Positions 1-64,000 of a stretch of 64,000 nt of DNA are shown here, piece after piece. Within the stretch, counting starts at the first letter, position 1, and each line of letters opens with the position of its first letter. The notes under the pieces are model-generated. The model was not told where the DNA came from and made no database searches. It saw only the letters and a list, made by a program, of their open reading frames with translations. Origin of the DNA: Dehalococcoidia bacterium (GTDB lineage: Bacteria > Chloroflexota > Dehalococcoidia > SM23-28-2); the NCBI GenBank assembly GCA_030615765.1, contig JAUWYP010000003.1, forward strand, positions 62,001-126,000, written 5' to 3'. A program made the translations under genes and the position numbers.

Positions 1-130
1 CGCCGTAGGGCGGCAGGCCCTCCAGGTAGCAGAGGCTGGGGATGTAGATGCCCGCCTTGCGCAGAACTTCCAATAGGGGCGCCCCCTCGGGCGCCTCTAT
101 TGGGTTGTCGTTGGCAGTGATGGTAGCCAC
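1..130 (-). CDS. nuoG: NADH dehydrogenase subunit G-like, N-terminus (partial)
   Basis: Only the first 43 codons are in the window. The reading frame starts at a GTG at 130, preceded by an AAGGAAAAG ribosome site, and runs off the left edge. The N-terminus has the beta-grasp look of a [2Fe-2S] ferredoxin domain and reaches the first cluster cysteine in IPSLCYLEGLPPYG, as in the large iron-sulfur subunit of complex I and related hydrogenases and formate dehydrogenases. It lies nine bases downstream of nuoI in the same direction, so complex I subunit G is the most economical reading. A NADH-linked hydrogenase or formate dehydrogenase subunit with the same N-terminal domain cannot be excluded because the rest is missing. 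Confidence 0.65.
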   Translation of the reverse strand, partial: MATITANDNPIEAPEGAPLLEVLRKAGIYIPSLCYLEGLPPYG

Positions 131-139
131 TTCTTTTCC

Positions 140-610
140 TTACTTGACCGCCACCAGCTCGCCCGGCCTGGGGGCCTTCTTGCCATTGGGATAGGTGTAG
201 TCGTGGCTCTCAAGGTAGGCCTGGGCCATGCGGGTCAGAGCGTGTTTGTCCCGGTACATATCGTCGAAGACGTAGACGGCGTCGTCGAACGGCCCGCCCG
301 ACTGGATGGCCTCGTAGGGGCAGGCCTCGACGCACAGCCCGCAGAACATACACAGGCGGAAGTCGATCTCGTAGCGGTCCTTGTTCAGGCTGCCGTCCTC
401 GCGTGGGCTGGTGACCACCAGGATGCAGCCGTCGGGGCAGGCCTGGGCGCAGGTGCTACAGCCCGTGCAGCGCTCGTCGAACCAGAGGAGGTTGGTGCGA
501 GCGCCCGGCGGCATGTGGCGCACCTCCTCGGGGTACTGAATGGTGAAAGGTCGCCGGAACAGGTGCCTCAGGGTAATGAACAGGCCCTTGGCGATGCCCA
601 GACCGTACAC
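140..610 (-). CDS. nuoI: NADH-quinone oxidoreductase subunit I (two [4Fe-4S] ferredoxin)
   Basis: This 156-residue protein carries two complete [4Fe-4S] motifs, CTGCSTCAQACP near residue 48 and CMFCGLCVEACP near residue 87. That is the NuoI/TYKY pattern that passes electrons from the peripheral arm of complex I toward cluster N2 in NuoB. The short amphipathic N-terminus (GLFITLRHLFRRP) and the PGARTNLLWFDERC entry into the first motif are typical of the family. Translation starts at a GTG that overlaps the nuoB stop by one base (TAGTG), so the two are translationally coupled. nuoG-like coding sequence follows directly. Confidence 0.93.
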   Translation of the reverse strand: MYGLGIAKGLFITLRHLFRRPFTIQYPEEVRHMPPGARTNLLWFDERCTGCSTCAQACPDGCILVVTSPREDGSLNKDRYEIDFRLCMFCGLCVEACPYEAIQSGGPFDDAVYVFDDMYRDKHALTRMAQAYLESHDYTYPNGKKAPRPGELVAVK

Positions 611-1248
611 TATCCTGCTAACCTCTCCTGCTCAGGCGAGCGCTCGTATCGCGGGAACGGTGGAAAGAGGGATTCCAGCTCCTTGCGCACGGGGTCGTCC
701 GGCGGCAGGTACTTGGAGAAGTCGCCGCTGGGCTCCTCCCGCTCCCGCTCGCTGCTGATGCTCATGCGGTCGATCTTCCGCTGAAGGAGCATCAACCCCT
801 GGAGCAATGACTCCGGCCGCGGCGGGCAGCCGGGCACGTAGACATCCACGGGGATGACCAACCTCACGCCGGGCAGCACGCTGTAGCCGTAGGCGAAAGG
901 CCCACCGATGTTGGCGCAGCTTCCCATGGAGATTACCCACTTGGGCTCGGCCATCTGCAGGTAGAGCCGCCGCACCACTGGTGCCATCTTCCAGGTCACG
1001 GTGCCCGACACCATCATGAAGTCAGCCTGGCGGGGCGAAGGGCGCATCACCTCGGCCCCGAAGCGGGCGATGTCATAGCGAGGAGCGAATGTGGCGATCA
1101 TCTCAATGGCGCAGCAGGCCAGACCGAAGGTGACTGGCCAGAGGGAAGACCGGCGGGCCCAATTCAGGACATAGTCCACCGAGGTGATCAGGAGGTTCTG
1201 ATGAAGGGATTTCTCTAGGTCGTCCAAGCTGCCTTGCTCGCTTCCCAT
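610..1248 (-). CDS. nuoB: NADH-quinone oxidoreductase subunit B
   Basis: The 212-residue product is the complex I subunit that binds cluster N2. The tandem cysteines are seen in LACCAIEM (near residue 45), with further ligands in [11 protein letters not shown] and [12 protein letters not shown]. The family is usually about 160-200 residues; this copy has a charged C-terminal extension of about 40 residues rich in Glu and Arg. It is the first gene of the nuoB-nuoI-nuoG run in the window. The other nuo genes are not here, so whether this is the main complex I locus or a partial 'orphan' module cannot be judged. Confidence 0.92.
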
Positions 1249-1435
1249 TTTGCCCGTCCATTATATCGGCAATTCCCTCTTGGGCAAACAGGCGGCTAGA
1301 TGGTTGCGCCACCCCGGCCTGGAATACGCTGGAGGAGTTCAGGAAGGGCCAGGCCTAGCTCACAGCCGGTAGCGCCTCGAGAGGAAAGCGAGGGCAGGAG
1401 GAATCTCCTGCCTTTCTTGCTCTGAAGGGTCCCTA

Positions 1436-2170
1436 CTAGGGGAAGCGGAAGGTTGCGAAGTCCTGAGCGACTAGCATCCCTTCCAGGCCGCTGACATCGG
1501 GCTCTGCCTCTAGGTGGGTGAGGATGATGGTGGTAGACAGCGGCAGCCGCCTTCTGATATCTGGCACGTCGGCAAAGCTCAAGTGGTCCGGCCCTTTGCC
1601 TTGGCTATAGTTGCAGTCCAGCACCAGCACGTCTGCCCCTTCCGCTAGGGCGAAGAGCTCGTCGCAGAGCTCCGTATCGCCTGTGTAGGCGAGCACCTTC
1701 TCGTCCAGGCGCAGCTTGTAGCCGAAGGAGGCTAGTTTTCCGCCACCGTGCTTCATGGGGAACGCCTGGAAGCGAAGATCGTTCACCGTCTGCTGTCGGC
1801 CTGCCTCGACCTCCAGGTAGCAGCGCTGGTAGCCGGCGTCGGCGTGACTGAGGTTGGGGAAGGCCATCTCGGCCGCCCCTTCAATCATCTTCTCAACCCC
1901 AGGCGGGCCCACGATGTGTAGGTCCTCTCGTCGTGGTGTGAGGTGAAGGTACTCCAGAAGGAGAAAGGGCAGCCCCAGGAAGTGGTCGCCGTGAAAATGG
2001 CTGATGAAGATGGCGCGGATGTCGGTCGGGGGAACACCCAGGCGCTTCAGGTGAGGGAGAAGGGTGGGTGGCGCGTCGAACAGGTAGCGGCCGTTAAGCA
2101 GGAACGAGCTCCAGTAGCGCCCGTCGGGGGTGAAAGCATTGCCTGAACCCAAAAACGAAAGCTCCAGCAT
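1436..2170 (-). CDS. Metallo-beta-lactamase-fold hydrolase, ribonuclease Z-like
   Basis: The 244-residue protein begins MLELSFLGSGNAFTPDGRY, the start of RNase Z-type proteins in the metallo-beta-lactamase superfamily. The metal motif HFHGDH is near residue 62. A second histidine lies in MKHGGGKLAS, an aspartate in YTGDTELCDEL, and a C-terminal LTHLE supplies another ligand. The ATG at 2170 begins the conserved first strand; an open frame upstream has no family similarity. At 244 residues it is shorter than tRNase Z (about 300) and lacks an obvious exosite arm, so it may cleave small phosphodiesters or act as a general MBL hydrolase rather than mature tRNAs. Confidence 0.8.
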   Translation of the reverse strand: MLELSFLGSGNAFTPDGRYWSSFLLNGRYLFDAPPTLLPHLKRLGVPPTDIRAIFISHFHGDHFLGLPFLLLEYLHLTPRREDLHIVGPPGVEKMIEGAAEMAFPNLSHADAGYQRCYLEVEAGRQQTVNDLRFQAFPMKHGGGKLASFGYKLRLDEKVLAYTGDTELCDELFALAEGADVLVLDCNYSQGKGPDHLSFADVPDIRRRLPLSTTIILTHLEAEPDVSGLEGMLVAQDFATFRFP

Positions 2171-2331
2171 GAAATGTGTCCTTCTCCCTTCTAGCCCTGC
2201 GCATCCAGGAAAGGGCTGAGCCCCAACTTTGCAGGACTCAGCTCTCGCGCGAACTATTCGCCCTGTCCACAGTGCCTGTTTCTTGAGGGTGCTGATTGTG
2301 CAGCCCTCGTGGCGTTCCTCCCGCGATGGGC

Positions 2332-3519
2332 CTAGTCCCTGCGGCCGAAAATGGCCACGGAGCAGGTAAACGACCCTGGTCGGCCGCCCAGATTGTGGGT
2401 CAGGCCGATGTCCGTCTTCTTCAGCTGGCGCTCGGGCGGGCCGGGGGCCTTGCCCTGGATCTGCTTGTAGACCTCGTAGATCATGCGCAGCCCGCTGGCA
2501 CCAATGGGGTGGCCGAAGCACTTGAGGCCGCCGTCCGGATTGACCGGCAGGTCACCCTCCAGGCTGAAGGCGCCCGACTCTACGTCTTCCTTGGCCTTGC
2601 CCCTGGAGCTGAAGCCCATGTCCTCGTAGATGATCAGTTCAGTAATGGTGAAGCAGTCGTGGACCACAGCCAGGTCTATCTCCTGGCGGGGGTTCGTGAT
2701 GCCTGCCTCCTCATAGGCTACCCGCGCGGCAGCGATGTTCTCCGGGAAGTGGACGAAATCGTAATCGTCCCTGAGCAGACCCTGCCTACCGCCCACGGCG
2801 ATGCCCAGGCCCTTTACCAGAACATAGTCGTCCCGCATCTTGCGGGCGTTCTCCGGCGTGGTGATGATGGCAGCAGAGGCGCCGTCGCTGACCCCGCAGC
2901 AATCGAACAGGCCCAGGGGCCAGGCGATCATAGGGGCATTCAGCACCTGCTCCAGCGTTATCTCTCGGCGCAGGTGAGCCTTGGGGTGGAGGGCACCATT
3001 GTGGTGATTCTTCACCGCTATCTGAGCCAGGACCCGCTTGCCCTCGTCGTAGGACAGGCCGTAGGTGTGAAAGTAGCTGGTGGCCGCCAGGGCGAACTGC
3101 ACGGGCGGCGGACTGGGCGGTTCTACGCCCGATCCCGACGCTACCCCAGTGGCAAGGCCAGCGAACCCTGTGTCCTTTAGCTTCTCGACTCCCACCGCCA
3201 GGACAATATCGTAGATGCCCGCAGCCACCGCATAGCAGGCGTTCCTGAAAGCGTCGGTGGCCGTGGCGCAGGCGTTCTCCACCCGCGTAATCGGAATGTA
3301 GTCCAGCTTCAGTGCCTCGGCCGCTGGCTGGCCGGTGTTGAAGCTGGCGACGGTGCCCAGCCAGGCCGCCTGGATATCCTTGGCCTCCAGGCCGGCGTCC
3401 TCGTAAGCCTCGTAGCACGCCTCCACCATCATGTCGAGGCCGCTGACATCCCAGCGCTCCCCGAACTTGGTGCAGCCCATTCCAACTATGGCGACTCTGT
3501 CCCTAATACCTTCTGTCAT
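2332..3519 (-). CDS. Thiolase family protein (acetyl-CoA acetyltransferase / SCP-x type)
   Basis: The 395-residue protein has thiolase hallmarks: the nucleophile cysteine in VENACATATDAF, the catalytic histidine in CFGHPIGASGLR, and a late cysteine in SFTCSVAIFG. The sequence belongs to the SCP2/archaeal-type thiolase branch rather than the FadA branch. It ends an apparent two-gene operon with the HMG-CoA-synthase-like/DUF35 protein 17 bases upstream. In archaea, thiolase, DUF35 protein and HMG-CoA synthase form one complex that channels acetoacetyl-CoA. Here a thiolytic or condensing role on a CoA or ACP thioester is likely, but the substrate is unknown. A GAGGGGA ribosome site precedes the ATG. 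Confidence 0.85.
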   Translation of the reverse strand: MTEGIRDRVAIVGMGCTKFGERWDVSGLDMMVEACYEAYEDAGLEAKDIQAAWLGTVASFNTGQPAAEALKLDYIPITRVENACATATDAFRNACYAVAAGIYDIVLAVGVEKLKDTGFAGLATGVASGSGVEPPSPPPVQFALAATSYFHTYGLSYDEGKRVLAQIAVKNHHNGALHPKAHLRREITLEQVLNAPMIAWPLGLFDCCGVSDGASAAIITTPENARKMRDDYVLVKGLGIAVGGRQGLLRDDYDFVHFPENIAAARVAYEEAGITNPRQEIDLAVVHDCFTITELIIYEDMGFSSRGKAKEDVESGAFSLEGDLPVNPDGGLKCFGHPIGASGLRMIYEVYKQIQGKAPGPPERQLKKTDIGLTHNLGGRPGSFTCSVAIFGRRD

Positions 3520-3536
3520 TGCCGTCCCCTCAAAGC

Positions 3537-4943
3537 TTATGCCCTTACCGGTGTGGATTTCCAGTAGTAGTTGTGAATACCGCCTGCGGATCGTATCTTG
3601 CGGAAACTCATCTCCACCGCCATACCCATGCTTAGTTCATCGATCTCCCGGTCGGTCATCATGGAGAGCATGCGACCGCCCCCCTCGAAGTTTATCACCG
3701 CTATCACCAGGGGGACATCGGTGGTGCCTGAGATGTAATCCATAGCGTAGGTAAATACGGTCGCTGGCTTGTCGGAGAGGCGGACATTGTCCATCTCATC
3801 CTTGGCGTGGCACTCCACGCACACGCGCTGGGGCGGGAACTGCACGTAGCCGCACTTCCTGCACTTGGAGCCGTACAGCTGGATAACCCGATCGGTTTCC
3901 CGCCAGAGAGCGGAGGCGGAAGGGCCGCCTGGCGTTGGCCGGCGCACTCCGGCCACCGTCATCAGGCCCCGCCAGCGGAGGTACTCGTCGTAGGTCTTGA
4001 GGACCCGCTTCGCCTCCACATGCTTCTTCACACCGCGATGCTCCTGCCGGACCTTATCGATGCCCTCGCCAACCCTGACCGAGTAGACATCGCAGCCATC
4101 GCCGTAACCAGCCACCATTATCCTGTCGCCGGGCTTGCTCTCCTCCAAGGCTGCCACCAGCAGCATCAGGGGGAAAGCGACACCGGTGTTCCCCACCTGG
4201 CCGTAGAGAGGGTCCTGTACCTGAGCGGCTTCGAACCCCATCGTCCTTGCCAAGTCGGCGTGTCTGCGGGCGTCACTGGAGTGGTAAGCGGCTTTCTGGA
4301 AGTCCTTGGGGGTCAGGTTATTCTTGGCCATGAAGGCCGATACCGCCTCTGGAATGACCCGGAAGAACCCCTCCTCGATGACGAAGCGGTCTTCCCAGCT
4401 CCTGACGGTGCTCTCGTCGCTCGAGCGCCATACGTCCAGCATGTGGTCGGTGATGTGGTAGTCCGCCTCCACCTCAGCGACCACCCCGTCCTTGGCGATG
4501 AGCAGAGCAACCGCCCCGTCACCCATCGCCCGGTCCAGGCCGCTCTTGGCGGTCGCCATGCGGCAGTCAGAGGCGATCACCAGCATATTGTTGGCCGTGC
4601 CCGCCTGGACAGTGTCCATGGCCATCTTCAGGGCAGTGGTCCCCGCCCGAAGCACATCGGTGATGTCGGCGCTGGTGATGTCCCGTCGCAGGTCGAGGGC
4701 GGTGGCGATTAAGGCTGCCCCCTGCTTCTCAACGTAGGGCGAGGTGGTGGTGGCGTATAGGATGCCATCCACCTGGGACCTATCTATCCCCCTGAGGCAG
4801 TCCACTCCGGCAGCGACCGCCATGGTTATGCTGTCCTCGTCGAAGTTGGCCACTGCCTTCTCAGCGGGAAATCCCCAGCCTGCCGTTTCCTTGCCCAGGC
4901 GATATTTGGGGACATAGGCTCCGTAAGATTTGATACCTGTCAT
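3537..4943 (-). CDS. HMG-CoA synthase-like protein fused to a DUF35 zinc-ribbon/OB domain
   Basis: This 468-residue protein joins two modules. Residues 1 to about 330 are a ketoacyl synthase III/HMG-CoA synthase fold (ITSYGAYVP-like start, GQVGNTGVAF near residue 255). The last 120 residues are a DUF35 domain with a zinc ribbon (CRKCGYVQFPPQRVCVEC) followed by an OB fold. In archaeal HMG-CoA synthase the nucleophile cysteine sits in an ACKAGT-like motif; here the aligned segment reads VLRAGT, so the cysteine position holds leucine 98. The ATG at 4943 follows a strong GGAGGTG site; a longer open frame upstream is not needed. It is upstream of, and likely co-transcribed with, the thiolase. Confidence 0.8.
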   Translation of the reverse strand: MTGIKSYGAYVPKYRLGKETAGWGFPAEKAVANFDEDSITMAVAAGVDCLRGIDRSQVDGILYATTTSPYVEKQGAALIATALDLRRDITSADITDVLRAGTTALKMAMDTVQAGTANNMLVIASDCRMATAKSGLDRAMGDGAVALLIAKDGVVAEVEADYHITDHMLDVWRSSDESTVRSWEDRFVIEEGFFRVIPEAVSAFMAKNNLTPKDFQKAAYHSSDARRHADLARTMGFEAAQVQDPLYGQVGNTGVAFPLMLLVAALEESKPGDRIMVAGYGDGCDVYSVRVGEGIDKVRQEHRGVKKHVEAKRVLKTYDEYLRWRGLMTVAGVRRPTPGGPSASALWRETDRVIQLYGSKCRKCGYVQFPPQRVCVECHAKDEMDNVRLSDKPATVFTYAMDYISGTTDVPLVIAVINFEGGGRMLSMMTDREIDELSMGMAVEMSFRKIRSAGGIHNYYWKSTPVRA

Positions 4944-5273
4944 GACACCTCCTAACGAAGCCGGTTCGGCCAGAATAGCCCATATCAAACCCGCCCGGCC
5001 TCATCGCAACCTACGCCACCGTCGGTTCAGTACAAGATCGCTCCCTTTCCCAGTGCCATGCTGGTTTTAGCGCGACTGGAAGCGCTGAGTCAAGCCTGGG
5101 GCTGTTCAAGTTTACCATAAGCAAACCGTTCGCTCACGGCTTCCCTGATCACCACGCTTGAAGGTAGTTTCCTCCGGTGGGAACAGGCGCCGCCGGACTC
5201 GCCGTTCTACAGCCAACGGAATCGGGCGGACGGTCAGGCTGGCCGTGATAGACTAGGCGCTGGAGAGAGGTCG
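4944..5273. other. Intergenic region between divergent genes
   Basis: These 330 bases separate the divergent HMG-CoA-synthase-like gene and the radical SAM gene and should hold both promoters. I see no clear -35/-10 pair, no riboswitch-like conserved block and no credible short gene. The segment GTTCAAGTTTACCATAAGC near 5106-5124 is the most AT-rich part. Confidence 0.4.
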
Positions 5274-6383
5274 ATGATCCGCTACCTGTCGGCGCCTCAC
5301 TTGAAAGAAGGCACCTGCCAGGGCTGTGGCAAGAGCTCACTCCTTATCGCCGCCAACCTGGCCGCCTGCCTGGACTGCATCCGCCAGCGGCCCGAGCAGG
5401 TGCTGCCTCACCTGAAGGCCGTCCACGCTGAGGCCAGAAGGCAGTTCGGCCTGCCTGTCGAGCCGCCCCAGGCCGCCGACGGTGTGCCCTGCACCTTCTG
5501 CGCCAACGAGTGCCGTATCCCCGAAGGTGAGCTGGGCTACTGCGGCCTGCGCAGCAATCGTGCCGGGAAGCTCCTGCACCTGGGCGGAACGGCCGCCAGC
5601 GGCATCCTGGAGTGGTACTACGATCCCCTGCCCACGAACTGCGTGGCCGAGTGGGTCTGCGCCGAGAGGGAGAGCTACGGCTTCAAGAACCTGGCGGTGT
5701 TCTACGGGGCCTGCAGCTTCGACTGCCTCTTCTGCCAGAACTGGCACTACCGCACCCTGGCCCACCGCCTGGCGCCGGCGATGAGCGCCCAGGAGCTGGC
5801 CGGTTGCGTAGACGAGCGGACGGCCTGCATCTGCTACTTCGGGGGAGACCCCTCGCCCCAGATGCCTCACGCTATCGCCACCGCCCGCCTGGCCCTACGC
5901 AAGCGGCGGGCTCGACCCCTGCGCATCTGCTGGGAGACCAACGGTAGCATGTCGCCCTCCATTCTGCGTCAGGCGGCCGCCCTGGCCATGGACTCGGGTG
6001 GCACCATCAAGTTCGACCTGAAGGCCTGGGACGAGAACCTCTACCTCGCCCTGTGTGGGGTGAGCAACAAGCGAACGCTGGAGAACTTCGCCTGGCTGGG
6101 AGGGCTCTTCCGCCAGCGGCGGGAGCCGCCCTTCCTCACCGCCAGCACCCTCCTCGTGCCCGGCTACGTCGACGCCCGCGAGGTGGGCCAGATCGCCCGT
6201 TTCATCGCCTCCCTCGACCCGACCATCCCCTACAGCCTGCTGGCCTTCTACCCCCACTTCTTCATGGGTAACCTGCCCACCACCTCGCGTCGCCACGCCA
6301 GCGAATGCCTGGAGGCGGCCAGAGCGGCGGGGCTGGCCAACGTCAAGATCGGCAACCTGCACCTGCTGTCGGACCTGTACTAG
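5274..6383 (+). CDS. Radical SAM protein, PflA/AmmeMemoRadiSam-type
   Basis: The 369-residue protein has a radical SAM cluster motif of the pyruvate formate-lyase activase-like type, CSFDCLFCQNW near residue 145. The CQN after the third cysteine is typical of this subgroup (COG1180/COG1313). The N-terminal region adds cysteine pairs in TCQGCGKSS and CTFCANECRIPEGELGYCGLR, as in relatives annotated as radical SAM proteins of unknown target. A GAGAGAGG site precedes the ATG. It converges with the MidA-like methyltransferase, the two coding regions overlapping by four bases at their ends. The physiological substrate (a glycyl radical enzyme or another protein) cannot be told from context. Confidence 0.8.
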   Translation: MIRYLSAPHLKEGTCQGCGKSSLLIAANLAACLDCIRQRPEQVLPHLKAVHAEARRQFGLPVEPPQAADGVPCTFCANECRIPEGELGYCGLRSNRAGKLLHLGGTAASGILEWYYDPLPTNCVAEWVCAERESYGFKNLAVFYGACSFDCLFCQNWHYRTLAHRLAPAMSAQELAGCVDERTACICYFGGDPSPQMPHAIATARLALRKRRARPLRICWETNGSMSPSILRQAAALAMDSGGTIKFDLKAWDENLYLALCGVSNKRTLENFAWLGGLFRQRREPPFLTASTLLVPGYVDAREVGQIARFIASLDPTIPYSLLAFYPHFFMGNLPTTSRRHASECLEAARAAGLANVKIGNLHLLSDLY

Positions 6384-7582
6384 GGCTCGCTTCCCTCCAG
6401 CCCCCACAGCTTCGGCTGGCCGACGCCCTTGGCCTGAATGAGCACCTTGATTCGGCCCAGGCTGGCGGGGTCGATCAGCTCGGTCACCGCCCGCCGCCGC
6501 GCATAGTACTCCTCGAGGGACGGCTCGCCCTCGCTTTGACGCTCCAGGCCGGCAGCGATGCCCAGGGCGGCCAGGAAGCGGCTCTGGCTCGTGAGGCCCA
6601 GCGGCTCCAGGCCATGCTCCCGGCCCGCCTGGACGAGGCTGGTGAAATCGACGTGGCTGGTCATGTCCTGACGGCCCAGGCGGGCGTAGGGGTCCGTGCT
6701 GGGGTTGTGGCGATAGAAGCAGAGCAGGGTGCCGTCCTTGCGCCAGGGCGCGTACAGCTCCTCAGCCGGATAGCCGTAGTCGAAGGTGAGGACGAAGCCG
6801 CGGCGGAGGGCCCTGCCCACCGCCTTCATCCACTCCAGGGCCTCCAGATTTACCTCGGCCGAGCAGCCCTCGCCGGGCAGGAGGCCCAGGCGGTGGAAGT
6901 ATTCCTGGAGCTGGGGCGTGGAAGGAGGGCTCAGGCTCTCCACAAAGCGCTCCTCCTGCCACCCCACGTACAGCTCGTGCAGCTGGCCGTCGCGAACTAC
7001 TAGCCGATGGACGGGAAAGCTATCGAGCAGCTCATTGCTGAGGAAGCAGCCGCTGACGCTTTCAGCGGCGATAGCCTCCAGGGAGGGCAGCCAGGAAGTC
7101 TTGGCCAGGGAGGCATCGGCCTGACGCAGGAGGCGGCGCTGACCCTCCACCAGCCACTCATTTACTTCGATGAGACGGTACTCCAGTGCCTGGAAGAACC
7201 CGGGGGCTCGCCTGCCTGCCCAGGTCAGGATGTCGCGGGCCAGAAGGCCGCTGCCCGCCCCCATCTCCACGACGGTGAAGGGCTGGGGCTCACCCATCGC
7301 CTGCCACATCTGCCAGAGCTGCTTGGCGACCAGGGAGCCGAAGATGGGATGCACCTCGGGGCTGGTGAGGTAGTCGCCGTGGCGGCCCATCCGCTGGCGT
7401 GGCGTGGCGTAGTAGCCGTGCTGGGGGTGGTAGAGTGCCATGGCCATGAACTCGCGGAAGGGAATGCGCCCCTCCGCCGCGATGCGCTCTCTGATGGCGG
7501 CCTTTAGCTCTTCGTTCTCAGTGGCCGACGGGAACTCGTCCTCGTTGGGGCGCAAGCTCTTCCTCCTGAGTAGGGCGATCAT
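6380..7582 (-). CDS. SAM-dependent methyltransferase, MidA/NDUFAF7 family
   Basis: The 400-residue product matches the COG1565/DUF185 family. The start is family-typical (IPFREFMAMALYHPQHGYY, GDYLTSPEVHPIFG). The SAM-binding motif I is VVEMGAGSGLLARDIL near residue 105, and SNELLDSFPVHRLV follows. In eukaryotes the homologue NDUFAF7/MidA methylates an arginine in complex I subunit NDUFS2 (NuoD). Bacterial members are widespread and largely uncharacterised. A nuo cluster lies at the left end of the window, but it is 5 kb away and separated by unrelated genes, so a functional tie is only suggestive. Confidence 0.85.
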   Translation of the reverse strand: MIALLRRKSLRPNEDEFPSATENEELKAAIRERIAAEGRIPFREFMAMALYHPQHGYYATPRQRMGRHGDYLTSPEVHPIFGSLVAKQLWQMWQAMGEPQPFTVVEMGAGSGLLARDILTWAGRRAPGFFQALEYRLIEVNEWLVEGQRRLLRQADASLAKTSWLPSLEAIAAESVSGCFLSNELLDSFPVHRLVVRDGQLHELYVGWQEERFVESLSPPSTPQLQEYFHRLGLLPGEGCSAEVNLEALEWMKAVGRALRRGFVLTFDYGYPAEELYAPWRKDGTLLCFYRHNPSTDPYARLGRQDMTSHVDFTSLVQAGREHGLEPLGLTSQSRFLAALGIAAGLERQSEGEPSLEEYYARRRAVTELIDPASLGRIKVLIQAKGVGQPKLWGLEGSEP

Positions 7583-7721
7583 ATCGCAGGGCGATGGCTG
7601 CTGCCAGGCGAGCGGTTGAGGCTCCTATTGGGGACTGCTAGGATGATTGTACTGCCCTGTCGCGGGCGGCGGAGGCGGCTGAGAATAGGGCCATCGTCCC
7701 AGGGGAATGGAAGGCTAAGGC

Positions 7722-9473
7722 ATGACTCAGGTGCAGAGCGTATCCCAGATGGGCACCCGCACCAAGGTGCTGGTCATGACGGGCACCCTGCTGGGCCTGT
7801 TCACTGCGGCTATGGACCAGACGATAGTGGGCACGGCCATGCCCAGGGTGGTGGCCCATCTGGGTGGCTACGAACACTACAGTTGGGTGTTCACCGGCTT
7901 CATGGTCGTGTCCACCACGGCCGTGCCCATCGTCGGCAAGCTCACCGACATGTATGGCCGGAAGTTCTTCTTCCTGGGGGGCATCGCCATAATGATGCTG
8001 GGCTCGGCCCTCTGCGGCACGTCCCAAAGCATGATGCAGCTCATCGCCTTCCGCGCCATCCAGGGCCTGGGAGCGGGCACGATTATGGCCACCGCCTTTG
8101 CAATCATTGGCGATGTCTTCCCGCCGGCTCAGCGGGCCCGCTGGACCGGGCTCATGGCTGGCGTGTTTGCCGCCGCCAGCGTGGTGGGGCCCCTTATCGG
8201 CGGCTACATTACTGACAACCTCAACTGGCGATGGGTGTTCTATGTGAACCTACCCCTGGGCGCCGTGGCTTTGTCCGTCTTCTTCTCGGTGATGCCTTCC
8301 GTGCGAGCCGGGGCGAGGCACCAGCTTGACTATTGGGGCGTGACGATGCTTATCCTGGCCGTCGTGCCCCTGCTGCTGGCCTTCTCCTGGGCCAACGAGC
8401 AGTACCCCTGGCTCTCGCCTCAGATCATAGGCCTGCTGGCCTTCGCAGCCCTGGCTGCCCTGGCCTTCGCTGTTGTGGAGATGCGGGCCGCGGAGCCCAT
8501 TCTGCCTCCTGCCCTCTTTCGCCATCCCATCTTCTTGGTGTCTGCCGCCGTCACCTTTCTGACCGGCATGGCCATGTTCGGCAGCATCATCTATCTTCCC
8601 CTCTTCGTCCAGGGAGTCATTGGCTCCTCGGCCACCAACTCCGGCCTGGTGATCATGCCCATGATGCTAAGCCTTGCCATCACGGCTGCCATCATGGGGC
8701 AAGTCCTGGCTCGCTGGGGGCGCTATCGCATCATCGCCGTGGTGGGGCTGGCGGTGATGGCCGGCGGCATGTTTCTGATGTCAGGCATGGACGCAACCTC
8801 CACCAACGCAATCGCTACCCGCAACATGATCGTGGTGGGCATCGGCCTGGGGGCGACCATGCCCATCTTTATCTTGGTGGTTCAGAATGCTCTCCCCTAT
8901 CAAATGCTGGGCGTCTCTACTGCTGCTATCCAATTCTTCCGCTCCGTGGGTGGCACCATGGGAGTGGCCATCATGGGCTCGATGGTTAACAGCACCTTTT
9001 CGGCCGAGCTGACGGCTGAGACGTCGCCTCAGGTTCGGGAAGCGACGCCTCCTGACCTTCTCGAGCGCCTTCAGAATCCGCAGTCCCTCCTCAACGCCGA
9101 CCTGCTGGCGGGGTTGCGGGAGGCCTTCGCAGGCCTGGGCGAGCGCGGGCCGGTCATGTTCAATGAGATCATGCTGGGCACCCGCACGGCTCTCGGCACG
9201 GCGATAGCAGAAGCTTTTCTCCTGGGCATGGGGATAACGCTGGCCGCCCTCCTGGTGGCCATCTTCCTGAAGGAGGTGCCCCTGGCCAAGACGTGGGCCG
9301 TGCCCGAGGCAACGGTCGGTGGCATGCCGCTGGAGCGCCTGGGTTCACCACCTGTCGCCGGCAGCTCGGCGGTGCCGGCCACCCCGCCGCCGACGGGCGG
9401 CGACGAGCCAGTTCGCGATGGCCCTGGCCCTGACGAACGTCCGCCTGATCCAAGCCCTCCGGCGGAGAAGTAG
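7722..9473 (+). CDS. MFS drug exporter, DHA2 (EmrB/QacA) family
   Basis: This 583-residue membrane protein has the 14-helix layout of EmrB/QacA proton-driven exporters. Motif C-like AAMDQTIVGTAMPRV follows helix 1, and the loop 2-3 motif GKLTDMYGRKFFF (motif A) and GTIMATAFAIIGDVFPPAQRAR are present. The C-terminal 60 residues are hydrophilic and rich in Pro, Gly and Asp, and probably cytoplasmic. An AAGG ribosome site precedes the ATG. No adjacent membrane-fusion protein or TetR/MarR gene was seen, so this is a single-component exporter of unknown substrate range. Confidence 0.88.
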   Translation: MTQVQSVSQMGTRTKVLVMTGTLLGLFTAAMDQTIVGTAMPRVVAHLGGYEHYSWVFTGFMVVSTTAVPIVGKLTDMYGRKFFFLGGIAIMMLGSALCGTSQSMMQLIAFRAIQGLGAGTIMATAFAIIGDVFPPAQRARWTGLMAGVFAAASVVGPLIGGYITDNLNWRWVFYVNLPLGAVALSVFFSVMPSVRAGARHQLDYWGVTMLILAVVPLLLAFSWANEQYPWLSPQIIGLLAFAALAALAFAVVEMRAAEPILPPALFRHPIFLVSAAVTFLTGMAMFGSIIYLPLFVQGVIGSSATNSGLVIMPMMLSLAITAAIMGQVLARWGRYRIIAVVGLAVMAGGMFLMSGMDATSTNAIATRNMIVVGIGLGATMPIFILVVQNALPYQMLGVSTAAIQFFRSVGGTMGVAIMGSMVNSTFSAELTAETSPQVREATPPDLLERLQNPQSLLNADLLAGLREAFAGLGERGPVMFNEIMLGTRTALGTAIAEAFLLGMGITLAALLVAIFLKEVPLAKTWAVPEATVGGMPLERLGSPPVAGSSAVPATPPPTGGDEPVRDGPGPDERPPDPSPPAEK

Positions 9474-9600
9474 GCCCTTGGCCTCCTTTAGTCTGGTTGC
9501 CCACATAGCGATTGCTGAGTTCTTGACCTCAAGCCGCGCCTATCGCATAATGCCCGCGCGCCCAGTCGGTGGCGTACGCAGTTCCTCCGGAGGCATTGGC

Positions 9601-9939
9601 GTGCAACCCAAAGTCAAGCTGTGGGTGGAGAAGGATGACCTGCTGGTCTTCAGCGACTACCGGGCGGAGCTTCTCGACCATATTGCCAAGGCGGGCTCCA
9701 TCAGCGGAGGTGCGGAGCGGATGGGGCTCTCCTATCGGCGGGCCTGGGGGAAGATCAAGGAGATCGAGCACAACCTGGGCGTGCGGCTGGTGCGGAGCGA
9801 GGTGGGCGGGCTTGGCGGCGGGCGGACCAAGCTCACCCCGGAGGGTGAGGAGTTCCTCGCGCGCTATCGAGCCTTCCAGGTGGCGGCGCAGTCGCACGTG
9901 AGTCGGGACTTCGCTGAGGCGTTTGCCGGAGGCGGCTAG
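9601..9939 (+). CDS. ModE-like winged helix-turn-helix regulator (DNA-binding domain only)
   Basis: The 112-residue protein matches the N-terminal DNA-binding domain of ModE: LLDHIAKAGSISGGAERMGLSYRRAWGKIKEIEHNLGVRLV, then a gly-rich wing GGLGGGRTKLTPEG. It stops after the winged helix and has none of the C-terminal Mop oxyanion-binding domains of E. coli ModE. The GTG at 9601 has a GGAGG site seven bases upstream and fits the family start. Because it sits directly upstream of tupABC in the same direction, it probably regulates tungstate or molybdate uptake. How it would sense the anion without Mop domains is open. Confidence 0.82.
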   Translation: MQPKVKLWVEKDDLLVFSDYRAELLDHIAKAGSISGGAERMGLSYRRAWGKIKEIEHNLGVRLVRSEVGGLGGGRTKLTPEGEEFLARYRAFQVAAQSHVSRDFAEAFAGGG

Positions 9940-10001
9940 TTTTTGGGGCGGCGTTATGCTCACCGTAGCATATCACTGCCACCCGGATGGAGGCCAAAGT
10001 C

Positions 10002-10871
10002 ATGCTCGGAACAGTGCCGCCGGTGCCCCGCCGGATGACGTTCGCCGTCGGGGCGTTGCTCTTTTGGCTGGCAGTGGCGCTCTCGCTTTCAGGCTGCGGC
10101 GGCAAGATCCTGATCCTTGCCAGTACTACCAGCACTCAGGATAGTGGCCTCTTCGACGAGATCATCCCTGAGTTCGAGAGGCGGACAGACCACAACGTGA
10201 AGGTCATCGCCGTCGGCTCCGGCGCGGCCCTCAGAATGGCTGAGCGGGGAGACGCGGACGTGCTTCTGGTGCACTCCCCGGAGGCTGAGAAGGAGTTCAT
10301 GGCGGCGGGTTACGGTGTTGATCGCCGCCTGGTGATGTACAACGATTTCGTCATAGTTGGCCCCTCATCCGACCCGGCTGGCGTCAAGGGGATGGAGTCG
10401 GCCACGCTGGCGTTCCGGGCCATAGCTGACAGCGGCTCTCTATTCATCAGCCGCGGCGACGAGTCGGGAACCCACCGACGGGAGTTGAGTCTGTGGAGTG
10501 AGAGCGGCCTCGATGCCGCCGGGCGATCCTGGTATCAGGAGGCGGGTGTTGGGATGGGCCAGGCGCTGATGATCGCCGGTGACAAAGCCGCCTATACCCT
10601 GAGCGACCGCGGCACCTACCTGCGGCTCAGCGAACGGGTGAGCCTGGAAGTACTGGTGGAGGGCGACCCGCAGTTGCTCAACATCTACCATGTGATCCGA
10701 GTCAATCCCGAAAGGTACAGAGGCCTCAATGTGGACGGGGCCAAAGCCTTTGCCGACTTCCTGGTATCGCCGGAGACCCAGGAGATGATCCGCACCTTCG
10801 GCATCGAGGAGTTCGGCCAGCCCTTGTTCTTCCCGGCCGCCGGCCAGGACGAGGAGACGCTGAGCCAGTAG
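10002..10871 (+). CDS. tupA: Tungstate ABC transporter, substrate-binding lipoprotein
   Basis: The 289-residue product starts with a lipoprotein signal peptide (hydrophobic stretch and lipobox LSLSGC). TupA-type anion-binding motifs follow: ASTTSTQDSGL just after the signal, VLLVHSPEAE in the middle, and FISRGDESGTH further on. The TTSTQDSGL and SRGDESGTH motifs distinguish TupA from ModA and WtpA. The ATG at 10002 has GGAGG eight bases upstream; the ATG at 9987 lacks such a site. It is followed by the permease after 15 bases. Tungstate is needed for tungstopterin enzymes such as aldehyde oxidoreductases and some formate dehydrogenases. Confidence 0.9.
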   Translation: MLGTVPPVPRRMTFAVGALLFWLAVALSLSGCGGKILILASTTSTQDSGLFDEIIPEFERRTDHNVKVIAVGSGAALRMAERGDADVLLVHSPEAEKEFMAAGYGVDRRLVMYNDFVIVGPSSDPAGVKGMESATLAFRAIADSGSLFISRGDESGTHRRELSLWSESGLDAAGRSWYQEAGVGMGQALMIAGDKAAYTLSDRGTYLRLSERVSLEVLVEGDPQLLNIYHVIRVNPERYRGLNVDGAKAFADFLVSPETQEMIRTFGIEEFGQPLFFPAAGQDEETLSQ

Positions 10872-10886
10872 CGATAGGAGGGGGAG

Positions 10887-11582
10887 ATGGAGCTTCTCTG
10901 GGAGGGCATAAGGGAAGGCTTTCGCCTGCTGTTCACCGGCAACCGCGAGGTCATCGAGATCACCATTCGCTCGTTGCTGATATCCGGCTCCGCCATTCTC
11001 ATCGCCCTGGTCATTGGGTCGCTGGCTGGGTACTTCCTGGCTATGCAGCGGTTCTGGGGGCGCAACTTTGTCCTCAGCCTGGTGAATACCGGCATGGGGC
11101 TGCCGCCGGTCGTGGTGGGCCTGTTCGTGGCCATCATGCTCTGGCGCAGCGGTCCCCTCGGTCTCCTGGGCCTGATGTACACGCCTGGCGCTATGGTCGT
11201 CGCCCAGGCCGCCCTGGCCACGCCCATCGTCACTGGCTTCACCGTCGCCTCCATCCAGAGCCTTCACCCTAAGCTGCGGCTGCAGATCATGGCCCTCGGC
11301 GCTTCTCGCTGGCAGACCATCTGGCTGCTGCTGCGAGAGGCGCGCCTGCCCTTGCTGGCGGGGGTGATGGCTGGCTTCGGGGCGGCCATCTCGGAGGTCG
11401 GCGCTTCCCTGATGGTGGGCGGGAACCTCACAGATACGCGAGTCCTCACCACCGCCACGGTGCTGGAGGTACAGAAGGGCAACTTCGAACTGGCCATCGC
11501 CCTGTCGCTGGTCCTGCTGATCCTCATCTATGCGGTGAACCTGGTTCTCACCTTCGTTCAGCAGCGGCAGCGGCCCGCCTAG
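10887..11582 (+). CDS. tupB: Tungstate ABC transporter, permease
   Basis: This 231-residue membrane protein has about five transmembrane helices and the inner-membrane ABC permease signature (MALGASRWQTIWLLLREARLPLLAGVMAGFGAAISEVG), which contacts the ATPase through the EAA-type loop. It begins 15 bases after tupA with a GGAGGGGGAG ribosome site, so the two genes are co-transcribed. The sequence resembles TupB more than ModB because its partner binding protein is of TupA type. Confidence 0.88.
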   Translation: MELLWEGIREGFRLLFTGNREVIEITIRSLLISGSAILIALVIGSLAGYFLAMQRFWGRNFVLSLVNTGMGLPPVVVGLFVAIMLWRSGPLGLLGLMYTPGAMVVAQAALATPIVTGFTVASIQSLHPKLRLQIMALGASRWQTIWLLLREARLPLLAGVMAGFGAAISEVGASLMVGGNLTDTRVLTTATVLEVQKGNFELAIALSLVLLILIYAVNLVLTFVQQRQRPA

Positions 11583-11644
11583 GTTAGCCCGCGGCCGCTT
11601 CATGCCGTAGAATGGAATCACTCCAAGTCGAAGGCTGTGGCGAC

Positions 11645-12736
11645 ATGCCTGACGTCAAACTGGCGGTACGAGACGTGCTGGTGCACAGGGGCGCACACAC
11701 CATCCTCTCCGTCCCCCATCTGGAGGTGAGGGTCGGCGAGGTGCTGGCGGTGGTCGGCCCTAACGGCGCCGGCAAGAGCACCCTGCTCCAGGTGATGGCC
11801 CTCTTGGAGCAACCGGCCGCCGGCGACGTCTTCTTCGACGGCCGCCGGGTGGAGGGCGACCGCTTGCCCTATCGCCGGCGCATGGCCGTGCTGTTCCAGG
11901 AGCCGCTGCTTCTAGACACATCGGTGGAGAAGAATGTGCGCTCGGGCCTGTCGCTGCGAGGCTTGCCCCGCAGTGAGCAGGCTCGACGCACAGCCTACTG
12001 GCTGGAGCGCCTGGGCATAGCTCACCTGGCCCGCCGCCCAGCTCGCAGCCTGTCGGGGGGCGAGGCCCAGCGGGTGAGCCTGGCTCGCGCTCTGGCCCTC
12101 GAGCCGGAGGTTCTGCTTCTCGACGAGCCCTTCGCCGCTCTCGACCCGTCCATACGGGAGTCTTTTCTCAACGACCTTGAGGGCATTCTACGTGAGGGTC
12201 GTCTGACCACCGTCTTCGTCACCCACGACCGTACGGAGGCTCTGCGTCTGGGTGAGCGGGTGGCGGTAATGATGGACGGCAGCATACGCCAGGTGGGGAC
12301 GGCGGCGGAGGTGTTTGGCGCGCCGGTGGACGAGGAGGTGGCGGCCTTTGTGGGCGTGGAGACCATCGTTCGCGGACGGGTGCAGTCTCTGGCCGATGGC
12401 CTGGCGACGATCGACGTGGGCGGTGTAGCCGTCCAGGCCATGGTGCCCAGCCTCGATTCTGGGGGTGAGGTGCTGGTTTGCCTGCGGCCCGAGGATGTGG
12501 TTCTGGAACTCGCCGGGCTCGACAGCCATCCGACCAGTGCTCGCAATCACCTGCGGGGGACCGTCCGCCGCATAACGACGATCGGCGGTCAGGTGCGGGT
12601 GGTGCTCGACTGCGGCTTCACCCTGGTGGCCCTCATTACCAAGCAATCGCTGGAGGAGATGAGCCTGGGAGCGGGCGATGAGGTGGTGGCCTCCTTTAAG
12701 GCCACCGCTGCGCACGTGATACCGCGTAGAACCTAA
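11645..12736 (+). CDS. tupC: Tungstate ABC transporter, ATP-binding protein with TOBE-like tail
   Basis: Residues 1 to about 240 are an ABC ATPase with Walker A GPNGAGKSTL, signature LSGGEAQRVSLARAL and Walker B VLLLDEPFAALD. The C-terminal 120 residues resemble a TOBE/Mop-type domain as in ModC and sugar-importer ATPases, and may bind oxyanion for feedback. I chose the ATG at 11645, which has a weak GAAGG upstream and gives a family-like start; an in-frame ATG at 11612 adds 11 residues without a ribosome site. Its end overlaps the convergent gene by four bases. Confidence 0.88.
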   Translation: MPDVKLAVRDVLVHRGAHTILSVPHLEVRVGEVLAVVGPNGAGKSTLLQVMALLEQPAAGDVFFDGRRVEGDRLPYRRRMAVLFQEPLLLDTSVEKNVRSGLSLRGLPRSEQARRTAYWLERLGIAHLARRPARSLSGGEAQRVSLARALALEPEVLLLDEPFAALDPSIRESFLNDLEGILREGRLTTVFVTHDRTEALRLGERVAVMMDGSIRQVGTAAEVFGAPVDEEVAAFVGVETIVRGRVQSLADGLATIDVGGVAVQAMVPSLDSGGEVLVCLRPEDVVLELAGLDSHPTSARNHLRGTVRRITTIGGQVRVVLDCGFTLVALITKQSLEEMSLGAGDEVVASFKATAAHVIPRRT

Positions 12737-13479
12737 GCCTGACGCTGCCGACGGGGGCTCTCGCCCAGGAGCCCCAACATCTCCAGACTATTGCTGATGA
12801 TCCCGTCGACGCCCAGCTCCAGCAGCTCGTGCGCCCGCCAGAGGTCATCTACCGTCCAGGTGTAGATAGTTATCCCCAGACCCTTCAAGCGCTCGATCAG
12901 GGGATCTTCTATTAGCGACTGCTTCAAGCAGATGCGGCGTATCGGGTCGCGCTCCAGCATTGCCTGGAAGGCCTCGAGCTGGTCGGCGCTGCCAATCGAG
13001 TAGTGAACCTTCAAGTGAGGCGCGGCTGCGCGCAGGTGGTCCAGGAGAGGCCAATTCTGGCCGCAGATGGTCGCCTGCTCCTCCATGCCCATGCGCTCGA
13101 GCATTTCTGCCAGGGCCTGGGCTAAGGTCTCCTCTCGGTCTCCATATTGTCCCTTGAGGTCCAGAAGTAGGCCTCGCCTGTCCTTGGCCTTGGCCAGGAC
13201 CTCCTGCAGGAATAGGGGGTTGCGTTGCAGCGCCATGAACCATCTCCACAGGGGGAGCCGGCACCTGTGTTCGCTCTTGAGGCCTAAAGAGCTCTTCTCG
13301 TCGATCAGGATGGGCAGGGGGCCGAGTTTGCGCTCGTGGCGAACAGCCATCTTGCCATCCTGGAACCGGACGTCGGTCTCGACAAGGTCCACTGGCCCGA
13401 TAAGGGCGCGGGACAACCGCCGACGGCTGTTGCCAAAGCCGTGGGCTATCCGCACTGGTCCATCGCTTGTGAATGCCAT
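12733..13479 (-). CDS. Glycerophosphodiester phosphodiesterase family protein
   Basis: The 248-residue protein shows the GDPD TIM-barrel pattern: RIAHGFGNS at the N-terminus, VETDVRFQDGKMAVRHE (the metal-binding ETD and the catalytic His), and a C-terminal ITIYTWTVDDLWRAHELLELGVDGIISN. The usual start of the active site is HRG; here it reads AHGFGN, so the arginine is missing, which may alter phosphate binding. There is no signal peptide, so it is probably cytoplasmic. It is convergent with tupC and four bases upstream of the alpha/beta hydrolase stop region on the same strand. Confidence 0.8.
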   Translation of the reverse strand: MAFTSDGPVRIAHGFGNSRRRLSRALIGPVDLVETDVRFQDGKMAVRHERKLGPLPILIDEKSSLGLKSEHRCRLPLWRWFMALQRNPLFLQEVLAKAKDRRGLLLDLKGQYGDREETLAQALAEMLERMGMEEQATICGQNWPLLDHLRAAAPHLKVHYSIGSADQLEAFQAMLERDPIRRICLKQSLIEDPLIERLKGLGITIYTWTVDDLWRAHELLELGVDGIISNSLEMLGLLGESPRRQRQA

Positions 13480-13482
13480 GCT

Positions 13483-14298
13483 CTAGTTGACGGATCCGCT
13501 CCGATGGCGGCGCAGGAAGTCGAGGACGATAGCGTTGGACTCCTCGGCGCACTCCACCAGATAGCCGTGGCCGGCCTTCGGCAGCACCACCAGCTCGGCA
13601 CCTGGAATCTGCTCGGCTAGGATGCGGGAATTCTCGGCCGGCACGATCTTGTCCTCGCTGCCGCTGATGACCAGAGTGGGGCAGCGGATCTGAGGCAGCC
13701 TATCGTAGGCCCTGTGACGCACGGCGGCCTGTACCTGCCGCGCGAAGGCATCGGGCGGCGGGCGAAGCTCGGCTTCGGCCAGGGCCCGGGCGATGAGCTC
13801 TTGCCGCTTGCGGGCGATGAACTCATCGCTATACATGAGTGGCAGGGCCTTCTCCGCCGCTTCCTCAGGGCTGACGGTGTTGAGGGAAGCCATGAGGGTC
13901 AGGTGCTCGGGGGGAGCAGGAACGGCCTGCTCGCCGCCGCAACTGGTGGAACCCAGGACCAGCGTCCGCGCCCGCTGGGGGTAGCTCAAAGCCAGCTCCT
14001 GGGCGATGAGCCCACCCATCGACTGCCCGTAGACATGAGCGGAGGCGATGCCCAGGGCATCCATGAGGCCGGCGGTGTCCTCGGCGAACAGGCGTAGGCT
14101 GTAGCGACTGGCCGGCTTGTCGCTGCGGCCGGAGCCGCGGTTGTCGAAGGCGACCACCTGGAACTCGTGGCTGAAGGCGGCGATCTGCATGTCCCAGCCG
14201 CGCGTATTGGCTCCCAGGCCCATGATCAGCACCAGAGGCTCCCCCTGGCCGTGCACCTCATAGTACAGCTGGATGTCGTTGACCTTGACCTTAGGCAC
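13483..14298 (-). CDS. Alpha/beta hydrolase
   Basis: The 271-residue enzyme has the complete catalytic triad of the alpha/beta hydrolase fold: nucleophile Ser in GQSMGGLIAQ (near residue 92), Asp in ISGSEDKIVP, and His in KAGHGYLVE. The oxyanion region is VLIMGLGANTRGWD. It is of the type annotated as 3-oxoadipate enol-lactonase-like or haloperoxidase-like hydrolases; no pathway partners are near. The start is a GTG at 14298 with GAAGGA upstream. It precedes the GDPD gene by three bases and is probably co-transcribed. Confidence 0.85.
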   Translation of the reverse strand: MPKVKVNDIQLYYEVHGQGEPLVLIMGLGANTRGWDMQIAAFSHEFQVVAFDNRGSGRSDKPASRYSLRLFAEDTAGLMDALGIASAHVYGQSMGGLIAQELALSYPQRARTLVLGSTSCGGEQAVPAPPEHLTLMASLNTVSPEEAAEKALPLMYSDEFIARKRQELIARALAEAELRPPPDAFARQVQAAVRHRAYDRLPQIRCPTLVISGSEDKIVPAENSRILAEQIPGAELVVLPKAGHGYLVECAEESNAIVLDFLRRHRSGSVN

Positions 14299-14418
14299 GC
14301 CGTTCGTCCTTCATCTGGGTCGTGAGTGGCGGCGAAAGGCCCAAGACAAGAAGCCGCCGAAGGCTTATTGTAATCGATTGCAACGCGGGGAGGCGAGGCC
14401 CGACGTCCTTCGCAGGGC

Positions 14419-15816
14419 TCAGTGGGGACAGAGGCGCTCAGGGACGAGCTCCGGGTTGGCGTAGCCGTAGTACCAGATGTCGTCGAACTCCAGGCGATTG
14501 TCCTCCACATAGGCCAGGAAGGCGCTGCAGCCGGCAGCCAGGGCCTGGGGCGAGACCTCACCGTCGGGGTAGGCCGCCGCGAACTGGGCGGCCGCCTGGG
14601 CGTGGAGGCTATCCGGGAACTGCCCAGCCAGTGCGGCGATGGAGTCGACCAGGTCCTGCGCCGCAGCCCCGTCGTCGGGCGGCAGGCTGGTTAGCTGGGC
14701 CAGGTACAGGCGGAAGTGGGCGTAGGGGACCAGCTCGTCGCGGCCGCTCACACCGCTGAAGTCCTCCTTCCAGTCCCAGAGGCCGGCGTCGCTGATGGCC
14801 TTGTTGTAGAATTGCACGGCTTTCTCGATGTCGCCGATAGCGTAGGCCTCGTCGCCATCCACGACGGCAAAGTACAGGGCCTCGGAAGGTTCGATTTCGG
14901 TCTTGACCAGCACGTACTGGGTGCCGTCCCAGGCGTAGGTCAGGTTGCTATCCCTCTGCGGCCCGGCTCCAATAGAGCCGATCTGGCCTGCCGCCACGTA
15001 GAGCTCTTCGATGCCGTCGCCCTCCACGTCCACGAAGCTGATCCCGCGCGCCCAGGGCACACCGACCTCTCCCTCGATAATGTCCACGTATTGCTGCCCA
15101 TCCCAAGCCAGGACGTAGACGGACGTCCAGCAGGTATGGGCGCCGCAGGAGTCCGCAGTGAAGCTGGCTTCCAGCTTGCCGTCGCCGTTGAAGTCGCGGA
15201 CTCCCAGGATGACGGGCTGCCAGGGGGGAACCGGCCCCAGCGTTGTGCTCGATTGGAACGCCACTTCGTAGCCGGCCACACCGCGGTCGAAGATGAGCAC
15301 GTCGGCATCGGGCCAGGCGCCGCTCAGGACGGGGTTGGTCAGCCGCACGAGATATTCGTCCTCACCATCTCCATCCAGGTCGCCGGCGGCGCAATCGACG
15401 GAGCCGGACTCATCAGCCCACTCGGGCACGGCTGTCGGCATGTCCCAGGCGACGAACAGCTCGGCCAGGCAGGATGGAGAGCCTCCCGCCTGCGTCAGGT
15501 AACCGACGATGGCGGCGGGATAGTCGGCGAAGTCGCCGGGCTGGCGCGGCGCGGCGGCGACTGTGGGCGTGGCGACGGCTGTCGGGCTGGGCATCGGGGT
15601 TGCCGTGGGCGTAGGCGCGGCAGTTGGGGTTGGCGTGGCCGTAGCCGTCGGAGTAGCCACTCGGGTCGGCGTGGCGGTGACCGCAGGAGTCTCCGTCGCT
15701 GTGGGCGTCGCCGTCGCCGCTTCTTCTTCCCCCTCGCAGGCGCTGGCCAAGGCCGCCGTCAAGCCAGCCACAACGAGGCAGATCAAGGCAGTCCGAAGAC
15801 GGCTAGTAGCATGCAC
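14419..15816 (-). CDS. Secreted lipoprotein with VCBS/FG-GAP-like region
   Basis: The 465-residue protein has a lipoprotein signal peptide (VVAGLTAALASACEG), then about 70 residues made almost only of Thr, Pro, Ala and Val, a typical wall-spanning linker. The rest is a globular domain with DLDGDGEDEYL, DFNGDGKLEAS and DVEGDGIEELY, which are Ca-binding loops of the FG-GAP/VCBS type. The function is unknown; extracellular binding is likely. The GTG start has no ribosome site but lies about seven bases from a TATACT -10 box at 15823-15828, so the mRNA may be leaderless. Confidence 0.75.
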   Translation of the reverse strand: MHATSRLRTALICLVVAGLTAALASACEGEEEAATATPTATETPAVTATPTRVATPTATATPTPTAAPTPTATPMPSPTAVATPTVAAAPRQPGDFADYPAAIVGYLTQAGGSPSCLAELFVAWDMPTAVPEWADESGSVDCAAGDLDGDGEDEYLVRLTNPVLSGAWPDADVLIFDRGVAGYEVAFQSSTTLGPVPPWQPVILGVRDFNGDGKLEASFTADSCGAHTCWTSVYVLAWDGQQYVDIIEGEVGVPWARGISFVDVEGDGIEELYVAAGQIGSIGAGPQRDSNLTYAWDGTQYVLVKTEIEPSEALYFAVVDGDEAYAIGDIEKAVQFYNKAISDAGLWDWKEDFSGVSGRDELVPYAHFRLYLAQLTSLPPDDGAAAQDLVDSIAALAGQFPDSLHAQAAAQFAAAYPDGEVSPQALAAGCSAFLAYVEDNRLEFDDIWYYGYANPELVPERLCPH

Positions 15817-15822
15817 GACGGC

Positions 15823-15828
15823 AGTATA
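15823..15828 (-). promoter_or_regulatory. Putative -10 box of a leaderless transcript
   Basis: TATACT on the minus strand lies seven bases before the GTG at 15816. The predicted transcription start coincides with the start codon, and no ribosome site is visible. No good -35 hexamer was found at the usual distance. Confidence 0.4.
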
Positions 15829-15849
15829 TCAGGGAAGTCAAAGGCTCTG

Positions 15850-16752
15850 CTAGGGAAAGAGGGCCTTTTGGTACTGCCGCGCTCGCCTGGCCAGCGGTCG
15901 TATCTCCTTGGGGGTGACCACGCCCTCCTCGGTGATGAGAGCCGTCACCAGGCGAGGCGGTGTCAGGTCGAAGTAGACTGCTGGAATGGCAAGCCCCGGC
16001 TGCCGTTCCGCCGGCGCTTCTTGAGCGCCCCCTGGTCGGCCCGGCGCGACCTTGAGGGTCTCCGTTGCCACATAGAAGGGAACGCGGGCGTTTCGGGCGA
16101 GGAGAGCCAGGGCGCAGGTGCCCACCTTGTTGACCACGGCGCCGTTGGCGAAGACAGTGTCAGCGCCCACCAGCACCGCCGCCGCCTCTGGCATGAAAGC
16201 TGCCGCCTGGGCGTCGCTGATCAGGGTCACTGGGGCGCTCAGGCGGGCCAGAAGGCGGGCGGTAGTTCTGCCCTCGTTCAGCGGGGCCGATTCGGTGGCG
16301 ATGATCGGCCATCCTTTGGACGCCAGGCGCTCCAGGACGACGAAGGTCGTCGCTGAATAGCTGTGGGTCATGATTGTGCCTCGGGGCAGGACGCGCTCGG
16401 CGTGCCGGACGATACGCGGGGAGGCTTTCTCCCAGCTATCGATTATCTGGCGGGCTCGGGCCAGCGCGGCCCGGCGCATGGCAGGCAGGCCGTCCGGCGT
16501 CTTCTCGCCGGCGGCAAACACGACCGCACCGACGGCATTGCTGACAGCGGCCATGCTCGGCTGGGCCTCGGCCAGAGCCCTGGCCACTTCTCTGAGGTAG
16601 GAGAGGAATTCTGCGGTGGTCTGGGCGGGGCAATCCTCGAGCGAATGGCTGAGCACATTGGCAGCGTCGCGGGCCAGCCAGCTGGCGCCGTGAGTGCGGT
16701 CCTGGCTGATGCTCTCGATGGCCTGGGATATGCGAAGGCTAATGGCGGTCAT
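15850..16752 (-). CDS. Initiation factor 2B alpha/ribose-1,5-bisphosphate isomerase-like protein
   Basis: The 300-residue protein belongs to the IF2B/methylthioribose-1-phosphate isomerase/R15P isomerase superfamily. Typical segments are GTIMTHSYSATTFVVL, ESAPLNEGRTTARLL, VTLISDAQAAAF and VLVGADTVFANGAVVNKVGT, and the conserved Cys and Asp of the isomerase active site have candidates here (CALALLARN, GADTV). The ATG at 16752 overlaps the stop of the NUDIX gene as ATGA, so the two are coupled. Pairing or fusion of an IF2B-like protein with a NUDIX hydrolase recurs in prokaryotes and suggests a joint role in nucleotide-sugar or ribose-phosphate salvage. Confidence 0.78.
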   Translation of the reverse strand: MTAISLRISQAIESISQDRTHGASWLARDAANVLSHSLEDCPAQTTAEFLSYLREVARALAEAQPSMAAVSNAVGAVVFAAGEKTPDGLPAMRRAALARARQIIDSWEKASPRIVRHAERVLPRGTIMTHSYSATTFVVLERLASKGWPIIATESAPLNEGRTTARLLARLSAPVTLISDAQAAAFMPEAAAVLVGADTVFANGAVVNKVGTCALALLARNARVPFYVATETLKVAPGRPGGAQEAPAERQPGLAIPAVYFDLTPPRLVTALITEEGVVTPKEIRPLARRARQYQKALFP

Positions 16753-17177
16753 GGCCGTCGCAGTGGGTAGACCTGCATGAGGGTCTCCACCAGTTGAGGG
16801 ACGGTCTCGTACCGGAAGATATCCTTGGGCCGGATCCAGCGGGTTTCGGTGTGCTCCCAGTCCGTCCGTATCCTGGCGGGCTCTCTGACCTCGAAGAGGA
16901 AGGGGTGCACTATCCACCTCCTGTCGGCTTCGGCGTCCACTACCTCCAGGGGCTTGCCCGTGCGCAATAGCTGCACGTCCTCCCTGGCCAGACCTGTCTC
17001 CTCTTCTATCTCCGTGTAGGCCTGAGTCAGGGGGTCGGTTTCCTCTATATAGCCGCTGACGCCCGCCCAGCGGCCTCGGTAGGTGCTCACCCGCTGGCTG
17101 CGCCGCAGCAGAAGGATCTCCTCGCCGCCGCCACTGCGACGCACCAGGAAGCAGGTAACGACGCTTGCTTCCTTCAT
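16749..17177 (-). CDS. NUDIX hydrolase
   Basis: The 142-residue protein has a NUDIX box-like stretch GYIEETDPLTQAYTEIEEETGL near residue 45. The EExG core is intact, but the usual Arg of REUxEExGU is Thr and the spacing to the upstream Glu is one residue off. It also has the EHTETRWIRPKDI segment seen in ADP-ribose/dinucleotide pyrophosphatases of this group. Substrate is unknown. Its stop overlaps the start of the IF2B-like gene. The gene is divergent from the phosphotransferase/kinase fusion that starts at 17245. Confidence 0.8.
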   Translation of the reverse strand: MKEASVVTCFLVRRSGGGEEILLLRRSQRVSTYRGRWAGVSGYIEETDPLTQAYTEIEEETGLAREDVQLLRTGKPLEVVDAEADRRWIVHPFLFEVREPARIRTDWEHTETRWIRPKDIFRYETVPQLVETLMQVYPLRRP

Positions 17178-17220
17178 CGCGCCCTCAGGAGCAGTATACG
17201 CCGCCTGCCCAGATGGGTGC

Positions 17221-17226
17221 TATACT
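17221..17226 (+). promoter_or_regulatory. Putative -10 box for the phosphotransferase/kinase gene
   Basis: TATACT lies 19 bases upstream of the GTG at 17245, leaving room for the GGGAGA ribosome site. Its -35 partner is not obvious. Confidence 0.4.
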
Positions 17227-17244
17227 TCGGGGCAGGGAGAAGCA

Positions 17245-18834
17245 GTGTCTACGGGAGAGCTGCCGGAGCTGATTCGAGGGCTGCTGGAGCCGGCCTCCTA
17301 TCCCTATGCGGTGGAGAAGGTCGAGCTGGTGCAGACCCACATCTCCTACGTCTTCCTGGCGGGCGATTTCGTCTACAAGATCAAGAAGCCGGTCGACTTC
17401 GGGTTCCTGGACTTCACCACCTTGCCCAAGCGGCGCTACTACTGCCGCCAGGAGGTCATCCTCAACCGCCGTCTCTGCCCGGAGGCCTACCTGGAGGTGG
17501 TGCCGGTAGCTTGGCAGGGCAGGCGCCCTCGTCTGGAGGGCCGAGGCAAGGCTGTGGAGTACGCCGTCAAGATGCGCCGCCTGCCGGCCGACCGCATGAT
17601 GGACAGCCTGCTGGCGGCGGGCAAGGTATCGCCGGCTATGGTCGAGGCGGTGGCCGAGCGGCTCGCCGACTTCCACGCTCGTGCGGCTACCAGCCCGGCC
17701 ATTGCCCGCTACGGAGCGCGGGCCATCCGCATCGCCTGGCAGGAGAACTTCGACCAGTGGGCCGTCTACATCGGCGATACGATCACCGCAGAGCAGGACC
17801 GCTATCTCAAGGCCTACGTTCGCTCCTTCTTCATCCGCCAGCGGCCCTTGCTGGAGCGGCGCGTTCAGCAGGGGCGCATCCGCGACTGCCACGGCGATGT
17901 CCGCTCCGAAAGCGTCTGCTTCGTCGATGGCATCTGCATCTTCGATTGCATCGAGTTCAACCGCCGATTTCGCTACACGGACGTGGCGGGGGACATCGGC
18001 TTCCTGGCCATGGACCTGGACTTCCACGGCCGCCCCGATCTGGCTGACGTCCTCGTGCAGCACTACGCCCGGGCGGCGGCCGACCCCGAAGTCCTAAACG
18101 TCATCGGCTTCTACAAGTGCTATCGGGCCTGCGTACGGGGCAAGGTGGAGAGCTTCAGGCTGGCCCAGGCGGAGGTCAGCGCTGAGGAGAAGGAGCAGGC
18201 CCGCTCGGCGGCTCGCCGCTACTTCCGCTTGGCCTGCCAGTACGCGGTCGAGCAGCCGCCGCCTCTCCTTCTCATCACCTGCGGCCTGGTGGCCACTGGC
18301 AAGACGGTGCTGGCCCAGGCCCTCGGCGAGGCCGCGGGCATGCCCGTCATCTCTTCTGATGTGGTGCGCAAGGAACTGGCCGGGCTTGCACCACGGGAGC
18401 GTCGCTTCGAACCCTTCGGCAGGGGCATCTACTCGCCGCGCTTCAGCCAGCGCGTCTACAAAGCCCTGCTGGAACGAGCGCGCGTCGTTCTGGCCGAAGG
18501 GCGGTCAGTCATCGTCGACGCCACCTGCGCTCAGCGGCACTATCGCCAGAGGGCCAGAGAGCTCGCCCAGAAGATGGGCGCCCGCTTCCTTTGCCTGGAG
18601 TGCCGGGCCGAGGAGGAGGCCATTCGCCAGCGGCTGGAGGAGCGCTTGCGGGCCGGGCGCGATGCCTCCGATGCCCGCTGGGAGACCTACGAGGCCCAGA
18701 AGCAGGTTTTCCAGCCGGTGACGGAACTGCCGCCTGATGAGCACATGGTGGTGGACTGCGACCGGCCTCCGGCGCAGTGCCTGGCGGAGGCCCGCCGAGA
18801 GCTAGTGCGGCGGCTAGCGCCTCCGTCTCCCTAG
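17245..18834 (+). CDS. Aminoglycoside phosphotransferase-like domain fused to a P-loop kinase
   Basis: This 529-residue protein joins two kinase folds. Residues 1 to about 330 resemble the APH/choline kinase family (COG2187): FVYKIKKPVDFGFLDF near the ATP-binding lysine, and RDCHGDVRSESVCF with FDCIEFNRRFRYTDVAGDIGFLAMDLD, which are the catalytic and metal loops. Residues 340-529 are a P-loop kinase with Walker A GLVATGKTVLAQAL and VIVDATCAQRHYRQ (COG0645, gluconate/shikimate-kinase-like). The domain pair is known in many bacteria as a predicted kinase. The GTG at 17245 has GGGAGA upstream. Its end overlaps the convergent rubrerythrin gene by four bases. Confidence 0.82.
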   Translation: MSTGELPELIRGLLEPASYPYAVEKVELVQTHISYVFLAGDFVYKIKKPVDFGFLDFTTLPKRRYYCRQEVILNRRLCPEAYLEVVPVAWQGRRPRLEGRGKAVEYAVKMRRLPADRMMDSLLAAGKVSPAMVEAVAERLADFHARAATSPAIARYGARAIRIAWQENFDQWAVYIGDTITAEQDRYLKAYVRSFFIRQRPLLERRVQQGRIRDCHGDVRSESVCFVDGICIFDCIEFNRRFRYTDVAGDIGFLAMDLDFHGRPDLADVLVQHYARAAADPEVLNVIGFYKCYRACVRGKVESFRLAQAEVSAEEKEQARSAARRYFRLACQYAVEQPPPLLLITCGLVATGKTVLAQALGEAAGMPVISSDVVRKELAGLAPRERRFEPFGRGIYSPRFSQRVYKALLERARVVLAEGRSVIVDATCAQRHYRQRARELAQKMGARFLCLECRAEEEAIRQRLEERLRAGRDASDARWETYEAQKQVFQPVTELPPDEHMVVDCDRPPAQCLAEARRELVRRLAPPSP

Positions 18835-19256
18835 GTCAGGCTCTCTAGGGCCTTGGCGTAGAGGTCGGCGTGCGACTTCTCCACCTTGGCCAGGCTTTCG
18901 AACCACTTGGCGAGGTCCTCGAAGCCCTCATCGCGAGCAACCTCGGCGAAACCCGGATACATCTGGGTAGCCTCGTAGGTCTCGCCCTCGTAGCCCGAGG
19001 TTAGGTTCTGACGGCTGCTGCCGATGGGGACGCCGGTTACCGGATCGGCCACCTGCTTGAGGAAGCGCATGTGACCGAAGGCGTGACCAGTCTCGTGCTG
19101 AGCGACCTCACGGAAGAGCTCGGCCACCTCCGGGTGGCCCTCGCTGTCCGCCAGACGAGCGAAATAGAGGTAGCGCCGGTTTGCCTGCGCCTCGCCGGCG
19201 AAGGCGGCCTTGAGGTTCTCGAAGGTCTTGGTGCCCTTCAGTTCCTTGTCTGCCAT
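18831..19256 (-). CDS. Rubrerythrin-like diiron protein lacking the rubredoxin domain
   Basis: The 141-residue four-helix protein has the ferritin-like diiron ligands of rubrerythrin: [11 protein letters not shown] (first Glu), [13 protein letters not shown] (ExxH), and the second pair in [13 protein letters not shown] and [13 protein letters not shown]. The usual C-terminal rubredoxin [Fe(SCys)4] domain is absent, as in sulerythrin/symerythrin-like proteins. A role in peroxide reduction is likely. A GGAGGTAA ribosome site precedes the ATG. The gene lies 15 bases downstream of dut on the same strand. Confidence 0.88.
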
Positions 19257-19271
19257 CTTCCATTACCTCCT

Positions 19272-19718
19272 TCAGGGGCCGGTGGAGCCGTGGCCCCCAG
19301 GCCCGCGCTCCGTCTCTGATAGGGTCTCCACCTCCACGACCGGCAGGTCGGCCCAGCGGCCGATGACCAGCTGGGCGATGCGGTCGCCGTTGCGGATGGT
19401 GTATGAATCGAGGGTGCCGAACAGGTACATGGTGACCAGCACCTCTCCCCGGTAGTCACTGTCGATGGTGCCGAAGGCGACGCCCACCCCCTTGGCCGAC
19501 AGGCCAGAGCGGGGCCGCACCTGGGCATCGTAGCCCGGCGGCACCTCGATGGCGATGCCCGTAGGCACGCCGACAGGGTCTCGCCCCAGCTCGATGGAGC
19601 CTCGCTCTTCGAAGCAGGCGAACAGATCGAGGCCGGTGGAGCCAGGGGTGGCCCGCTGGGGAAGCCTGGCTCCCGGCCGCAGTCGCCTTACTTTGAGGGT
19701 GGGCGCACCTTCAGCCAT
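19272..19718 (-). CDS. dut: dUTP diphosphatase
   Basis: The 148-residue trimeric-type dUTPase shows all five motifs: GSTGLDLFA, PRSGLSAKG, GTIDSDYRGEV, GDRIAQLVI and a C-terminal RGPGGHGSTG. In the fifth motif the usual Phe that stacks on uracil is His. The enzyme hydrolyses dUTP to dUMP and keeps uracil out of DNA. It lies just upstream of the rubrerythrin gene. Confidence 0.92.
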   Translation of the reverse strand: MAEGAPTLKVRRLRPGARLPQRATPGSTGLDLFACFEERGSIELGRDPVGVPTGIAIEVPPGYDAQVRPRSGLSAKGVGVAFGTIDSDYRGEVLVTMYLFGTLDSYTIRNGDRIAQLVIGRWADLPVVEVETLSETERGPGGHGSTGP

Positions 19719-19770
19719 GGTTCAAAGAGTAGCTCGAGGCTGTTGAAATACCCATTGACTCCGTTCATGG

Positions 19771-19847
19771 TTCGACAGGCTCACCACGAGCGGAAATATA
19801 CACGGTAACTCAAGACCGCTCGCCCTGAGCCTGTCGAAGGGCGAGCG
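19771..19847. repeat. Inverted-repeat element (REP/MITE-like) with internal hairpin
   Basis: Two arms, 19771-19793 and 19816-19838, are inverted copies of each other with three mismatches in 23 positions; each contains TTCGACAGGCTCA in opposite orientations. The right arm also forms a hairpin with the following bases: CGCTCGCCC (19817-19825) pairs with GGGCGAGCG (19839-19847). Related short palindromes with TTCGACAGGCTCA are common between genes in many bacterial genomes. It sits between the divergent dut and alcohol dehydrogenase genes. Confidence 0.75.
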
Positions 19848-19941
19848 TTTGGTGATCATAGACACTCGTCCGGACAAGCTCTGGTATACTGCAAATCGAT
19901 TGTAGGCCGGGTTGCTCGTGTGGTAAAGGCGGGAGGAGTCG

Positions 19942-20973
19942 ATGAAGGCAGTACGTATGCACGAGTCGGGGGGAGTGGAGAAGTTTGTCTACGAAGCCGC
20001 CCCCGACCCGCTGATCGCTGCCAACGAGGTGTTAGTGCGGGTGAAGGGCTGTGCCCTCAATCACCTGGAGGTGTGGGCGACGGTCCTGCCGCCCGGCACC
20101 ACTTTCTCCAGACCGCGCATTCTGGGTAGCGATGTGGCGGGGATCGTGGAGGCGGTAGGAGATGCTGGTTCGGGTATCAAGGTGGGCTCGAAGGTTATGC
20201 TTCAGCCGGGGGTGAGCTGTGGCATCTGTGAGGCCTGCCTGGCGGGCTTGGACAACCAGTGCCGCTCGTACAGCATCCTGGGCCAGGGCCCCTGGGACGG
20301 CGGCTTCGCCGAGTTGATCAAGGTGCCGTCGGCCAACATCATCTCCATGCCCGAGAACTTGTCCTTCGAGGAGGCGGCCTCCATCCCCCTGGTATTCGTC
20401 ACTGCCTGGCACATGCTGGTCACCCGGGCTGGCCTGCAGCGGAACGAGACCGTGCTGGTGAACGCGGCCGGTAGCGGCGTGGGCATCGCCGCCATCCAGA
20501 TCGCCAAGTTTCTAGGGGCCAGGGTGATCGCCAGCGCCGGCACCGATGCCAAGCTGGAGAAGGCAAGGGCTCTGGGTGCCGACGAAGGCATCAACTACAA
20601 CAGCGGTGATCTGGGGCAGGAGACCCTTCGTCTCACCGACAGCCGCGGCGTGGATGTGGTCTTCGAGCACATCGGCGGGGACATTTTCCAGAAGGGCGTG
20701 CAGGCTCTGGCGAGGAGCGGCCGCCTGGTCACCTGCGGCGTCACGGCAGGGCCGACGGCCAGCTTCGACATCCGTTCCTTCTTCATGCGTCAGCAAACCT
20801 TCCTGGGGTCGTTCATGGGCACCAAGAGCGATCTGCTGGGGATGATGCCCTATTTCCGCAGAGGCCAGCTTCGGCCGGTGGTGGATCGCGTCTATCCCTT
20901 GAGCGAGGTGCAGGCCGCCGTACGCCAGCTCGCTAGTCGTGACCACTTTGGCAAGATAGTGGTAGTGCCTTAG
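19942..20973 (+). CDS. Zinc-type alcohol dehydrogenase/quinone oxidoreductase family protein
   Basis: The 343-residue protein is of the medium-chain dehydrogenase superfamily. It has the structural-zinc cysteines GISCGICEACLAGLDNQC near residue 95 and a nucleotide-binding motif NAAGSGVGIAAIQIAK near residue 172. The first catalytic-zinc ligand is CALNHLEVW. It resembles the branch between zinc alcohol dehydrogenases and quinone reductases. A GGAGTCG ribosome site precedes the ATG, and a TATACT box lies at 19885-19890. The substrate is unknown. Confidence 0.85.
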   Translation: MKAVRMHESGGVEKFVYEAAPDPLIAANEVLVRVKGCALNHLEVWATVLPPGTTFSRPRILGSDVAGIVEAVGDAGSGIKVGSKVMLQPGVSCGICEACLAGLDNQCRSYSILGQGPWDGGFAELIKVPSANIISMPENLSFEEAASIPLVFVTAWHMLVTRAGLQRNETVLVNAAGSGVGIAAIQIAKFLGARVIASAGTDAKLEKARALGADEGINYNSGDLGQETLRLTDSRGVDVVFEHIGGDIFQKGVQALARSGRLVTCGVTAGPTASFDIRSFFMRQQTFLGSFMGTKSDLLGMMPYFRRGQLRPVVDRVYPLSEVQAAVRQLASRDHFGKIVVVP

Positions 20974-21013
20974 GGGTGTCTTCCTGGGGGGTGCAGATGG
21001 TCGCTGGTTGGGG

Positions 21014-21334
21014 TTATGCCTGGCTGCTCGCCCCGTTGTTCGCCCGCTTCAGGACTTCGCACCACCAGGTCATTGTCTTGCGGTTCCAGTGTCCCCAACC
21101 GTCCTCCACCGTTTTCAAGACCGACTGCACCGTCATGTAGCCGGAACCCCTGCCTGGCTGAAGTTCGGCGACGTAGATGGGGGCGCCGGGGTCGATCTCG
21201 CCGCGCATGACGCGCAGCTTCATCGCCACCCAGTTCGATGTCAGCGACTCTTGCAGTGCCGGCTCGGGCTTGCCAAATGGGGCTGTAATGAGGTCCTTAA
21301 TTCCTTTGAGCAGAGCCGATATGGCGCGAATCAC
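21014..21334 (-). CDS. Small hypothetical protein
   Basis: The 106-residue protein is not recognised. It begins at a GTG with a GGGAGGT ribosome site nine bases upstream, which supports it as a real gene. It has a hydrophobic/amphipathic first helix (IRAISALLKGIKDLI), then a mixed alpha/beta-like stretch (NWVAMKLRVMRGEIDPGAPIYVAEL) and a Trp-rich end (GWGHWNRKTMTWWCEV). It has no signal peptide or cysteine motifs. It stands alone between an alcohol dehydrogenase gene and a decayed hydantoinase gene. Confidence 0.6.
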   Translation of the reverse strand: MIRAISALLKGIKDLITAPFGKPEPALQESLTSNWVAMKLRVMRGEIDPGAPIYVAELQPGRGSGYMTVQSVLKTVEDGWGHWNRKTMTWWCEVLKRANNGASSQA

Positions 21335-21524
21335 GGCTGGTTACCTCCCGCTATGTCCTCTGGAGAGACTGGTCGGCCATCGCCGTGAGGATAAGCTAGG
21401 GCCGCACCCCCTCAACGCAAGGCTAGCACTTCGGCGCTGGTACGTTACATAACAGCAAGGTGAAAAGGGGTAGAAACCTGGTTAAGGAAAGCCGGTCCAT
21501 TCGGGTTGGAGGAGGCGGGGTGCC

Positions 21525-21727
21525 CTAGGCCGGGCCCCAGCCGCCGTCACCGGGCGTCTCCAGTGTGAGGCGATCGCCCTCCTCCACCGTCATCTGGCAT
21601 TTCGACGGCAGCTCTCTCTGTTGGCCGTCGCGCTGCCGGAGGGCGTTCCGCCCTGCCTGGCCGGGCGAGCCGCCGGCCAGGCTCCTTCCCCTTGGCCCTA
21701 TCTGTATGCTACTCTGGCCTTGCTACG
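21525..21727 (-). pseudogene. Remnant of hydantoinase B/5-oxoprolinase C-terminus
   Basis: Reading the minus strand down to the stop at 21525, the frame gives the typical end of HyuB/oxoprolinase beta: AGGSPGQAGRNALR, then LPSKCQMTVEEGDRLTLETP and GDGGWGPA. The frame is closed by a TAG about 200 bases upstream and no start or N-terminal part exists. Only about 65 codons remain of a protein that normally has over 500. It lies just upstream of the divergent PHP-domain gene and marks a deletion. Confidence 0.75.
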
Positions 21728-21735
21728 GTCAACAT

Positions 21736-22455
21736 ATGATGATAGACCGACCTAAGAAGCCGAGCGGTATGGTGGTGGACATGCATGTTCACACCTCCAT
21801 CGGCTCCCCCGACAGCAACCTCACGCCGCCGCGACTGCTGGAGGTCGCTCGCGAGGTGGGCCTCGACGGCCTGGTCATCACCGAGCACGAGGCCCCCTGG
21901 GCCGGCGAGCGGCTGGAGCGCTTCCGCCAGGAGAGCGGCCTCTTTGTCTGCAGCGGCCGTGAGTGGGAGACCGACTTCGGCCACATCATCGTCCTGGGCC
22001 TGGACAGTGAAGCCCAGGAGATCGAGCGAGTGGCTGAGCTACATCGCCTGGCGCGAGCCCAGGGCGCTTTCGTGATCCTGGCCCATCCCTTCCGCTTCTT
22101 CCCCGGGCACTCCAACCGCCTGTTCGGCCGCCAGTACGATCCGTCGTCCCTGACGGCGGCGGAGCTGGCACAGCACCCTGTCTTCGAGCTGGTGGACGCC
22201 ATAGAGGTACTGAACTACGCCTGCACCGAGAAGGAGAATCAGCTAGCCCAGGAGGCGGCGCGGATGCTGGGAAAAGAGGGCGTGGCCGGCAGCGACGCTC
22301 ACACCTACACGGAGGTAGGGCGCTGCGTCACCATCTTCCAGCGGGCGGTCGCAAGCGAGGAAGAGCTTATCGAAGAGCTACGGGCCGGCCGCTACTCCCT
22401 GGCCCAGCGCAGGCCCAGCGGGGAGTACGTGCCGCTGGCCTTCGCCACACCCTGA
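21736..22455 (+). CDS. PHP-domain metal-dependent phosphoesterase
   Basis: The 239-residue protein has PHP motifs: DMHVHTSIGSPDS near residue 15 (HxH), ITEHEAPW, a central AHPFRFFPGHS, and GSDAHTYTEVGRC near the C-terminus. Such proteins bind three metals and hydrolyse phosphoesters; stand-alone members include histidinol phosphatase-like and RNase AM-like enzymes. The start is uncertain: ATG 21736 or 21739 give similar N-termini, and an ATG at 21769 begins directly before the first motif. Confidence 0.8.
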   Translation: MMIDRPKKPSGMVVDMHVHTSIGSPDSNLTPPRLLEVAREVGLDGLVITEHEAPWAGERLERFRQESGLFVCSGREWETDFGHIIVLGLDSEAQEIERVAELHRLARAQGAFVILAHPFRFFPGHSNRLFGRQYDPSSLTAAELAQHPVFELVDAIEVLNYACTEKENQLAQEAARMLGKEGVAGSDAHTYTEVGRCVTIFQRAVASEEELIEELRAGRYSLAQRRPSGEYVPLAFATP

Positions 22456-22458
22456 GGG

Positions 22459-23286
22459 CTATCCGCTGGCGCCGGCTATGATCAGCCGGACTGCCACCGC
22501 AAACAGGGCTACGGCCAGAAGGCGGACGATAACCCCTGCCGGCAGGCGACCAGATAGCCTAGCGCCTATCTGGGCTCCCGCAACCACTCCCACGGCCAGG
22601 GGTACCATCCTCGCCCAGCCTTCAGCCAGTGATCCGTCCACTATGTGCACCGCGGTGCCGGTGAGGGCAGTGAACATCAGAATGAAAACGCTTGTGGCGG
22701 TAGCGACGTGGGCGGGGAAGCTCAGCAGGCCGACCATGACCGGCACGTGGATGATGCCGCCGCCTACCCCCAGGAAGCTGGCGATGAAGCCCACCAGGAA
22801 GCTAATGGTGATGCCCAGCTCACGATTGAAGCTATAGCTGTAGGTGACGCCGGCGGAATCCGTGAGGCTTCGCTGCGCGTTGGGCCGTAGGCTTGCCAGA
22901 CTCTTGCCTTTGGTCGCTCCCGCCCGGAGAGCGATGTAGATCGACACGGCGATGAGCAGCAGGCCGAAGGTGAGGTCGAAGGTCTGCCTGGGCAGCCAGT
23001 TGGTCGCCGCCGCTCCCACGATCGCTCCCGGTATGGTGGCCAGGGCGAAAATGAGGCCGGTACGGTAGTCTATGCGGCGAAGTCGGGCGTAGCCCAGAGA
23101 GCCCGACAGAGCGCTGAAGAAGACGACCGCCAGCGAGATGCTGGTGATGATAGCTGGATCGTCGTCTGGATAAGCGATGAGCAGGACAGGGACCAGGATG
23201 AATCCGCCGCCCACGCCGACGATCGCACCAAAGGCTCCTACCACCACTCCCAGCCCTACCAGGAGGACGGCCGTCAGCAGGCTCAT
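22459..23286 (-). CDS. TauE/SafE family sulfite/sulfonate exporter-like membrane protein
   Basis: The 275-residue protein has about eight hydrophobic helices and the twice-repeated TauE/SafE signature, GAFGAIVGVGGGFILVPVLL at the N-terminus and GFIASFLGVGGGIIHVPVMV in the second half. Members export sulfite, sulfoacetate or related organosulfur anions. Its start overlaps the stop of larE by four bases, so it is co-translated with a sulfur-transfer enzyme, in line with a role in sulfur compound handling. Confidence 0.85.
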   Translation of the reverse strand: MSLLTAVLLVGLGVVVGAFGAIVGVGGGFILVPVLLIAYPDDDPAIITSISLAVVFFSALSGSLGYARLRRIDYRTGLIFALATIPGAIVGAAATNWLPRQTFDLTFGLLLIAVSIYIALRAGATKGKSLASLRPNAQRSLTDSAGVTYSYSFNRELGITISFLVGFIASFLGVGGGIIHVPVMVGLLSFPAHVATATSVFILMFTALTGTAVHIVDGSLAEGWARMVPLAVGVVAGAQIGARLSGRLPAGVIVRLLAVALFAVAVRLIIAGASG

Positions 23287-24086
23287 GGCTGGGAGAGCAT
23301 CTGGTTCAGGCTGCCCCTTTTGTAGCCTTCTAGGTCCAGGGTGACGTAGCGGTAGCCCAGCCCTTGCAGTCTGTCCGCCACCGCCCGTCGGTTCTCCTCC
23401 GACATCAGAAGGGCCATGCCTGCCTCGTCTGTCTCGATGCGGGCCACGCTGTCATGGTGGCGGACGCGTAGCTGGCGCACGCCCAGGGAGCGGATGAACT
23501 CCTCGGCCTGGCCGATGCGATTCAGGGCTTCCACGGTCACCGGCGTCTCGTAGGGGATGCGCGAGGCCAGGCAGGCCATGGCCGGCTTGTCCCAGGTGGG
23601 CAACCCCAGCCGGTGGGAGAGGGCGCGGATATCCTCCTTGGTGAGGCCTGCTTCCACCAGGGGGCTGCGAACGCCGTGCTCACGGGCGGCCTGCTGGCCC
23701 GGCCGGAAGTCGCTCAGGTCATCGACATTACAGCCGTCGGCGACCCAGGCCATGCCCCGCTCGGCGGCCATTCGCCCGAGCTTGCCGTACAGTTCCTGCT
23801 TGCAGTGGTAGCAGCGCTGGGAGGAGTTGGCCACGTAGGCGGGGTCCTCCATCTCATCCGTCTCGATCAGCAGGTGGGGTATGCCTATTTGGCGGGCCAG
23901 CTCCTGGGCCTCCTTCACCTCCGAGGGCGGGACCGCCGCCGACAGGCCGGTGACGGCGAGGGCCTTCTCCCCCAGCACATCGAAGGCCACTGCTGCCAGG
24001 AAGGTGCTGTCTACCCCTCCCGAGTAGGCCACCAGCAAGGAGCCCATCTCCGCCAGGATCTGCCGCAGCCGCCTGAGCTTCTCCAT
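23283..24086 (-). CDS. larE: ATP-dependent sacrificial sulfur transferase LarE
   Basis: The 267-residue PP-loop enzyme has AYSGGVDSTFLA (pyrophosphatase loop) near residue 20, and DGCNVDDLSDFRPG and CLASRIPYETPVT further on. LarE adds sulfur to the pyridinium ring while making the nickel-pincer cofactor of lactate racemase. In single-cysteine LarE the sulfur comes from the cysteine of the CLASR motif. This copy also has RCYHCK near residue 93, giving three cysteines, the pattern of LarE proteins proposed to hold a [4Fe-4S] cluster. No larA, larB or larC is in the window. Confidence 0.88.
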   Translation of the reverse strand: MEKLRRLRQILAEMGSLLVAYSGGVDSTFLAAVAFDVLGEKALAVTGLSAAVPPSEVKEAQELARQIGIPHLLIETDEMEDPAYVANSSQRCYHCKQELYGKLGRMAAERGMAWVADGCNVDDLSDFRPGQQAAREHGVRSPLVEAGLTKEDIRALSHRLGLPTWDKPAMACLASRIPYETPVTVEALNRIGQAEEFIRSLGVRQLRVRHHDSVARIETDEAGMALLMSEENRRAVADRLQGLGYRYVTLDLEGYKRGSLNQMLSQP

Positions 24087-24147
24087 CCAGCCCCTCCCTT
24101 GCCAGCTCAGCCGAATGTGATCATATCATGCGGCTCTGATGAGAGTA

Positions 24148-24175
24148 GGGGCCTCGGCCGTTCGGCCGAGGCCCC
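24148..24175 (-). terminator. Strong GC-rich hairpin downstream of the alcohol dehydrogenase gene
   Basis: GGGGCCTCGGCCG (24148-24160) and its exact complement (24163-24175) form a 13-bp stem with a two-base gap, effectively a tetraloop. It follows the minus-strand alcohol dehydrogenase by 24 bases. No T run follows on either strand, so termination is likely but not certain. Confidence 0.6.
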
Positions 24176-24199
24176 CGCCGTTGTGACGGATGCCGGGGC

Positions 24200-25270
24200 T
24201 TAGGGCGTGAGGGCTATCTTGAGGACGCCCTCGCGCCTCTCGCGAAAGAGGTCGTAGGCCTCGGGTGTCTGGGAAAGCTTCATGCGGTGGGTGAATAGTG
24301 CCGACAGGTCGACCTTGCCGTACCTTATGATGTCCAGCATATGGTTCAGGCGGTTGAAGCCCGCGGGGCCGAGGGTGGTCACGACCTTGCGGTGATAGAA
24401 AGAGGGGGCGTTCGTTGGCATGGAGAGCTGGGGCAGAGCGCCGTAGATGCCAACGCTGGAGATGGTGCCGCCACGACGCACCGCTCGGCTGGCCGCCTCG
24501 AAGGTCGCCTGTAGGCCGACCGCCTCCACGGCCACGTCAACACCCTGGCCGTTGGTCAGGCTTATGATCTCCGATGCAGGTTCTTTCTCCTGGGGGTTGA
24601 TGACCACGTTAGCGCCGAACTTCTTGGATGCCTCTATCCTCTCCGGTACAGACTCCACGGTGATGACCAGGCCGGCGCCTCTGGCTCTGGCCCCGGCGGT
24701 GGCGCAAAGGCCGACCGGCCCCTGGGCGAAGATGGCCACCGAGTCGCCGATCTTCAACTCGGCCCGCTCGATGGCGGCGAAACCGGTGGACATGATGTCG
24801 GTGGCGAGGAGGGCCTGCTCGTCACTGACCTCGTCGGGCACCTTGGTGGCATTGATATCGGCGAAAGGCGCCACATAGTATTCGCTCTGAGTGCCGAAGA
24901 GGCACTCGCCACCGCCGGTGCAGATGGTGTGGTCGCCCGTGTGGCACTGGAGGCACTTGCCGCAGCCGATGTCGAATGAGGAGATCGCCCGCTCGCCTGG
25001 CTGGAAGCGGGTCACGCCCTCCCCCACCGCATGCACTGTGCCCACACCTTCGTGGCCCATTGGCAGTCCGGGCAGGCTGGGCAGCCGTTTAGCCAACGAA
25101 GGGAACAAGAACATCAGGATCTCGGTGGGGATCTCGTCCAGGAAGTGCATATCGCTGCCGCAGACGGTGGTGAGGGTAGTTTTGAGCACTATCTCTCCGG
25201 GGCCAGGCGTAGGTATGGGGATGTCCGCCATCTCGATCTTGCCCAGGGCTGTCTTAACGCAACTCTGCAT
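24200..25270 (-). CDS. Zinc-dependent alcohol dehydrogenase
   Basis: The 356-residue medium-chain dehydrogenase has the catalytic zinc motif TVCGSDMHFLDE near residue 36, GHEGVGTVHAVGEGV (GHE ligand), structural-zinc region DIGCGKCLQCHTGDHTIC, and cofactor motif VAIFAQGPVGLCATAGA. It resembles the branch with threonine dehydrogenase, sorbitol dehydrogenase and glutathione-independent formaldehyde dehydrogenase. The structural-zinc loop is complete. It is a single gene, ended by the hairpin at 24148-24175. Confidence 0.87.
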   Translation of the reverse strand: MQSCVKTALGKIEMADIPIPTPGPGEIVLKTTLTTVCGSDMHFLDEIPTEILMFLFPSLAKRLPSLPGLPMGHEGVGTVHAVGEGVTRFQPGERAISSFDIGCGKCLQCHTGDHTICTGGGECLFGTQSEYYVAPFADINATKVPDEVSDEQALLATDIMSTGFAAIERAELKIGDSVAIFAQGPVGLCATAGARARGAGLVITVESVPERIEASKKFGANVVINPQEKEPASEIISLTNGQGVDVAVEAVGLQATFEAASRAVRRGGTISSVGIYGALPQLSMPTNAPSFYHRKVVTTLGPAGFNRLNHMLDIIRYGKVDLSALFTHRMKLSQTPEAYDLFRERREGVLKIALTP

Positions 25271-25470
25271 GTCGTTGCCTCCTCTTAGCTCTGTCTGCCG
25301 CCTAGGCGGACGTAATAGTCACGCCCGATTCTCTGCTTATCGGGCGGCGAATGTCAAGGTGGTTCAGTGCTACCTGGCCGAAGATGGACGCGACGAATTG
25401 ACGGGCCCCGGCCTTGATTAAGGGCTGGCTATCTGATAAGGTGGAAGCCGTCGCAGGCGAGGTGACAAAG

Positions 25471-26178
25471 ATGACACAAGCAGCAACTCAGATAGAGCTG
25501 ACGGTAACGCCCCGAAGCGTCTTGGGCAAGAAGGTCAAGACTCTGCGTCGGCAGGGCATAACACCGGCCAACATCTACGGTCACGGCATCCCCTCCCAGG
25601 CCGTGCAGCTGCCCACGCCCGACCTGACCCGAACCATTCGTGTAGCCGGCCGCAACACCATGCTTCAGCTCCACGTAGAGGGCGAGAAGAAGCGACGGCC
25701 GGTCTTCTTCCGCCACGTCCAGCGCAACCCCATCACCGACGAGTTCCTGCACATCGATTTCTATCAGGTATCGCTCAAGGAGAAGATCAGGCTGGATGTG
25801 CCCCTGAACATCGTGGGCGAGGCCCCGGCGGTTAGCGTCCACCAGGGCATCCTCCTGCAGAGCGTCAACGTCGTCAGTATGGAGGGTCTGCCCGGCGACT
25901 TGCCTCCCCACATCGAGGTGGACGTATCGGGCCTGGAAGAGATCGACGATGCTATCCATGTGAAGGACCTGGACGTGAGTCCGGACGTCACCCTTCTAGT
26001 GGACCCCGAGCTGGTGGTGGCAAAGGTGGCGGCACCACGCCTGGTCGAGGAGGAGGTCGAGGAGGAGGTCGAGGAAGGGGCTGAGGTGCCAGAAGAGGGA
26101 GCCGAGGAAGAGAAGGCAGAAGCGGAGGAGGGGGAGAGAGCGCGCGGGGAGGGGAAGAGAGAGCGCGAGGAAGGATAG
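25471..26178 (+). CDS. rplY: Ribosomal protein L25/general stress protein Ctc, long form
   Basis: The 235-residue product is of the TL5/CTC type that binds 5S rRNA: VLGKKVKTLRRQGITPANIYGHG at the N-terminus, then the C-terminal beta domain with HVQRNPITDEFLHIDFYQV and DVPLNIVGEAP. The last 40 residues are almost only Glu, Gly, Ala and Arg. The ATG at 25471 has a GAGGT site seven bases upstream and starts the family-typical N-terminus; upstream in-frame codons are not needed. Confidence 0.92.
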   Translation: MTQAATQIELTVTPRSVLGKKVKTLRRQGITPANIYGHGIPSQAVQLPTPDLTRTIRVAGRNTMLQLHVEGEKKRRPVFFRHVQRNPITDEFLHIDFYQVSLKEKIRLDVPLNIVGEAPAVSVHQGILLQSVNVVSMEGLPGDLPPHIEVDVSGLEEIDDAIHVKDLDVSPDVTLLVDPELVVAKVAAPRLVEEEVEEEVEEGAEVPEEGAEEEKAEAEEGERARGEGKREREEG

Positions 26179-26190
26179 CCGTCCCGCACC

Positions 26191-27162
26191 CTATGAGCCC
26201 AGCCGGCGGCCGAACAGGTCTCGCTGTCCCCGCATGAACTCGGCCGCCGTAAGGGAGCGGCGTCCTGCCCGTTGCAGTCGCAGGATTGCCAGCAGGCCCT
26301 CGCCCGTCTGAACGGCGAGGGTTTCTTTTTCGCCTACTTCTGGCGGCAGCATCTGCCTTTGCTCGGGGGTGAGAGGCAGGACCACTCCCGGCTCTCCTGC
26401 GCCGCCAACCGATAGGGGCCAGGCTTCCCAGATGAGCAGGGTCTGTCCTGCCAGCGTTGTGAACGCCCCCGGCCGGGGGTTGAAGGCCCGCACCCGCCGC
26501 CAGATATCGATTGCTGGCAGATTCCAGTCGATGGCTCCGGCCTCCTTGCTCAAGAGAGAGCACTGGGTGGCCAGCGAATCGTCCTGCGGTTGGGGTTCTA
26601 TCTCATCGGCCAGCCAGCGGGGCAGGACCTCCAGCAGCAGCTCCGCCCCTATCTCCGCCAGCCTCTCGCCGAGGCTGCCGCCGGTGTCCCAGGGCGAGAT
26701 GGGGATGGTCCGCTGGCTGAGGATGGGCCCGGTGTCCATTCCGGGGTCCATGAGCATGATCGTCACCCCTGTCTGCTCGTCGCCGGCCAGGATGGCTGCC
26801 GCGATGGGCGAGGCGCCGCGGTGGCGGGGCAGAAGGGAAGGATGGACGTTCAGCACACCCTTGGCAGGGATGTCCAGCACCGGCTGGCGGAGGATCACCC
26901 CGAAGGCGCAGACTACAATGGCATCGGGCTTGAGAGAGGTCAGTTCCTCCACCGCCTCCGGTCGGCGCAGGCCGGGCGGCTGGAAGACGGGCAGACCGTA
27001 GTCGAGGGCGGCAGTCTTTACGGCGGGCGGCGTGAGGGCGCGCCCTCGTCCGGCCAGACGATCGGGACGGGTGTACACGCCCACAATGTTGTACCCTCCT
27101 TCCACCAGTCCACGCAGGCTGGGGAGGGCGAAGTCGGGAGTGCCCATGAACACCACTCGCAT
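26191..27162 (-). CDS. fmt: Methionyl-tRNA formyltransferase
   Basis: The 323-residue enzyme transfers a formyl group from 10-formyl-tetrahydrofolate to initiator Met-tRNA. It starts MRVVFMGTPDFALPSL, has the folate-site motif NVHPSLLPRHRGASPI near residue 110 and the conserved aspartate region ITIMLMDPGMDTGPIL. The C-terminal OB domain starts near residue 210 (NPRPGAFT). Length fits the family. It converges with rplY, with a 12-base gap. Confidence 0.93.
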   Translation of the reverse strand: MRVVFMGTPDFALPSLRGLVEGGYNIVGVYTRPDRLAGRGRALTPPAVKTAALDYGLPVFQPPGLRRPEAVEELTSLKPDAIVVCAFGVILRQPVLDIPAKGVLNVHPSLLPRHRGASPIAAAILAGDEQTGVTIMLMDPGMDTGPILSQRTIPISPWDTGGSLGERLAEIGAELLLEVLPRWLADEIEPQPQDDSLATQCSLLSKEAGAIDWNLPAIDIWRRVRAFNPRPGAFTTLAGQTLLIWEAWPLSVGGAGEPGVVLPLTPEQRQMLPPEVGEKETLAVQTGEGLLAILRLQRAGRRSLTAAEFMRGQRDLFGRRLGS

Positions 27163-27237
27163 GATCTCAGCTCCTGCCCGCCAGGCGCGCAGATTCTAGC
27201 ACGGCTCCCAGGGCAACCTCAATCGCTGTTGGGGTGT

Positions 27238-27243
27238 TATACT
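27238..27243 (+). promoter_or_regulatory. Putative -10 box for the Gmad2 lipoprotein gene
   Basis: TATACT lies 27 bases before the ATG at 27270, with a GAGG site between. This favours the ATG over a GTG at 27234, which would lie upstream of the transcription start. No clear -35 is visible. Confidence 0.45.
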
Positions 27244-27269
27244 ATGGGAAATCCGAGGATTGTTCGCTG

Positions 27270-27866
27270 ATGCTGAGGCCTCTTGTCTTCTGTCGATGGC
27301 TGGCGGTGCTGGCCCTGGCCCTGGTCTTGCCTTTGCTCTTCCTTAGCTGTGCAGAAGAGGAAGAAGAGGAAGCCCCCTCCGAAATCGGCCTGCGGATCAC
27401 CACCGTCACGCCCACGCCGACATCCGCGCCCGTCTTGACGCCGGAGGTGACTCCAACGCCCAGCCCGACGCCCACTGCCGTGCCCAATGTGTGCCCCGAG
27501 AACCCTGACCCCGCCGGTCTCGACATCATGGTACTGGAAGAGCCTCAGCAGGACGATGCCCTAGCCAGCCCTGCTCACGTGCGCGGCTGGGGCCTCGGCA
27601 TCGGCTTCGAAAATGCGGGGGTGCAGGTGGTCATCTACGACGCCACCGGCGAGCCGGTGGCTGAGGTGAGAGTTCCTCCCCTGTCCCCCGAGGGGCGCAT
27701 CCCGCCGTCCACGATAGAGGTAGGCGAATTCTCTGCTCCCTTCGCAGCGGACGTCGCTTTCCAGACCGTTCTCCCTCAGCCGGGGTGCGTGCAGGTGTTC
27801 GAGCTGAGCGCCGCCGACGGCAGCCCCATCCACGTGGTTCAGATCCCCGTGTTGCTCCAGCCCTAG
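27270..27866 (+). CDS. Lipoprotein with Thr/Pro linker and Gmad2-like domain
   Basis: The 198-residue protein has a lipoprotein signal peptide (LALVLPLLFLSC), a run of six Glu residues, and a Thr/Pro-rich linker to about residue 75. The C-terminal domain (ASPAHVRGWGLGIGFENAGVQVVIYDATGEPVAE) resembles Gmad2, an immunoglobulin-like fold found in spore germination and Chloroflexi surface proteins. Extracytoplasmic ligand binding is likely; the partner is unknown. It is divergent from fmt. Confidence 0.75.
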   Translation: MLRPLVFCRWLAVLALALVLPLLFLSCAEEEEEEAPSEIGLRITTVTPTPTSAPVLTPEVTPTPSPTPTAVPNVCPENPDPAGLDIMVLEEPQQDDALASPAHVRGWGLGIGFENAGVQVVIYDATGEPVAEVRVPPLSPEGRIPPSTIEVGEFSAPFAADVAFQTVLPQPGCVQVFELSAADGSPIHVVQIPVLLQP

Positions 27867-27871
27867 CCGCT

Positions 27872-28696
27872 CTAGGGGCGTACGACCACGGGCATCCCCA
27901 AGACCGCCTCTAGCAGTTCAGCGGCACTTGCTTTGGGCGCTGCTATCTCCAGATAGCCGCTGCTGCCAACGACCGCCACGACCTCGGCATCCTCCTGGTA
28001 CGTGAGGCTGAGGCCTACGATGCGGCGGCCGGCCACCTCCACCGTTGGCCTTTCGGCTGGCAGGTCTTCGCAGCGGATGTCGGTCACCAGGTTGCCGAAG
28101 ACATCGATGTGAATGACTCGCCCCCTGAGGCTGCCATCAGGTCGATGGCGGGCGCGAAAAGGTGCCAGGGCGAGCACTTCCTCTACCGGCGGGCCCAGTT
28201 CCTCCAACGCCACGCCCAGCGAGATGTGGGCAGCCACGGGGGCAAAGATATCGCGACCGTGGAAGGTGCTGCTCACGGGCTGGCGGAAGTAGGCCTCGCT
28301 GGTGAGGGAGACGGCTCGATAGCCCTCGGGAAGCCTGACGGGAACGGGCTGATCGTGGCCCCAAGCTGCCTCTCGCGCCTCGGCGGGCAGGGCGGGCGAA
28401 AGCAGGCCGTTGTCCGGCCCGACGAAGGTGGCCGCTGGCGTTCGCACGGCCAGGGCCCGTCGCTCCGTCCCCACGCCCGGGTCGACCACTCCCACGTGGA
28501 TGGAGCCGGGGGGGAAGTAGGGCCAGGCGGAGGCCAGCAGGAAGGCGCCCTGCTCGATGGCCTGGGGGCGGACGGCGTGGCTGATGTCCACGATGGTGGC
28601 CTTTGGGTTAATGGTGAGGATGACCCCCTTCATGGCGGCCACGTAGGGGTCATCCAGGCCGAAGTCGGTGGTCAGGGTGATGACGGGGTTCGCCAT
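27872..28696 (-). CDS. SAM hydroxide adenosyltransferase (DUF62)
   Basis: The 274-residue protein begins with ITLTTDFGLDDPYVAAMKG and continues with VDISHAVRPQAIEQGAFLL and VGVVDPGVGTERR, the signature of the SAM hydroxide adenosyltransferase family. These enzymes split S-adenosylmethionine to adenosine and methionine with hydroxide and are related to the fluorinase/chlorinase. C-terminal DVFGNLVTDI fits the family. It lies 16 bases downstream of the peptide-binding protein gene on the same strand. Confidence 0.9.
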   Translation of the reverse strand: MANPVITLTTDFGLDDPYVAAMKGVILTINPKATIVDISHAVRPQAIEQGAFLLASAWPYFPPGSIHVGVVDPGVGTERRALAVRTPAATFVGPDNGLLSPALPAEAREAAWGHDQPVPVRLPEGYRAVSLTSEAYFRQPVSSTFHGRDIFAPVAAHISLGVALEELGPPVEEVLALAPFRARHRPDGSLRGRVIHIDVFGNLVTDIRCEDLPAERPTVEVAGRRIVGLSLTYQEDAEVVAVVGSSGYLEIAAPKASAAELLEAVLGMPVVVRP

Positions 28697-28712
28697 GATA
28701 TCGAGGGCTCGG

Positions 28713-30350
28713 CTAAGAGCCGATGCGCTTCGCCTTGATGTACCACTGGTGGACGTTAGCGAAGCGAGAGGCAGGCTCGAAGAGAACGCCCAGGCTGATC
28801 CCCTTCACATCCTTGTCGATGAGGTAGTTGTGGACGGGATAGAAGAGAAGGATGCTGGGCACCTCCTCGGCGAAGATCTGCTGGAATTCCCTGTAAAGGG
28901 CCTTGCGCTGTTCTAGGTCGCTGGTCTGGCGGGCCTCGCTGAGGATTCGGTCCAGATCTTGGTTGGTGTAGCCAGCCAGGTTAAGTCCCTGCTCCTGCAC
29001 CTGCGAGCTATGCCAGGCTGGGTAGGGGTCGGGGTCGTATCCTTGATCCCAGCCGTAGACGACCGCTTGAAAGCGGCGGGGCAGGAGGAAGTTACGCACC
29101 AGCTCGCTGCCTGCCTGCGCTTGCAGGCTCGTATCCACTCCGATCGCCCTGAGCTGGTGTGCTATCTCCTGCCCGATGGTCACCCGCTCGGGGTCGCTAT
29201 CGGTCAGGATGACCAGGCGCAGCTCTCGGCCTTCCTTCTCCAGCACCCCCCGCGAGTTGATCTGCCAGCCGCTCTTCTCCAGGAGCGAGCGCGCCTGCTG
29301 GGGGTCGTGCCGATAGCTCCTGATGTCGTGGCTGTAGGCCCAGGTCCCGGGGACAATAGGGTTATCGGCGAGCTGGGCTCTTCCGTCCAGTCTATCGGCG
29401 ACGATGGCTTCCCGGTTCAGGGCGTAGATGAGGGCCTGGCGCACCGATCTGTCGTCGAGCGGCGGCATGCGCGTGTTGAGATAGAGAAGCGTGTAGCTGT
29501 TGCGGCGGCTGGCCAGACGCTGCAGATTCTTGGCTTGTTCCAGTTGCTTCAGGATATCAGGGCTGGCTTCTGGGCCCAGGAAAAGACCCTGCACCCGCCC
29601 ATCCTGAAGAGCAGCGACGGCTGGAGAGTAATCGGAGAAGAAACGGAACTCCATCTCGGCGATTGCGGGCCCTCCCCAATGATAAGAGGGGTTGCTTTCC
29701 AGAAGAGCCCTCTGGCTGTTGAGTGCCGTCAGGATGAAGGGCCCTGTACCTATCGGTTGCTCATTGAAGGGGGCGATGAACAGCCCTTCGGCGCTCAAAC
29801 CCTCCAGGCGGTGTCGAGGCAGGATGCCGATGGTGGCGTGGCCAAGAAAGGGAGCGAAGGGCTGAGGCAGCTCGCAGACGACGGTGAAATCGCCCCGCTT
29901 GGCACACTCTACCTGCTGCCAGAACTGCCCCAGCGATGGTTCGCCCTTGAAGTCGGGATCGATGAGAGCACTCCAGGTGAAGATGACGTCGTCAGCGGTG
30001 AAGGCTGCGCCGTCGTGCCAGGTGACGCCCTGACGCAGATGAAAGGTGTAGACGCGAGCGTCGGAGCTGACCTCCCACCTCTCAGCCAGGTCGGGCAAGG
30101 CCGTCCCGTCAGGGCCCAATCTGGTGAGGCCGGAGAACACAAGGGTAGCCAGGTCCTTGTCCACGTCATTGAAGGCCGTGTAGAGGGGATTGACGCGCAG
30201 GGGGCTTCCCACTACCGCCTCCACGTAGAGGCCGCCATGGGCGGGCACTTGCGGCCCTGACCCCTCTCTGGTGGCGTACCACAGGGCCGATAGGGAGACG
30301 ATGGCCAGCACCAGCCCGGCCAAGAGCGGCCAGCGAGAGCGCCTGCTCAC
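28713..30350 (-). CDS. ABC transporter substrate-binding protein, family 5 (peptide/nickel)
   Basis: The 545-residue protein has an N-terminal signal anchor (LLAGLVLAIVSLSALWYA), no lipobox cysteine, and the family 5 solute-binding pattern: LVFSGLTRLGPDGTALPDLAERWEVSSDARVYTF near residue 70 and WHDGAAFTADDVIFTW. The C-terminal region includes YGWDQGYDPDPYPAWHSSQ. Oligopeptides or nickel are common substrates. No ABC permease or ATPase is adjacent, so it works with components elsewhere. The GTG start has GGAGGC upstream. Confidence 0.85.
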   Translation of the reverse strand: MSRRSRWPLLAGLVLAIVSLSALWYATREGSGPQVPAHGGLYVEAVVGSPLRVNPLYTAFNDVDKDLATLVFSGLTRLGPDGTALPDLAERWEVSSDARVYTFHLRQGVTWHDGAAFTADDVIFTWSALIDPDFKGEPSLGQFWQQVECAKRGDFTVVCELPQPFAPFLGHATIGILPRHRLEGLSAEGLFIAPFNEQPIGTGPFILTALNSQRALLESNPSYHWGGPAIAEMEFRFFSDYSPAVAALQDGRVQGLFLGPEASPDILKQLEQAKNLQRLASRRNSYTLLYLNTRMPPLDDRSVRQALIYALNREAIVADRLDGRAQLADNPIVPGTWAYSHDIRSYRHDPQQARSLLEKSGWQINSRGVLEKEGRELRLVILTDSDPERVTIGQEIAHQLRAIGVDTSLQAQAGSELVRNFLLPRRFQAVVYGWDQGYDPDPYPAWHSSQVQEQGLNLAGYTNQDLDRILSEARQTSDLEQRKALYREFQQIFAEEVPSILLFYPVHNYLIDKDVKGISLGVLFEPASRFANVHQWYIKAKRIGS

Positions 30351-30440
30351 AGATATGCCTCCTGGGACGCCTTAGAGGCGAGGGAGATGGAGGATCCCGT
30401 TTCTCACGGGGCGCCCATGACCCGGAAAGAGAGCGTCGGC

Positions 30441-30662
30441 CTAGAGGCCGGCACGCACACTCACGGCTGAAATGAAGAGAAAGATGGCCACTAAGACTAT
30501 GGTCAACTGGAAAAGGGTCTTCTCCACACCGCGGCGAGTACGGACGACGGAGCTTCCCCGCGTGCCGAATCCCCCTTCTCCCCGCGCCTGGACGAGGACG
30601 ATGAGGATCAAGGTCAAGGAGATGATGATCTGAACGACGCTGAGATAGTCTTTGGTGTCCAT
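30441..30662 (-). CDS. secG: Preprotein translocase subunit SecG
   Basis: The 73-residue protein has two transmembrane helices separated by a short loop: VQIIISLTLILIVLVQA, then GGFGTRGSS (the conserved glycine-rich cytoplasmic loop), then LTIVLVAIFLFISAVSV. This is the SecG layout. SecG aids the SecYEG channel. The ATG at 30662 is preferred over a farther upstream start. It follows yvcK at 42 bases. Confidence 0.88.
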   Translation of the reverse strand: MDTKDYLSVVQIIISLTLILIVLVQARGEGGFGTRGSSVVRTRRGVEKTLFQLTIVLVAIFLFISAVSVRAGL

Positions 30663-30704
30663 ATCTTGTCGCCTTCGCTCCAAGGGGGAAGATCGCGCTC
30701 TCGG

Positions 30705-32045
30705 TTAGTCGACAGCGCTGGCCACCTTGGCCTTCGCCGCTTCCTCCTCCTCCGCCAGGGTCTGGTCCAGGTGATTGCGGTCGTAGTACAAGCGAATCAG
30801 GGCCTCTCCCAGCTTCTTGGAGTCGTGATGATAGCGGTTCTCCTCGCTCACCACATCGGCCAGAATGAGGTGCCCTCTCAGAGAATCCCCACCGTTGACC
30901 TGCACTGGCTGCGAGCGCGATGTTTCGGGCAGGCCGTCTTGGACGTTGCTGTTTGCCAATACGTAGCGGAATAAGCCCTTGCCCACGTGGCTCTCCAGGA
31001 CCCGCACGTGATCGGCCACCTTGAAGCCATCGGTCTCGCCGGGCTGGGTCGCCACATTGCACACGTACACCTTTACAGCAGAGGAGGCCTTTATCGCCCG
31101 CCTTATGCCGTCCACCAGCAGATTGGGCAGAACGCTGGTAAGCAGGCTGCCCGGCCCTACCACGATAATGTCCGCCTCCAGGATGGCCCGGATGGCTTCG
31201 GGACAGGCCTGAGGGTTGGGGGGCTGCAGACACACTTCCTTGATCCGACTGGAGCTCTCGCTGATCTTGACCTCACCCTGAATGGTCTCTTCGTTCTCCG
31301 TCTTGGCCTCCAGGGTAACGTCGACCAGGGTGGAGGGAACGATCTGGCCGCGCACAGCCAGGACGCGGCTGGTCTGCTTGATGGCCTCTTCGAAGTTGCC
31401 CAGTACGCCGCTCATGGCCACGATAAACAGATTGCCAAAGCTGTGGCCGGCCAGGTCGGAACCGTCGGAGAAACGATACTGGAACAGTTTGGTCATGAGA
31501 GGCTCGGCGTCGGCCAGGGCCGCGATGCAGTTGCGCACGTCGCCCGGCGGCAGGATGCCCAACTCGCGGCGCAGCCTGCCAGAGCTGCCACCGTCGTCGG
31601 CCACCGTGACTACGGCCATCAGGTTTCCGGTATACTCCTTAAGGCCGCGCAGGAGGATGGAAAGCCCCGTCCCTCCGCCGATGGCCACGATCTTCGGCCC
31701 CCGCCGCAGGTAGCGCTTACCCCAGATGATGCTCACCAGGCTTGAATCGCGCTTGCGGGGAAGGACGGCTGATAGCAGAGAGCTATTGAGGTGCCACAGG
31801 GCGAAGAGGATGAGGCCGGTGCTGGCGGTCATGAACATGATGCCACGCCAGAAGCGGGGGATAAACTGGAGGGTCAGATAGTAGATGAAAGAGGGAAACG
31901 TGTAAGAGACATAGGCCTCGCGCAGGATGTAAGCGATCCCCAGCCCCATTATGACCACCCCGAGCATCATCAGCGCTAGCCAGCGCTTGATGTGCATGCC
32001 CGGGTATAGCCACTTGAGGAAATCGGCTTCCCGGAGGCGATTCAT
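30705..32045 (-). CDS. yvcK: YvcK/CofD-like gluconeogenesis factor with membrane N-terminus
   Basis: The C-terminal 330 residues are a YvcK (uridine diphosphate sugar-binding CofD-like) domain: VAIGGGTGLSILLRGLKEYT, VVTVADDGGSSGRLRRELGILPPGD, and GPGSLLTSVLPNLLVDGIRRAI. YvcK proteins affect cell shape and carbon balance. This copy has about 110 extra N-terminal residues with two or three hydrophobic helices (IKRWLALMMLGVVIMGLGIAYIL, FWRGIMFMTASTGLILFALWHL), which anchors it in the membrane. ATG 32045 has AGAGAGAGA upstream; an earlier GTG at 32084 overlaps the gatB stop. Confidence 0.85.
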   Translation of the reverse strand: MNRLREADFLKWLYPGMHIKRWLALMMLGVVIMGLGIAYILREAYVSYTFPSFIYYLTLQFIPRFWRGIMFMTASTGLILFALWHLNSSLLSAVLPRKRDSSLVSIIWGKRYLRRGPKIVAIGGGTGLSILLRGLKEYTGNLMAVVTVADDGGSSGRLRRELGILPPGDVRNCIAALADAEPLMTKLFQYRFSDGSDLAGHSFGNLFIVAMSGVLGNFEEAIKQTSRVLAVRGQIVPSTLVDVTLEAKTENEETIQGEVKISESSSRIKEVCLQPPNPQACPEAIRAILEADIIVVGPGSLLTSVLPNLLVDGIRRAIKASSAVKVYVCNVATQPGETDGFKVADHVRVLESHVGKGLFRYVLANSNVQDGLPETSRSQPVQVNGGDSLRGHLILADVVSEENRYHHDSKKLGEALIRLYYDRNHLDQTLAEEEEAAKAKVASAVD

Positions 32046-32080
32046 TCTCTCTCTAGTAACGCAACTTAACCACAAAGGTT

Positions 32081-33571
32081 TCACCCGCCTCCCGTCAACT
32101 TCCGCCGCAAGATCTGGTTCACCAGATCTGGATTGGCGCGACCGCGCGTCTCTCGCATCACCTGGCCTACCAGGAATCGTAGTGCTTCTTGCTTTCCTGA
32201 CTGATAGTCTCTCACTGCCTTGGCGTTGGCCGCAAGTACCCTTTCCACCACTGCCGCCAACTGATCCGAGGCGCTGATCTGAGTGAGTTCCGCCTCCTCC
32301 ACGATCTGGCGGGCCGGTTTTCCTGTTTGGAACATCTCCTCGAACACTGTCTTGGCGATCTTACCACTGATGATACCACTGTCGACCATGTCCAGCATCT
32401 GGGCGATGTGATCCGGCTTCACTAGGGCATCCTCGATCTCCACGTTGGCGGCGTTGAGGAGGCGGGCGAAGTCGCCCAGCATCCAGTTGCTGACCGCCTT
32501 GGCCCGTTGTCTGACCTTGGTCTCCTCCTCACCCACCAGCGGGGCCAGGCACTCCTCGAAGAACGCGGCCTTGGCCCGCGTCTCCGTCAGGAGGTTTACC
32601 TCGTACTCCGTAAGGCCGTAGCGGTGGAGGAAGCGCTCCTTCTTCGCGTCGGGCAGTTCCGGCATGCGGGCGCGAATATCCTCCACCCACTCGCGGGCGA
32701 GGGTTAGGGGCGGCAGGTCCGGTTCGGGGAAGTAACGATAGTCGTGGGCGTACTCCTTCGTTCTTTGAGAGACCGTGCGTCCTTCTTCCTCCACCCAGCC
32801 GCGCGTCTCCTGCTCGATGCGGCCGCCCGCCTCCACCACCTGTCGCTGCCGCTCCACTTCGTAGGCCAGGGCCTTGTAGACAGCGCGGAAGCTGTTCATG
32901 TTCTTCACTTCCACCTTACCCAGGAACTCCTGGCTGCCCACAGGGCGGATGCTCACGTTGGCATCGCAACGGAACTGGCCCTCTTCCATGCTGGCCGTGC
33001 TCACCCCCAGGTACTGGAGGATCTGGCGCAGCTTCATCAAGTACTGGCGGGCCTCCTCCGGCGAGCGCAGGTCGGGCTCGCCGACGATCTCCATCAGAGG
33101 CACGCCGGAGCGATTGACATCCACCAGGCTGTAGGTCTCCCCCGCCTCGTTCTGAACGTGGACCAGGCGAGCAACATCCTCCTCCAGATGGACACGCGTG
33201 ATGCCAATTCGTTTCATCTCGCCGTCTGCGTCGATCTCCAGCCAGCCGTCGTGGGAGAAGGGCATGTCGTACTGAGAGATCTGGTAGCCCTTCATCAGAT
33301 CGGGGTAGGGGTAGTTCTTGCGATCGAAGCGGGAAAGCTCAGCGATCTGACAGTTGAGGGCAAGGGCGGTCATGATCGTGTACTCCACCGCCTGCCGGTT
33401 GATGACCGGCAGGACGCCGGGCATCCCCAGGCAGACGGGGCAGACGTGGCTGTTGGGGGGAGAGTCGGCATAATCGGCGCTGCAGGGACAGAACATCTTG
33501 CTCTTGGTGAGAAGCTGAGCATGCACCTCCAGGCCGATTACGGTTTCGTACTCAGTAGCAACGCTGGTCAT
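32081..33571 (-). CDS. gatB: Asp/Glu-tRNA amidotransferase subunit B
   Basis: The 496-residue protein starts [23 protein letters not shown] and has the zinc-site cysteines [45 protein letters not shown] and [18 protein letters not shown] follow. The C-terminal YqeY-like tail domain is present ([30 protein letters not shown]). GatB with GatA and GatC converts misacylated Glu-tRNA-Gln or Asp-tRNA-Asn. The ATG at 33571 matches the family N-terminus. gatA and gatC are not in the window. Confidence 0.94.
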
Positions 33572-33633
33572 GAGCAAGTCGCTCGCTAGTATAGCAGTGG
33601 GGGCTCCTTGGAGCAAGGCTACCCGGATAGCGC

Positions 33634-33722
33634 TGGTGCCGAGGGCGGGATTCGAACCCACACGAGCCTGGCGGCTCAGCGGATTTTAAGTCCGCCGCGT
33701 CTACCAATTCCGCCACCTCGGC
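33634..33722 (-). tRNA. tRNA-Leu (UAA)
   Basis: The minus strand forms a class II tRNA of 89 bases including an encoded CCA. The acceptor stem is GCCGAGG/CCTCGGC with discriminator A, the anticodon stem GCGGA/TCCGC, and the loop CTTAAAA with anticodon TAA. The long variable arm (GAGCCGCCAGGCTC region) is expected for Leu. It is the last of four tandem tRNA genes on this strand. Confidence 0.95.
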
Positions 33723-33836
33723 ACTCTACATAGCACCGACTCCTGTCTTGGCTTGCCCGTGAATGACCCTTGCTGTGGAATGCAAAACTCAGAACCCGGG
33801 CAGGCCCCCGATGTTCTGAGTTGGCGTCGCGTCTGT

Positions 33837-33911
33837 TGGAGGCGACGGGCGGATTCGAACCGCCGATCAGGGTTTTGCAGACCCCTGCCTTAACCACTTG
33901 GCTACGTCGCC
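33837..33911 (-). tRNA. tRNA-Cys (GCA)
   Basis: The minus strand gives a 75-base tRNA with acceptor GGCGACG/CGTCGCC, discriminator T and encoded CCA. The anticodon loop CTGCAAA carries GCA. The T arm GGCGGTTCGAATCCGCC is standard. Confidence 0.94.
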
Positions 33912-33912
33912 C

Positions 33913-33987
33913 TGGAGCGGAAGACGGGATTCGAACCCGCGATCCCCTCCTTGGCAAGGAGGTGCTCTACCGCTGAGCTACTTCCGC
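33913..33987 (-). tRNA. tRNA-Gly (GCC)
   Basis: The minus strand gives a 75-base tRNA with acceptor GCGGAAG/CTTCCGC, discriminator T, encoded CCA, and anticodon stem CTCCT/AGGAG around TGCCAA-type loop with anticodon GCC. It is separated by one base from the tRNA-Cys gene. Confidence 0.94.
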
Positions 33988-34001
33988 TCGCCACAGCTTC
34001 T

Positions 34002-34088
34002 TGGTGCCGAGGAGGGGATTTGAACCCCTACGCCCTATCGGGCACCGCCCCCTCAAGACGGCGTGTCTACCTATTCCACCACCTCGGC
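34002..34088 (-). tRNA. tRNA-Leu (GAG)
   Basis: The minus strand gives an 87-base class II tRNA with acceptor GCCGAGG/CCTCGGC, discriminator A and encoded CCA. The anticodon loop TTGAGGG within stem CCGTC/GGCGG carries GAG, and the long variable arm is GTGCCCGATAGGGCGT. It is the first of the four-tRNA run. Confidence 0.94.
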
Positions 34089-34241
34089 GGCCTGCTATCT
34101 ATATTACATATTTTCCCAATCTTGGCAAGACCCCGCCGGCCTTGCCGTGTGGACGGCGGCCGCTGCGGATGATATAGTCGTCTGCGTGGTTATGCAAAGG
34201 TTGAGGGTGCTTCGACTTCCTTCCCGCTGGGGCTAGCTGTG

Positions 34242-34610
34242 ATGAACAGGCAGCGCTTCGAGGAACTGGTTCTGGAGGCGGTGGAGGCTTTACCCCCACG
34301 CTTCCTCGACAGGCTGGCCAACATTGACATCGAAGTAAGAGATTGGCCTGGCCCGGCGGAGCTGCGGTCGGCGCGGGTTCCTGTGGGAAGGACGTTGTTG
34401 GGTCTCTACGTCGGCATTCCCCACACAAGGAGGACGCGCGGCTATCATTTGGCGCTGCCCGATCGCATATTCATCTACCAGCGCCCTATCGAGAGGCTGT
34501 GTCGCAGCGACGATGAGGTTAGAGAGCGCATTGGGCGGGTCATCAAGCACGAGATCGCCCACCATTTTGGCCTGACAGAGGCTGACCTGCGCGACACCAG
34601 CGTATCCTGA
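34242..34610 (+). CDS. Small zinc metallopeptidase family protein
   Basis: The 122-residue protein has the zincin motif KHEIAHHFG near residue 105 (HExxH) and the family-typical start RQRFEELVLEAVEALPPRF with GIPHTRRTRGYHLALPDRIFIYQRP in the middle. This is the small, cytoplasmic 'metallopeptidase family' (formerly DUF1025) widespread in actinobacteria and Chloroflexi. Its substrates are unknown. ATG 34242 and GTG 34239 are both possible starts. Confidence 0.85.
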   Translation: MNRQRFEELVLEAVEALPPRFLDRLANIDIEVRDWPGPAELRSARVPVGRTLLGLYVGIPHTRRTRGYHLALPDRIFIYQRPIERLCRSDDEVRERIGRVIKHEIAHHFGLTEADLRDTSVS

Positions 34611-34709
34611 AGCCGCCCGCTGGCCTGTCCTCGGAGGGCATGCCATCAGGCAGCCGAGGCGGTGCTTAGCTGTGGCAGCGTTGTCCCCCGTTCGGCGAAG
34701 GTATCGGGC

Positions 34710-35201
34710 CTACAGCCGCCCTAGGGCCCCGCCAAGCTTGTCCATCGCCGCGCTCCGCAGCTTCTCTAGTGTGGCCTGCAGGTCCTTTAGCTCCTGGTCG
34801 GTCAGAACAGCAGAGAGTTCCTCGGCGAGGCGATTGGCGGCGGGGAAGGCCTCGGCAAACTTGCTTTCACCCTTCTCGGTCAGGCGAACCCAGGTCTTGC
34901 GGCGATCACGCCTGTCAAAGACCCTCTCCACCATTCCCGGTTCTTCCAGCCTGTCCACCAGCCCTGTTATGGTCTGGCTGGCCTTGACCATGGCTCGCCC
35001 TATCTCGCCGGTAGTGATCGGCTCGTCCCCATTCTTCAGGACAGTCAAGAGATAGAGCTGGGGAAGAGAAAGATTATGGGGTAGAAGGGCTAACTCGGTC
35101 AGCTTGAAGATGGCGTTGTAGGCCTTATAGATCGTTATCCATTCAGCTAGGCCCCTAGCGCCATCGAACTTGGCTCGCCCCTTCGACTGTCGTGTCGTCA
35201 C
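34710..35201 (-). CDS. MarR family transcriptional regulator
   Basis: The 163-residue protein has a winged helix-turn-helix of MarR type: LPQLYLLTVLKNGDEPITTGEIGRAMVKASQTITGLVDRLEEPGMVERVFDRRDRRKTWVRLTEKG. The wing and its RRDRRK are clear. The GTG at 35201 has a strong GGAAGGAGG-type site nine bases upstream. It is near a TetR gene on the same strand, 63 bases apart; which genes they control is not evident. Confidence 0.85.
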   Translation of the reverse strand: MTTRQSKGRAKFDGARGLAEWITIYKAYNAIFKLTELALLPHNLSLPQLYLLTVLKNGDEPITTGEIGRAMVKASQTITGLVDRLEEPGMVERVFDRRDRRKTWVRLTEKGESKFAEAFPAANRLAEELSAVLTDQELKDLQATLEKLRSAAMDKLGGALGRL

Positions 35202-35264
35202 TAGACTCGTCCTCCTTCCGTTCGTGCCTTGGGCGCCGACGGTCGCCGCGCCCATTGCTTCTGC

Positions 35265-35855
35265 CTACCTTCGCAGCGAATTCAAGTACTCTTTCATCCA
35301 GTGCCGAGCGTCCTCCCAGATGGCCTGCGGTTGCCCCAGCAAGGCTGCCAAGTGGGCCCCGTGACTCACGATGATGACCACGTGGGCCAGCTGGTCAGGA
35401 TTCACGCTGTCGGCGATCTGGCCGTCGGCAACGCCCTGGCGCACCATCCGCTTGAGTTCCTGGCGCACAATTCTCAGTTGCCTTTGTAGCAGGTGCTGTC
35501 GGAAGCCCTCGTGCACGGCTGCCATGCGAGCGCAGATGGCAGCCGTGAAAGAATCTGGGGATCCCAGCTTGAGATCAGAGGGCAGGTCGTCAAGCACCTT
35601 GTGCAGGCGGTCGATGAGATGGTCGCTGGTGTACAAGTGCGAGACTGCGCCGTGTTCGCGAACCAGCCGCAGCGTCTCGTCAATAGCAGCGTAGCCCAGT
35701 TCCTCTTTGGACGAGAAGTAATAGTACAGGGTGCCCCTCTTGCAGCCGCTTTCCCTGAGGATATCGGCGATGCTGGTGTGGTAGTAACCATGGCTGGCGA
35801 ACAGCTTGAGGGCTGCCTCAACGAGATGTTTCCGAGGGTCTTGGCGGGCGGGCAT
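35265..35855 (-). CDS. TetR family transcriptional regulator
   Basis: The 196-residue protein begins MPARQDPRKHLVEAALKLFASHGYYHTSIADILRESGCKRGTLYYYFSSKEEL, a TetR DNA-binding domain right at the N-terminus. The C-terminal ligand domain is all-alpha. I prefer the ATG at 35855 because it starts just before the HTH and follows a promoter with an overlapping palindrome (35859-35872), which would be its own operator. The transcript leader would be about ten bases. Confidence 0.85.
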   Translation of the reverse strand: MPARQDPRKHLVEAALKLFASHGYYHTSIADILRESGCKRGTLYYYFSSKEELGYAAIDETLRLVREHGAVSHLYTSDHLIDRLHKVLDDLPSDLKLGSPDSFTAAICARMAAVHEGFRQHLLQRQLRIVRQELKRMVRQGVADGQIADSVNPDQLAHVVIIVSHGAHLAALLGQPQAIWEDARHWMKEYLNSLRR

Positions 35856-35858
35856 CTG

Positions 35859-35902
35859 ACCAATCGGTTGGTAAGCTACCACCCCTTTCACATTCGTGTC
35901 AA
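35859..35902 (-). promoter_or_regulatory. Promoter and palindromic operator of the TetR gene
   Basis: On the minus strand TTGACA (35897-35902) is followed after 18 bases by TAGCTT (35873-35878). The palindrome ACCAATCGGTTGGT at 35859-35872 abuts the -10 box and the ATG, and its ACCAA/TTGGT arms fit a TetR-type operator. Autorepression is the natural inference. Confidence 0.6.
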
Positions 35903-36288
35903 GTGCCAGCATTGTCTCCCAACCCACGGAATCTCCCACGCGAGACGGCGTTGGAGGCCGCTGTTGTGTCAAGGCTCCCTCGCCGCTCTGGCCACGAAAT
36001 TGCTGACCCCATAGAGTATGTTAGACGAAGGCCGGCGCACTTGGCAAGCGTCTACGGCCAAGTAGGGCAAGAAGTTTGCGTGAAAGATTCATTCTCTCCG
36101 CTTCATGGGCGCGGTGTGCGTCCAGCGATATGTATGGGGGGAACCAACCCCAAAACAACCGGCTAGCCTTGGCCGTACACGGGGCCCTGCGGGCCTCCTG
36201 GTGCGTCTGAGGGGCTTTGCCGCGTTCACCCGCGCCTTGGGCCGTCACTGACGGCCGCCCGCGACCTGGACGCCTGGCTTTCGGGCCA
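35903..36288. other. Intergenic region, no gene recognised
   Basis: Between the TetR promoter and the TIR-like-fold gene there are about 385 bases with no credible coding region. A minus-strand frame of 75 codons (36021-36248) has no ribosome site and no recognisable content. Confidence 0.4.
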
Positions 36289-37215
36289 TCAGCCGTGAAG
36301 ATAGTCGTGAATCAGACGTCGCAACTCGTCGGGCATGGAATAGGCTTTCATCTCCACGTCAGCCATGCTGCTAATCATCGCTGATACTTCGGGTTCTTGT
36401 CCGGAAAAGGTCTGGCGAAGCAGCAAGGGCCTGATGTTGTAGTCGCGACATCTTTCGAGTTCCATGAGTTGCCCAGCGGGGGAACTGACCTCAAAAACAG
36501 CCTTGCGGCACCGATGGAGTAGGAGAAGGCTACGGTCGTGGACGTCGTTCTCCGGGATCTTGAAGTCGAGGGGCATGATAGGCTCGAACCCCTCATCAGT
36601 CACGATCTGCTTGATAAGCTCAAGGTTCTGGGGTATATAGTAGTTGCCGCCCACAAAACAACAACGCTCCAATGGTTCGGTTAGGCTTTCTATTCTTCGT
36701 TTCTCGACTGTTTCCTCTTGGCGAGCTTCCTCCCCGATTTGTGCCCGGAGTTCCTGGTCAAGCTTGAATTCTGCTCGTGCTTCCACGAGGAGTTCATTCG
36801 GGTCCAGCGGAACGTTCCCCCGCTCTTTGCGGCGCTTAGCTACCTTCTTCATGGCAGCCAGGTATTCCTCCGGCACCCCCCAGGCGCTCAGGCTGAGTCC
36901 GGCCGGAAGGGCGTCAATCGCATCCTCAGAACCGGTCTCTGCCGAGAGAGCATCTTCAACGTATGCCATGAGTATCCTATCAATGCCCTCGATAACCTGG
37001 CCGAGCCGAATAAGCGCTATTCCGCCATTGTGGAGTTCCCAGCCCTTGTGGAAACGAGTCTGATAGTGTCGCTGTTCTTCGCGAAGGAACCCGTAGGTGT
37101 CGTTCATCCGACGCGCCGCGCTCTCCCAGTCTTGGCGCTGAAACGCGGCCGCGGCTAGAAGGCGGAAGTCCTCGAGCGCAGATCTAATCTCTACGGGGAT
37201 TTCGGGCTGTGCCAC
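36289..37215 (-). CDS. Hypothetical protein with possible TIR-like/deoxyribosyltransferase-like C-terminus
   Basis: The 308-residue protein is not firmly recognised. Residues 1 to about 190 are helical and charged. The last 115 residues read like a Rossmann-type TIR/nucleoside deoxyribosyltransferase-like domain: CCFVGGNYYIPQNLELIKQIV, EGFEPIMPLDF, DRSLLLLHRCRKAVFEVSSPAGQLMELERC. The FEVSSPAGQLMELE stretch resembles the catalytic Glu region of that fold. Such domains occur in antiphage NADases. It sits just outside the left attachment repeat of the island, next to an 11-bp tandem repeat, and may belong to an older integrated element. Confidence 0.5.
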   Translation of the reverse strand: MAQPEIPVEIRSALEDFRLLAAAAFQRQDWESAARRMNDTYGFLREEQRHYQTRFHKGWELHNGGIALIRLGQVIEGIDRILMAYVEDALSAETGSEDAIDALPAGLSLSAWGVPEEYLAAMKKVAKRRKERGNVPLDPNELLVEARAEFKLDQELRAQIGEEARQEETVEKRRIESLTEPLERCCFVGGNYYIPQNLELIKQIVTDEGFEPIMPLDFKIPENDVHDRSLLLLHRCRKAVFEVSSPAGQLMELERCRDYNIRPLLLRQTFSGQEPEVSAMISSMADVEMKAYSMPDELRRLIHDYLHG

Positions 37216-37270
37216 GCGCTATCTCCAGAAGCCATTTAGTGGCCTCTTTCTTCAGGGGGTAGTGTCTGGA

Positions 37271-37292
37271 ACGGGCGACAAACGGGCGACAA
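37271..37292. repeat. Tandem 11-bp repeat next to attL
   Basis: ACGGGCGACAA occurs twice without a gap, at 37271-37281 and 37282-37292. It lies 55 bases left of attL, about the distance of the GTTGCTGTCA repeats from the core on the island side, and in position resembles arm sites of a second integrase. Read as protein (+ strand) it gives TGDKRATNV, a common integrase C-terminal tail. Confidence 0.45.
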
Positions 37293-37346
37293 ATGTTTAG
37301 GTGCGTCATCAGACATCCCATGCGCTGCTGACATTTTCGTAGCTGC

Positions 37347-37395
37347 AATCTGGCAGGGGTGGAGGGATTCGAACCCCCGACCTGCGGTTTTGGAG
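37347..37395. repeat. Left attachment site (attL), 49-bp tRNA-Trp 3' fragment
   Basis: These 49 bases are identical to 58447-58495. They consist of four bases downstream of tRNA-Trp and the 3' 45 bases of the gene, from the encoded CCA through the T arm to the anticodon loop. The sequence after 37395 no longer matches the tRNA. It marks the left end of the integrated island. Confidence 0.9.
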
Positions 37396-37481
37396 TTCGT
37401 TCCTGCCCGTCCGCAGGAGTCCACCACCAGCCATCTTCGTATATGAGAGCGGGGTTTGCAAGCCCCTTTCGTCCGCTGGCG

Positions 37482-37522
37482 GCTGCTGTCATCCGTCCGG
37501 GTTGCTGTCAGAGTTGCTGTCA
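37482..37522. repeat. Candidate integrase arm-type sites, left arm
   Basis: Three close copies of a [G/C]TTGCTGTCA-like unit lie here: GCTGCTGTCA at 37483-37492, then GTTGCTGTCA at 37501-37510 and again at 37513-37522. The last two with two preceding bases form a block that is identical to 58370-58395 near the right end. In the excised circle they would lie on opposite sides of the core, as arm sites of lambda-type integrases do. Confidence 0.6.
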
Positions 37523-37527
37523 GCCGC

Positions 37528-38072
37528 GGGAAGCTTTCCCTATATCAACCGTTTGCTCATGAGCCTGCCTGAGGGGAAGCTTTCGCGATGTTGCAGGCGA
37601 GTGTGAGAGCTTGTAGGACTGATTACGCTATTTTGCAGATTTGGGGAGATAACCTATCATATACGATCCATCTGTCCTTAGCGGCAACCTCTGTTGCTGC
37701 CAGCTAGGATGCTGAGCCCCCAGGAATCTCCGGTGACAGTCCTGGTTTCCTCGTACACCGTGAACCGTGTCTGCTGGTTATCCCCTATGGAGAAGTGCCA
37801 GCGGCCATCGGTGTAGTAAGCCCTGTGTGGCTTTTGCGCTATGACTGGGCCACCCTTTGGGCAGGCGGCTAGCACCTTGTCTACCACTATGGCCCAAGCC
37901 TCGTCCTCGCTAAGAGTCGGCGTCGGGGCCTGTGGCGTCGCGTCATCACCGCCACAGGCGGCAATGACCGCCGCAGCCACCGCCATCGTCGTTACCATCA
38001 ACCACACGCGCATGGCTCCCTCCGTCGTGGCCCCGCTAATTCTAGCACGTCCTCAGGGCGGGAAGCTTTCCC
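37528..38072. repeat. Three dispersed GGGAAGCTTTCCC palindromes
   Basis: GGGAAGCTTTCCC occurs at 37528-37540 and 38060-38072, and a partial copy GGGAAGCTTTC at 37574-37584. The three lie in the left 700 bases of the island around the small lipoprotein gene. The full copies are perfect 13-base palindromes around AAGCTT. They could bind a regulator or the Xis-like protein. Confidence 0.5.
37678..38013 (-). CDS. Small hypothetical lipoprotein
   Basis: The 111-residue protein has a lipoprotein signal (VTTMAVAAAVIAACGG) and a short Thr/Pro linker. A domain of about 80 residues follows (SEDEAWAIVVDKVLAACPKGGPVIAQKPHRAYYTDGRWHFSIGD). The fold is unknown, and it has two more cysteines, CP and the C-terminal GCR, that may form a disulfide. 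It is the leftmost gene of the island and faces the opposite way to the E2-E1-JAB operon. Confidence 0.65.
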   Translation of the reverse strand: MRVWLMVTTMAVAAAVIAACGGDDATPQAPTPTLSEDEAWAIVVDKVLAACPKGGPVIAQKPHRAYYTDGRWHFSIGDNQQTRFTVYEETRTVTGDSWGLSILAGSNRGCR

Positions 38073-38389
38073 CATTCCGAGTGCTGGGCCTGCATTATGC
38101 TGTTGGCTCCTCGGAAAATTTCACCTATGGCGAAACGGGCGGCTGCCGGCCTGGGCGAAGGTGCCGGAGATGCCCGAGAGTTGAAGGGCTCGCCAGCAGC
38201 GTGAGGATAACCTCCATTTCATGGCGTGCCCCAGAGGGGCAATACCTGCGTCCGCGTGAGGTGCCCCGCTTGCGCTTGGGTCCATGGTACAATAAGCGCA
38301 GGATAGGAGAAGCCCCCCACCGTGTGAGGCTAGCTCCTTCTCCATGTCATGCTCAGTATGTGCGCACGCCTACTTAGGGAGACCGACCA
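38014..38389. other. Intergenic region upstream of the conjugation operon
   Basis: These 376 bases should hold the promoter of the E2-E1-JAB operon. A TACAAT box at 38288-38293 is a -10 candidate without a clear -35, and a GGGAAGCTTTCCC palindrome lies at 38060-38072. I see no convincing short gene. Confidence 0.4.
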
Positions 38390-39505
38390 ATGCCTAAGGT
38401 GACTTTCTTCCCCCTTGGGAACGCCGATTGCTTCCGCATCGATCTCGCTGGCGGTCAAAAGCTCCTCTTCGACTACGCAGCCGCTCGTGACCTATCGGAC
38501 GACCAAGACCACAGGATCGATTTGCCGAAAGTGCTGCGTCAGGATCTGGAAGCGACCGGGCGGAAGAGCTACGATGTCGTCGCGATTACCCACCTCGACA
38601 AGGACCACTACACTGGAGCGTCGGATTTCTTCTATCTGGAGCACGCCAAGAAGTACCAGGACGAAGACCGTATCAGGATCGACTGCCTCTGGGTGCCCGC
38701 TGCGGTCATCGTCGAGAAGAGCCCTGACGATCCTGAGGCCCGGATCATCCAGGCTGAAGCGCGGCACCGTCTCCGTGAAGGTGAGGGGATCCGGATCTTC
38801 TCGCGGCCGGACGCGCTAAAGGACTGGCTCGCCGAGCAGGCTCTGTCCGTGGAGGACCGGTCCCACCTGATCACTGACGCCGGTCGGCTCGTCCCTGAAT
38901 TCACGATAAGCGAGCATGGGGCTGAGTTCTTCGTCCACTCGCCCTTCGCCACGCGACTAGACGACGGCACGGTCGTTGACCGGAACACGAATTCCTTAGT
39001 GGTCCAGGCGACGTTCCAGTGCGGGGAGACCAAGACCAAGGCGATCCTGAGCGCCGATGCCGACCACGAGACCCTGACCGCCATCGTGGAAGTCACTAGG
39101 TACAAGAAGAACGAGTCCCGTCTGGAATGGGACATCTTCAAGGTGCCCCATCACTGCAGCTACTTAGCCCTGGGGCCGGACAGGGGCAAAGACAAGACGG
39201 CGCCTGTGCCGGAAGTCCAGTGGTTGCTCGAGGAACAAGGTGGGAAAGGCGGCGTGATCGTGTCGCCGAGCTGGCCGATCTCCTCCACTGATGAGGTCCA
39301 GCCGCCGCACCGCCAGGCCGCGGCATACTACCGCGAGGTGGCTAACCAGTTAGACGGTGAGTTCAAGGTGACTATGGAGCACCCAAAGATCTCCGCACCC
39401 GCTCCGCTTGTGATCTCGATCTGCGACTTCGGCGCCACGATTGAGAAGCAGGTGATCCCCGCCGCCACAGCGATCACAGGAAGACGGGCTCCGCGGGCTG
39501 GATAG
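38390..39505 (+). CDS. Metallo-beta-lactamase-fold protein linked to E2-E1-JAB (first gene of operon)
   Basis: The 371-residue protein has a ComEC/Rec2-like MBL fold: FFPLGNADCFRIDL at the start, THLDKDHYTGA (metal motif, residues 67-77), NTNSLVVQATF with LSADADHE, and PHHCSY near residue 255. The two metal sites appear complete. The last 15 residues are polar and flexible and end in Arg-Ala-Gly. Only one base separates its stop from the GTG of the E2-E1-JAB gene, so the two are translationally coupled. MBL proteins have been noted with such E2/E1/JAB proteins in earlier comparative genomics. A nuclease or nucleotide hydrolase role is possible. Confidence 0.82.
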   Translation: MPKVTFFPLGNADCFRIDLAGGQKLLFDYAAARDLSDDQDHRIDLPKVLRQDLEATGRKSYDVVAITHLDKDHYTGASDFFYLEHAKKYQDEDRIRIDCLWVPAAVIVEKSPDDPEARIIQAEARHRLREGEGIRIFSRPDALKDWLAEQALSVEDRSHLITDAGRLVPEFTISEHGAEFFVHSPFATRLDDGTVVDRNTNSLVVQATFQCGETKTKAILSADADHETLTAIVEVTRYKKNESRLEWDIFKVPHHCSYLALGPDRGKDKTAPVPEVQWLLEEQGGKGGVIVSPSWPISSTDEVQPPHRQAAAYYREVANQLDGEFKVTMEHPKISAPAPLVISICDFGATIEKQVIPAATAITGRRAPRAG

Positions 39506-39506
39506 A

Positions 39507-41816
39507 GTGGTAGAAGCGGACTTTCTTGCGCCTCCAGGAGACCCTGCATCCCCCGATGGCCTCACCGTCGCCAAAGCACGCGAGATGGTCCGTCTGCTCA
39601 CCGCTGGGGCACATCCCTACGCGCAATTCATCGAGACGCGAAGCAGCGCCGAAGCGGAGATAGTAGTGCTGGAGGTGGACGTCGAGGTGCCTCAACACTG
39701 CGTCTACGAGATCCGGCGCATAGAGAGGCTCGCCGTTGTCTTCGATCGGGCCGATGAGTCCCTCCCCGAAGTATTAGCGCTCCGACGGGACTTCCCACTC
39801 GTGCCGCATCTCAACCTCCGACCGTTTGAGCTTCCTCGGAGCCTTTGCCTGTACGACCATCCCTACAAGGAACTGAAGCTGGAATGGACGGCTGCCGCCT
39901 TCGTAGAGCGGATTCGGACTTGGCTGGCGCGGACCGCCAAGGATCTTCTTCACGAGGAAGATCAGCCTCTGGAGCCGATTCTCATGGATCCGGCGGAGGA
40001 TCTCATCCTCCCAGCCGACCTGTTTGATCCGGAGCAGGCAGAGGACGCGCAGCGGCTGCAGGTGGGCGTTGTACAGGTTCCACCGAATAGGGCGACGTAC
40101 ATCGCCGAGCACTGGCCGGAGTCGGCCGGAGTCCCGAAAGAGGGTCTGCGCTTCATAGCGACTGCAGTAACGTGTCAGCCGCAGCCACATGGCATCATTC
40201 TCAGGATCCCCGGCAACCTGTCAGATCTTCACGACCTCATGTTGACTTCAGGCGACGACCTGCTTGGTACACTGCGAGGGCGTCTCAAGGAGTGGGTGCA
40301 GTCGGGCGGACCGTTCCAGCAGATGCAGGATGACCCCCTCATCGTTATTGCCCGTCTACCCAAGACGCGGGCCCAAGGAGGCCCTGTCGAGACGACGGAG
40401 ATCCGAGCATTCGTTATCCTCCATTCGATCAAGGAAATAGGGGAAGCGATCGGTGTCTGGGTGATTAAAGACGGCAGCGTTGGACTCTTGTTTGAGCCTG
40501 ATGAGGCTAGGCGAGGGGCGGAAATCAAGCTCAAACTGCTGAACCCGAGACCTGCGCTCTCCCGGCCTCTTGCGGCGCAACTCAACGCGTTGAATGAAGC
40601 GGTCTCTATCGAGGTCGCCGCCATCGGCGTCGGGGCGCTGGGGTCGCAAGTGGTTACGAACCTGGTCCGCGCCGGATTTGGCCAGTGGACGCTGATCGAC
40701 CCGGACATTCTATTGCCCCACAACATCGCCCGTCATGCCCTAGGTGGCTTCTTCCTCGGTGCATCGAAAGCCCAGGCCCTGGCCGCGGTAGTCAATCCAA
40801 TGATCGACGGCGACGACATTGCGCGGGCGATCGTTGCTGACGTGCTAAGGCCGGGCGAGCAGGCGGAGGCGCTGCAGGATGTCTTTCGGGAATCCGATGT
40901 GATCGTCGACATGTCCGTCTCGGTCGCCGTCGCCAGGTATCTGGCCCGTGATCTTGAAGCAGCAGCGCGCCGAATGTCGCTCTTCCTCAACCCTTCCGGG
41001 ACGGGCCTCATCCTCTTGGCCGAAGACGCGCAGCGACTGGTTCCCCTCGATATGCTTGAGATGCAGTTCTATCGGGAGCTGGTCACGGACTCTACCCTAG
41101 CAGGATTCCTCAGACGCAGCGACGACCGTATCCACGCCGGCCAGTCGTGCCGCGATATCACCACTCGCTTGCCCCAGGACCTGGTTGCGCTGCAGGCGGC
41201 GATCGCGAGCCGAGCGCTGCGAGCAGCCATTCGGTCGGGCGACCCTACACTCTCGGTCTGGCGGGTTGAGGAGCCGAGTTTGACTGTCAGCGCTGTCCAT
41301 GTCACACCCAGCAAGATCAGGACGGAGCGGATTGGGGAGTGGATGGTGTGTACAGACGCGACGCTCCTGCACAAGCTGGCGGAACTGAGGAGCGGTAAGC
41401 TCCCGAACGAGACCGGCGGCGTCCTAGTGGGCGCCTTCGACATGCAGCGCAAGATCGTCTATGTCATCGACACAATCCCCTCTCCGCCGGACAGTGAGGA
41501 ATGGCCGACGGTCTACATCCGGGGGTGTCAAGGCCTCACGCAGCGCGTCCGGGAAATTGGGGAGGCGACCGACGCGATGCTCCAGTACATTGGTGAGTGG
41601 CACTCCCATCCGGATGGCTATGACGCCTCTCCTAGTCCGGATGACTTGACGGTGCTTGCCTGGCTCACAGAACGGATGGATGCGGATGGCTTTCCGGCAG
41701 TACTGGCGATCGCCGCTCAGGAGGGAGAGGTGCGATTCCTCCTCGGGGACCTCGCCGTCACCAAGGACGAAGTCCTGGGTGGCGCCGACCCTGCATCTGC
41801 TCAAACTAACGGATAG
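39507..41816 (+). CDS. E2-E1-JAB single-chain ubiquitin-like conjugation protein
   Basis: The 769-residue protein holds three ubiquitin-pathway modules. An E2-like domain (about 1-150) has the candidate catalytic Cys114 in LPRSLCLYDHPYKELKLEW. A ThiF/E1-like adenylation domain (about 365-570) has VAAIGVGALGS (G374-G379), TLIDPDILLPHNIARH, and a candidate catalytic Cys548 in GQSCRDITTRLPQDLVA. A C-terminal JAB/JAMM metalloprotease (about 615-769) has Glu635 in ETGGVLVGA and GEWHSHPDGYDASPSPDDL (His699, His701). The E2-E1 order is that of Cap2 in type II CBASS; JAB corresponds to Cap3. No CD-NTase and no separate ubiquitin-like protein are nearby. Confidence 0.85.
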   Translation: MVEADFLAPPGDPASPDGLTVAKAREMVRLLTAGAHPYAQFIETRSSAEAEIVVLEVDVEVPQHCVYEIRRIERLAVVFDRADESLPEVLALRRDFPLVPHLNLRPFELPRSLCLYDHPYKELKLEWTAAAFVERIRTWLARTAKDLLHEEDQPLEPILMDPAEDLILPADLFDPEQAEDAQRLQVGVVQVPPNRATYIAEHWPESAGVPKEGLRFIATAVTCQPQPHGIILRIPGNLSDLHDLMLTSGDDLLGTLRGRLKEWVQSGGPFQQMQDDPLIVIARLPKTRAQGGPVETTEIRAFVILHSIKEIGEAIGVWVIKDGSVGLLFEPDEARRGAEIKLKLLNPRPALSRPLAAQLNALNEAVSIEVAAIGVGALGSQVVTNLVRAGFGQWTLIDPDILLPHNIARHALGGFFLGASKAQALAAVVNPMIDGDDIARAIVADVLRPGEQAEALQDVFRESDVIVDMSVSVAVARYLARDLEAAARRMSLFLNPSGTGLILLAEDAQRLVPLDMLEMQFYRELVTDSTLAGFLRRSDDRIHAGQSCRDITTRLPQDLVALQAAIASRALRAAIRSGDPTLSVWRVEEPSLTVSAVHVTPSKIRTERIGEWMVCTDATLLHKLAELRSGKLPNETGGVLVGAFDMQRKIVYVIDTIPSPPDSEEWPTVYIRGCQGLTQRVREIGEATDAMLQYIGEWHSHPDGYDASPSPDDLTVLAWLTERMDADGFPAVLAIAAQEGEVRFLLGDLAVTKDEVLGGADPASAQTNG

Positions 41817-41910
41817 CTATGGCAAATTCGGTGCGCTAGCGCCGGTGTACAATCTAGCGGGGACAAGCATGTTGATGACGGCCAATAGCGTGGACTCGGC
41901 AGGAATCTAA

Positions 41911-42663
41911 ATGACGTCGAGGTTCAGTTTCTACGACTTCCTAGGGTACATCATCCCAGGCGCGATTCTGCTGCTCGCAGTCGTCTACTGGGCAGAGTCT
42001 GTACTAGAATTCGATCTAGTGACTGTCGGCTCGATCTCGGGTGTCGGGCAGACGACCCTCTTTCTTATCGTTGCGTACCTGGTGGGGCACCTCATGCAGG
42101 CCTTTGGCCGGCGGTTTGAGGTGAGGGAGACAGAAAGGTGGGGTGGCTACTTCTCGGTGCAATTCCTGCGGCCGGATGACACCTTCTACACCGATGACTT
42201 CAAGGGGAAGCTGTTAGATGCTATCCATGCCACCTTCGGTCTGGCGCCTTTGGCGGATCCACCCGATGACGAAGCTCGGGACAGAAGGCTCCAGGAGATG
42301 TTCGCCATCTGTTACACCTATGTAATTCAACGCGGGATAGCTCAGCACGCTGAGGTCCACAATGCGACGTATGGCTTTTTCCGTGGCTCCCTCGTGCTTT
42401 GGCTTTCGGTTATCGTCCTCTTCTTCCTTGCTGAGTTGCGACACGCTTCAATTGCCGTGGCTTCAGCCCTTGACTATAACCAAACTCCCATCGATGACGT
42501 GAAGTGGCACCTCGTGATCGCCGGAGCGGCCGTCCTTTTGGCGACTTTTACGTTGCCGTTGCTACGAGACCGTTTTGCCCACTTCGGCCGGCGCTTCGTC
42601 GACGCTGTTTACCGGAGTTTCTACGCGTTCGTCAGTAGTGCCCGCGTCGACCGTGAGCCATAA
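41911..42663 (+). CDS. Membrane protein of the E2-E1-JAB operon
   Basis: The 250-residue protein is unrecognised. It has two N-terminal hydrophobic helices (FLGYIIPGAILLLAVVYWA and TLFLIVAYLVGHLMQAFG), a soluble middle of about 85 residues, and two C-terminal helices (SLVLWLSVIVLFFLAEL and HLVIAGAAVLLATFTLPLL). The layout, with soluble middle between helix pairs, could suit an effector acting at the membrane, as in many abortive-infection systems. It follows the E2-E1-JAB gene after 94 bases with a TACAAT box at 41849-41854, and precedes the second MBL gene by 18 bases. Confidence 0.7.
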   Translation: MTSRFSFYDFLGYIIPGAILLLAVVYWAESVLEFDLVTVGSISGVGQTTLFLIVAYLVGHLMQAFGRRFEVRETERWGGYFSVQFLRPDDTFYTDDFKGKLLDAIHATFGLAPLADPPDDEARDRRLQEMFAICYTYVIQRGIAQHAEVHNATYGFFRGSLVLWLSVIVLFFLAELRHASIAVASALDYNQTPIDDVKWHLVIAGAAVLLATFTLPLLRDRFAHFGRRFVDAVYRSFYAFVSSARVDREP

Positions 42664-42681
42664 GGCGGTCGTCAAACCACC

Positions 42682-43500
42682 GTGGTTGAAGTCCACTTCA
42701 TCAATGTAGGCTGTGGCAACATGGTTCTCATTCATTTGTCAGATGGCACCGTGATGCTATATGACTGCAACGTGACCAGAGAAAACGAGGTAGAAGTGCT
42801 CACGTACCTGGGGCAAGCCATGGGCACCAAGAGAGCCATCGATATCTTCATCAATTCACACCGTGATTCGGACCATATGCGTGGCATAAGGCAGGTCCAC
42901 GCATACTTTCCGGTCCGTCTCGTCTGGGACTCGGGGGTCGTGGGCACAACCCCTTACTCCACCGAGTACCAGCAGTATATGGATCTCAGACGGCAGGTTG
43001 GTTTCCGCGAGGTTAAAGCTCGCAAGTATGGCACCTATGGAGATACCATGGTCCGCGTTATGAATTCAAAGGACACCGACTACCCGGATGCGAACGCGCA
43101 AAGCTTAGTTCTGAAGGTGGAATACCGTGGGAGCTCCCTGCTTCTGGCGGGAGACGCAGATTATCGGCCGTGGAAGGAGAAGATCCTTCCCTTGTATGGT
43201 GAGCGGGTCAAGAGCTCAATACTACTAGCGGCGCACCACGGCTCAATCACCTTTTTCGACGATCCAAGCGACGAAAAGTACTACTTCACGAAACACGTCC
43301 GGGCGATCGAGCCCGACATGGCAATCGTTTCCGTAGGACCAAACGTTCACGGTTTACCTGATTCGGAGGCCATCGACCTTTACGCCCGCTACAGCCGCGG
43401 GTCAAAGCAAGGCAATAAGGTCTTCCGCACTGACAGGCAAGGTAACATCAAGCTACTTCTGAAGGGCAGAGGGGCATGGAGCCTGTCTCCTAGCCAGTAA
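42682..43500 (+). CDS. Second metallo-beta-lactamase-fold protein of the operon
   Basis: The 272-residue protein is a ComEC/Rec2-like MBL: MVEVHFINVGCGNMVLIHLSDGTVMLYDCN at the start, INSHRDSDHMRGI (residues about 58-70), LLLAGDADYRPW and LLAAHHGSITF. It is distinct from the first MBL, 100 residues shorter and without the long tail. It starts at a GTG 18 bases after the membrane protein gene. With two MBL proteins, an E2-E1-JAB and a nuclease-like protein, the operon has several candidate effectors. Confidence 0.8.
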   Translation: MVEVHFINVGCGNMVLIHLSDGTVMLYDCNVTRENEVEVLTYLGQAMGTKRAIDIFINSHRDSDHMRGIRQVHAYFPVRLVWDSGVVGTTPYSTEYQQYMDLRRQVGFREVKARKYGTYGDTMVRVMNSKDTDYPDANAQSLVLKVEYRGSSLLLAGDADYRPWKEKILPLYGERVKSSILLAAHHGSITFFDDPSDEKYYFTKHVRAIEPDMAIVSVGPNVHGLPDSEAIDLYARYSRGSKQGNKVFRTDRQGNIKLLLKGRGAWSLSPSQ

Positions 43501-43526
43501 TGAACAAACAAAGCGGGTGAGGGAAC

Positions 43527-44321
43527 ATGGCCTATAAGATTGTGCTGTGGCAGCGCATAGAGCCCTGGTTCAGTGACCAGATGCTTCGGGAAGCCCAGAG
43601 ACGCATCCGCTCCGTTGAAGAGATCCAGTCCCGATGGGGAGTAGAATGCGATGTCGTTGCGGAGTTCGACGACGAGCAGGTGTACCGACGGGTGTTCTAT
43701 GCTCGCCGCAATATCCTTAGCCGGCGGACGGGCCAGAGCGTCAGGAAAGAGCTACGAAGCCGGTCCGGCAATTTCTTCGTAAACGGGACTGTTGCGGTCT
43801 TTCAAGACGGGGAGCCATTCTACTACGCCCCTCCCCACCGAGCCGAGTTCCTTGAATCCTTCCGTGAGAAAGGTCCTGCCTGGCTTCGCTCGGTGGTGGA
43901 GCAAAACGAGGCCACCGCAGGGCGGCGGTCAAGGGCTGAGAAACTCGCGCTCAAATTCTGCGAAAGAGCGGAACAGCTAGGATTCCACGGGCATCTCAAG
44001 CGCGAGTATCCGTTGAATCTAGCCCGCTTGGCCGGGACCTCTCCTGCAGAAGATCTGGGGACGAGCCACACCCCATTCGCTGATCTTTCAGCCAAGTCGA
44101 TTGATATCCTGCACGATCATGAAGGCACATACGACGTCATGGAGGTGAAGCCGCGTCTGAATTGGGAAGCGCTCGGTCAGGCACTGGGGTATAGAGAGCT
44201 GCTGTGCGTAATCGAAAACCTTCCACAGGACAAAGTGCGAGCCCACGTCATCTGCAAGCAGGTCGATAGCGCCATCGCGCTCGCCTGCAGGAGATTGGGA
44301 GTGGGAATAATACGAGTCTAA
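43527..44321 (+). CDS. Possible PD-(D/E)XK nuclease-like protein, last gene of the operon
   Basis: The 264-residue protein has in its C-terminal half a PD-(D/E)XK-like pattern: SIDILHDHEGTYDVMEVKPRLNWEALGQALGYRELL, with an aspartate at IDIL, E-x-K in MEVKPR and the downstream GQ..GY helix. The N-terminal half is charged, helical and unrecognised. A nuclease effector is a plausible reading but the residues should be confirmed by structure prediction. It lies 26 bases after the second MBL gene in the same direction. Confidence 0.6.
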   Translation: MAYKIVLWQRIEPWFSDQMLREAQRRIRSVEEIQSRWGVECDVVAEFDDEQVYRRVFYARRNILSRRTGQSVRKELRSRSGNFFVNGTVAVFQDGEPFYYAPPHRAEFLESFREKGPAWLRSVVEQNEATAGRRSRAEKLALKFCERAEQLGFHGHLKREYPLNLARLAGTSPAEDLGTSHTPFADLSAKSIDILHDHEGTYDVMEVKPRLNWEALGQALGYRELLCVIENLPQDKVRAHVICKQVDSAIALACRRLGVGIIRV

Positions 44322-44864
44322 TGAGGCGTGGCGGGCGCTGCAGGCACTTTCGGACGATGCTCAACGTTCGATACACGAACTGCCCGCCACTCGCCTCTCA
44401 CCGTCAGCCACACCCGGATTGCTTCCCGCCGTTCGGCCCGGGAATCGCAGCACCTCATGTCAAGGCGCGGGACTTCCTGCCGCTGCAGCCATGTGAGCCC
44501 TGTATAGCCCGCTGAGTGCTGTCCACGCAGCATGAGCAGGCGTGATGAGGTCAGCACTTGGCTACCCTACGTGCTAGAGGGTTCCTAATCTCGATGTCCA
44601 AATGTACCTCCTACTTTGAGGGGCGCGTCTTGCTACCTCCTGGCCCGCCCAAGTCAGTCCAGGGGGCGGGGTTGGCCACCCTCTGGCCTCGCCGTTTGGG
44701 CAGGTTGATGGTGGCCAGCTAGGCTTCGGCACGTGGTCTCAGTTCTCGATTGCAGAGGCACCGGCACAGGCGCAGCTGCAGCCGGCAGGAAGGGGACTAG
44801 CGGTGCCGAACCAGGGCGAAAGCTGCAACGGGCGAGGGACGCCAATCACAAAGGTGGCGGAGAG
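44322..44864. other. Intergenic region, no gene recognised
   Basis: About 540 bases lie between the convergent operon end and the restriction enzyme gene. I see no credible coding region, no tRNA and no clear terminator. The segment 44655-44720 is locally rich in GGCC/TGGCC motifs. Confidence 0.4.
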
Positions 44865-47800
44865 CTATGCCTTGTAGCGCTCTCCCACTTCCCAGTACTT
44901 GACCGGTATCTGCCTTGTCGCAGCGCCGGGTTCATCGCGAACTAGGACATCCCTCAAAGGAAACTGAGACGCACGCTCTCTGATGTAGCGTCGTTCATCA
45001 CCACTCAATGAGGTGAAGGCAGCTAGCGCAATGTCGTCAATCTCCCGTTCCGCGCGGCGTAACTTTCGAGAGAGGGTGGGCTTCTTTTGGGCCCAGAGGC
45101 GCATGTATTCGAGCGCTAGGGTGCAGAGGCCGATGTCGTTAGGGACAGGGAAGCCCTCTAGGTCAGCTTTGGAGAGGGTTTCCCTGCCTTCGAGGGATGC
45201 TCGGCTAAGGATGTACTGAAGAATGGCGGGGTGGCCCTTGACGAGGCCCAACTTCTCGCTTACGAGCGCGTCATCCGACACCTGAGCCGTAGCTACGGCG
45301 ATGTCGCCAAAGTAGGCGGAAAGGTCCGTCTTCGGGTGGTGGGCGAAGGGGATAGATTGCGCGCTGATCAGAGAGTTGACTTCTTTGAGGAGGTTTTTGT
45401 CGCCGTTCACCATCTCCCCTGCAATGCGGTGCGCTTGCTGGGAGAGGCGGTCTAGCTGCTGGCGAGTACCCGCATCTTTGTAGGCTGCTTCAGGGATGGG
45501 CAGGTTGCCGATGACTCCGGCGTAGAAGTGAGAGTAGCCTTTTTGCACTACTCCTGCCCTGAGCATAAGGAAGGCGTAGTAGCGGAGGGGAAGGCTATTG
45601 AGAAGGGCGGCGATGACGAAGGGATGGGTTTGCAGTTCCTTCAAGGGGGAACGGACGAGCATTACGGTGTTGCGGGCGAGGAAGGATGCCCCTGCGCCGT
45701 CGTCGACAGCGGCTTGAAGTGTCAAAGAGATGCATCTCAGCAGCACCTTTGGGGCCTGGAAGAACTTGAGGTCTTTGGCGGCTTCGATGAATTGAGGCTG
45801 GTAATCGAGGAACCTTCCCTGCCATTCGATGGACCACGCTTTGACTTCTCTGCCATCGAGCAGGGGTAGCGGGTTGCCCAACTCTGATGGATTAGCGCTG
45901 ATTGCGGCTCCCTTCGCAGCTATGGGTCCCATTTCTATGCCATAGTGCCCTTTGAGGCGGCTGGGTACGGCGCGCATTTTTTCCAGGATTGGGAGGTCAG
46001 GGTCTTTGACTTCCAGGCGCCAGGTGCCGTCGGGGGCCAGTTGGAGCCAGCGGTCCTGAGGGATGTGGTCTACGTCTCCCTTGTCCTGCTCCAAGTCTTT
46101 CAGAGCCCTTATGCCGTGGGCAATCGCTATCTTGTGGTCTTCCGGGGGGTGGGTCTTAGCGAGGAAAAGGAGCATGGGGTTGACGTTGGAGATGAAGACC
46201 TCGCACCACTCAAGAGGGACAACGCGCTCAATGGTGTATTGTGCAAGCAGCTGGCGAAGCTTTCGTGTGGCGGCGGCGTCGGCAAGGCCATAGGAGACAA
46301 TGATGCCTAATCTGCCCCCCTCCCTGAGCCAGTCCAGGTCTTTCTTGACGAAGTAAGTGAAAATGTCGACGTTGCCCGCGACCACGTCGCCAAAGAGGGC
46401 GCGGTAGTTGGCCCTGGGCCCTTCGGGGAGACGCTCGTTGCGGACGTAAGGGGGGTTCATGAGCAGATAGTCATATTCGCCGACCCTGTTGCGGGCGGCG
46501 ACGGCTTCTTCTAGTTCGCCTACTGCTGCCAGCGTAAAGATGCTCCTGGTCGTGCCGCCAGAGGGTACGGGGGTCGTGCCGAGAAGCGAATCCAGGGTGT
46601 AGACGGGCAGGCGCTCTAGGCTGAACTCGCGGCCCTCGTTTTCGGCCTGGGCCTTTGCCTTGAGGTAGGTATCGAGTATAAGGAAAAGGAGGTTCATCTC
46701 GGCAATGTGAGTGGCGAACGGGTTGATGTCCAGCCCAACCACGTTGGAGAGCGCGCTCAGCCGAGCCTCCTCGCTGATGTTGCGCCGCTGCATGTCACGA
46801 AGTAGGGTGTTTGCAGCCCTTACCAGGAACCCGCCGGATCCGCAGGCTGGATCCAGCAACAGACCGTGCCCCGTCCAGCCCACGTGCCGGAGGATGTAGT
46901 CTACGACCTCTACCGGAGTGTAGAACTCGCCAAGCTCTTTGCGTCGCTGAGGGGGAAGGTAGGCTTGATAGAGGTCGCCCAGCGTATCGCGGTCTACCTT
47001 GGAGAGGTCGAAGGCGTTAAGAAGATAGAGTATGTTTTCCAGGACCTCGTTTAGCTGGGAGTCGCCCTTCACATACCAGTCAAAGATCCCGTATTCAAAA
47101 AAGTGCGCGTAGAGGTGACTGGCATCTCGATACGCTAACTGGATGAGGTCTTGATAGTTGTCCTCGAGGTAGGTAACAAACCGACGCCAGATGCCGATGC
47201 CGCCGTTGCTGATCTTTCGTTTCAGCAACTGCTTGTCCTCGGCGATGCGGATGAACAAGATGCGGTTAAGGGCAGCATAGGTAATGTCCGCGAGGTAGAT
47301 ACTAACGAGCTGTGGCTCGGCAACGTCTCTCGAATACGGCTGGACGTGGCAGAATGCGGGGAAGGACCTCTCGAAGACCTCGATGGGCGTCACGTAGCGG
47401 GCTTGGAGGCGCTGTTCTTCCTGGTCGAGAAGTTCCCTCCGCTCTTGAAGCTCGGCCGGGCTTAAGGGCAGGGCTTCCAGGGAGTCGCGCCGGGCTCGGA
47501 GGTCAGCCAGTTTTTCCGTGTATTCCTGGTACCGGGCTTGCTGTTCATCCCATGCCCGGCGAAGGAAGCGCAGCAGCAGGTCTCCGCATAGGCGGAGCGC
47601 GCGGATGAATTTCTCAAACCCCTCGGGCGTGTGCACAGCGATGTAGCAGTAGTCAAACTCGCCGAGCCTGAAGGGTTCGAGGTGCCTCTTTTGCGTCAGG
47701 TATTCGCGGGAAAGCTGCCAGAAGAGGGTGTTGTCTTGGATTCCGTGTTGAGTCAGGGGGATGTCTGAAAGATGTGTCCCTTTGGGCGTGAAGACCCTGA

Positions 47801-48218
47801 GACGGGAAGGGGAGGCGAGGACGAGGAACGACTCGCCGCCCTGAAGGTACCCCTGAGCTTGGGCTAGGGTTTTCCCCTTGTCGAGGTCTTTGTCGGCGAT
47901 CTTGGTCTCGAAGACGATGTGAGAGATGCCTTCTGGAGTGAGGATGCGGATGTCGGTCCGGCTCTTCTCCTTTCTGACTAGGCGCGATGGATAGCGAAGA
48001 CCTTTTTCAATGACATACTTGACGAAGCAGTCGAACCGCCATTCGATTTCGCCCATACCGGGCTTGGCCTTCTGCTCCTTGTAGTAGCCGTCTAGCCAAC
48101 TAAGCTTGGCCATCTCGCTTGTTGTGCCCCAGTCGTCTACGGTCTTCGCATCCCCATCCGTTGGTGTTGCCCGGTGCAAATCGCGGAACCCAAAGATGGT
48201 GTAGTCTTGTTGACCCAT
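44865..48218 (-). CDS. Type IIG restriction-modification enzyme (nuclease-methyltransferase fusion)
   Basis: The 1117-residue protein combines cutting and methylation. The N-terminal 160 residues contain a PD-(D/E)XK-type site: RTDIRILTPEGISHIVFETKIADKDL with downstream AQAQGYL. The central part is an N6-adenine methyltransferase: LGEFYTPVEVVDYIL, motif I LLLDPACGSGGFLVRA near residue 455, and motif IV LLMNPPYVRNERLP. The last 400 residues hold the target recognition region and helical spacer. A strong GGGAGGAA site precedes the ATG. No separate specificity gene or BREX/PglZ genes are nearby, so it is a stand-alone defence gene. Confidence 0.85.
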   Translation of the reverse strand: MGQQDYTIFGFRDLHRATPTDGDAKTVDDWGTTSEMAKLSWLDGYYKEQKAKPGMGEIEWRFDCFVKYVIEKGLRYPSRLVRKEKSRTDIRILTPEGISHIVFETKIADKDLDKGKTLAQAQGYLQGGESFLVLASPSRLRVFTPKGTHLSDIPLTQHGIQDNTLFWQLSREYLTQKRHLEPFRLGEFDYCYIAVHTPEGFEKFIRALRLCGDLLLRFLRRAWDEQQARYQEYTEKLADLRARRDSLEALPLSPAELQERRELLDQEEQRLQARYVTPIEVFERSFPAFCHVQPYSRDVAEPQLVSIYLADITYAALNRILFIRIAEDKQLLKRKISNGGIGIWRRFVTYLEDNYQDLIQLAYRDASHLYAHFFEYGIFDWYVKGDSQLNEVLENILYLLNAFDLSKVDRDTLGDLYQAYLPPQRRKELGEFYTPVEVVDYILRHVGWTGHGLLLDPACGSGGFLVRAANTLLRDMQRRNISEEARLSALSNVVGLDINPFATHIAEMNLLFLILDTYLKAKAQAENEGREFSLERLPVYTLDSLLGTTPVPSGGTTRSIFTLAAVGELEEAVAARNRVGEYDYLLMNPPYVRNERLPEGPRANYRALFGDVVAGNVDIFTYFVKKDLDWLREGGRLGIIVSYGLADAAATRKLRQLLAQYTIERVVPLEWCEVFISNVNPMLLFLAKTHPPEDHKIAIAHGIRALKDLEQDKGDVDHIPQDRWLQLAPDGTWRLEVKDPDLPILEKMRAVPSRLKGHYGIEMGPIAAKGAAISANPSELGNPLPLLDGREVKAWSIEWQGRFLDYQPQFIEAAKDLKFFQAPKVLLRCISLTLQAAVDDGAGASFLARNTVMLVRSPLKELQTHPFVIAALLNSLPLRYYAFLMLRAGVVQKGYSHFYAGVIGNLPIPEAAYKDAGTRQQLDRLSQQAHRIAGEMVNGDKNLLKEVNSLISAQSIPFAHHPKTDLSAYFGDIAVATAQVSDDALVSEKLGLVKGHPAILQYILSRASLEGRETLSKADLEGFPVPNDIGLCTLALEYMRLWAQKKPTLSRKLRRAEREIDDIALAAFTSLSGDERRYIRERASQFPLRDVLVRDEPGAATRQIPVKYWEVGERYKA

Positions 48219-48395
48219 TTCCTCCCACGCTTCGAGAGTGGGCAGGTCTATCCAGCGCTATCAGGGATAGCCAAATGGCTTGCCTCCGATCTGCTTGCCA
48301 GCTCAGCGACGATCCTGCCCATGTTATAATCCACTCCGCTACCTCTTGTCGAGAGCAGACATGACGAAGCCGCCTGGGCCTATAGAACTAGCCCG

Positions 48396-48509
48396 ATGTC
48401 CTATCCAGCTTCCTACTTCCGGCTGAGCATGTTCCGTCAGTGCCGGCATAGGTACAAGCTCCACTACGTTGACGGCCTGGCGCAGGAGTACAGGAAGGCT
48501 CGCCCCTGA
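48396..48509 (+). pseudogene. Remnant of a RecB/Cas4-like PD-(D/E)XK nuclease
   Basis: A 37-codon frame starting ATG at 48396 reads YFRLSMFRQCRHRYKLHYVDGLAQEYR. This is the N-terminal pattern of RecB-family exonucleases (a cysteine followed by RYKLxYVDGL), which normally run 250 residues or more. The frame stops at 48509 and no continuation is seen. It is a broken gene between the restriction enzyme and the small hypothetical gene. Confidence 0.6.
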
Positions 48510-48686
48510 CGGATGTCTCCTGCCAGGATACCAGCGGTAACCGCATTGCCTGGAGCGTCACGCAGATCACGCTCGGCAGCGGGCTTCACGTCTCAGCAAC
48601 CGTCTCAGAGATCTTGACCCGAACGGATATAATTGTGCGCGAGGAAGAGCTGTTAGCCGTGCCCGCACCGCTGAAAGGAGCTGAAC

Positions 48687-49073
48687 ATGGAGATCCACAT
48701 CAAGAGGGGAAAGGAATTCCGAAAAGGGGGATTCATGTCAGGCAAGAACGTCAAGCTTACCCTTCAAGTCGCTGTTGCCCTATCTGATGGAGAGAAAGGA
48801 TTGGTGGAGAAGTACTATGATCCTCTCATTTCTTCTTACAGCGACATTAAGGGGTACTATGACGGAACGGACGAATCCTACAAACAGGTGAAGATCGATC
48901 ATAGCGTAATTGATCTCAGTAAGTTCGAACTTGCTGCTCACGTCGATGATGGGCACACTTATCTGGGGAACATGCAGAAGTTCGAGGAAGCCGTTCTAGC
49001 GGCGCTGGTATGGGCGCTCAACCATCTAGAGGCACTCGATGAGTGGGAAGGGGAAAGAACTGTCACATCCTGA
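48687..49073 (+). CDS. Small hypothetical protein
   Basis: The 128-residue protein is not recognised. The ATG has an AAAGGAGCT ribosome site seven bases upstream, so translation is likely. It is mixed alpha/beta with a basic start (MEIHIKRGKEFRKGG), an acidic middle with many Tyr and Asp (GYYDGTDESYKQVKIDHS), and an amphipathic helix near the end (KFEEAVLAALVWALNHLEALDEW). It has no cysteines and no signal peptide. It is followed by the RING-like small gene, 139 bases away on the same strand. Confidence 0.6.
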   Translation: MEIHIKRGKEFRKGGFMSGKNVKLTLQVAVALSDGEKGLVEKYYDPLISSYSDIKGYYDGTDESYKQVKIDHSVIDLSKFELAAHVDDGHTYLGNMQKFEEAVLAALVWALNHLEALDEWEGERTVTS

Positions 49074-49212
49074 AAGCAGTAACGAGCCGTCAGCGTTGCG
49101 TCTGGCGGTGTCCCTTCCGCCCTCTTGATTGAAACTGCGGCAGCATCACCCACTGGATTTGGAACGGCGCTTCGGGTTAGCGACAGAGGCTCAGAGAGGA
49201 GAGGAAGACTCA

Positions 49213-49371
49213 ATGCCAAAGAGGATATGTGACTCATGCGGCAAGGAAAAAGATGTCTCGGGAGGAAAAACTTGTTCCAACGGGCATTTCGTATGCTCCT
49301 CTTGTGCTTATGGTGGACTCTTTGGGTCAACCCTAACGACGTGCCCCTTGTGTCACAGCCCGCTGAGGTAG
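49213..49371 (+). CDS. 52-residue protein with RING-type zinc-binding pattern
   Basis: The ATG at 49213 follows AGAGGAGAGG and gives 52 residues. Eight cysteine/histidine ligands fit the RING C3HC4 order: C-x2-C (CDSC), 11 residues, C-x3-H (CSNGH), x2, C-x2-C (CSSC), 12 residues, C-x2-C (CPLC). A related two-zinc ribbon fold is equally possible from sequence alone, and small proteins with GHFVCSSC and CPLC occur in bacteria without a known role. Its interest lies in sharing an island with an E2-E1-JAB protein, 7.4 kb away. If RING-like, it could act as an E3. Confidence 0.65.
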   Translation: MPKRICDSCGKEKDVSGGKTCSNGHFVCSSCAYGGLFGSTLTTCPLCHSPLR

Positions 49372-49498
49372 GAAGTCGCGCAGACTCAGTGTGGGTCTGA
49401 GCAACCGCCTTCAAAGAAAACGCGCCTTGTCGCCCGCTTTGTCGAGTGTGCCAGCCCCAAGCCGAGGAAGTCGCTGTCATGAGACCGCTGTTGCCTAG

Positions 49499-50980
49499 TC
49501 AAAGGAAGACGCGCTGAGGCCCAAGGGGCTCGGGGAACTCCGGCAGAGGAGTCATAGCACTCGCCACCTCCATGCACCGGATCACCTCTTGCCGGGTCGC
49601 CTCTGCCAACTTATGGACGATAGCGTTGCGCCGCTTGCGTAGACTGTGAATCTGCTTACCCAGGGTTGGATCGAGCTTGCCGACCGCGATCAGTAGATCT
49701 ATCTGCTCGCTTACCTTCCAATCCATTTCGCCAATTGCGGTCTTGGACCTCCCTCGCTGAAGCCAGAACGCTTCGAAGTCACGCTCGATGGAGGTCTCAA
49801 TTAACGTCCATGCGGTTACGAAGGCCTCAGTCCAGAACTGGCGGTTGAAGAGAGTCAACGCGCTAAGCAATCGCAGAGATGCGGCAGCCTGATCATGATC
49901 TCGGGCACAGCGATCGGCGAGATCGAGCAGCGGAGGTACGGTGTCCTCCGGCAGGGAGAAGGAGATATGGGGCTCCCCGTCGCGGGGGCGCATGTCGAGC
50001 AGTCTGTTTCGTGGGGTCACCACCGAGTGGGAACCCCGTATTTCGCCTGACTTCGCGTTGAAATCCTTTAGCTCGATGAGTTCGAAATCGGGCAATGCGA
50101 GCAATGGCATAGCAGACCGGGTCAGTACACCGAAGACTTGGTTGATGATTGACCGGGCGCGGGGACGGTCGTCAGTGACTGCGACAATCAGCCCATTGCT
50201 GTACACGATGGTTTCGATGTCCGCCACCCTTGCACGGTGCAGAAGCCGCTGTGTTCGTGTTAGGAGCCACGGTCGCCGCAAGATCTTTTCTCTTGGCGTC
50301 GGATAAGCGGGCGGGCCAAACCAGATCAAGGGTTCAGGGAAAGCCGCGTAGCAGACGACGGGTGCCTCAATGCCGACTTCCGCCGTCGGCGTCACCATAG
50401 GGGCCACGGCTTTCTCCCGCCGCCTCGGCCTAGGTTCAAGTTCCAACAGAACCGCCCGGGGTTCCGGAAAGGGGGCGCGGTACCTTGCTATCCAAAGAGC
50501 TGCAGGCGGCAAGGTTTGAATAGCTTGCTTAATCCCGGCCTTAAAGGTACCGGCGGGCGGCTGCCACGGGTGCCGGTCGGCGGCCACCTGATCAGCCAGA
50601 AAGATGCAAGCTTGCGCAGCAACTCGAAGCGGCGGCATGACAATGAGCCTCTCAAGCGACTCCTCGCGCACAAGACCGCCCGTCCCGAAGTAGGCATCTG
50701 CCATTTCGGAGAACTCTGCCAGTTCCTCGATGCTATCGACCCTGACAGCAAGAGCGACGCCGTTCCCGACTTCCTTGCAGTGGCACACCAGGACAACCGC
50801 AACGCTGCCTGCGCCTTGCTTAAGGGTGATAGCGTACATCTGGGTAGGCCTCGTCAAACGGGTGAGGTTGGAGTAGGTGCGATCTCGAGGCTTGAGACGT
50901 CGATCTTGGTACGCCGCGATCAACTTCCGCAGCCAGGCTTCAAGCGCCCGCGCCCTCTTGATATGAATGTGCCCGCTCAT
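49499..50980 (-). CDS. Hypothetical protein with HEPN-like C-terminal domain
   Basis: The protein (493 residues from ATG 50980; an ATG at 51013 adds 11) is mostly unrecognised. The C-terminal 130 residues are all-helical and contain LRKRRNAIVHKL, where R-N-A-I-V-H fits the Rx4H motif of HEPN RNases, with the upstream helix LLSALTLFNRQFWTEAFVTAWTLIETSIERDFEAFWLQR of the fold. HEPN proteins are common effectors in abortive infection and toxin systems. The N-terminal 330 residues lack recognisable motifs. It is convergent with the RING-like gene, 127 bases away. Confidence 0.65.
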   Translation of the reverse strand: MSGHIHIKRARALEAWLRKLIAAYQDRRLKPRDRTYSNLTRLTRPTQMYAITLKQGAGSVAVVLVCHCKEVGNGVALAVRVDSIEELAEFSEMADAYFGTGGLVREESLERLIVMPPLRVAAQACIFLADQVAADRHPWQPPAGTFKAGIKQAIQTLPPAALWIARYRAPFPEPRAVLLELEPRPRRREKAVAPMVTPTAEVGIEAPVVCYAAFPEPLIWFGPPAYPTPREKILRRPWLLTRTQRLLHRARVADIETIVYSNGLIVAVTDDRPRARSIINQVFGVLTRSAMPLLALPDFELIELKDFNAKSGEIRGSHSVVTPRNRLLDMRPRDGEPHISFSLPEDTVPPLLDLADRCARDHDQAAASLRLLSALTLFNRQFWTEAFVTAWTLIETSIERDFEAFWLQRGRSKTAIGEMDWKVSEQIDLLIAVGKLDPTLGKQIHSLRKRRNAIVHKLAEATRQEVIRCMEVASAMTPLPEFPEPLGPQRVFL

Positions 50981-51102
50981 ATTTGACCGCCAATAGAGGA
51001 TGGCACTCCCCATTCTAGAAGCAGCGGCGGACCAAGCATCTGGACTTGTTCACCTAAGTGAAAGCTTGGCTTGGCGTGATCAGGGTATCAGAGGTGTGCC
51101 AT

Positions 51103-51636
51103 TCACAGCTTGCTCATGTGGTCAATGATGGCATCAGCTAAGCCACGCTTGTCCACACAATAGGCGCTCCAGGGGCCCCTCGAAGGAGTCCTGACACTGG
51201 CGTTGAATCGATAGCGTGCCTTCCTGTTCTTGGCCTCATTCGCCGGGATGAGGTGAGCCAGCTTGATGAAGTCTGGAGCGGGCACGAACCAAAGCTTGTC
51301 GTGGATGTCCCCTTTGTCAGGATCGAAGTAGACGAAAACGAGGGCCATTTGATAGCTATCAACGATACTGTCTTGGGCGGGGGTCTGAACAAAGCCAGGG
51401 CTTCCTGGCGGAGACAGTCTAAACCGGCTCTTGACCTGAAGGTATAGCGTTTTGAGGCTTGTCCCTTTTTCCTTTACGATGAGATCAATTCCCTCATCGT
51501 CGGACAAAGGCTTGTAGCAGGAGAGCGCTCGCCGACCATAAAGGACGACCAACTCGGCTACGCGAGCTTCCGCGATGTCGCCCTTTTGCTTTGAGGATAG
51601 AGCGTCCGAGATTTGGTACTCAGTTGAACCATCCAC
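51103..51636 (-). CDS. PD-(D/E)XK-like nuclease domain protein (DUF4365-like)
   Basis: The 177-residue protein (from GTG 51636; a longer start at 51681 is possible) has SKQKGDIAEARVAELVVLYG (the helix with the first Glu), SDDEGIDLIV (the Asp) and LKTLYLQVKSRF (Q-x-K), a PD-(D/E)XK arrangement seen in DUF4365 and resolvase-like proteins. A GAAGGA site lies upstream. It is on the same strand as the HEPN-like gene, 120 bases upstream of it, and may act with it. Confidence 0.65.
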   Translation of the reverse strand: MDGSTEYQISDALSSKQKGDIAEARVAELVVLYGRRALSCYKPLSDDEGIDLIVKEKGTSLKTLYLQVKSRFRLSPPGSPGFVQTPAQDSIVDSYQMALVFVYFDPDKGDIHDKLWFVPAPDFIKLAHLIPANEAKNRKARYRFNASVRTPSRGPWSAYCVDKRGLADAIIDHMSKL

Positions 51637-51813
51637 TATGACTCTGATCCTTCCCTCGCACGGCCGCCTGCCGCATAGCACAAAGCACCCTGCTGGCTAG
51701 CAGCCTTCTCGATCATGTGGTCCACACCGCTCCACATCCTACTCGCAGCCGCTAGGGTTGGCAAGGAAGGGAGCTACGGACAACCCATTGCCAACACGCT
51801 GAGCGGCTCGGTG

Positions 51814-52320
51814 CTAGGGGGTGCAGTAGCGCTCGATCAACGTCGCCGCCGCGAAAGCTTCGGTTTCCCTGCCCGGAGTAACGGACGCACCTAGCGATAC
51901 CATGCCCGCCGAGGCACACGCGTTGGCGAGAACAGAACCCCCCAGAAGTGGGACGCCCTGACAGTTCTTCCAGAAGAACTCTTCAGACACCGCCGCATCT
52001 ACACCTGTGTGTTCCTCTAACTCCATGTATAGCTTGTGACCCGTACATGTCTCTGACTCTAGATGCGCCGACAAAACGGCGCTGGGGTCTGGACACTGAG
52101 GGCAAACGATGGGCTCTGGGCAGACTGGGCACGTTGGGCAAGGCGTCTCCTCTGGGCAAGGGGTTGGCTCGGGACAGGTTGGGCAGGGCGTAGGCGACGT
52201 TAGCTGCGCTGCCTCGGGGACTGGTGTTGGCGTCGGACTCTCTTCGGCTGAGTTGCTGGAGCCAGTGCAGGCGATGAGGGCGGCGCTCGCGAGCACGGCA
52301 ACAAGGAGCAGCGTTTTCAT
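51814..52320 (-). CDS. Lipoprotein with Cys-Pro repeats
   Basis: The 168-residue protein has a lipoprotein signal peptide (LLLVAVLASAALIAC), then a linker with many CP pairs (PTPCPTCPEPTPCPEE, PCPTCPVCPEPIVCPQCP) of about ten cysteines. The C-terminal 85 residues form an unknown domain with further cysteines. The CPxC spacing could bind metal or form disulfides. Its place in a defence-like island is unexplained. Confidence 0.65.
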   Translation of the reverse strand: MKTLLLVAVLASAALIACTGSSNSAEESPTPTPVPEAAQLTSPTPCPTCPEPTPCPEETPCPTCPVCPEPIVCPQCPDPSAVLSAHLESETCTGHKLYMELEEHTGVDAAVSEEFFWKNCQGVPLLGGSVLANACASAGMVSLGASVTPGRETEAFAAATLIERYCTP

Positions 52321-52670
52321 GACTTACCTCCGTCTCCATCCTTGGCCGCCCCCATCCTACTCGCAGCCGCGAATGTGAGCAAGGGACTTTGCCGCAAGAG
52401 ACCTATGCTGCTGAGGTTCGACCGCGCCTTCGAGCTTCGGCGAGGCGTATGTCTTGCTGGACTATCGTACGGGCCTTTCCATGCGAGCTGGCGATGTAGG
52501 CCCGAAGGGTGGCGTGCGCACGTACGTCCACGGGCGCATTCCACTCGTAGGCGCGAGGACTAACAGGGCCCGGGCTGCCCCGGCCCATGCCCATAGTCAG
52601 ACAATCACTCGGCATTTCCTGTTGTGATACACTGGGCGCAAACAAGTTTCGTTAAGGAATTGCCTGCACC
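52321..52670. other. Intergenic region, no gene recognised
   Basis: About 350 bases separate the divergent lipoprotein and the large membrane protein. The upstream strand for the latter has a GTTGTGATACACT stretch near 52620 but no firm promoter call. No short gene is convincing. Confidence 0.4.
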
Positions 52671-54920
52671 GTGTTAGAAGCCGGACTTGGGCTCGCGGCG
52701 GGCCTTCTCGCCCTAGAGGTGACCTCGCGTGTATTCGCCTGGAAGTGGCTCAGGCGTGGCTCCCCCGCCTTTCGATTCTCCCGGTACGGAGTCCCGCTCT
52801 TCCTTGCCTATGCGCTGACGGTGGGCGTGTCCTTCAGCGAGTTGGCGCTGCATCAACATGTGACCCCAGCCCGCGTGACGGTTGGCACTGCGATATTCCT
52901 CGCTGGCTGGCTGACCCGCTACTCAGTGATGACCCAGTGGTGGAGCATGCGCTCTCTTGCCCCGGCGTCTCGCTACGCCTGGTCCGAGCGTCTCTATCGG
53001 CTTATGCCCGTGCGGCATGCTGGCTACGTTGGTGCGATACTGGAGGCCGCAGGCGTGGCATGCATCCTATCGTCTGTGGCTGGTGCTGCAGCAGCACTGC
53101 TGATCTTGCCCAGCGCGGCACTAGCATCGGCATACTGGCCAGTACGTAGGGCAATGACTTACCACCGGGCACGCGGCCGAGACTACTCCCCGCCAGACGT
53201 TCCAGCCATCGGGATACCCTGGCAGACTGCTGCGGTGCTCTTGGTACCACTTGCCCTGGTCTACCTGTTTGCCGCTTTCCTCACCCGTGAGGTAGAAATC
53301 TTCACCTCCGGCACTGAGACGGGCCGGACCTTGATGCTGTCGCTAGCGGGCGCTCAGGGAACACTAGGCATACTGGCTCTAACGTTGGTCGTCGTGCTTA
53401 TTCAGATGACCACGGCAGCCTATTCCGGCGTATTGGCGAGGACGGTGTGGTTCGACCGGCTCGCTGCCCTGGCTCTGGCATTCCTGCTGGGGTCGATCGT
53501 TTTTGACGTGGTTGTGGTTGCCCGGAGCGATTCCTGGCTGGCCGGCGATATGGCGCGCGCAGGAGCGCTGGTAGATAGCGGTCTCTTCCTTGCCGCTCTG
53601 GCTATGGTCTGTGTGTTGCTCAGCGCTTTGGCCTCCGTACGCATGGTGGCGCCCGAGCGGCTCATGCTACGCGTCCTGCAAGGCCTCGACGCATCACGAA
53701 TAGTCTGGGCGGCAGCGGAATGGCCGTCCCCCTTTGGCCCCCGAAGGCTGGATCCCACCGATCCTATGAGGTCCGTCCAGGCCCTGCTCCGAGAACTGAT
53801 ATCGAAGAGGGATCTCCAGTCACTCCGGTTTGGCCTGGCTCAGCTACGGGAGCAACTGGAGAAATACCGCCACGTTGCTGACGCGGTGTCGGTGCACGGG
53901 TACTGCCATTACTATCTGGGGCCGCTCGTTGATGCTGCTGCAAGCGAAACCGGTGCGGAGGGACTGGAAGAGTTCCTGAACTTCGTCTATTTTCTGAGAC
54001 TACCATCGCCTGAGTGGATCAAAGAGGTGCGCCTGGGCGGCGACGTTGATGGACCGCCCGGGGAACTATTGCTCCGAAAAGTCATTGATGCCGCCATAGC
54101 GAACAACCAGGGCATCATCGCTGGGCGCGGGCTGCACCTGATCGCTGAGCAAGTCCAGAAAGTGCTGCCGCTGCTTCCTCGGCAGGAGGACACGATGTGG
54201 TACAACCCAAGCCACGACTTTTCTATCCAGCTGACGGATGAAGAGAGGCACCGTCTTCAGGACAACGGCGCAAAGATTAGCCTCGTACGGGATCGATACA
54301 TCGGCTATTTTCAGTCGGTGGCTGAGCGAGCGCTCAAGGTACCCTGCGATCTTGCCGCGTGGTATGCCTCAGGCAACCTTTCGAGGCTGGTCACCGAGAT
54401 TTGCCGAGGTGTGGACTCACCGAGAGTTCGTGAACGGTTAATGGGCCGGGCGCTGCATGGACTAGGGGCTGTGGCCGCAGCGGTCTGCGAAGCCGCACGT
54501 CCCGAGGGGCTGAATATGATGGGGCTAGACAGTGCGATGGACGCGTTGGATGCTGAAGATCCCGAGCAGGCTGAAGCGATCGACGCCATTGCTGCTATAA
54601 CTGGTCGAATAGCTCGAAAGCTCGGTCACGAGGGGCTGTTGCGCTATGGGACAGTTTCTGAGGTTGCGATGGTTGGCATCTATGCCGGTGAAAAGCGCCC
54701 ACAGGCCGCGCGGATCCTAGTAGAAGCGATGGGGCACGCACTCCAAGACATGCCGACCACGCCGGGATTTGATCGAAATGATGAGGCGCAGTTCGCCGTC
54801 AAGGAGCTTCGGGAGAGGATTCAGCAGGTCGCTTGGAGAACACGCGGCGAAGGCGCAGAGGAAGTGCAGCAGGCGGCCAAGCAGTTCTTGAAGGCAGGCG
54901 ACGAGAGCAAAGCCCACTGA
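52671..54920 (+). CDS. Large membrane protein with ICMT-like N-terminus
   Basis: The 749-residue protein has about nine hydrophobic helices in the first 320 residues. The stretch SERLYRLMPVRHAGYVGAILEAAGVACILSS near residues 105-135, after TAIFLAGWLTRYSVMTQW, resembles the isoprenylcysteine carboxyl methyltransferase/phospholipid methyltransferase core (RHPxYxG). Residues 170-320 look like a four-helix membrane domain of DUF2254 type. The soluble C-terminal 420 residues are helical and unrecognised. Whether it methylates anything is untested. It is a single gene in the island, transcribed toward the iterons. Confidence 0.6.
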   Translation: MLEAGLGLAAGLLALEVTSRVFAWKWLRRGSPAFRFSRYGVPLFLAYALTVGVSFSELALHQHVTPARVTVGTAIFLAGWLTRYSVMTQWWSMRSLAPASRYAWSERLYRLMPVRHAGYVGAILEAAGVACILSSVAGAAAALLILPSAALASAYWPVRRAMTYHRARGRDYSPPDVPAIGIPWQTAAVLLVPLALVYLFAAFLTREVEIFTSGTETGRTLMLSLAGAQGTLGILALTLVVVLIQMTTAAYSGVLARTVWFDRLAALALAFLLGSIVFDVVVVARSDSWLAGDMARAGALVDSGLFLAALAMVCVLLSALASVRMVAPERLMLRVLQGLDASRIVWAAAEWPSPFGPRRLDPTDPMRSVQALLRELISKRDLQSLRFGLAQLREQLEKYRHVADAVSVHGYCHYYLGPLVDAAASETGAEGLEEFLNFVYFLRLPSPEWIKEVRLGGDVDGPPGELLLRKVIDAAIANNQGIIAGRGLHLIAEQVQKVLPLLPRQEDTMWYNPSHDFSIQLTDEERHRLQDNGAKISLVRDRYIGYFQSVAERALKVPCDLAAWYASGNLSRLVTEICRGVDSPRVRERLMGRALHGLGAVAAAVCEAARPEGLNMMGLDSAMDALDAEDPEQAEAIDAIAAITGRIARKLGHEGLLRYGTVSEVAMVGIYAGEKRPQAARILVEAMGHALQDMPTTPGFDRNDEAQFAVKELRERIQQVAWRTRGEGAEEVQQAAKQFLKAGDESKAH

Positions 54921-55092
54921 ACCGCAAATGGCGTGAGCTTGACGTTGTCAACTGCTTTGAAGCAGAACAGACTCGCGATGCGTGTGCGCTTGTCCACTCA
55001 AGGCCGTACAGGTCCACCCCGTTTAGAATCAGCTAGGGCGTGTTAACAAATGAGCGTTGTGGGGAGAGATCATAATGTGCAAATTAGAGATC

Positions 55093-55246
55093 CATAGATG
55101 GCCAAACTCTCATATAGTACTCATTGACTATCTATGAGTGCTGCAGATATAGCTCAGCTTCATAGATGGCCATCTATGACAGCTTCACAGATAGCGAGAC
55201 TGCATAGATGGCCAAGACTGACGTATGAGCATGTTGGCTATCTATG
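55093..55246. repeat. Iteron-like repeat cluster (candidate replication origin)
   Basis: Seven 12-base sites with consensus CATAGATGGCCA lie in 154 bases. Direct copies are at 55093-55104 and 55203-55214, with a degenerate one at 55185-55197. Inverted copies lie at 55125-55137 and 55235-55246. A back-to-back pair forms the perfect 18-base palindrome CATAGATGGCCATCTATG at 55161-55178. The region is AT-richer than its surroundings. It lies at the 3' end of the RepA-like gene, the last site covering its stop codon. Confidence 0.75.
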
Positions 55247-56282
55247 ACCCCGTGCCCGTCTTGGTTGTCGCAGTGCTGATGCCCTTGCTGGGGAGTACCC
55301 AGGTCCAACGCCCGTCGGGGCCGAAGCCTGTCCTGTCGGAGATCACGCCGAGCGCATCCTTGGCCCGCTGCAGCGTCTTCTCGGCTATGCCCGCCTCCCT
55401 TGCTGCAGCCTGAACCGCTTCGGCCTCGACCGGGCCTTCTGCCAGCAGCTCCTGCAGGAACGTCTTTGCCCTGTCCAGGGCGGAGGGCCCCCTAGCGCCC
55501 TGGTCGGGAGCCAGTAGGTCCGCCTCAGTCAGGGTGCTTTCGCCGCACCAGCGGAAGCCATCATCCGTGATCTCGAAGGCCAGCGCCGTCGGCTTGGGGC
55601 CAAGGTTGCTCTTCAGACAGACTAGCGCACGTTCCCGCTCATCATCAGGGTTGACCCCCACGAGGTGAACTGCCCGCGCGGCTGCGACGTAGGCGATGCT
55701 GCCCTGAGCTCGGTAGATGGCCTTGTCCCGCTGGCCCTTGTTGAGGTGGAGAATGAACAGCAGAGCTACCCCTGTTCGCTGCGCGAGGGCAGCCAGAGCG
55801 CCCAGGACGCTCCGTAGGTCAGCATCGCGGTGGGTGTCGATAGACGTGCCCAAGTAGGCATTGAGCGGGTCGATTATCACCAACGCATAGCTGCCATTGG
55901 CTAGCTCGGTCTCGAGACGGACGAGGTCATCTGGGAGTTGGGGGAAACGCTCCCCGCCGGACCCGCCCTTCACCGCGGTCAGAACTTTCACGCGAGACAG
56001 GTCGGCGCCGATGTCTTCCAGACGAGGGCGTACCGTGTCGGCGAGGTCGTCCTCGGCTGTCAGGAGCAGCACGTTGTCTGCCTCGCGTTTGTCGGCCTCC
56101 CCTGGCAACGGCTCGCCTGTCGTGACCGCCGCGGCGATGGCCAGGGCAAGCCAGGACTTCCCGATACCAGGGTCGCCGACAAGGCCCGTGAGCCGTCCGC
56201 GGGGGATCCGCCCACGCCATAGCCACCGCACCTCCTGCCGCTTCACCGTGTCAAGCGACACGAGGACCGGTTGGAACTCCAT
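55242..56282 (-). CDS. RepA-like (AAA_25) ATPase
   Basis: The 346-residue protein is a RecA-fold ATPase of the RepA/AAA_25 group: GRLTGLVGDPGIGKSWLALAIA (Walker A, near residue 37), VLLLTAEDDLADTVRPRLE, LVIIDPLNAYLG (Walker B) and LFILHLNKGQRDKAIYRAQGSIAYVAAARAVHLV. The C-terminal 100 residues contain a winged-helix-like part (AREAGIAEKTLQRAKDALGV). Such proteins act as replicative helicases or helicase loaders of plasmids and satellites. The start overlaps the Xis-like stop by one base. The iteron-like repeats at its 3' end support an origin role. Confidence 0.78.
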   Translation of the reverse strand: MEFQPVLVSLDTVKRQEVRWLWRGRIPRGRLTGLVGDPGIGKSWLALAIAAAVTTGEPLPGEADKREADNVLLLTAEDDLADTVRPRLEDIGADLSRVKVLTAVKGGSGGERFPQLPDDLVRLETELANGSYALVIIDPLNAYLGTSIDTHRDADLRSVLGALAALAQRTGVALLFILHLNKGQRDKAIYRAQGSIAYVAAARAVHLVGVNPDDERERALVCLKSNLGPKPTALAFEITDDGFRWCGESTLTEADLLAPDQGARGPSALDRAKTFLQELLAEGPVEAEAVQAAAREAGIAEKTLQRAKDALGVISDRTGFGPDGRWTWVLPSKGISTATTKTGTGS

Positions 56283-56479
56283 CACTCGCCCTGCTCCCCT
56301 GCGGCCTCTGCCTGGAGCCGGGCAACCCATTCCTCCAGTGCCTTGGCCTCGACCCTGACGGATTTCCCTATGCGCACCACGGGGATGGAGCCATCGTTAA
56401 TCAACTGGTAAATCTTGGATCTGCCCAATCCAAGCCGGGCACAACAGTCTGGTATGGTTAGCAGCAACTTCGTTTCCAT
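56282..56479 (-). CDS. AlpA/Xis-type excisionase-like DNA-binding protein
   Basis: The 65-residue protein is a MerR-like winged helix of the excisionase/AlpA type: IPDCCARLGLGRSKIYQLINDGSIPVVRIGKSVRVEAKALEEWVARL. A GGAGGTG ribosome site lies seven bases upstream of the ATG at 56479. Proteins of this type serve as recombination directionality factors or activators in integrative elements. It is coupled to the RepA-like gene (TGATG overlap), linking excision with replication. Confidence 0.82.
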   Translation of the reverse strand: METKLLLTIPDCCARLGLGRSKIYQLINDGSIPVVRIGKSVRVEAKALEEWVARLQAEAAGEQGE

Positions 56480-56496
56480 CGTGACACCTCCAGCGC

Positions 56497-56525
56497 TTGA
56501 CAACTATTGCGTTGTGCTCTATGCT
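56497..56525 (+). promoter_or_regulatory. Sigma-70-type promoter for the int operon
   Basis: TTGACA (56497-56502) and TATGCT (56520-56525) are separated by 17 bases. The predicted start is near 56532. It lies in the divergent region between the Xis-like and 227-residue genes and drives the latter and int. Confidence 0.7.
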
Positions 56526-56578
56526 AACAGTGTATCATCGTGGATACGAAGCGTCAATCGATATTGCGCAAGATAACG

Positions 56579-57262
56579 ATGAAGAACAGCAAAGTTACGA
56601 AACGAGCGCGCAAGCGAAACGTGCTCATACCAGTGCTGGAGAGAATCTGGGAGTTGATACCCAAACGCACCAGCGCCAGGGCCATCCGTAAGCAGTTGGA
56701 GGAGGACGTCAACGAGGGGTCCGCCAAGTTCAAGCTGAACGACATCCCTTCCCTGCGTACCGTCCAGAACATCGTGGCTGACCTCAAACCGCCTAAGACG
56801 TCCGACCCGTGGTCGCTGGCTGATGTCGGCACGGATGAGGCAGCGCTGGTGATGCCGGTATGGAGGGAAGTTGTCGACTACACCCAGGGGGAAGTCAGCT
56901 ACCTCACAAAGGCAGAGGCCAAATGGATTGTCAGGATTCGCCGAGTGGCGCCCAAACTGTATCCCGACGGCCTCAGCTTCTGGCACATCTACCTACTAGC
57001 ACGGGAATACGTCCTGCTGACTGACCGGAAGAAGCCAACCACCGGCCCAGACGTCTTCCTCGCCTACGCACCCTGGGAGTCCCTGAAGGCGGCGCTGCTG
57101 TACGAGGAGGCCGTCAGAAATAGACTGATTCCCGCTCGCCTGATACTAGACCTTGGGACCGAAGAGGCTGTCACAACCGAGGAGGACACCAAGGTGCATG
57201 AGGAGAGCATGCACGAGGCCCACGAGGGAGAGGAGGACACCGATGGCCAAGCGAGCCAATAA
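56579..57262 (+). CDS. Hypothetical protein between xis-like gene and integrase
   Basis: The 227-residue protein (ATG 56579; GTG 56540 gives 13 more residues but leaves a leader of about eight bases) is not recognised. The basic start SKVTKRARKRNVLIPVLERIWELIP and ARAIRKQLEEDVNEGSAKFKLNDIPSLRTVQNIVADLK suggest a helix-turn-helix-like N-terminus. The tail is acidic with repeated EE and His. It overlaps int by 20 bases in another frame. A regulatory role in integration or replication is an inference. Confidence 0.65.
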   Translation: MKNSKVTKRARKRNVLIPVLERIWELIPKRTSARAIRKQLEEDVNEGSAKFKLNDIPSLRTVQNIVADLKPPKTSDPWSLADVGTDEAALVMPVWREVVDYTQGEVSYLTKAEAKWIVRIRRVAPKLYPDGLSFWHIYLLAREYVLLTDRKKPTTGPDVFLAYAPWESLKAALLYEEAVRNRLIPARLILDLGTEEAVTTEEDTKVHEESMHEAHEGEEDTDGQASQ

Positions 57263-58363
57263 CGAGGGTTCCATCTACAAGCGGCATGATGGCCGCTGGG
57301 TAGCCAGCATCAGCCTGGACCACGGGCGACGCAAATACCTCTACGGCAAGACCCGCCAGGAGGTAGGGCGTAAGCTCACAGCGGTCCTGAAGGCTCGCCA
57401 GGACGGCCTCCCCATCCTTGGCGAGCGCCAGACCGTGGGCCAGTATCTGGAGGGTTGGCTGGAGAGCGCCTGTCCCTCCCTGCGGCCCAGGACGTGGGCG
57501 CGCTACGAACAGTACCTGCGCCTGCACGCTATCCCTGAGATTGGCAGGCTGTCCCTGGCCAAGCTCGGCCCCCAGCACCTCCAGCGCCTCTACACGAGCC
57601 GCCTGGAGGCCGGCCTGTCCCCTACCAGCGTCGCCCATCTCCACGCTGTTCTGCACCGGGCCTTAGGCCAGGCGGCCCGCTGGGGCCTGGTGGCCCGCAA
57701 CGTGGCCAGCCTGGTGACGCCGCCCCGCGTCAGGCGGCAGGAGATGGCCACCCTATCCCCCGAACAGGCTAGGGCCTTCCTGGACACGCGGCTCAGGGCG
57801 ACCGGCTTCATGCCGTCTACGCGCTGGCCCTGAGCACGGGTATGCGGCAGGGCGAACTCCTCGCCCTCAGGTGGCGGCATGTAGACCTGGAAGCTAGAAC
57901 GGTGCAAGTCAGGGCCACCCTCCAGCGCGCGGACGACGGCTTCACCTTTGCCGAGCCCAAGACGGCCCATTCGCGTCGTCAGGTCGCCCTGACCAAGACA
58001 GCGATTGTTGCCCTGCGCCGCCACAGAGGCCTTCAGCTAGAGGAGCGCCTGCGGCTGGGCACTGCCTGGGAGGACAACGACCTGGTATTCGCCAACGAGG
58101 TGGGGCGGCCGATAGAGGCCACGAACCTCATCCGGCGCTCCTTCCATCCGCTGCTAGAGCGCGCTGGGCTGCCCCGCATTCGCTTCCACGACCTGCGCCA
58201 TACTGCCGCCACCCTAATGCTGGGCCGGAGTGTCCACCCCAAGGTGGTGGCGGAGATGCTGGGCCACAGCCAGATTGCCGTGACGCTAGACCTCTACAGC
58301 CACGTCACGCCGACGATGCAACGCGAGGCCACGGCGGCGCTGGACGCCGTCCTGAGGGGCTAG
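57243..58363 (+). pseudogene. int: Tyrosine site-specific recombinase/integrase, frameshifted
   Basis: The gene would encode about 373 residues. The N-terminal part (SAM-like/core-binding domain, ERQTVGQYLEGWLESACPSLRPRTWARYEQYL) runs from ATG 57243, which has GGAGAGGAGG upstream. It stops at 57831. The catalytic domain continues in another frame with all key residues: Arg in STGMRQGELLALRW, Lys in EPKTAHSRRQV, HDLRHTAATLML, LGHSQIAVT and Tyr in LDLYSHV. The break is at about 57786-57790; removing two bases (CG in ACACGCGGCTC) would restore QGDRLHAVYALAL. Either the integrase is inactive, a sequencing error exists, or the two frames are joined by slippage. Confidence 0.85.
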
Positions 58364-58369
58364 CTCGTC

Positions 58370-58395
58370 CCGGGTTGCTGTCAGAGTTGCTGTCA
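58370..58395. repeat. Candidate integrase arm-type sites, right arm
   Basis: Two copies of GTTGCTGTCA, at 58374-58383 and 58386-58395, spaced by GA, lie 51 bases from attR. The block is identical to 37497-37522 at the left end. It is between the integrase stop and attR. Confidence 0.6.
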
Positions 58396-58446
58396 ACTGA
58401 GGCAAAATCTACCACTGACGATACAGATGGCAGATTCTCATATACA

Positions 58447-58527
<81 letters not shown>

Positions 58528-58589
58528 GCCCTTCGGCTACGCTATTGTAGCGAAGACGCCGAATGGCGGTCAAGGACGCGGCTCTAGAG

Positions 58590-59540
58590 CTAGCGGCGGC
58601 CGCGTTGCTTGCCGGCCATCCTCAGGCGCATCTTCTGCCAAAGCTCCGCCAGCTTGGCGCGGCCGCCGCCCAAGAGCCAGCTTTGCCCCCAGAGGTCGTC
58701 GTACTTACCCGACTTCACCCGCGGGTACTCGGACGCTACCTCTGCACCCATGAGGAGGACCACTGAGCTGAGGTACATCCAGAACAGAAGGGCCAGCACC
58801 GCTCCCAGGGAGCCGTAGACCACATCGTAGCGGCCGAAGTTAGCTAGATAGAAGCTGAAGCCATTCTTGATTATCTCGAAGAAGATGGTGGCGACCAGTG
58901 CTCCCGGCCAGACATCGCCGATCTTGATGGGGGCATTGGGCACGAAGCGATAGAGCACGATGAAGGCCCCGAAAGAGAATATCGCCGGCATCAAGTACGG
59001 TATGGCTCGCCAGAAGAAGGCAGTGTTGCTGGACAGAGGGCCGAGAATGTCCGAGCTGGCCTCCTGGGTCGTGCGCAGGAGCGCCGTGGTGCCGATGGAC
59101 AGCAGGAAGAACACCCCTACTCCGGCCACCATGCCCAGGTCCAGTAGCTTCTGCTTGACAAAATGGCGCGAGGTTTCGATATCCCAGGCTATGTTCAGAG
59201 AGGTGCGGATGGCTCCGAACATGGCGCTGGCCGACCAGGCCAGGCCCAGGAGTCCCACGATGCTCAGGGGGATGCTGATGCCGGCGATGGCGCCTATCGC
59301 CTCCCTCACCTCGTCTCGTCCTTCGTCCGAGGTAAGAGGAATGAACTCTAACACGTCCTCTATCAGGTCTTCTTGGAGGCTGCCGCTCTGGAGGAAGATG
59401 CCGAATATCGACACCATGAAGATAAGCAGAGGGAACAGGGAGAAGAGGGCATAGTAAGAAATGGCGGCCGCCATGTGACTGCAGCGGTCGTCGCCAAATT
59501 CCTGGACAGAGCGAACGGTTAGGATGAGCAGCCTTCGCAC
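58590..59540 (-). CDS. YihY/virulence factor BrkB family membrane protein
   Basis: The 316-residue protein has six hydrophobic helices and the family pattern: HMAAAISYYALFSLFPLLIFMVSIFGIFL, GLAWSASAMFGAIRTSLNIAWDI, and WPGALVATIFFEIIKNGFSFYLANFGRYDVVYGSLGAVLALLFWMYLSSVVLLMGAEV. These proteins are inner-membrane proteins once linked to RNase BN; their function is not settled. The GTG start is preceded by a weak site. A TAGTATACT sequence lies near 59561-59569. Confidence 0.88.
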   Translation of the reverse strand: MRRLLILTVRSVQEFGDDRCSHMAAAISYYALFSLFPLLIFMVSIFGIFLQSGSLQEDLIEDVLEFIPLTSDEGRDEVREAIGAIAGISIPLSIVGLLGLAWSASAMFGAIRTSLNIAWDIETSRHFVKQKLLDLGMVAGVGVFFLLSIGTTALLRTTQEASSDILGPLSSNTAFFWRAIPYLMPAIFSFGAFIVLYRFVPNAPIKIGDVWPGALVATIFFEIIKNGFSFYLANFGRYDVVYGSLGAVLALLFWMYLSSVVLLMGAEVASEYPRVKSGKYDDLWGQSWLLGGGRAKLAELWQKMRLRMAGKQRGRR

Positions 59541-59679
59541 GTTTCTGATGCCTTGCTACTAGTATACTACTGGGCAAGGTGCAGGAGGTACGAAGGGAAA
59601 GGCGAGAACCTCGCTGGAGCGGATGGCTGGTGTACGGGATGGCTGCCTGAACGAAAAGAGCGCCACGAAAAGCGCTCAG

Positions 59680-59766
59680 TTAGGCTGTGACAGCTATCAG
59701 GCCGAGGGCGCTACCCACGAGTCCACCCATCAGGGCAAGCCAGGCACTGCGCCGGAAGCCTGCCAT
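59680..59766 (-). CDS. Possible 28-residue membrane peptide
   Basis: An ATG at 59766 follows a perfect AGGAGG at five bases and opens 28 codons. The product is a single hydrophobic helix with a basic N-terminus (MAGFRRSAWLALMGGLVGS then ALGLIAVTA). It overlaps the 3' end of the zinc-ribbon gene in another frame and would be under the same riboswitch. The strong ribosome site is the main evidence; nothing like it is known to me. Confidence 0.45.
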   Translation of the reverse strand: MAGFRRSAWLALMGGLVGSALGLIAVTA

Positions 59767-59999
59767 ACCATCCTCCTGCCGTCTGAGCCGTTGTCCCGGT
59801 TCAGCGAGAAGCTGCCAGTGAAGGCGGTCTGGCCTTGTGGCCGAAGATGCGTGGGCCCCAGCTCCAGAGGGTCAAACTCGTAGCCACACCCCTCGCAGGC
59901 ATAGAATGGTCCCCACATGTCGGACAGTTCGAATAGAGGACTAGCACAATGGGGGCAAGTTCCCAGGAAGGTCAGCGATGAGTAGCTTATCGACACCAT
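59730..59999 (-). CDS. Small zinc-ribbon protein under a c-di-AMP riboswitch
   Basis: The 89-residue protein has a four-cysteine zinc ribbon: FLGTCPHCASPLFELSDMWGPFYACEGCGYEFDPLELG (CPHC and CEGC). The rest is polar and of low complexity. A GGAGGGG site lies upstream of the ATG. It is the first gene downstream of the c-di-AMP riboswitch and its terminator, so its expression should respond to c-di-AMP, which usually controls cell wall or ion transport genes. The function is unknown; the last 30 residues overlap the possible membrane peptide frame. Confidence 0.65.
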   Translation of the reverse strand: MVSISYSSLTFLGTCPHCASPLFELSDMWGPFYACEGCGYEFDPLELGPTHLRPQGQTAFTGSFSLNRDNGSDGRRMVWQASGAVPGLP

Positions 60000-60056
60000 T
60001 CTTTTCCCCTCCTCCCGGGAGAGTGGTTGTAGGGGAACGGGGCAGACGCGATGGGC

Positions 60057-60085
60057 AAAAACACGCCCGAGACATAGCCTCGGGC
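60057..60085 (-). terminator. Riboswitch expression-platform terminator
   Basis: On the minus strand GCCCGAG (60079-60085) pairs with CTCGGGC (60065-60071) around a seven-base loop, followed by GTGTTTTT (60057-60064). It is a classical intrinsic terminator between the aptamer and the zinc-ribbon gene. Confidence 0.8.
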
Positions 60086-60107
60086 ATACACCCTATCGTG
60101 TAGCGCT

Positions 60108-60275
60108 ATGCCTCTTTCAGTGGCCTACGGGGTTAGCTGACGGGTTCGGGCTGAAAGAGACTACCCTACCTGCCACCGGCAGGATTCACCCCCGGAAATG
60201 GGTCCCCCGTTCCCCGGCTGGGGATTCGGCCCCAGAACCCCTTGCTCTTTACTTTTTGGTAAGTGCGGCGCTTGC
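60108..60275 (-). promoter_or_regulatory. c-di-AMP riboswitch (ydaO/yuaA type)
   Basis: The minus strand holds the hallmark conserved blocks of the ydaO aptamer in order: GGGGTGAATCC (near 60182-60192), GGCAGGTAGGGT, and CCCGAACCCGTCAGCTAACC with GTAGGC (60123-60150). The stem CTCTTTCAG (60151-60160 region) pairs with CTGAAAGAG (60111-60120). The RNA senses cyclic di-AMP and usually shuts off downstream genes when the ligand is present. A promoter lies upstream and a terminator downstream, so the whole switch is intact. Confidence 0.88.
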
Positions 60276-60331
60276 TGCCAGCGGGTTTTCTCTCCGCGAC
60301 CCGCCGCAACAAGGATGCACCAACAGAGAAT

Positions 60332-60360
60332 ATCTTACCCTTATTACGATATTTTGTCAA
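60332..60360 (-). promoter_or_regulatory. Sigma-70-type promoter of the riboswitch transcript
   Basis: On the minus strand TTGACA (60355-60360) is followed after 17 bases by TAAGAT (60332-60337). The start near 60325 leaves room for the complete aptamer. Confidence 0.8.
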
Positions 60361-60411
60361 CTCTTATTGGCAACTCAATATCGCCTGAAGTGGGCCTGGC
60401 CGTCTGCACGG

Positions 60412-61584
60412 TTAGCAGGCCTTTGCCCGTTCTCCCAGCAAGTTCAGCTTGTACCTCCTGATATCCTCGGGCGGGATTCGCCTTCCGCTGGGGTCCACGA
60501 AGGCCAGGGCATCCTCGGGACACTGGACGATGCAGGCGCCGCATTGGACGCACTCGTTTTCGCTGGTGATGCTGGCCTTGTGCAGTTTGCTATCGATCTG
60601 GAAGCGATCCTTGGGGCACACCTCCCGGCAGATAGCTCGCCCCTGGCACCTGTCAGAGTCGAACTCCACCCGCAGGAGCCTATCCTCATGCAGCCCGCTC
60701 TTGCAAAGGGGCGTGCTCCCCGATAGGTCGAGGCTGAATAGGAGAGCCACAGCAAAGCTGGCCAGCCCCCACCCAACCAGAGTGCTCCAGTGCCAATCGC
60801 TGGCTAGGCGACCGTAGGCAATGAGAGCACCCATTAGAAGCGCCCACACCAGGAGGGCCTTTTGAGCCCGCGGGTCAAAAACGACGAAATATCTGGCCCA
60901 GCTAGGGCCTCCCTGATGGGAGTCTGCCCGCACCACTTTCGCCGGAATCCAGGGAAGGCCTGCGAATATGGCCATTCCGATGATCCAGACCACCGCCACG
61001 AATGGCAGTACCAGGTGGCGCCACCAGATGAGAAGAGGAATCAGGGGGATGACCGAGACAGGGAAGGCCCACATGATCGCCATCTCCAGCCGCTGAGGGA
61101 GGTCGAATCTGACCGTTCGCATTCCCTCTGTCTTCTTGTAGTGATTGTCCAGATAGGCGGGGATGTCCCCGGCGTAGACGGGTCCAAACATCGGTCGCCA
61201 GCCCGTTTTCTCCTCCACCACCGCTCGTTCGATGCCGGTGGCGCTGAGCTGAGGCAGAACAAGGCGCCGGTGGTCCACCAGGTCGTTGATGCCACTGGTC
61301 TTGATCACTGAGACCACGTCATCGGAGGTGAAGTGGCCGCCAGCGGCGGCGCACCAGACGTTGATGCCCCTGCTGTTGGCCACCAGCAGGTAGGCGTCGA
61401 TGCCCCTCAGGGCTCGCATCACTCGCCGCACGGTGAGGCCGAAGTTGCAGGTGACGAAGACGGGCGATTGGCGGTCGGGGTTGCCGATCTTCCTGAGGCC
61501 GGTCTTGGCGGGAAAGGGAAGCGCTCGGAGGGCAGTCTGGAGAACGTCGCTCAGAAAGTCCGCCAGAAGCTTTGCAATTTTCAT
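60412..61584 (-). CDS. HgcAB-like fusion protein (corrinoid domain, membrane domain, ferredoxin)
   Basis: The 390-residue protein begins with an HgcA/CdhD-like corrinoid domain (residues 1 to about 170) with the cap-helix motif GINVWCAAAGG, Cys78 being the invariant cobalt ligand of HgcA. Four or five transmembrane helices follow (about 175-310), then a C-terminal ferredoxin domain as in HgcB. Its second cluster motif CVQCGACIVQCP (345-355) is complete. The first, CQGRAICREVCP (313-323), has Arg where the second Cys is expected. Fused HgcAB-like proteins are known in thermophiles; the Pyrococcus form did not methylate mercury. It follows cpaM by 13 bases. Confidence 0.82.
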   Translation of the reverse strand: MKIAKLLADFLSDVLQTALRALPFPAKTGLRKIGNPDRQSPVFVTCNFGLTVRRVMRALRGIDAYLLVANSRGINVWCAAAGGHFTSDDVVSVIKTSGINDLVDHRRLVLPQLSATGIERAVVEEKTGWRPMFGPVYAGDIPAYLDNHYKKTEGMRTVRFDLPQRLEMAIMWAFPVSVIPLIPLLIWWRHLVLPFVAVVWIIGMAIFAGLPWIPAKVVRADSHQGGPSWARYFVVFDPRAQKALLVWALLMGALIAYGRLASDWHWSTLVGWGLASFAVALLFSLDLSGSTPLCKSGLHEDRLLRVEFDSDRCQGRAICREVCPKDRFQIDSKLHKASITSENECVQCGACIVQCPEDALAFVDPSGRRIPPEDIRRYKLNLLGERAKAC

Positions 61585-61597
61585 GCTCGTCTCTCGC

Positions 61598-62254
61598 TCA
61601 GTGCTTGATCGCGCTGATGATCTTGAAGTCGCCCAGAAGGCTGGCACTCGCCCACTCTATCTCAAAGTCGGCGTCCGCTATCTTGCTCTCCAGGTGGGCC
61701 ACGGCCCTGGTGGTAGTCTGGGTCAGGACATAGGTCAGGACCACCAGTGGCAGACGCACCAACAGGTGAAGCAGACGTCTTGGCCAGGAGGGAGGCACCG
61801 TCTCATCGGCGATGACCAGGCGGCCGCCGTCCTTTAGCAGGCGATGGCACTGGCGAAGGACGAATCGCTGCTCGTCGTCCGATAGCTCGCTGAAGGTGAG
61901 GCTGCTCATGATGGTGTCGAAGCTCTGGGGCTCAAACCTTTCATCTAGCTCGATGGCGCTCATCTGGAGGAGGGTGATGCTGTCCGCCAGATCCGCTTGC
62001 TCTACCTTACGGCGAGCGATGTCCAGCATGTGAGGGGAGATATCTATACCTGTGACCTGGGCGCCGCGGCGAGCGCACGCTATGGCCAGCGAGCCGGTGC
62101 CGCAGCCGATGTCCAGGGCGCGCCTGCCATCGCTCACGCCCCTCTCCGCCATCTCCCGGTGCACTCTGCTGATTCGGCCCAGGGAGAGGAGGCGTATCCC
62201 CAGGTCATATCGGCGCGGGGCCGACTCCAGGACCTTCATGAAGACGTAGCTCAT
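61598..62254 (-). CDS. cpaM: Corrinoid protein-associated methyltransferase (CpaM-like)
   Basis: The 218-residue class I SAM methyltransferase has motif I ALDIGCGTGSLAIACA near residue 48, VTGIDISPHMLDIARRKVEQ, and FDTIMSSLTFSELSDDEQRF. The C-terminal part has hydrophobic helices (LLHLLVRLPLVVLTYVLTQT), suggesting membrane contact. Genes of this kind adjoin HgcAB-like fusion genes, which is the basis for the name. It could supply the methyl group or handle the methylated product, but neither is shown. It is the first gene of the pair. Confidence 0.72.
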   Translation of the reverse strand: MSYVFMKVLESAPRRYDLGIRLLSLGRISRVHREMAERGVSDGRRALDIGCGTGSLAIACARRGAQVTGIDISPHMLDIARRKVEQADLADSITLLQMSAIELDERFEPQSFDTIMSSLTFSELSDDEQRFVLRQCHRLLKDGGRLVIADETVPPSWPRRLLHLLVRLPLVVLTYVLTQTTTRAVAHLESKIADADFEIEWASASLLGDFKIISAIKH

Positions 62255-62430
62255 GGCCTTAACCTCACTCTAGCACGGAAGGGTGGCCGCCGAAAGGACT
62301 GCGCAGGTGTGGGTGGGCGAGGCTAGGGTGAGGACCGCTACGCGGAAGCCGTAGAGCACTTGCCCCTGGCGGGTGTAGCCAGCACCGTGGGGGGCTACCG
62401 ATGCTGTCGCTGGCACTCCTACAACCAGCG

Positions 62431-62506
62431 TGGGGCCCCTGGCCGGACTCGAACCGACGACACGCGGTTTAGGAAACCGCTGCTCTGTCCACTGAGCTAC
62501 AGGGGC
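62431..62506 (-). tRNA. tRNA-Arg (CCU)
   Basis: The minus strand gives a 76-base tRNA with acceptor GCCCCTG/CAGGGGC and encoded CCA. The anticodon stem GCGGT/ACCGC encloses TTCCTAA with anticodon CCT. The discriminator reads C, which is unusual for tRNA-Arg. Confidence 0.93.
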
Positions 62507-62529
62507 ACCCTTCGGAGATGCGGTGAGAA

Positions 62530-62568
62530 GAGTTAGGGGTCAAGAACTTCACCCTTGACCCCTAACTC
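62530..62568. terminator. Perfect 15-bp inverted repeat between two tRNA genes
   Basis: GAGTTAGGGGTCAAG (62530-62544) and its exact complement (62554-62568) form a 15-bp stem with a nine-base loop. There is no T run on either strand, so a role as terminator of tRNA-Ala transcription is possible but not sure. Confidence 0.5.
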
Positions 62569-62583
62569 CATAATCCTTCACAT

Positions 62584-62659
62584 TGGTGGAGATAGCGGGA
62601 CTCGAACCCGCAACCTCGGCGATGCGAACGCCGCGCTCTCCCAATTGAGCTATATCCCC
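62584..62659 (-). tRNA. tRNA-Ala (CGC)
   Basis: The minus strand gives a 76-base tRNA with acceptor GGGGATA/TATCTCC (one G-T pair), discriminator A and encoded CCA. The anticodon stem CGGCG/CGCCG encloses TTCGCAT with anticodon CGC. Confidence 0.93.
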
Positions 62660-62696
62660 TTGGTAGTGTCATTATAGATAGGGCTGCCTGGCGCCG

Positions 62697-63245
62697 TCAA
62701 GAAAGGCCCTCCTTCCCCTTCTTGGCGGGAGGCAGAAGGCCTTCCACCAGCTCCACCTCTATCCAGCCTCCGTCCAGGTCTATCGCCTTGACCACGTCGT
62801 CCAGGGCCGGGATGAGCAGCTCGCCGCCCTCGCCACGCACCACGAAAACGTCGTTGCTTCCGGTGCTTAGGATCTGGGTCACCTTGCCCAGCGGCTGGCC
62901 CTCAGTGGTGCGCACCTCCAGCCCCAGTATCTGGAACTGATAGTACTCGCCTTCCGACAGGGGTTTCAGCTCCTCCTCTGGCACTTCCAGAAAGCGCTGG
63001 CGCAGGGCCTCAGCGGCGGTGGTGCTGTCGATGCCCGAAAGCTTGATGTAGACCTTTCCCTTGTACCAGCGACAGCGCTCGATAGCGTAGGCGACACCCT
63101 CTACGTAGAGGCTACAGCCGAGCGCAAACCGTTCCGGGAAGTCGGTCAGGGGCTCCACCTTCAGATCGCCCCGCAGGCCCCACGGCCCAAGGATGCGGCC
63201 GACGGTCACGTATCCCTGGCTAGCGTTTTCCCGGGGGCGAGACAT
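62697..63245 (-). CDS. rimM: 16S rRNA processing protein RimM
   Basis: The 182-residue protein has the RimM layout: VGRILGPWGLRGDLKVEPLTDFPERF at the N-terminus, FLEVPEEELKPLSEGEYYQFQILGLEV in the middle, and the PRC-barrel with VTQILSTGSNDVFVVRGEGGELLIPALDDVVKAIDLDGGWIEVELVEGLL. RimM helps assemble the 30S head. Its position downstream of KH-domain genes and a probable rpsP fits the usual rpsP-khpA-rimM-trmD order. Confidence 0.93.
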   Translation of the reverse strand: MSRPRENASQGYVTVGRILGPWGLRGDLKVEPLTDFPERFALGCSLYVEGVAYAIERCRWYKGKVYIKLSGIDSTTAAEALRQRFLEVPEEELKPLSEGEYYQFQILGLEVRTTEGQPLGKVTQILSTGSNDVFVVRGEGGELLIPALDDVVKAIDLDGGWIEVELVEGLLPPAKKGKEGLS

Positions 63246-63339
63246 AGCTAATCACCGCGACCTCCGCTGGAGGCGGAGAGGCCTCCCGCGCGTGAACTGG
63301 GGAAGGTGATCAAGCGAGGGAAGTCAGGCAGACGGGTTC

Positions 63340-63565
63340 CTATCCGATCTCCAGTACCGCTCTGGTTCCCTTGCGGATGGCGGCCACCTTGAGCATGGTG
63401 CGCATGGCGTTAGCGATGCGCACCCTCCTTGCCTATCACCCTGCCCATATCCGACTCGGCCACCCGCAGGTGATAGACGATGTGGTCTTCCTCCTCCTCC
63501 GTCACCACCACCTCATCCGGGTACTCGACGATGGCCCGGGCCATGTACTCGATAAGGTCCTTCAT
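63340..63565 (-). pseudogene. Second KH-domain gene copy, frameshifted
   Basis: The sequence repeats the coding part of the upstream KH gene with high identity. It starts at ATG 63565, overlapping the upstream copy's stop as ATGA. It reads correctly through the GxxG loop start (SDMGRVIGKEG). There, at about 63418-63424, one extra base shifts the frame to a stop (GAHR*) after about 40 residues. In the corrected frame it would continue to VLEIG and stop at 63340. It lies just upstream of rimM and looks like the original, now decayed, copy. Confidence 0.8.
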
Positions 63566-63957
63566 GGTTTGTCTCCACTCTCGGGCTCAGCCTCGGGCTC
63601 TGGCTCGGGCTCGAGCTCTGGCTCAGGCTCAGCCTCGGGCTCTGGCTCGGGCTCAGGCTCGAGCTCTGGCTCGGGTTCGGCCTCAGGCTCGGGCTCGCGT
63701 TCAGCCCTGGGGCCGGGCCGGGTGACACCCTCTCCGATCTCCAGTACCGCCCTGGTTCCCTTGCGGATGGCGGCCACCTTGAGCAGGGCGCGCATGGCGT
63801 TGGCGATGCGTCCCTGCTTGCCGATCACCTTGCCCATATCCGACTCGGCCACCCGCAGGCGAAAAACGATGTAGTCTTCCTCCTCCTCCTCCGTTACCAC
63901 CACCTCATCCGGGTAGTCGACGATGGCCCGGGCCATGTACTCGATGAGGTCCTTCAT
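63562..63957 (-). CDS. khpA: KH-domain RNA-binding protein with acidic Pro-Glu tail
   Basis: The 131-residue protein has a KhpA-type KH domain in residues 1-75: [21 protein letters not shown], then [22 protein letters not shown] with the GKQG loop that contacts RNA. It then carries about 55 residues of Pro-Glu/Ala-Glu repeats ending in ESGDKP. KhpA proteins usually stop after the KH domain. The same ending (ESGDKP) closes the gene upstream, probably rpsP, suggesting the tail was captured by a tandem duplication. The start overlaps the upstream stop as ATGA. Confidence 0.85.
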
Positions 63958-64000
63958 GGTTTGTCTCCGCTCTCGGCCTCAGCCGCACTAGATTCCTGGT
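63954..64000 (-). CDS. C-terminal end of an upstream gene, probably rpsP (partial)
   Basis: Only the last 14 codons are in the window, ending [13 protein letters not shown] and a stop that overlaps the KH gene start. The family cannot be seen from the tail. The gene order with khpA and rimM suggests ribosomal protein S16 with an acidic C-terminal extension. Confidence 0.5.

Follow-up and report, generated by a model that had tools for sequence, protein, structure and literature searches.

A predicted terminating c-di-AMP riboswitch above a conserved zinc-ribbon and YtxH-like gene pair in Dehalococcoidia

Our results indicate that, in the 64,000-nucleotide stretch of Dehalococcoidia DNA analysed here (the window), a transcription-terminating c-di-AMP OFF riboswitch probably controls a conserved bicistronic unit consisting of a zinc-ribbon gene and the gene for a YtxH-like membrane peptide. 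The second messenger c-di-AMP is best known for its control of potassium, osmolytes and the cell wall. All elements of leader and unit are located on the minus strand of the window, and the hosts of this tiny two-gene operon are sediment Dehalococcoidia. Literature searches combining c-di-AMP riboswitches with Chloroflexi, ydaO or YtxH with zinc ribbons, and c-di-AMP with Dehalococcoidia returned nothing relevant (subscription journals were outside their scope). Measured against this literature, the conserved unit is a new target of c-di-AMP riboswitches, and it is also new that zinc ribbons are the commonest target of the switch in the Dehalococcoidia sampled.

The initial annotation, made from the sequence alone, had described a complete c-di-AMP riboswitch with promoter and intrinsic terminator, and each of these elements was located. 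The aptamer (60241-60107) matched the ydaO/yuaA covariance model RF00379 over its full length (model positions 1-134 of 134) with 99.6 bits (E 1.9e-22; gathering cut-off 38). In the alignment to RF00379, the conserved core GGGGUGAAU ... CCCGAACCCGUCAGCUAACC was present together with the CUCUUU/AAAGAG complement. Taken as an RNA, the switch is unremarkable and falls into an established class. Upstream lies the sigma-70-type promoter TTGACA-17-TAAGAT (60360-60332), which agrees with the consensus at 10 of 12 positions; the scan found two such sites against 0.4 expected from shuffled sequences, and the same kind of scan placed promoter-like sites (10-11/12) above all eight orthologous switches. 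The leader stretch between promoter and aptamer contains a GC-rich hairpin (GCGGCGGGT...CGCCGC, 60307-60265). In families f3 and f5 the distance from promoter to aptamer is only about 45 nt, too short for such a hairpin. The window's genome, related to the Dehalococcoidia MAGs bin98 and SM23_28_2, carries six RF00379 copies and one gene for a DAC-domain c-di-AMP synthase (PF02457, 144.9 bits).

An intrinsic terminator (60089-60057; GTATGCCCGAGGC-TAT-GTCTCGGGCGTGT-TTTT) with a stem of 12-13 bp followed by a T run begins 17 nt past the aptamer, within the 107 nt that separate the aptamer from the zinc-ribbon ATG. Two segments could form a competing helix: GAGGCATAGC (60114-60105), which overlaps the 3' end of the aptamer, and GCTATGTCTC (60078-60069), which consists of terminator loop and 3' arm. 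Their respective motifs CATAGC and GCTATG were invariant in eight loci. At the 3' end of the aptamer, the GAAAGAG strand faces CTCTTTC at 60159-60153, so that GAAAGAGGCATAGC, the 3' strand, has two complements, CTCTTTC within the aptamer and, via GAGGCATAGC, GCTATGTCTC. The terminator stem varies in sequence between families but still pairs, and the GCTATG motif of the loop is unchanged. When the platforms were aligned with MAFFT, the GCTATG block of f1 was misplaced, and this alignment was set aside for pair counts. In G001 the T tract of the terminator is poor (GTATTATTG), and this terminator was missed by the search criteria.

Locus by locus (six loci), the antiterminator helix was reached by 17-65 of 300 shuffles and was thus not beyond chance. 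Because these single-locus shuffles were not significant, we adopted a comparison of matched with swapped partners over 118 RF00379 sites. Aptamer tails paired with their own downstream regions at a mean of -19.07 kcal/mol, compared with -16.65 kcal/mol (sd 0.23) when partners were swapped. Taken together, c-di-AMP-dependent switching between terminator and antiterminator is strongly suggested at this locus. With c-di-AMP bound, GAAAGAGGCATAGC would be held in the aptamer, the terminator would form and the genes would be off; at low c-di-AMP, GAGGCATAGC would pair with GCTATGTCTC, no terminator would form and the operon would be read. This anatomy points to an OFF switch, and c-di-AMP-promoted termination above an osmolyte (beta-lysine) gene is a published precedent (PMC9337991).

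The first gene of the unit (59999-59730) encodes a protein of 89 aa (CPHC...CEGC) and is preceded by the Shine-Dalgarno sequence GGGAGGAGG (60016-60008), which was assigned from the sequence and the choice of start. Two CxxC knuckles are separated by 16 residues. The four cysteines, D27, W29, G30, Y33 and G39 were invariant among 12 close family members, and the four cysteines also in a comparison of 14 sequences. In the predicted model, the zinc-ribbon core (residues 15-38, 59957-59886) is three-stranded, with strands at residues 10-14, 21-27 and 30-35 and a pLDDT of about 75-78 (54.6 overall). Foldseek with this model yielded weak zinc-ribbon matches only, all with E > 0.2 and none significant in PDB; a PDB sequence search returned C2H2 fingers and no credible relative, and none of the curated zinc-ribbon families in Pfam and NCBIfam was above cut-off (best 18.2 vs 34.4). 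The two knuckles 16 residues apart and the three-stranded model resemble the RPB9/TFIIB/topoisomerase-type zinc ribbons and the small zinc-finger protein ZifS of Thermus, from which the protein differs in belonging to no curated family. It is best explained as a small cytoplasmic protein. The very small zinc-binding transcription regulator Brz of Halobacterium (PMC2253796) offers an analogy only: it is archaeal, and the abstract of that report mentions no riboswitch.

We searched for the zinc ribbon and for RF00379 in the same 61 related genomes. The zinc-ribbon frame is kept in relatives, and its orthologue lies directly behind RF00379 in eight genomes, which represent three families within a single Dehalococcoidia order (f1: G000, G001; f3: G005, G008, G019, G021, G023; f5: G007). 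In all eight linked loci, the zinc ribbon was followed by a hydrophobic, Gly-patterned single-helix ORF starting -40 to +7 nt from the zinc-ribbon stop; the proposed gene pair thus recurs behind the riboswitch. Two zinc-ribbon members without riboswitch (G015:C7 and G022:C36) were nevertheless accompanied by the helix ORF, and three riboswitch-free f1 paralogs (G000:C5, G002:C82 and G001:1285745) lacked it. The conservation of RF00379 with the zinc-ribbon/small-helix unit is well supported.

In the window, the second ORF encodes a hydrophobic single-helix peptide of 28 aa (MAGFRRSAWLALMGGLVGSALGLIAVTA, 59766-59680) and overlaps the end of the zinc-ribbon ORF by 37 nt. The AGGAGG noted in the initial annotation is indeed present 5 nt before its ATG (59777-59772), where it codes for RR in the zinc-ribbon frame. 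The corresponding ORF comprises 43 aa in G001 and 60-66 aa in the riboswitch-linked loci of f3 and f5. The 60-aa ORF of G007 is a YtxH protein (PF12732, 43.7 bits; cut-off 37.5), whereas the window's peptide gave no PF12732 match above cut-off; it has the single Gly-patterned membrane helix of YtxH-like proteins and differs from them in consisting of the helix alone. In f3, where the small ORF does not overlap the zinc-ribbon ORF, the first 25 codons (the helix) showed a dN of 0.08-0.10 and a dS of 0.54-0.79 (G019 vs G005, G008 and G021), and the tail drifts (dN 0.57-0.65, dS 0.96-1.00). These values are good evidence that the predicted membrane helix is under purifying selection in f3.

The codon comparison in the window's genus was between two genomes, G000 and G001. 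Outside the overlap, the peptide had a dN of 0.59 and a dS of 0.63, and no purifying selection was seen in this part, so that selection on the 28-aa peptide may have relaxed, or the peptide may be in decay. The claim of a small membrane peptide is thus borne out for the ORF in relatives and for the helix in f3, but the 28-aa form itself shows no codon-level sign of selection beyond the overlap. The switch might serve the zinc ribbon only, and the 28-aa ORF of this genus might be what is left, in decay, of a YtxH-like gene kept intact by the f3 and f5 relatives. We consider this explanation plausible, if rather doubtful. The near-equality of dN and dS, the shortening to 28 aa and the disappearance of the helix from the riboswitch-free paralogs G000:C5 and G002:C82 would all fit a remnant; however, the window retains AGGAGG, start codon, hydrophobic segment and an immediately following terminator, its helix differs in length from that of G001 by an in-frame 9-nt gap, and the hydropathy maximum is the same in both (2.01). 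The Shine-Dalgarno sequence is also kept in G001, as AGGAGGG, and is altered in the two paralogs. We therefore treat the window's 28-aa ORF as a putative shortened YtxH-like partner, a candidate rather than a proven gene.

The unit is closed by a second intrinsic terminator (GAGCGC-loop-GCGCTC-TTTTCG, 59677-59658), which starts 3 nt after the peptide stop; hairpins resembling terminators also follow the small ORF at most of the orthologous loci. A membrane protein assigned to BrkB/YihY is encoded further downstream (58590-59540), on the unit's strand and in an order common to G000 and G001, and could be the real target if it were reached by read-through. Since the terminator at 59677-59658 intervenes, we rejected this highly improbable candidate; moreover, the next gene is convergent in G019, G021 and G023, and in G005 and G007 proteins other than BrkB are encoded after the unit. 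It is also very unlikely that the window's switch is an ON switch or acts on translation rather than termination. At other sites of the class some genes begin only 45-60 nt past the aptamer. A stretch so short can hardly hold both a terminator and a ribosome site, and mechanisms may vary across the class for this reason. In the window, however, a strong terminator follows the aptamer after 17 nt, and the competing helix uses the aptamer's own 3' strand, which is the arrangement of an OFF switch.

Elsewhere in the window, two near-duplicate ORFs (63565-63410 and 63957-63562, together spanning 63410-63957) have the look of KH-type RNA-binding proteins by eye; the ORF at 63957-63562 has a long PE-rich acidic repeat tail.

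We surveyed all 118 RF00379 sites in the 61 genomes by scanning 800 nt downstream of each for small Cys ORFs (180 aa or less, CxxC-8..26-CxxC). Such an ORF was found at 56 of the 118 sites, compared with 1/118 on the opposite strand and 1/105 on the same strand 1500-2300 nt away. Small zinc-ribbon proteins are the most frequent target of the c-di-AMP switch in the sampled Dehalococcoidia. The targets usually listed are genes for cell-wall remodelling and osmotic shock (PMC9337991). While the window's leader resembles other ydaO/yuaA leaders in its full aptamer well above cut-off and its terminator-type platform, it differs from them in controlling a zinc-ribbon/YtxH-like pair; the initial remark that the controlled genes differ from the usual cell wall hydrolases and ion transporters was correct and holds more widely across the survey.

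Three families accounted for 47 of the 56 ORFs; among the other nine, at least one (G026:C178) is no zinc ribbon by appearance. Family (a) (29 sites) has about 68 aa and a near-invariant C-terminal tail, RQRRRQPSHG(K/R)LRL. Family (b), to which the window's zinc ribbon belongs, was found at eight sites and family (c), with the pattern CPxCxGDL...CLQC, at ten. One strong copy each of family (a) was present in roughly 118 of 294 genomes of the class, and the E values of the matches show a gap from 1e-16 to 1e-9; in a sample of the phylum, strong matches came from the class Dehalococcoidia only. Among the 31 genomes of the set G000-G060 that have family (a), 29 carry it behind RF00379, the exceptions being G040 and G044 (f21, f25); the copy in G000 is located at G000:C24:36797-37000 (L066, L189). 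A further small Cys-rich family occurs downstream of RF00379 in G040:C22, G046:C84, G049:C93 and G051:C71, with the pattern C..C ... G..Y...RLC..CA..YE; one member is weakly similar to FtrD-like PF10080 (E 2.2e-4, below cut-off).

Other targets were found as well. In G000, two RF00379 switches occur in series (L064, G000:C13:68000-74600). One precedes the gene for a radical SAM protein that by eye is lysine-2,3-aminomutase-like (Pfam gives only a Radical SAM match just below cut-off), and the second precedes a gene for a class III aminotransferase. G001 and G002 have comparable pairs, which suggests that osmolyte synthesis of the beta-lysine type is under c-di-AMP. The aminomutase-like target is comparable with the osmolyte gene context of the Dehalobacter tandem Na+/c-di-AMP riboswitch (PMC9337991), in which c-di-AMP promotes termination, as predicted for the window; unlike that system, no Na+ aptamer was matched here and another gene is controlled. 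At L065 (G000:C41) and its equivalents in f3, f4 and f5, RF00379 precedes the gene for a DedA/VTT-domain membrane protein, an arrangement that recurs in the order and is followed by genes for a PIN-like and an ispD-like protein (both by eye). In G039:C66 (L153), RF00379 lies above genes for a DUF948-like and a typical YtxH-like protein (both by eye); YtxH proteins may thus occur under the switch outside the window's family too.

Judging only from the adjacency of their genes, the two proteins of the unit may act together at the membrane. Since the switch's other targets in the genome are the aminomutase-like enzyme with the adjacent class III aminotransferase and the DedA/VTT protein, our guess is a membrane-associated role in adaptation to osmotic or envelope stress. 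More speculatively, and with less likelihood than not, the output of c-di-AMP riboswitches in Dehalococcoidia might consist mainly of tiny zinc-ribbon regulators of a second level rather than cell-wall or potassium genes, with the basic tail of family (a), the most widespread of them, binding RNA, the ribosome or RNA polymerase and the window's pair forming a membrane-anchored branch.

For organisms that are difficult to grow in culture, the targets of a riboswitch show what its signal does. Nearly half of the sampled switches lie above small zinc ribbons of at least three families, which yields new candidate genes of the c-di-AMP response: a defined and testable set from a large, little-studied bacterial class. 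The switch also provides a regulatory handle for working out the role of these zinc ribbons, as low c-di-AMP should turn their genes on.
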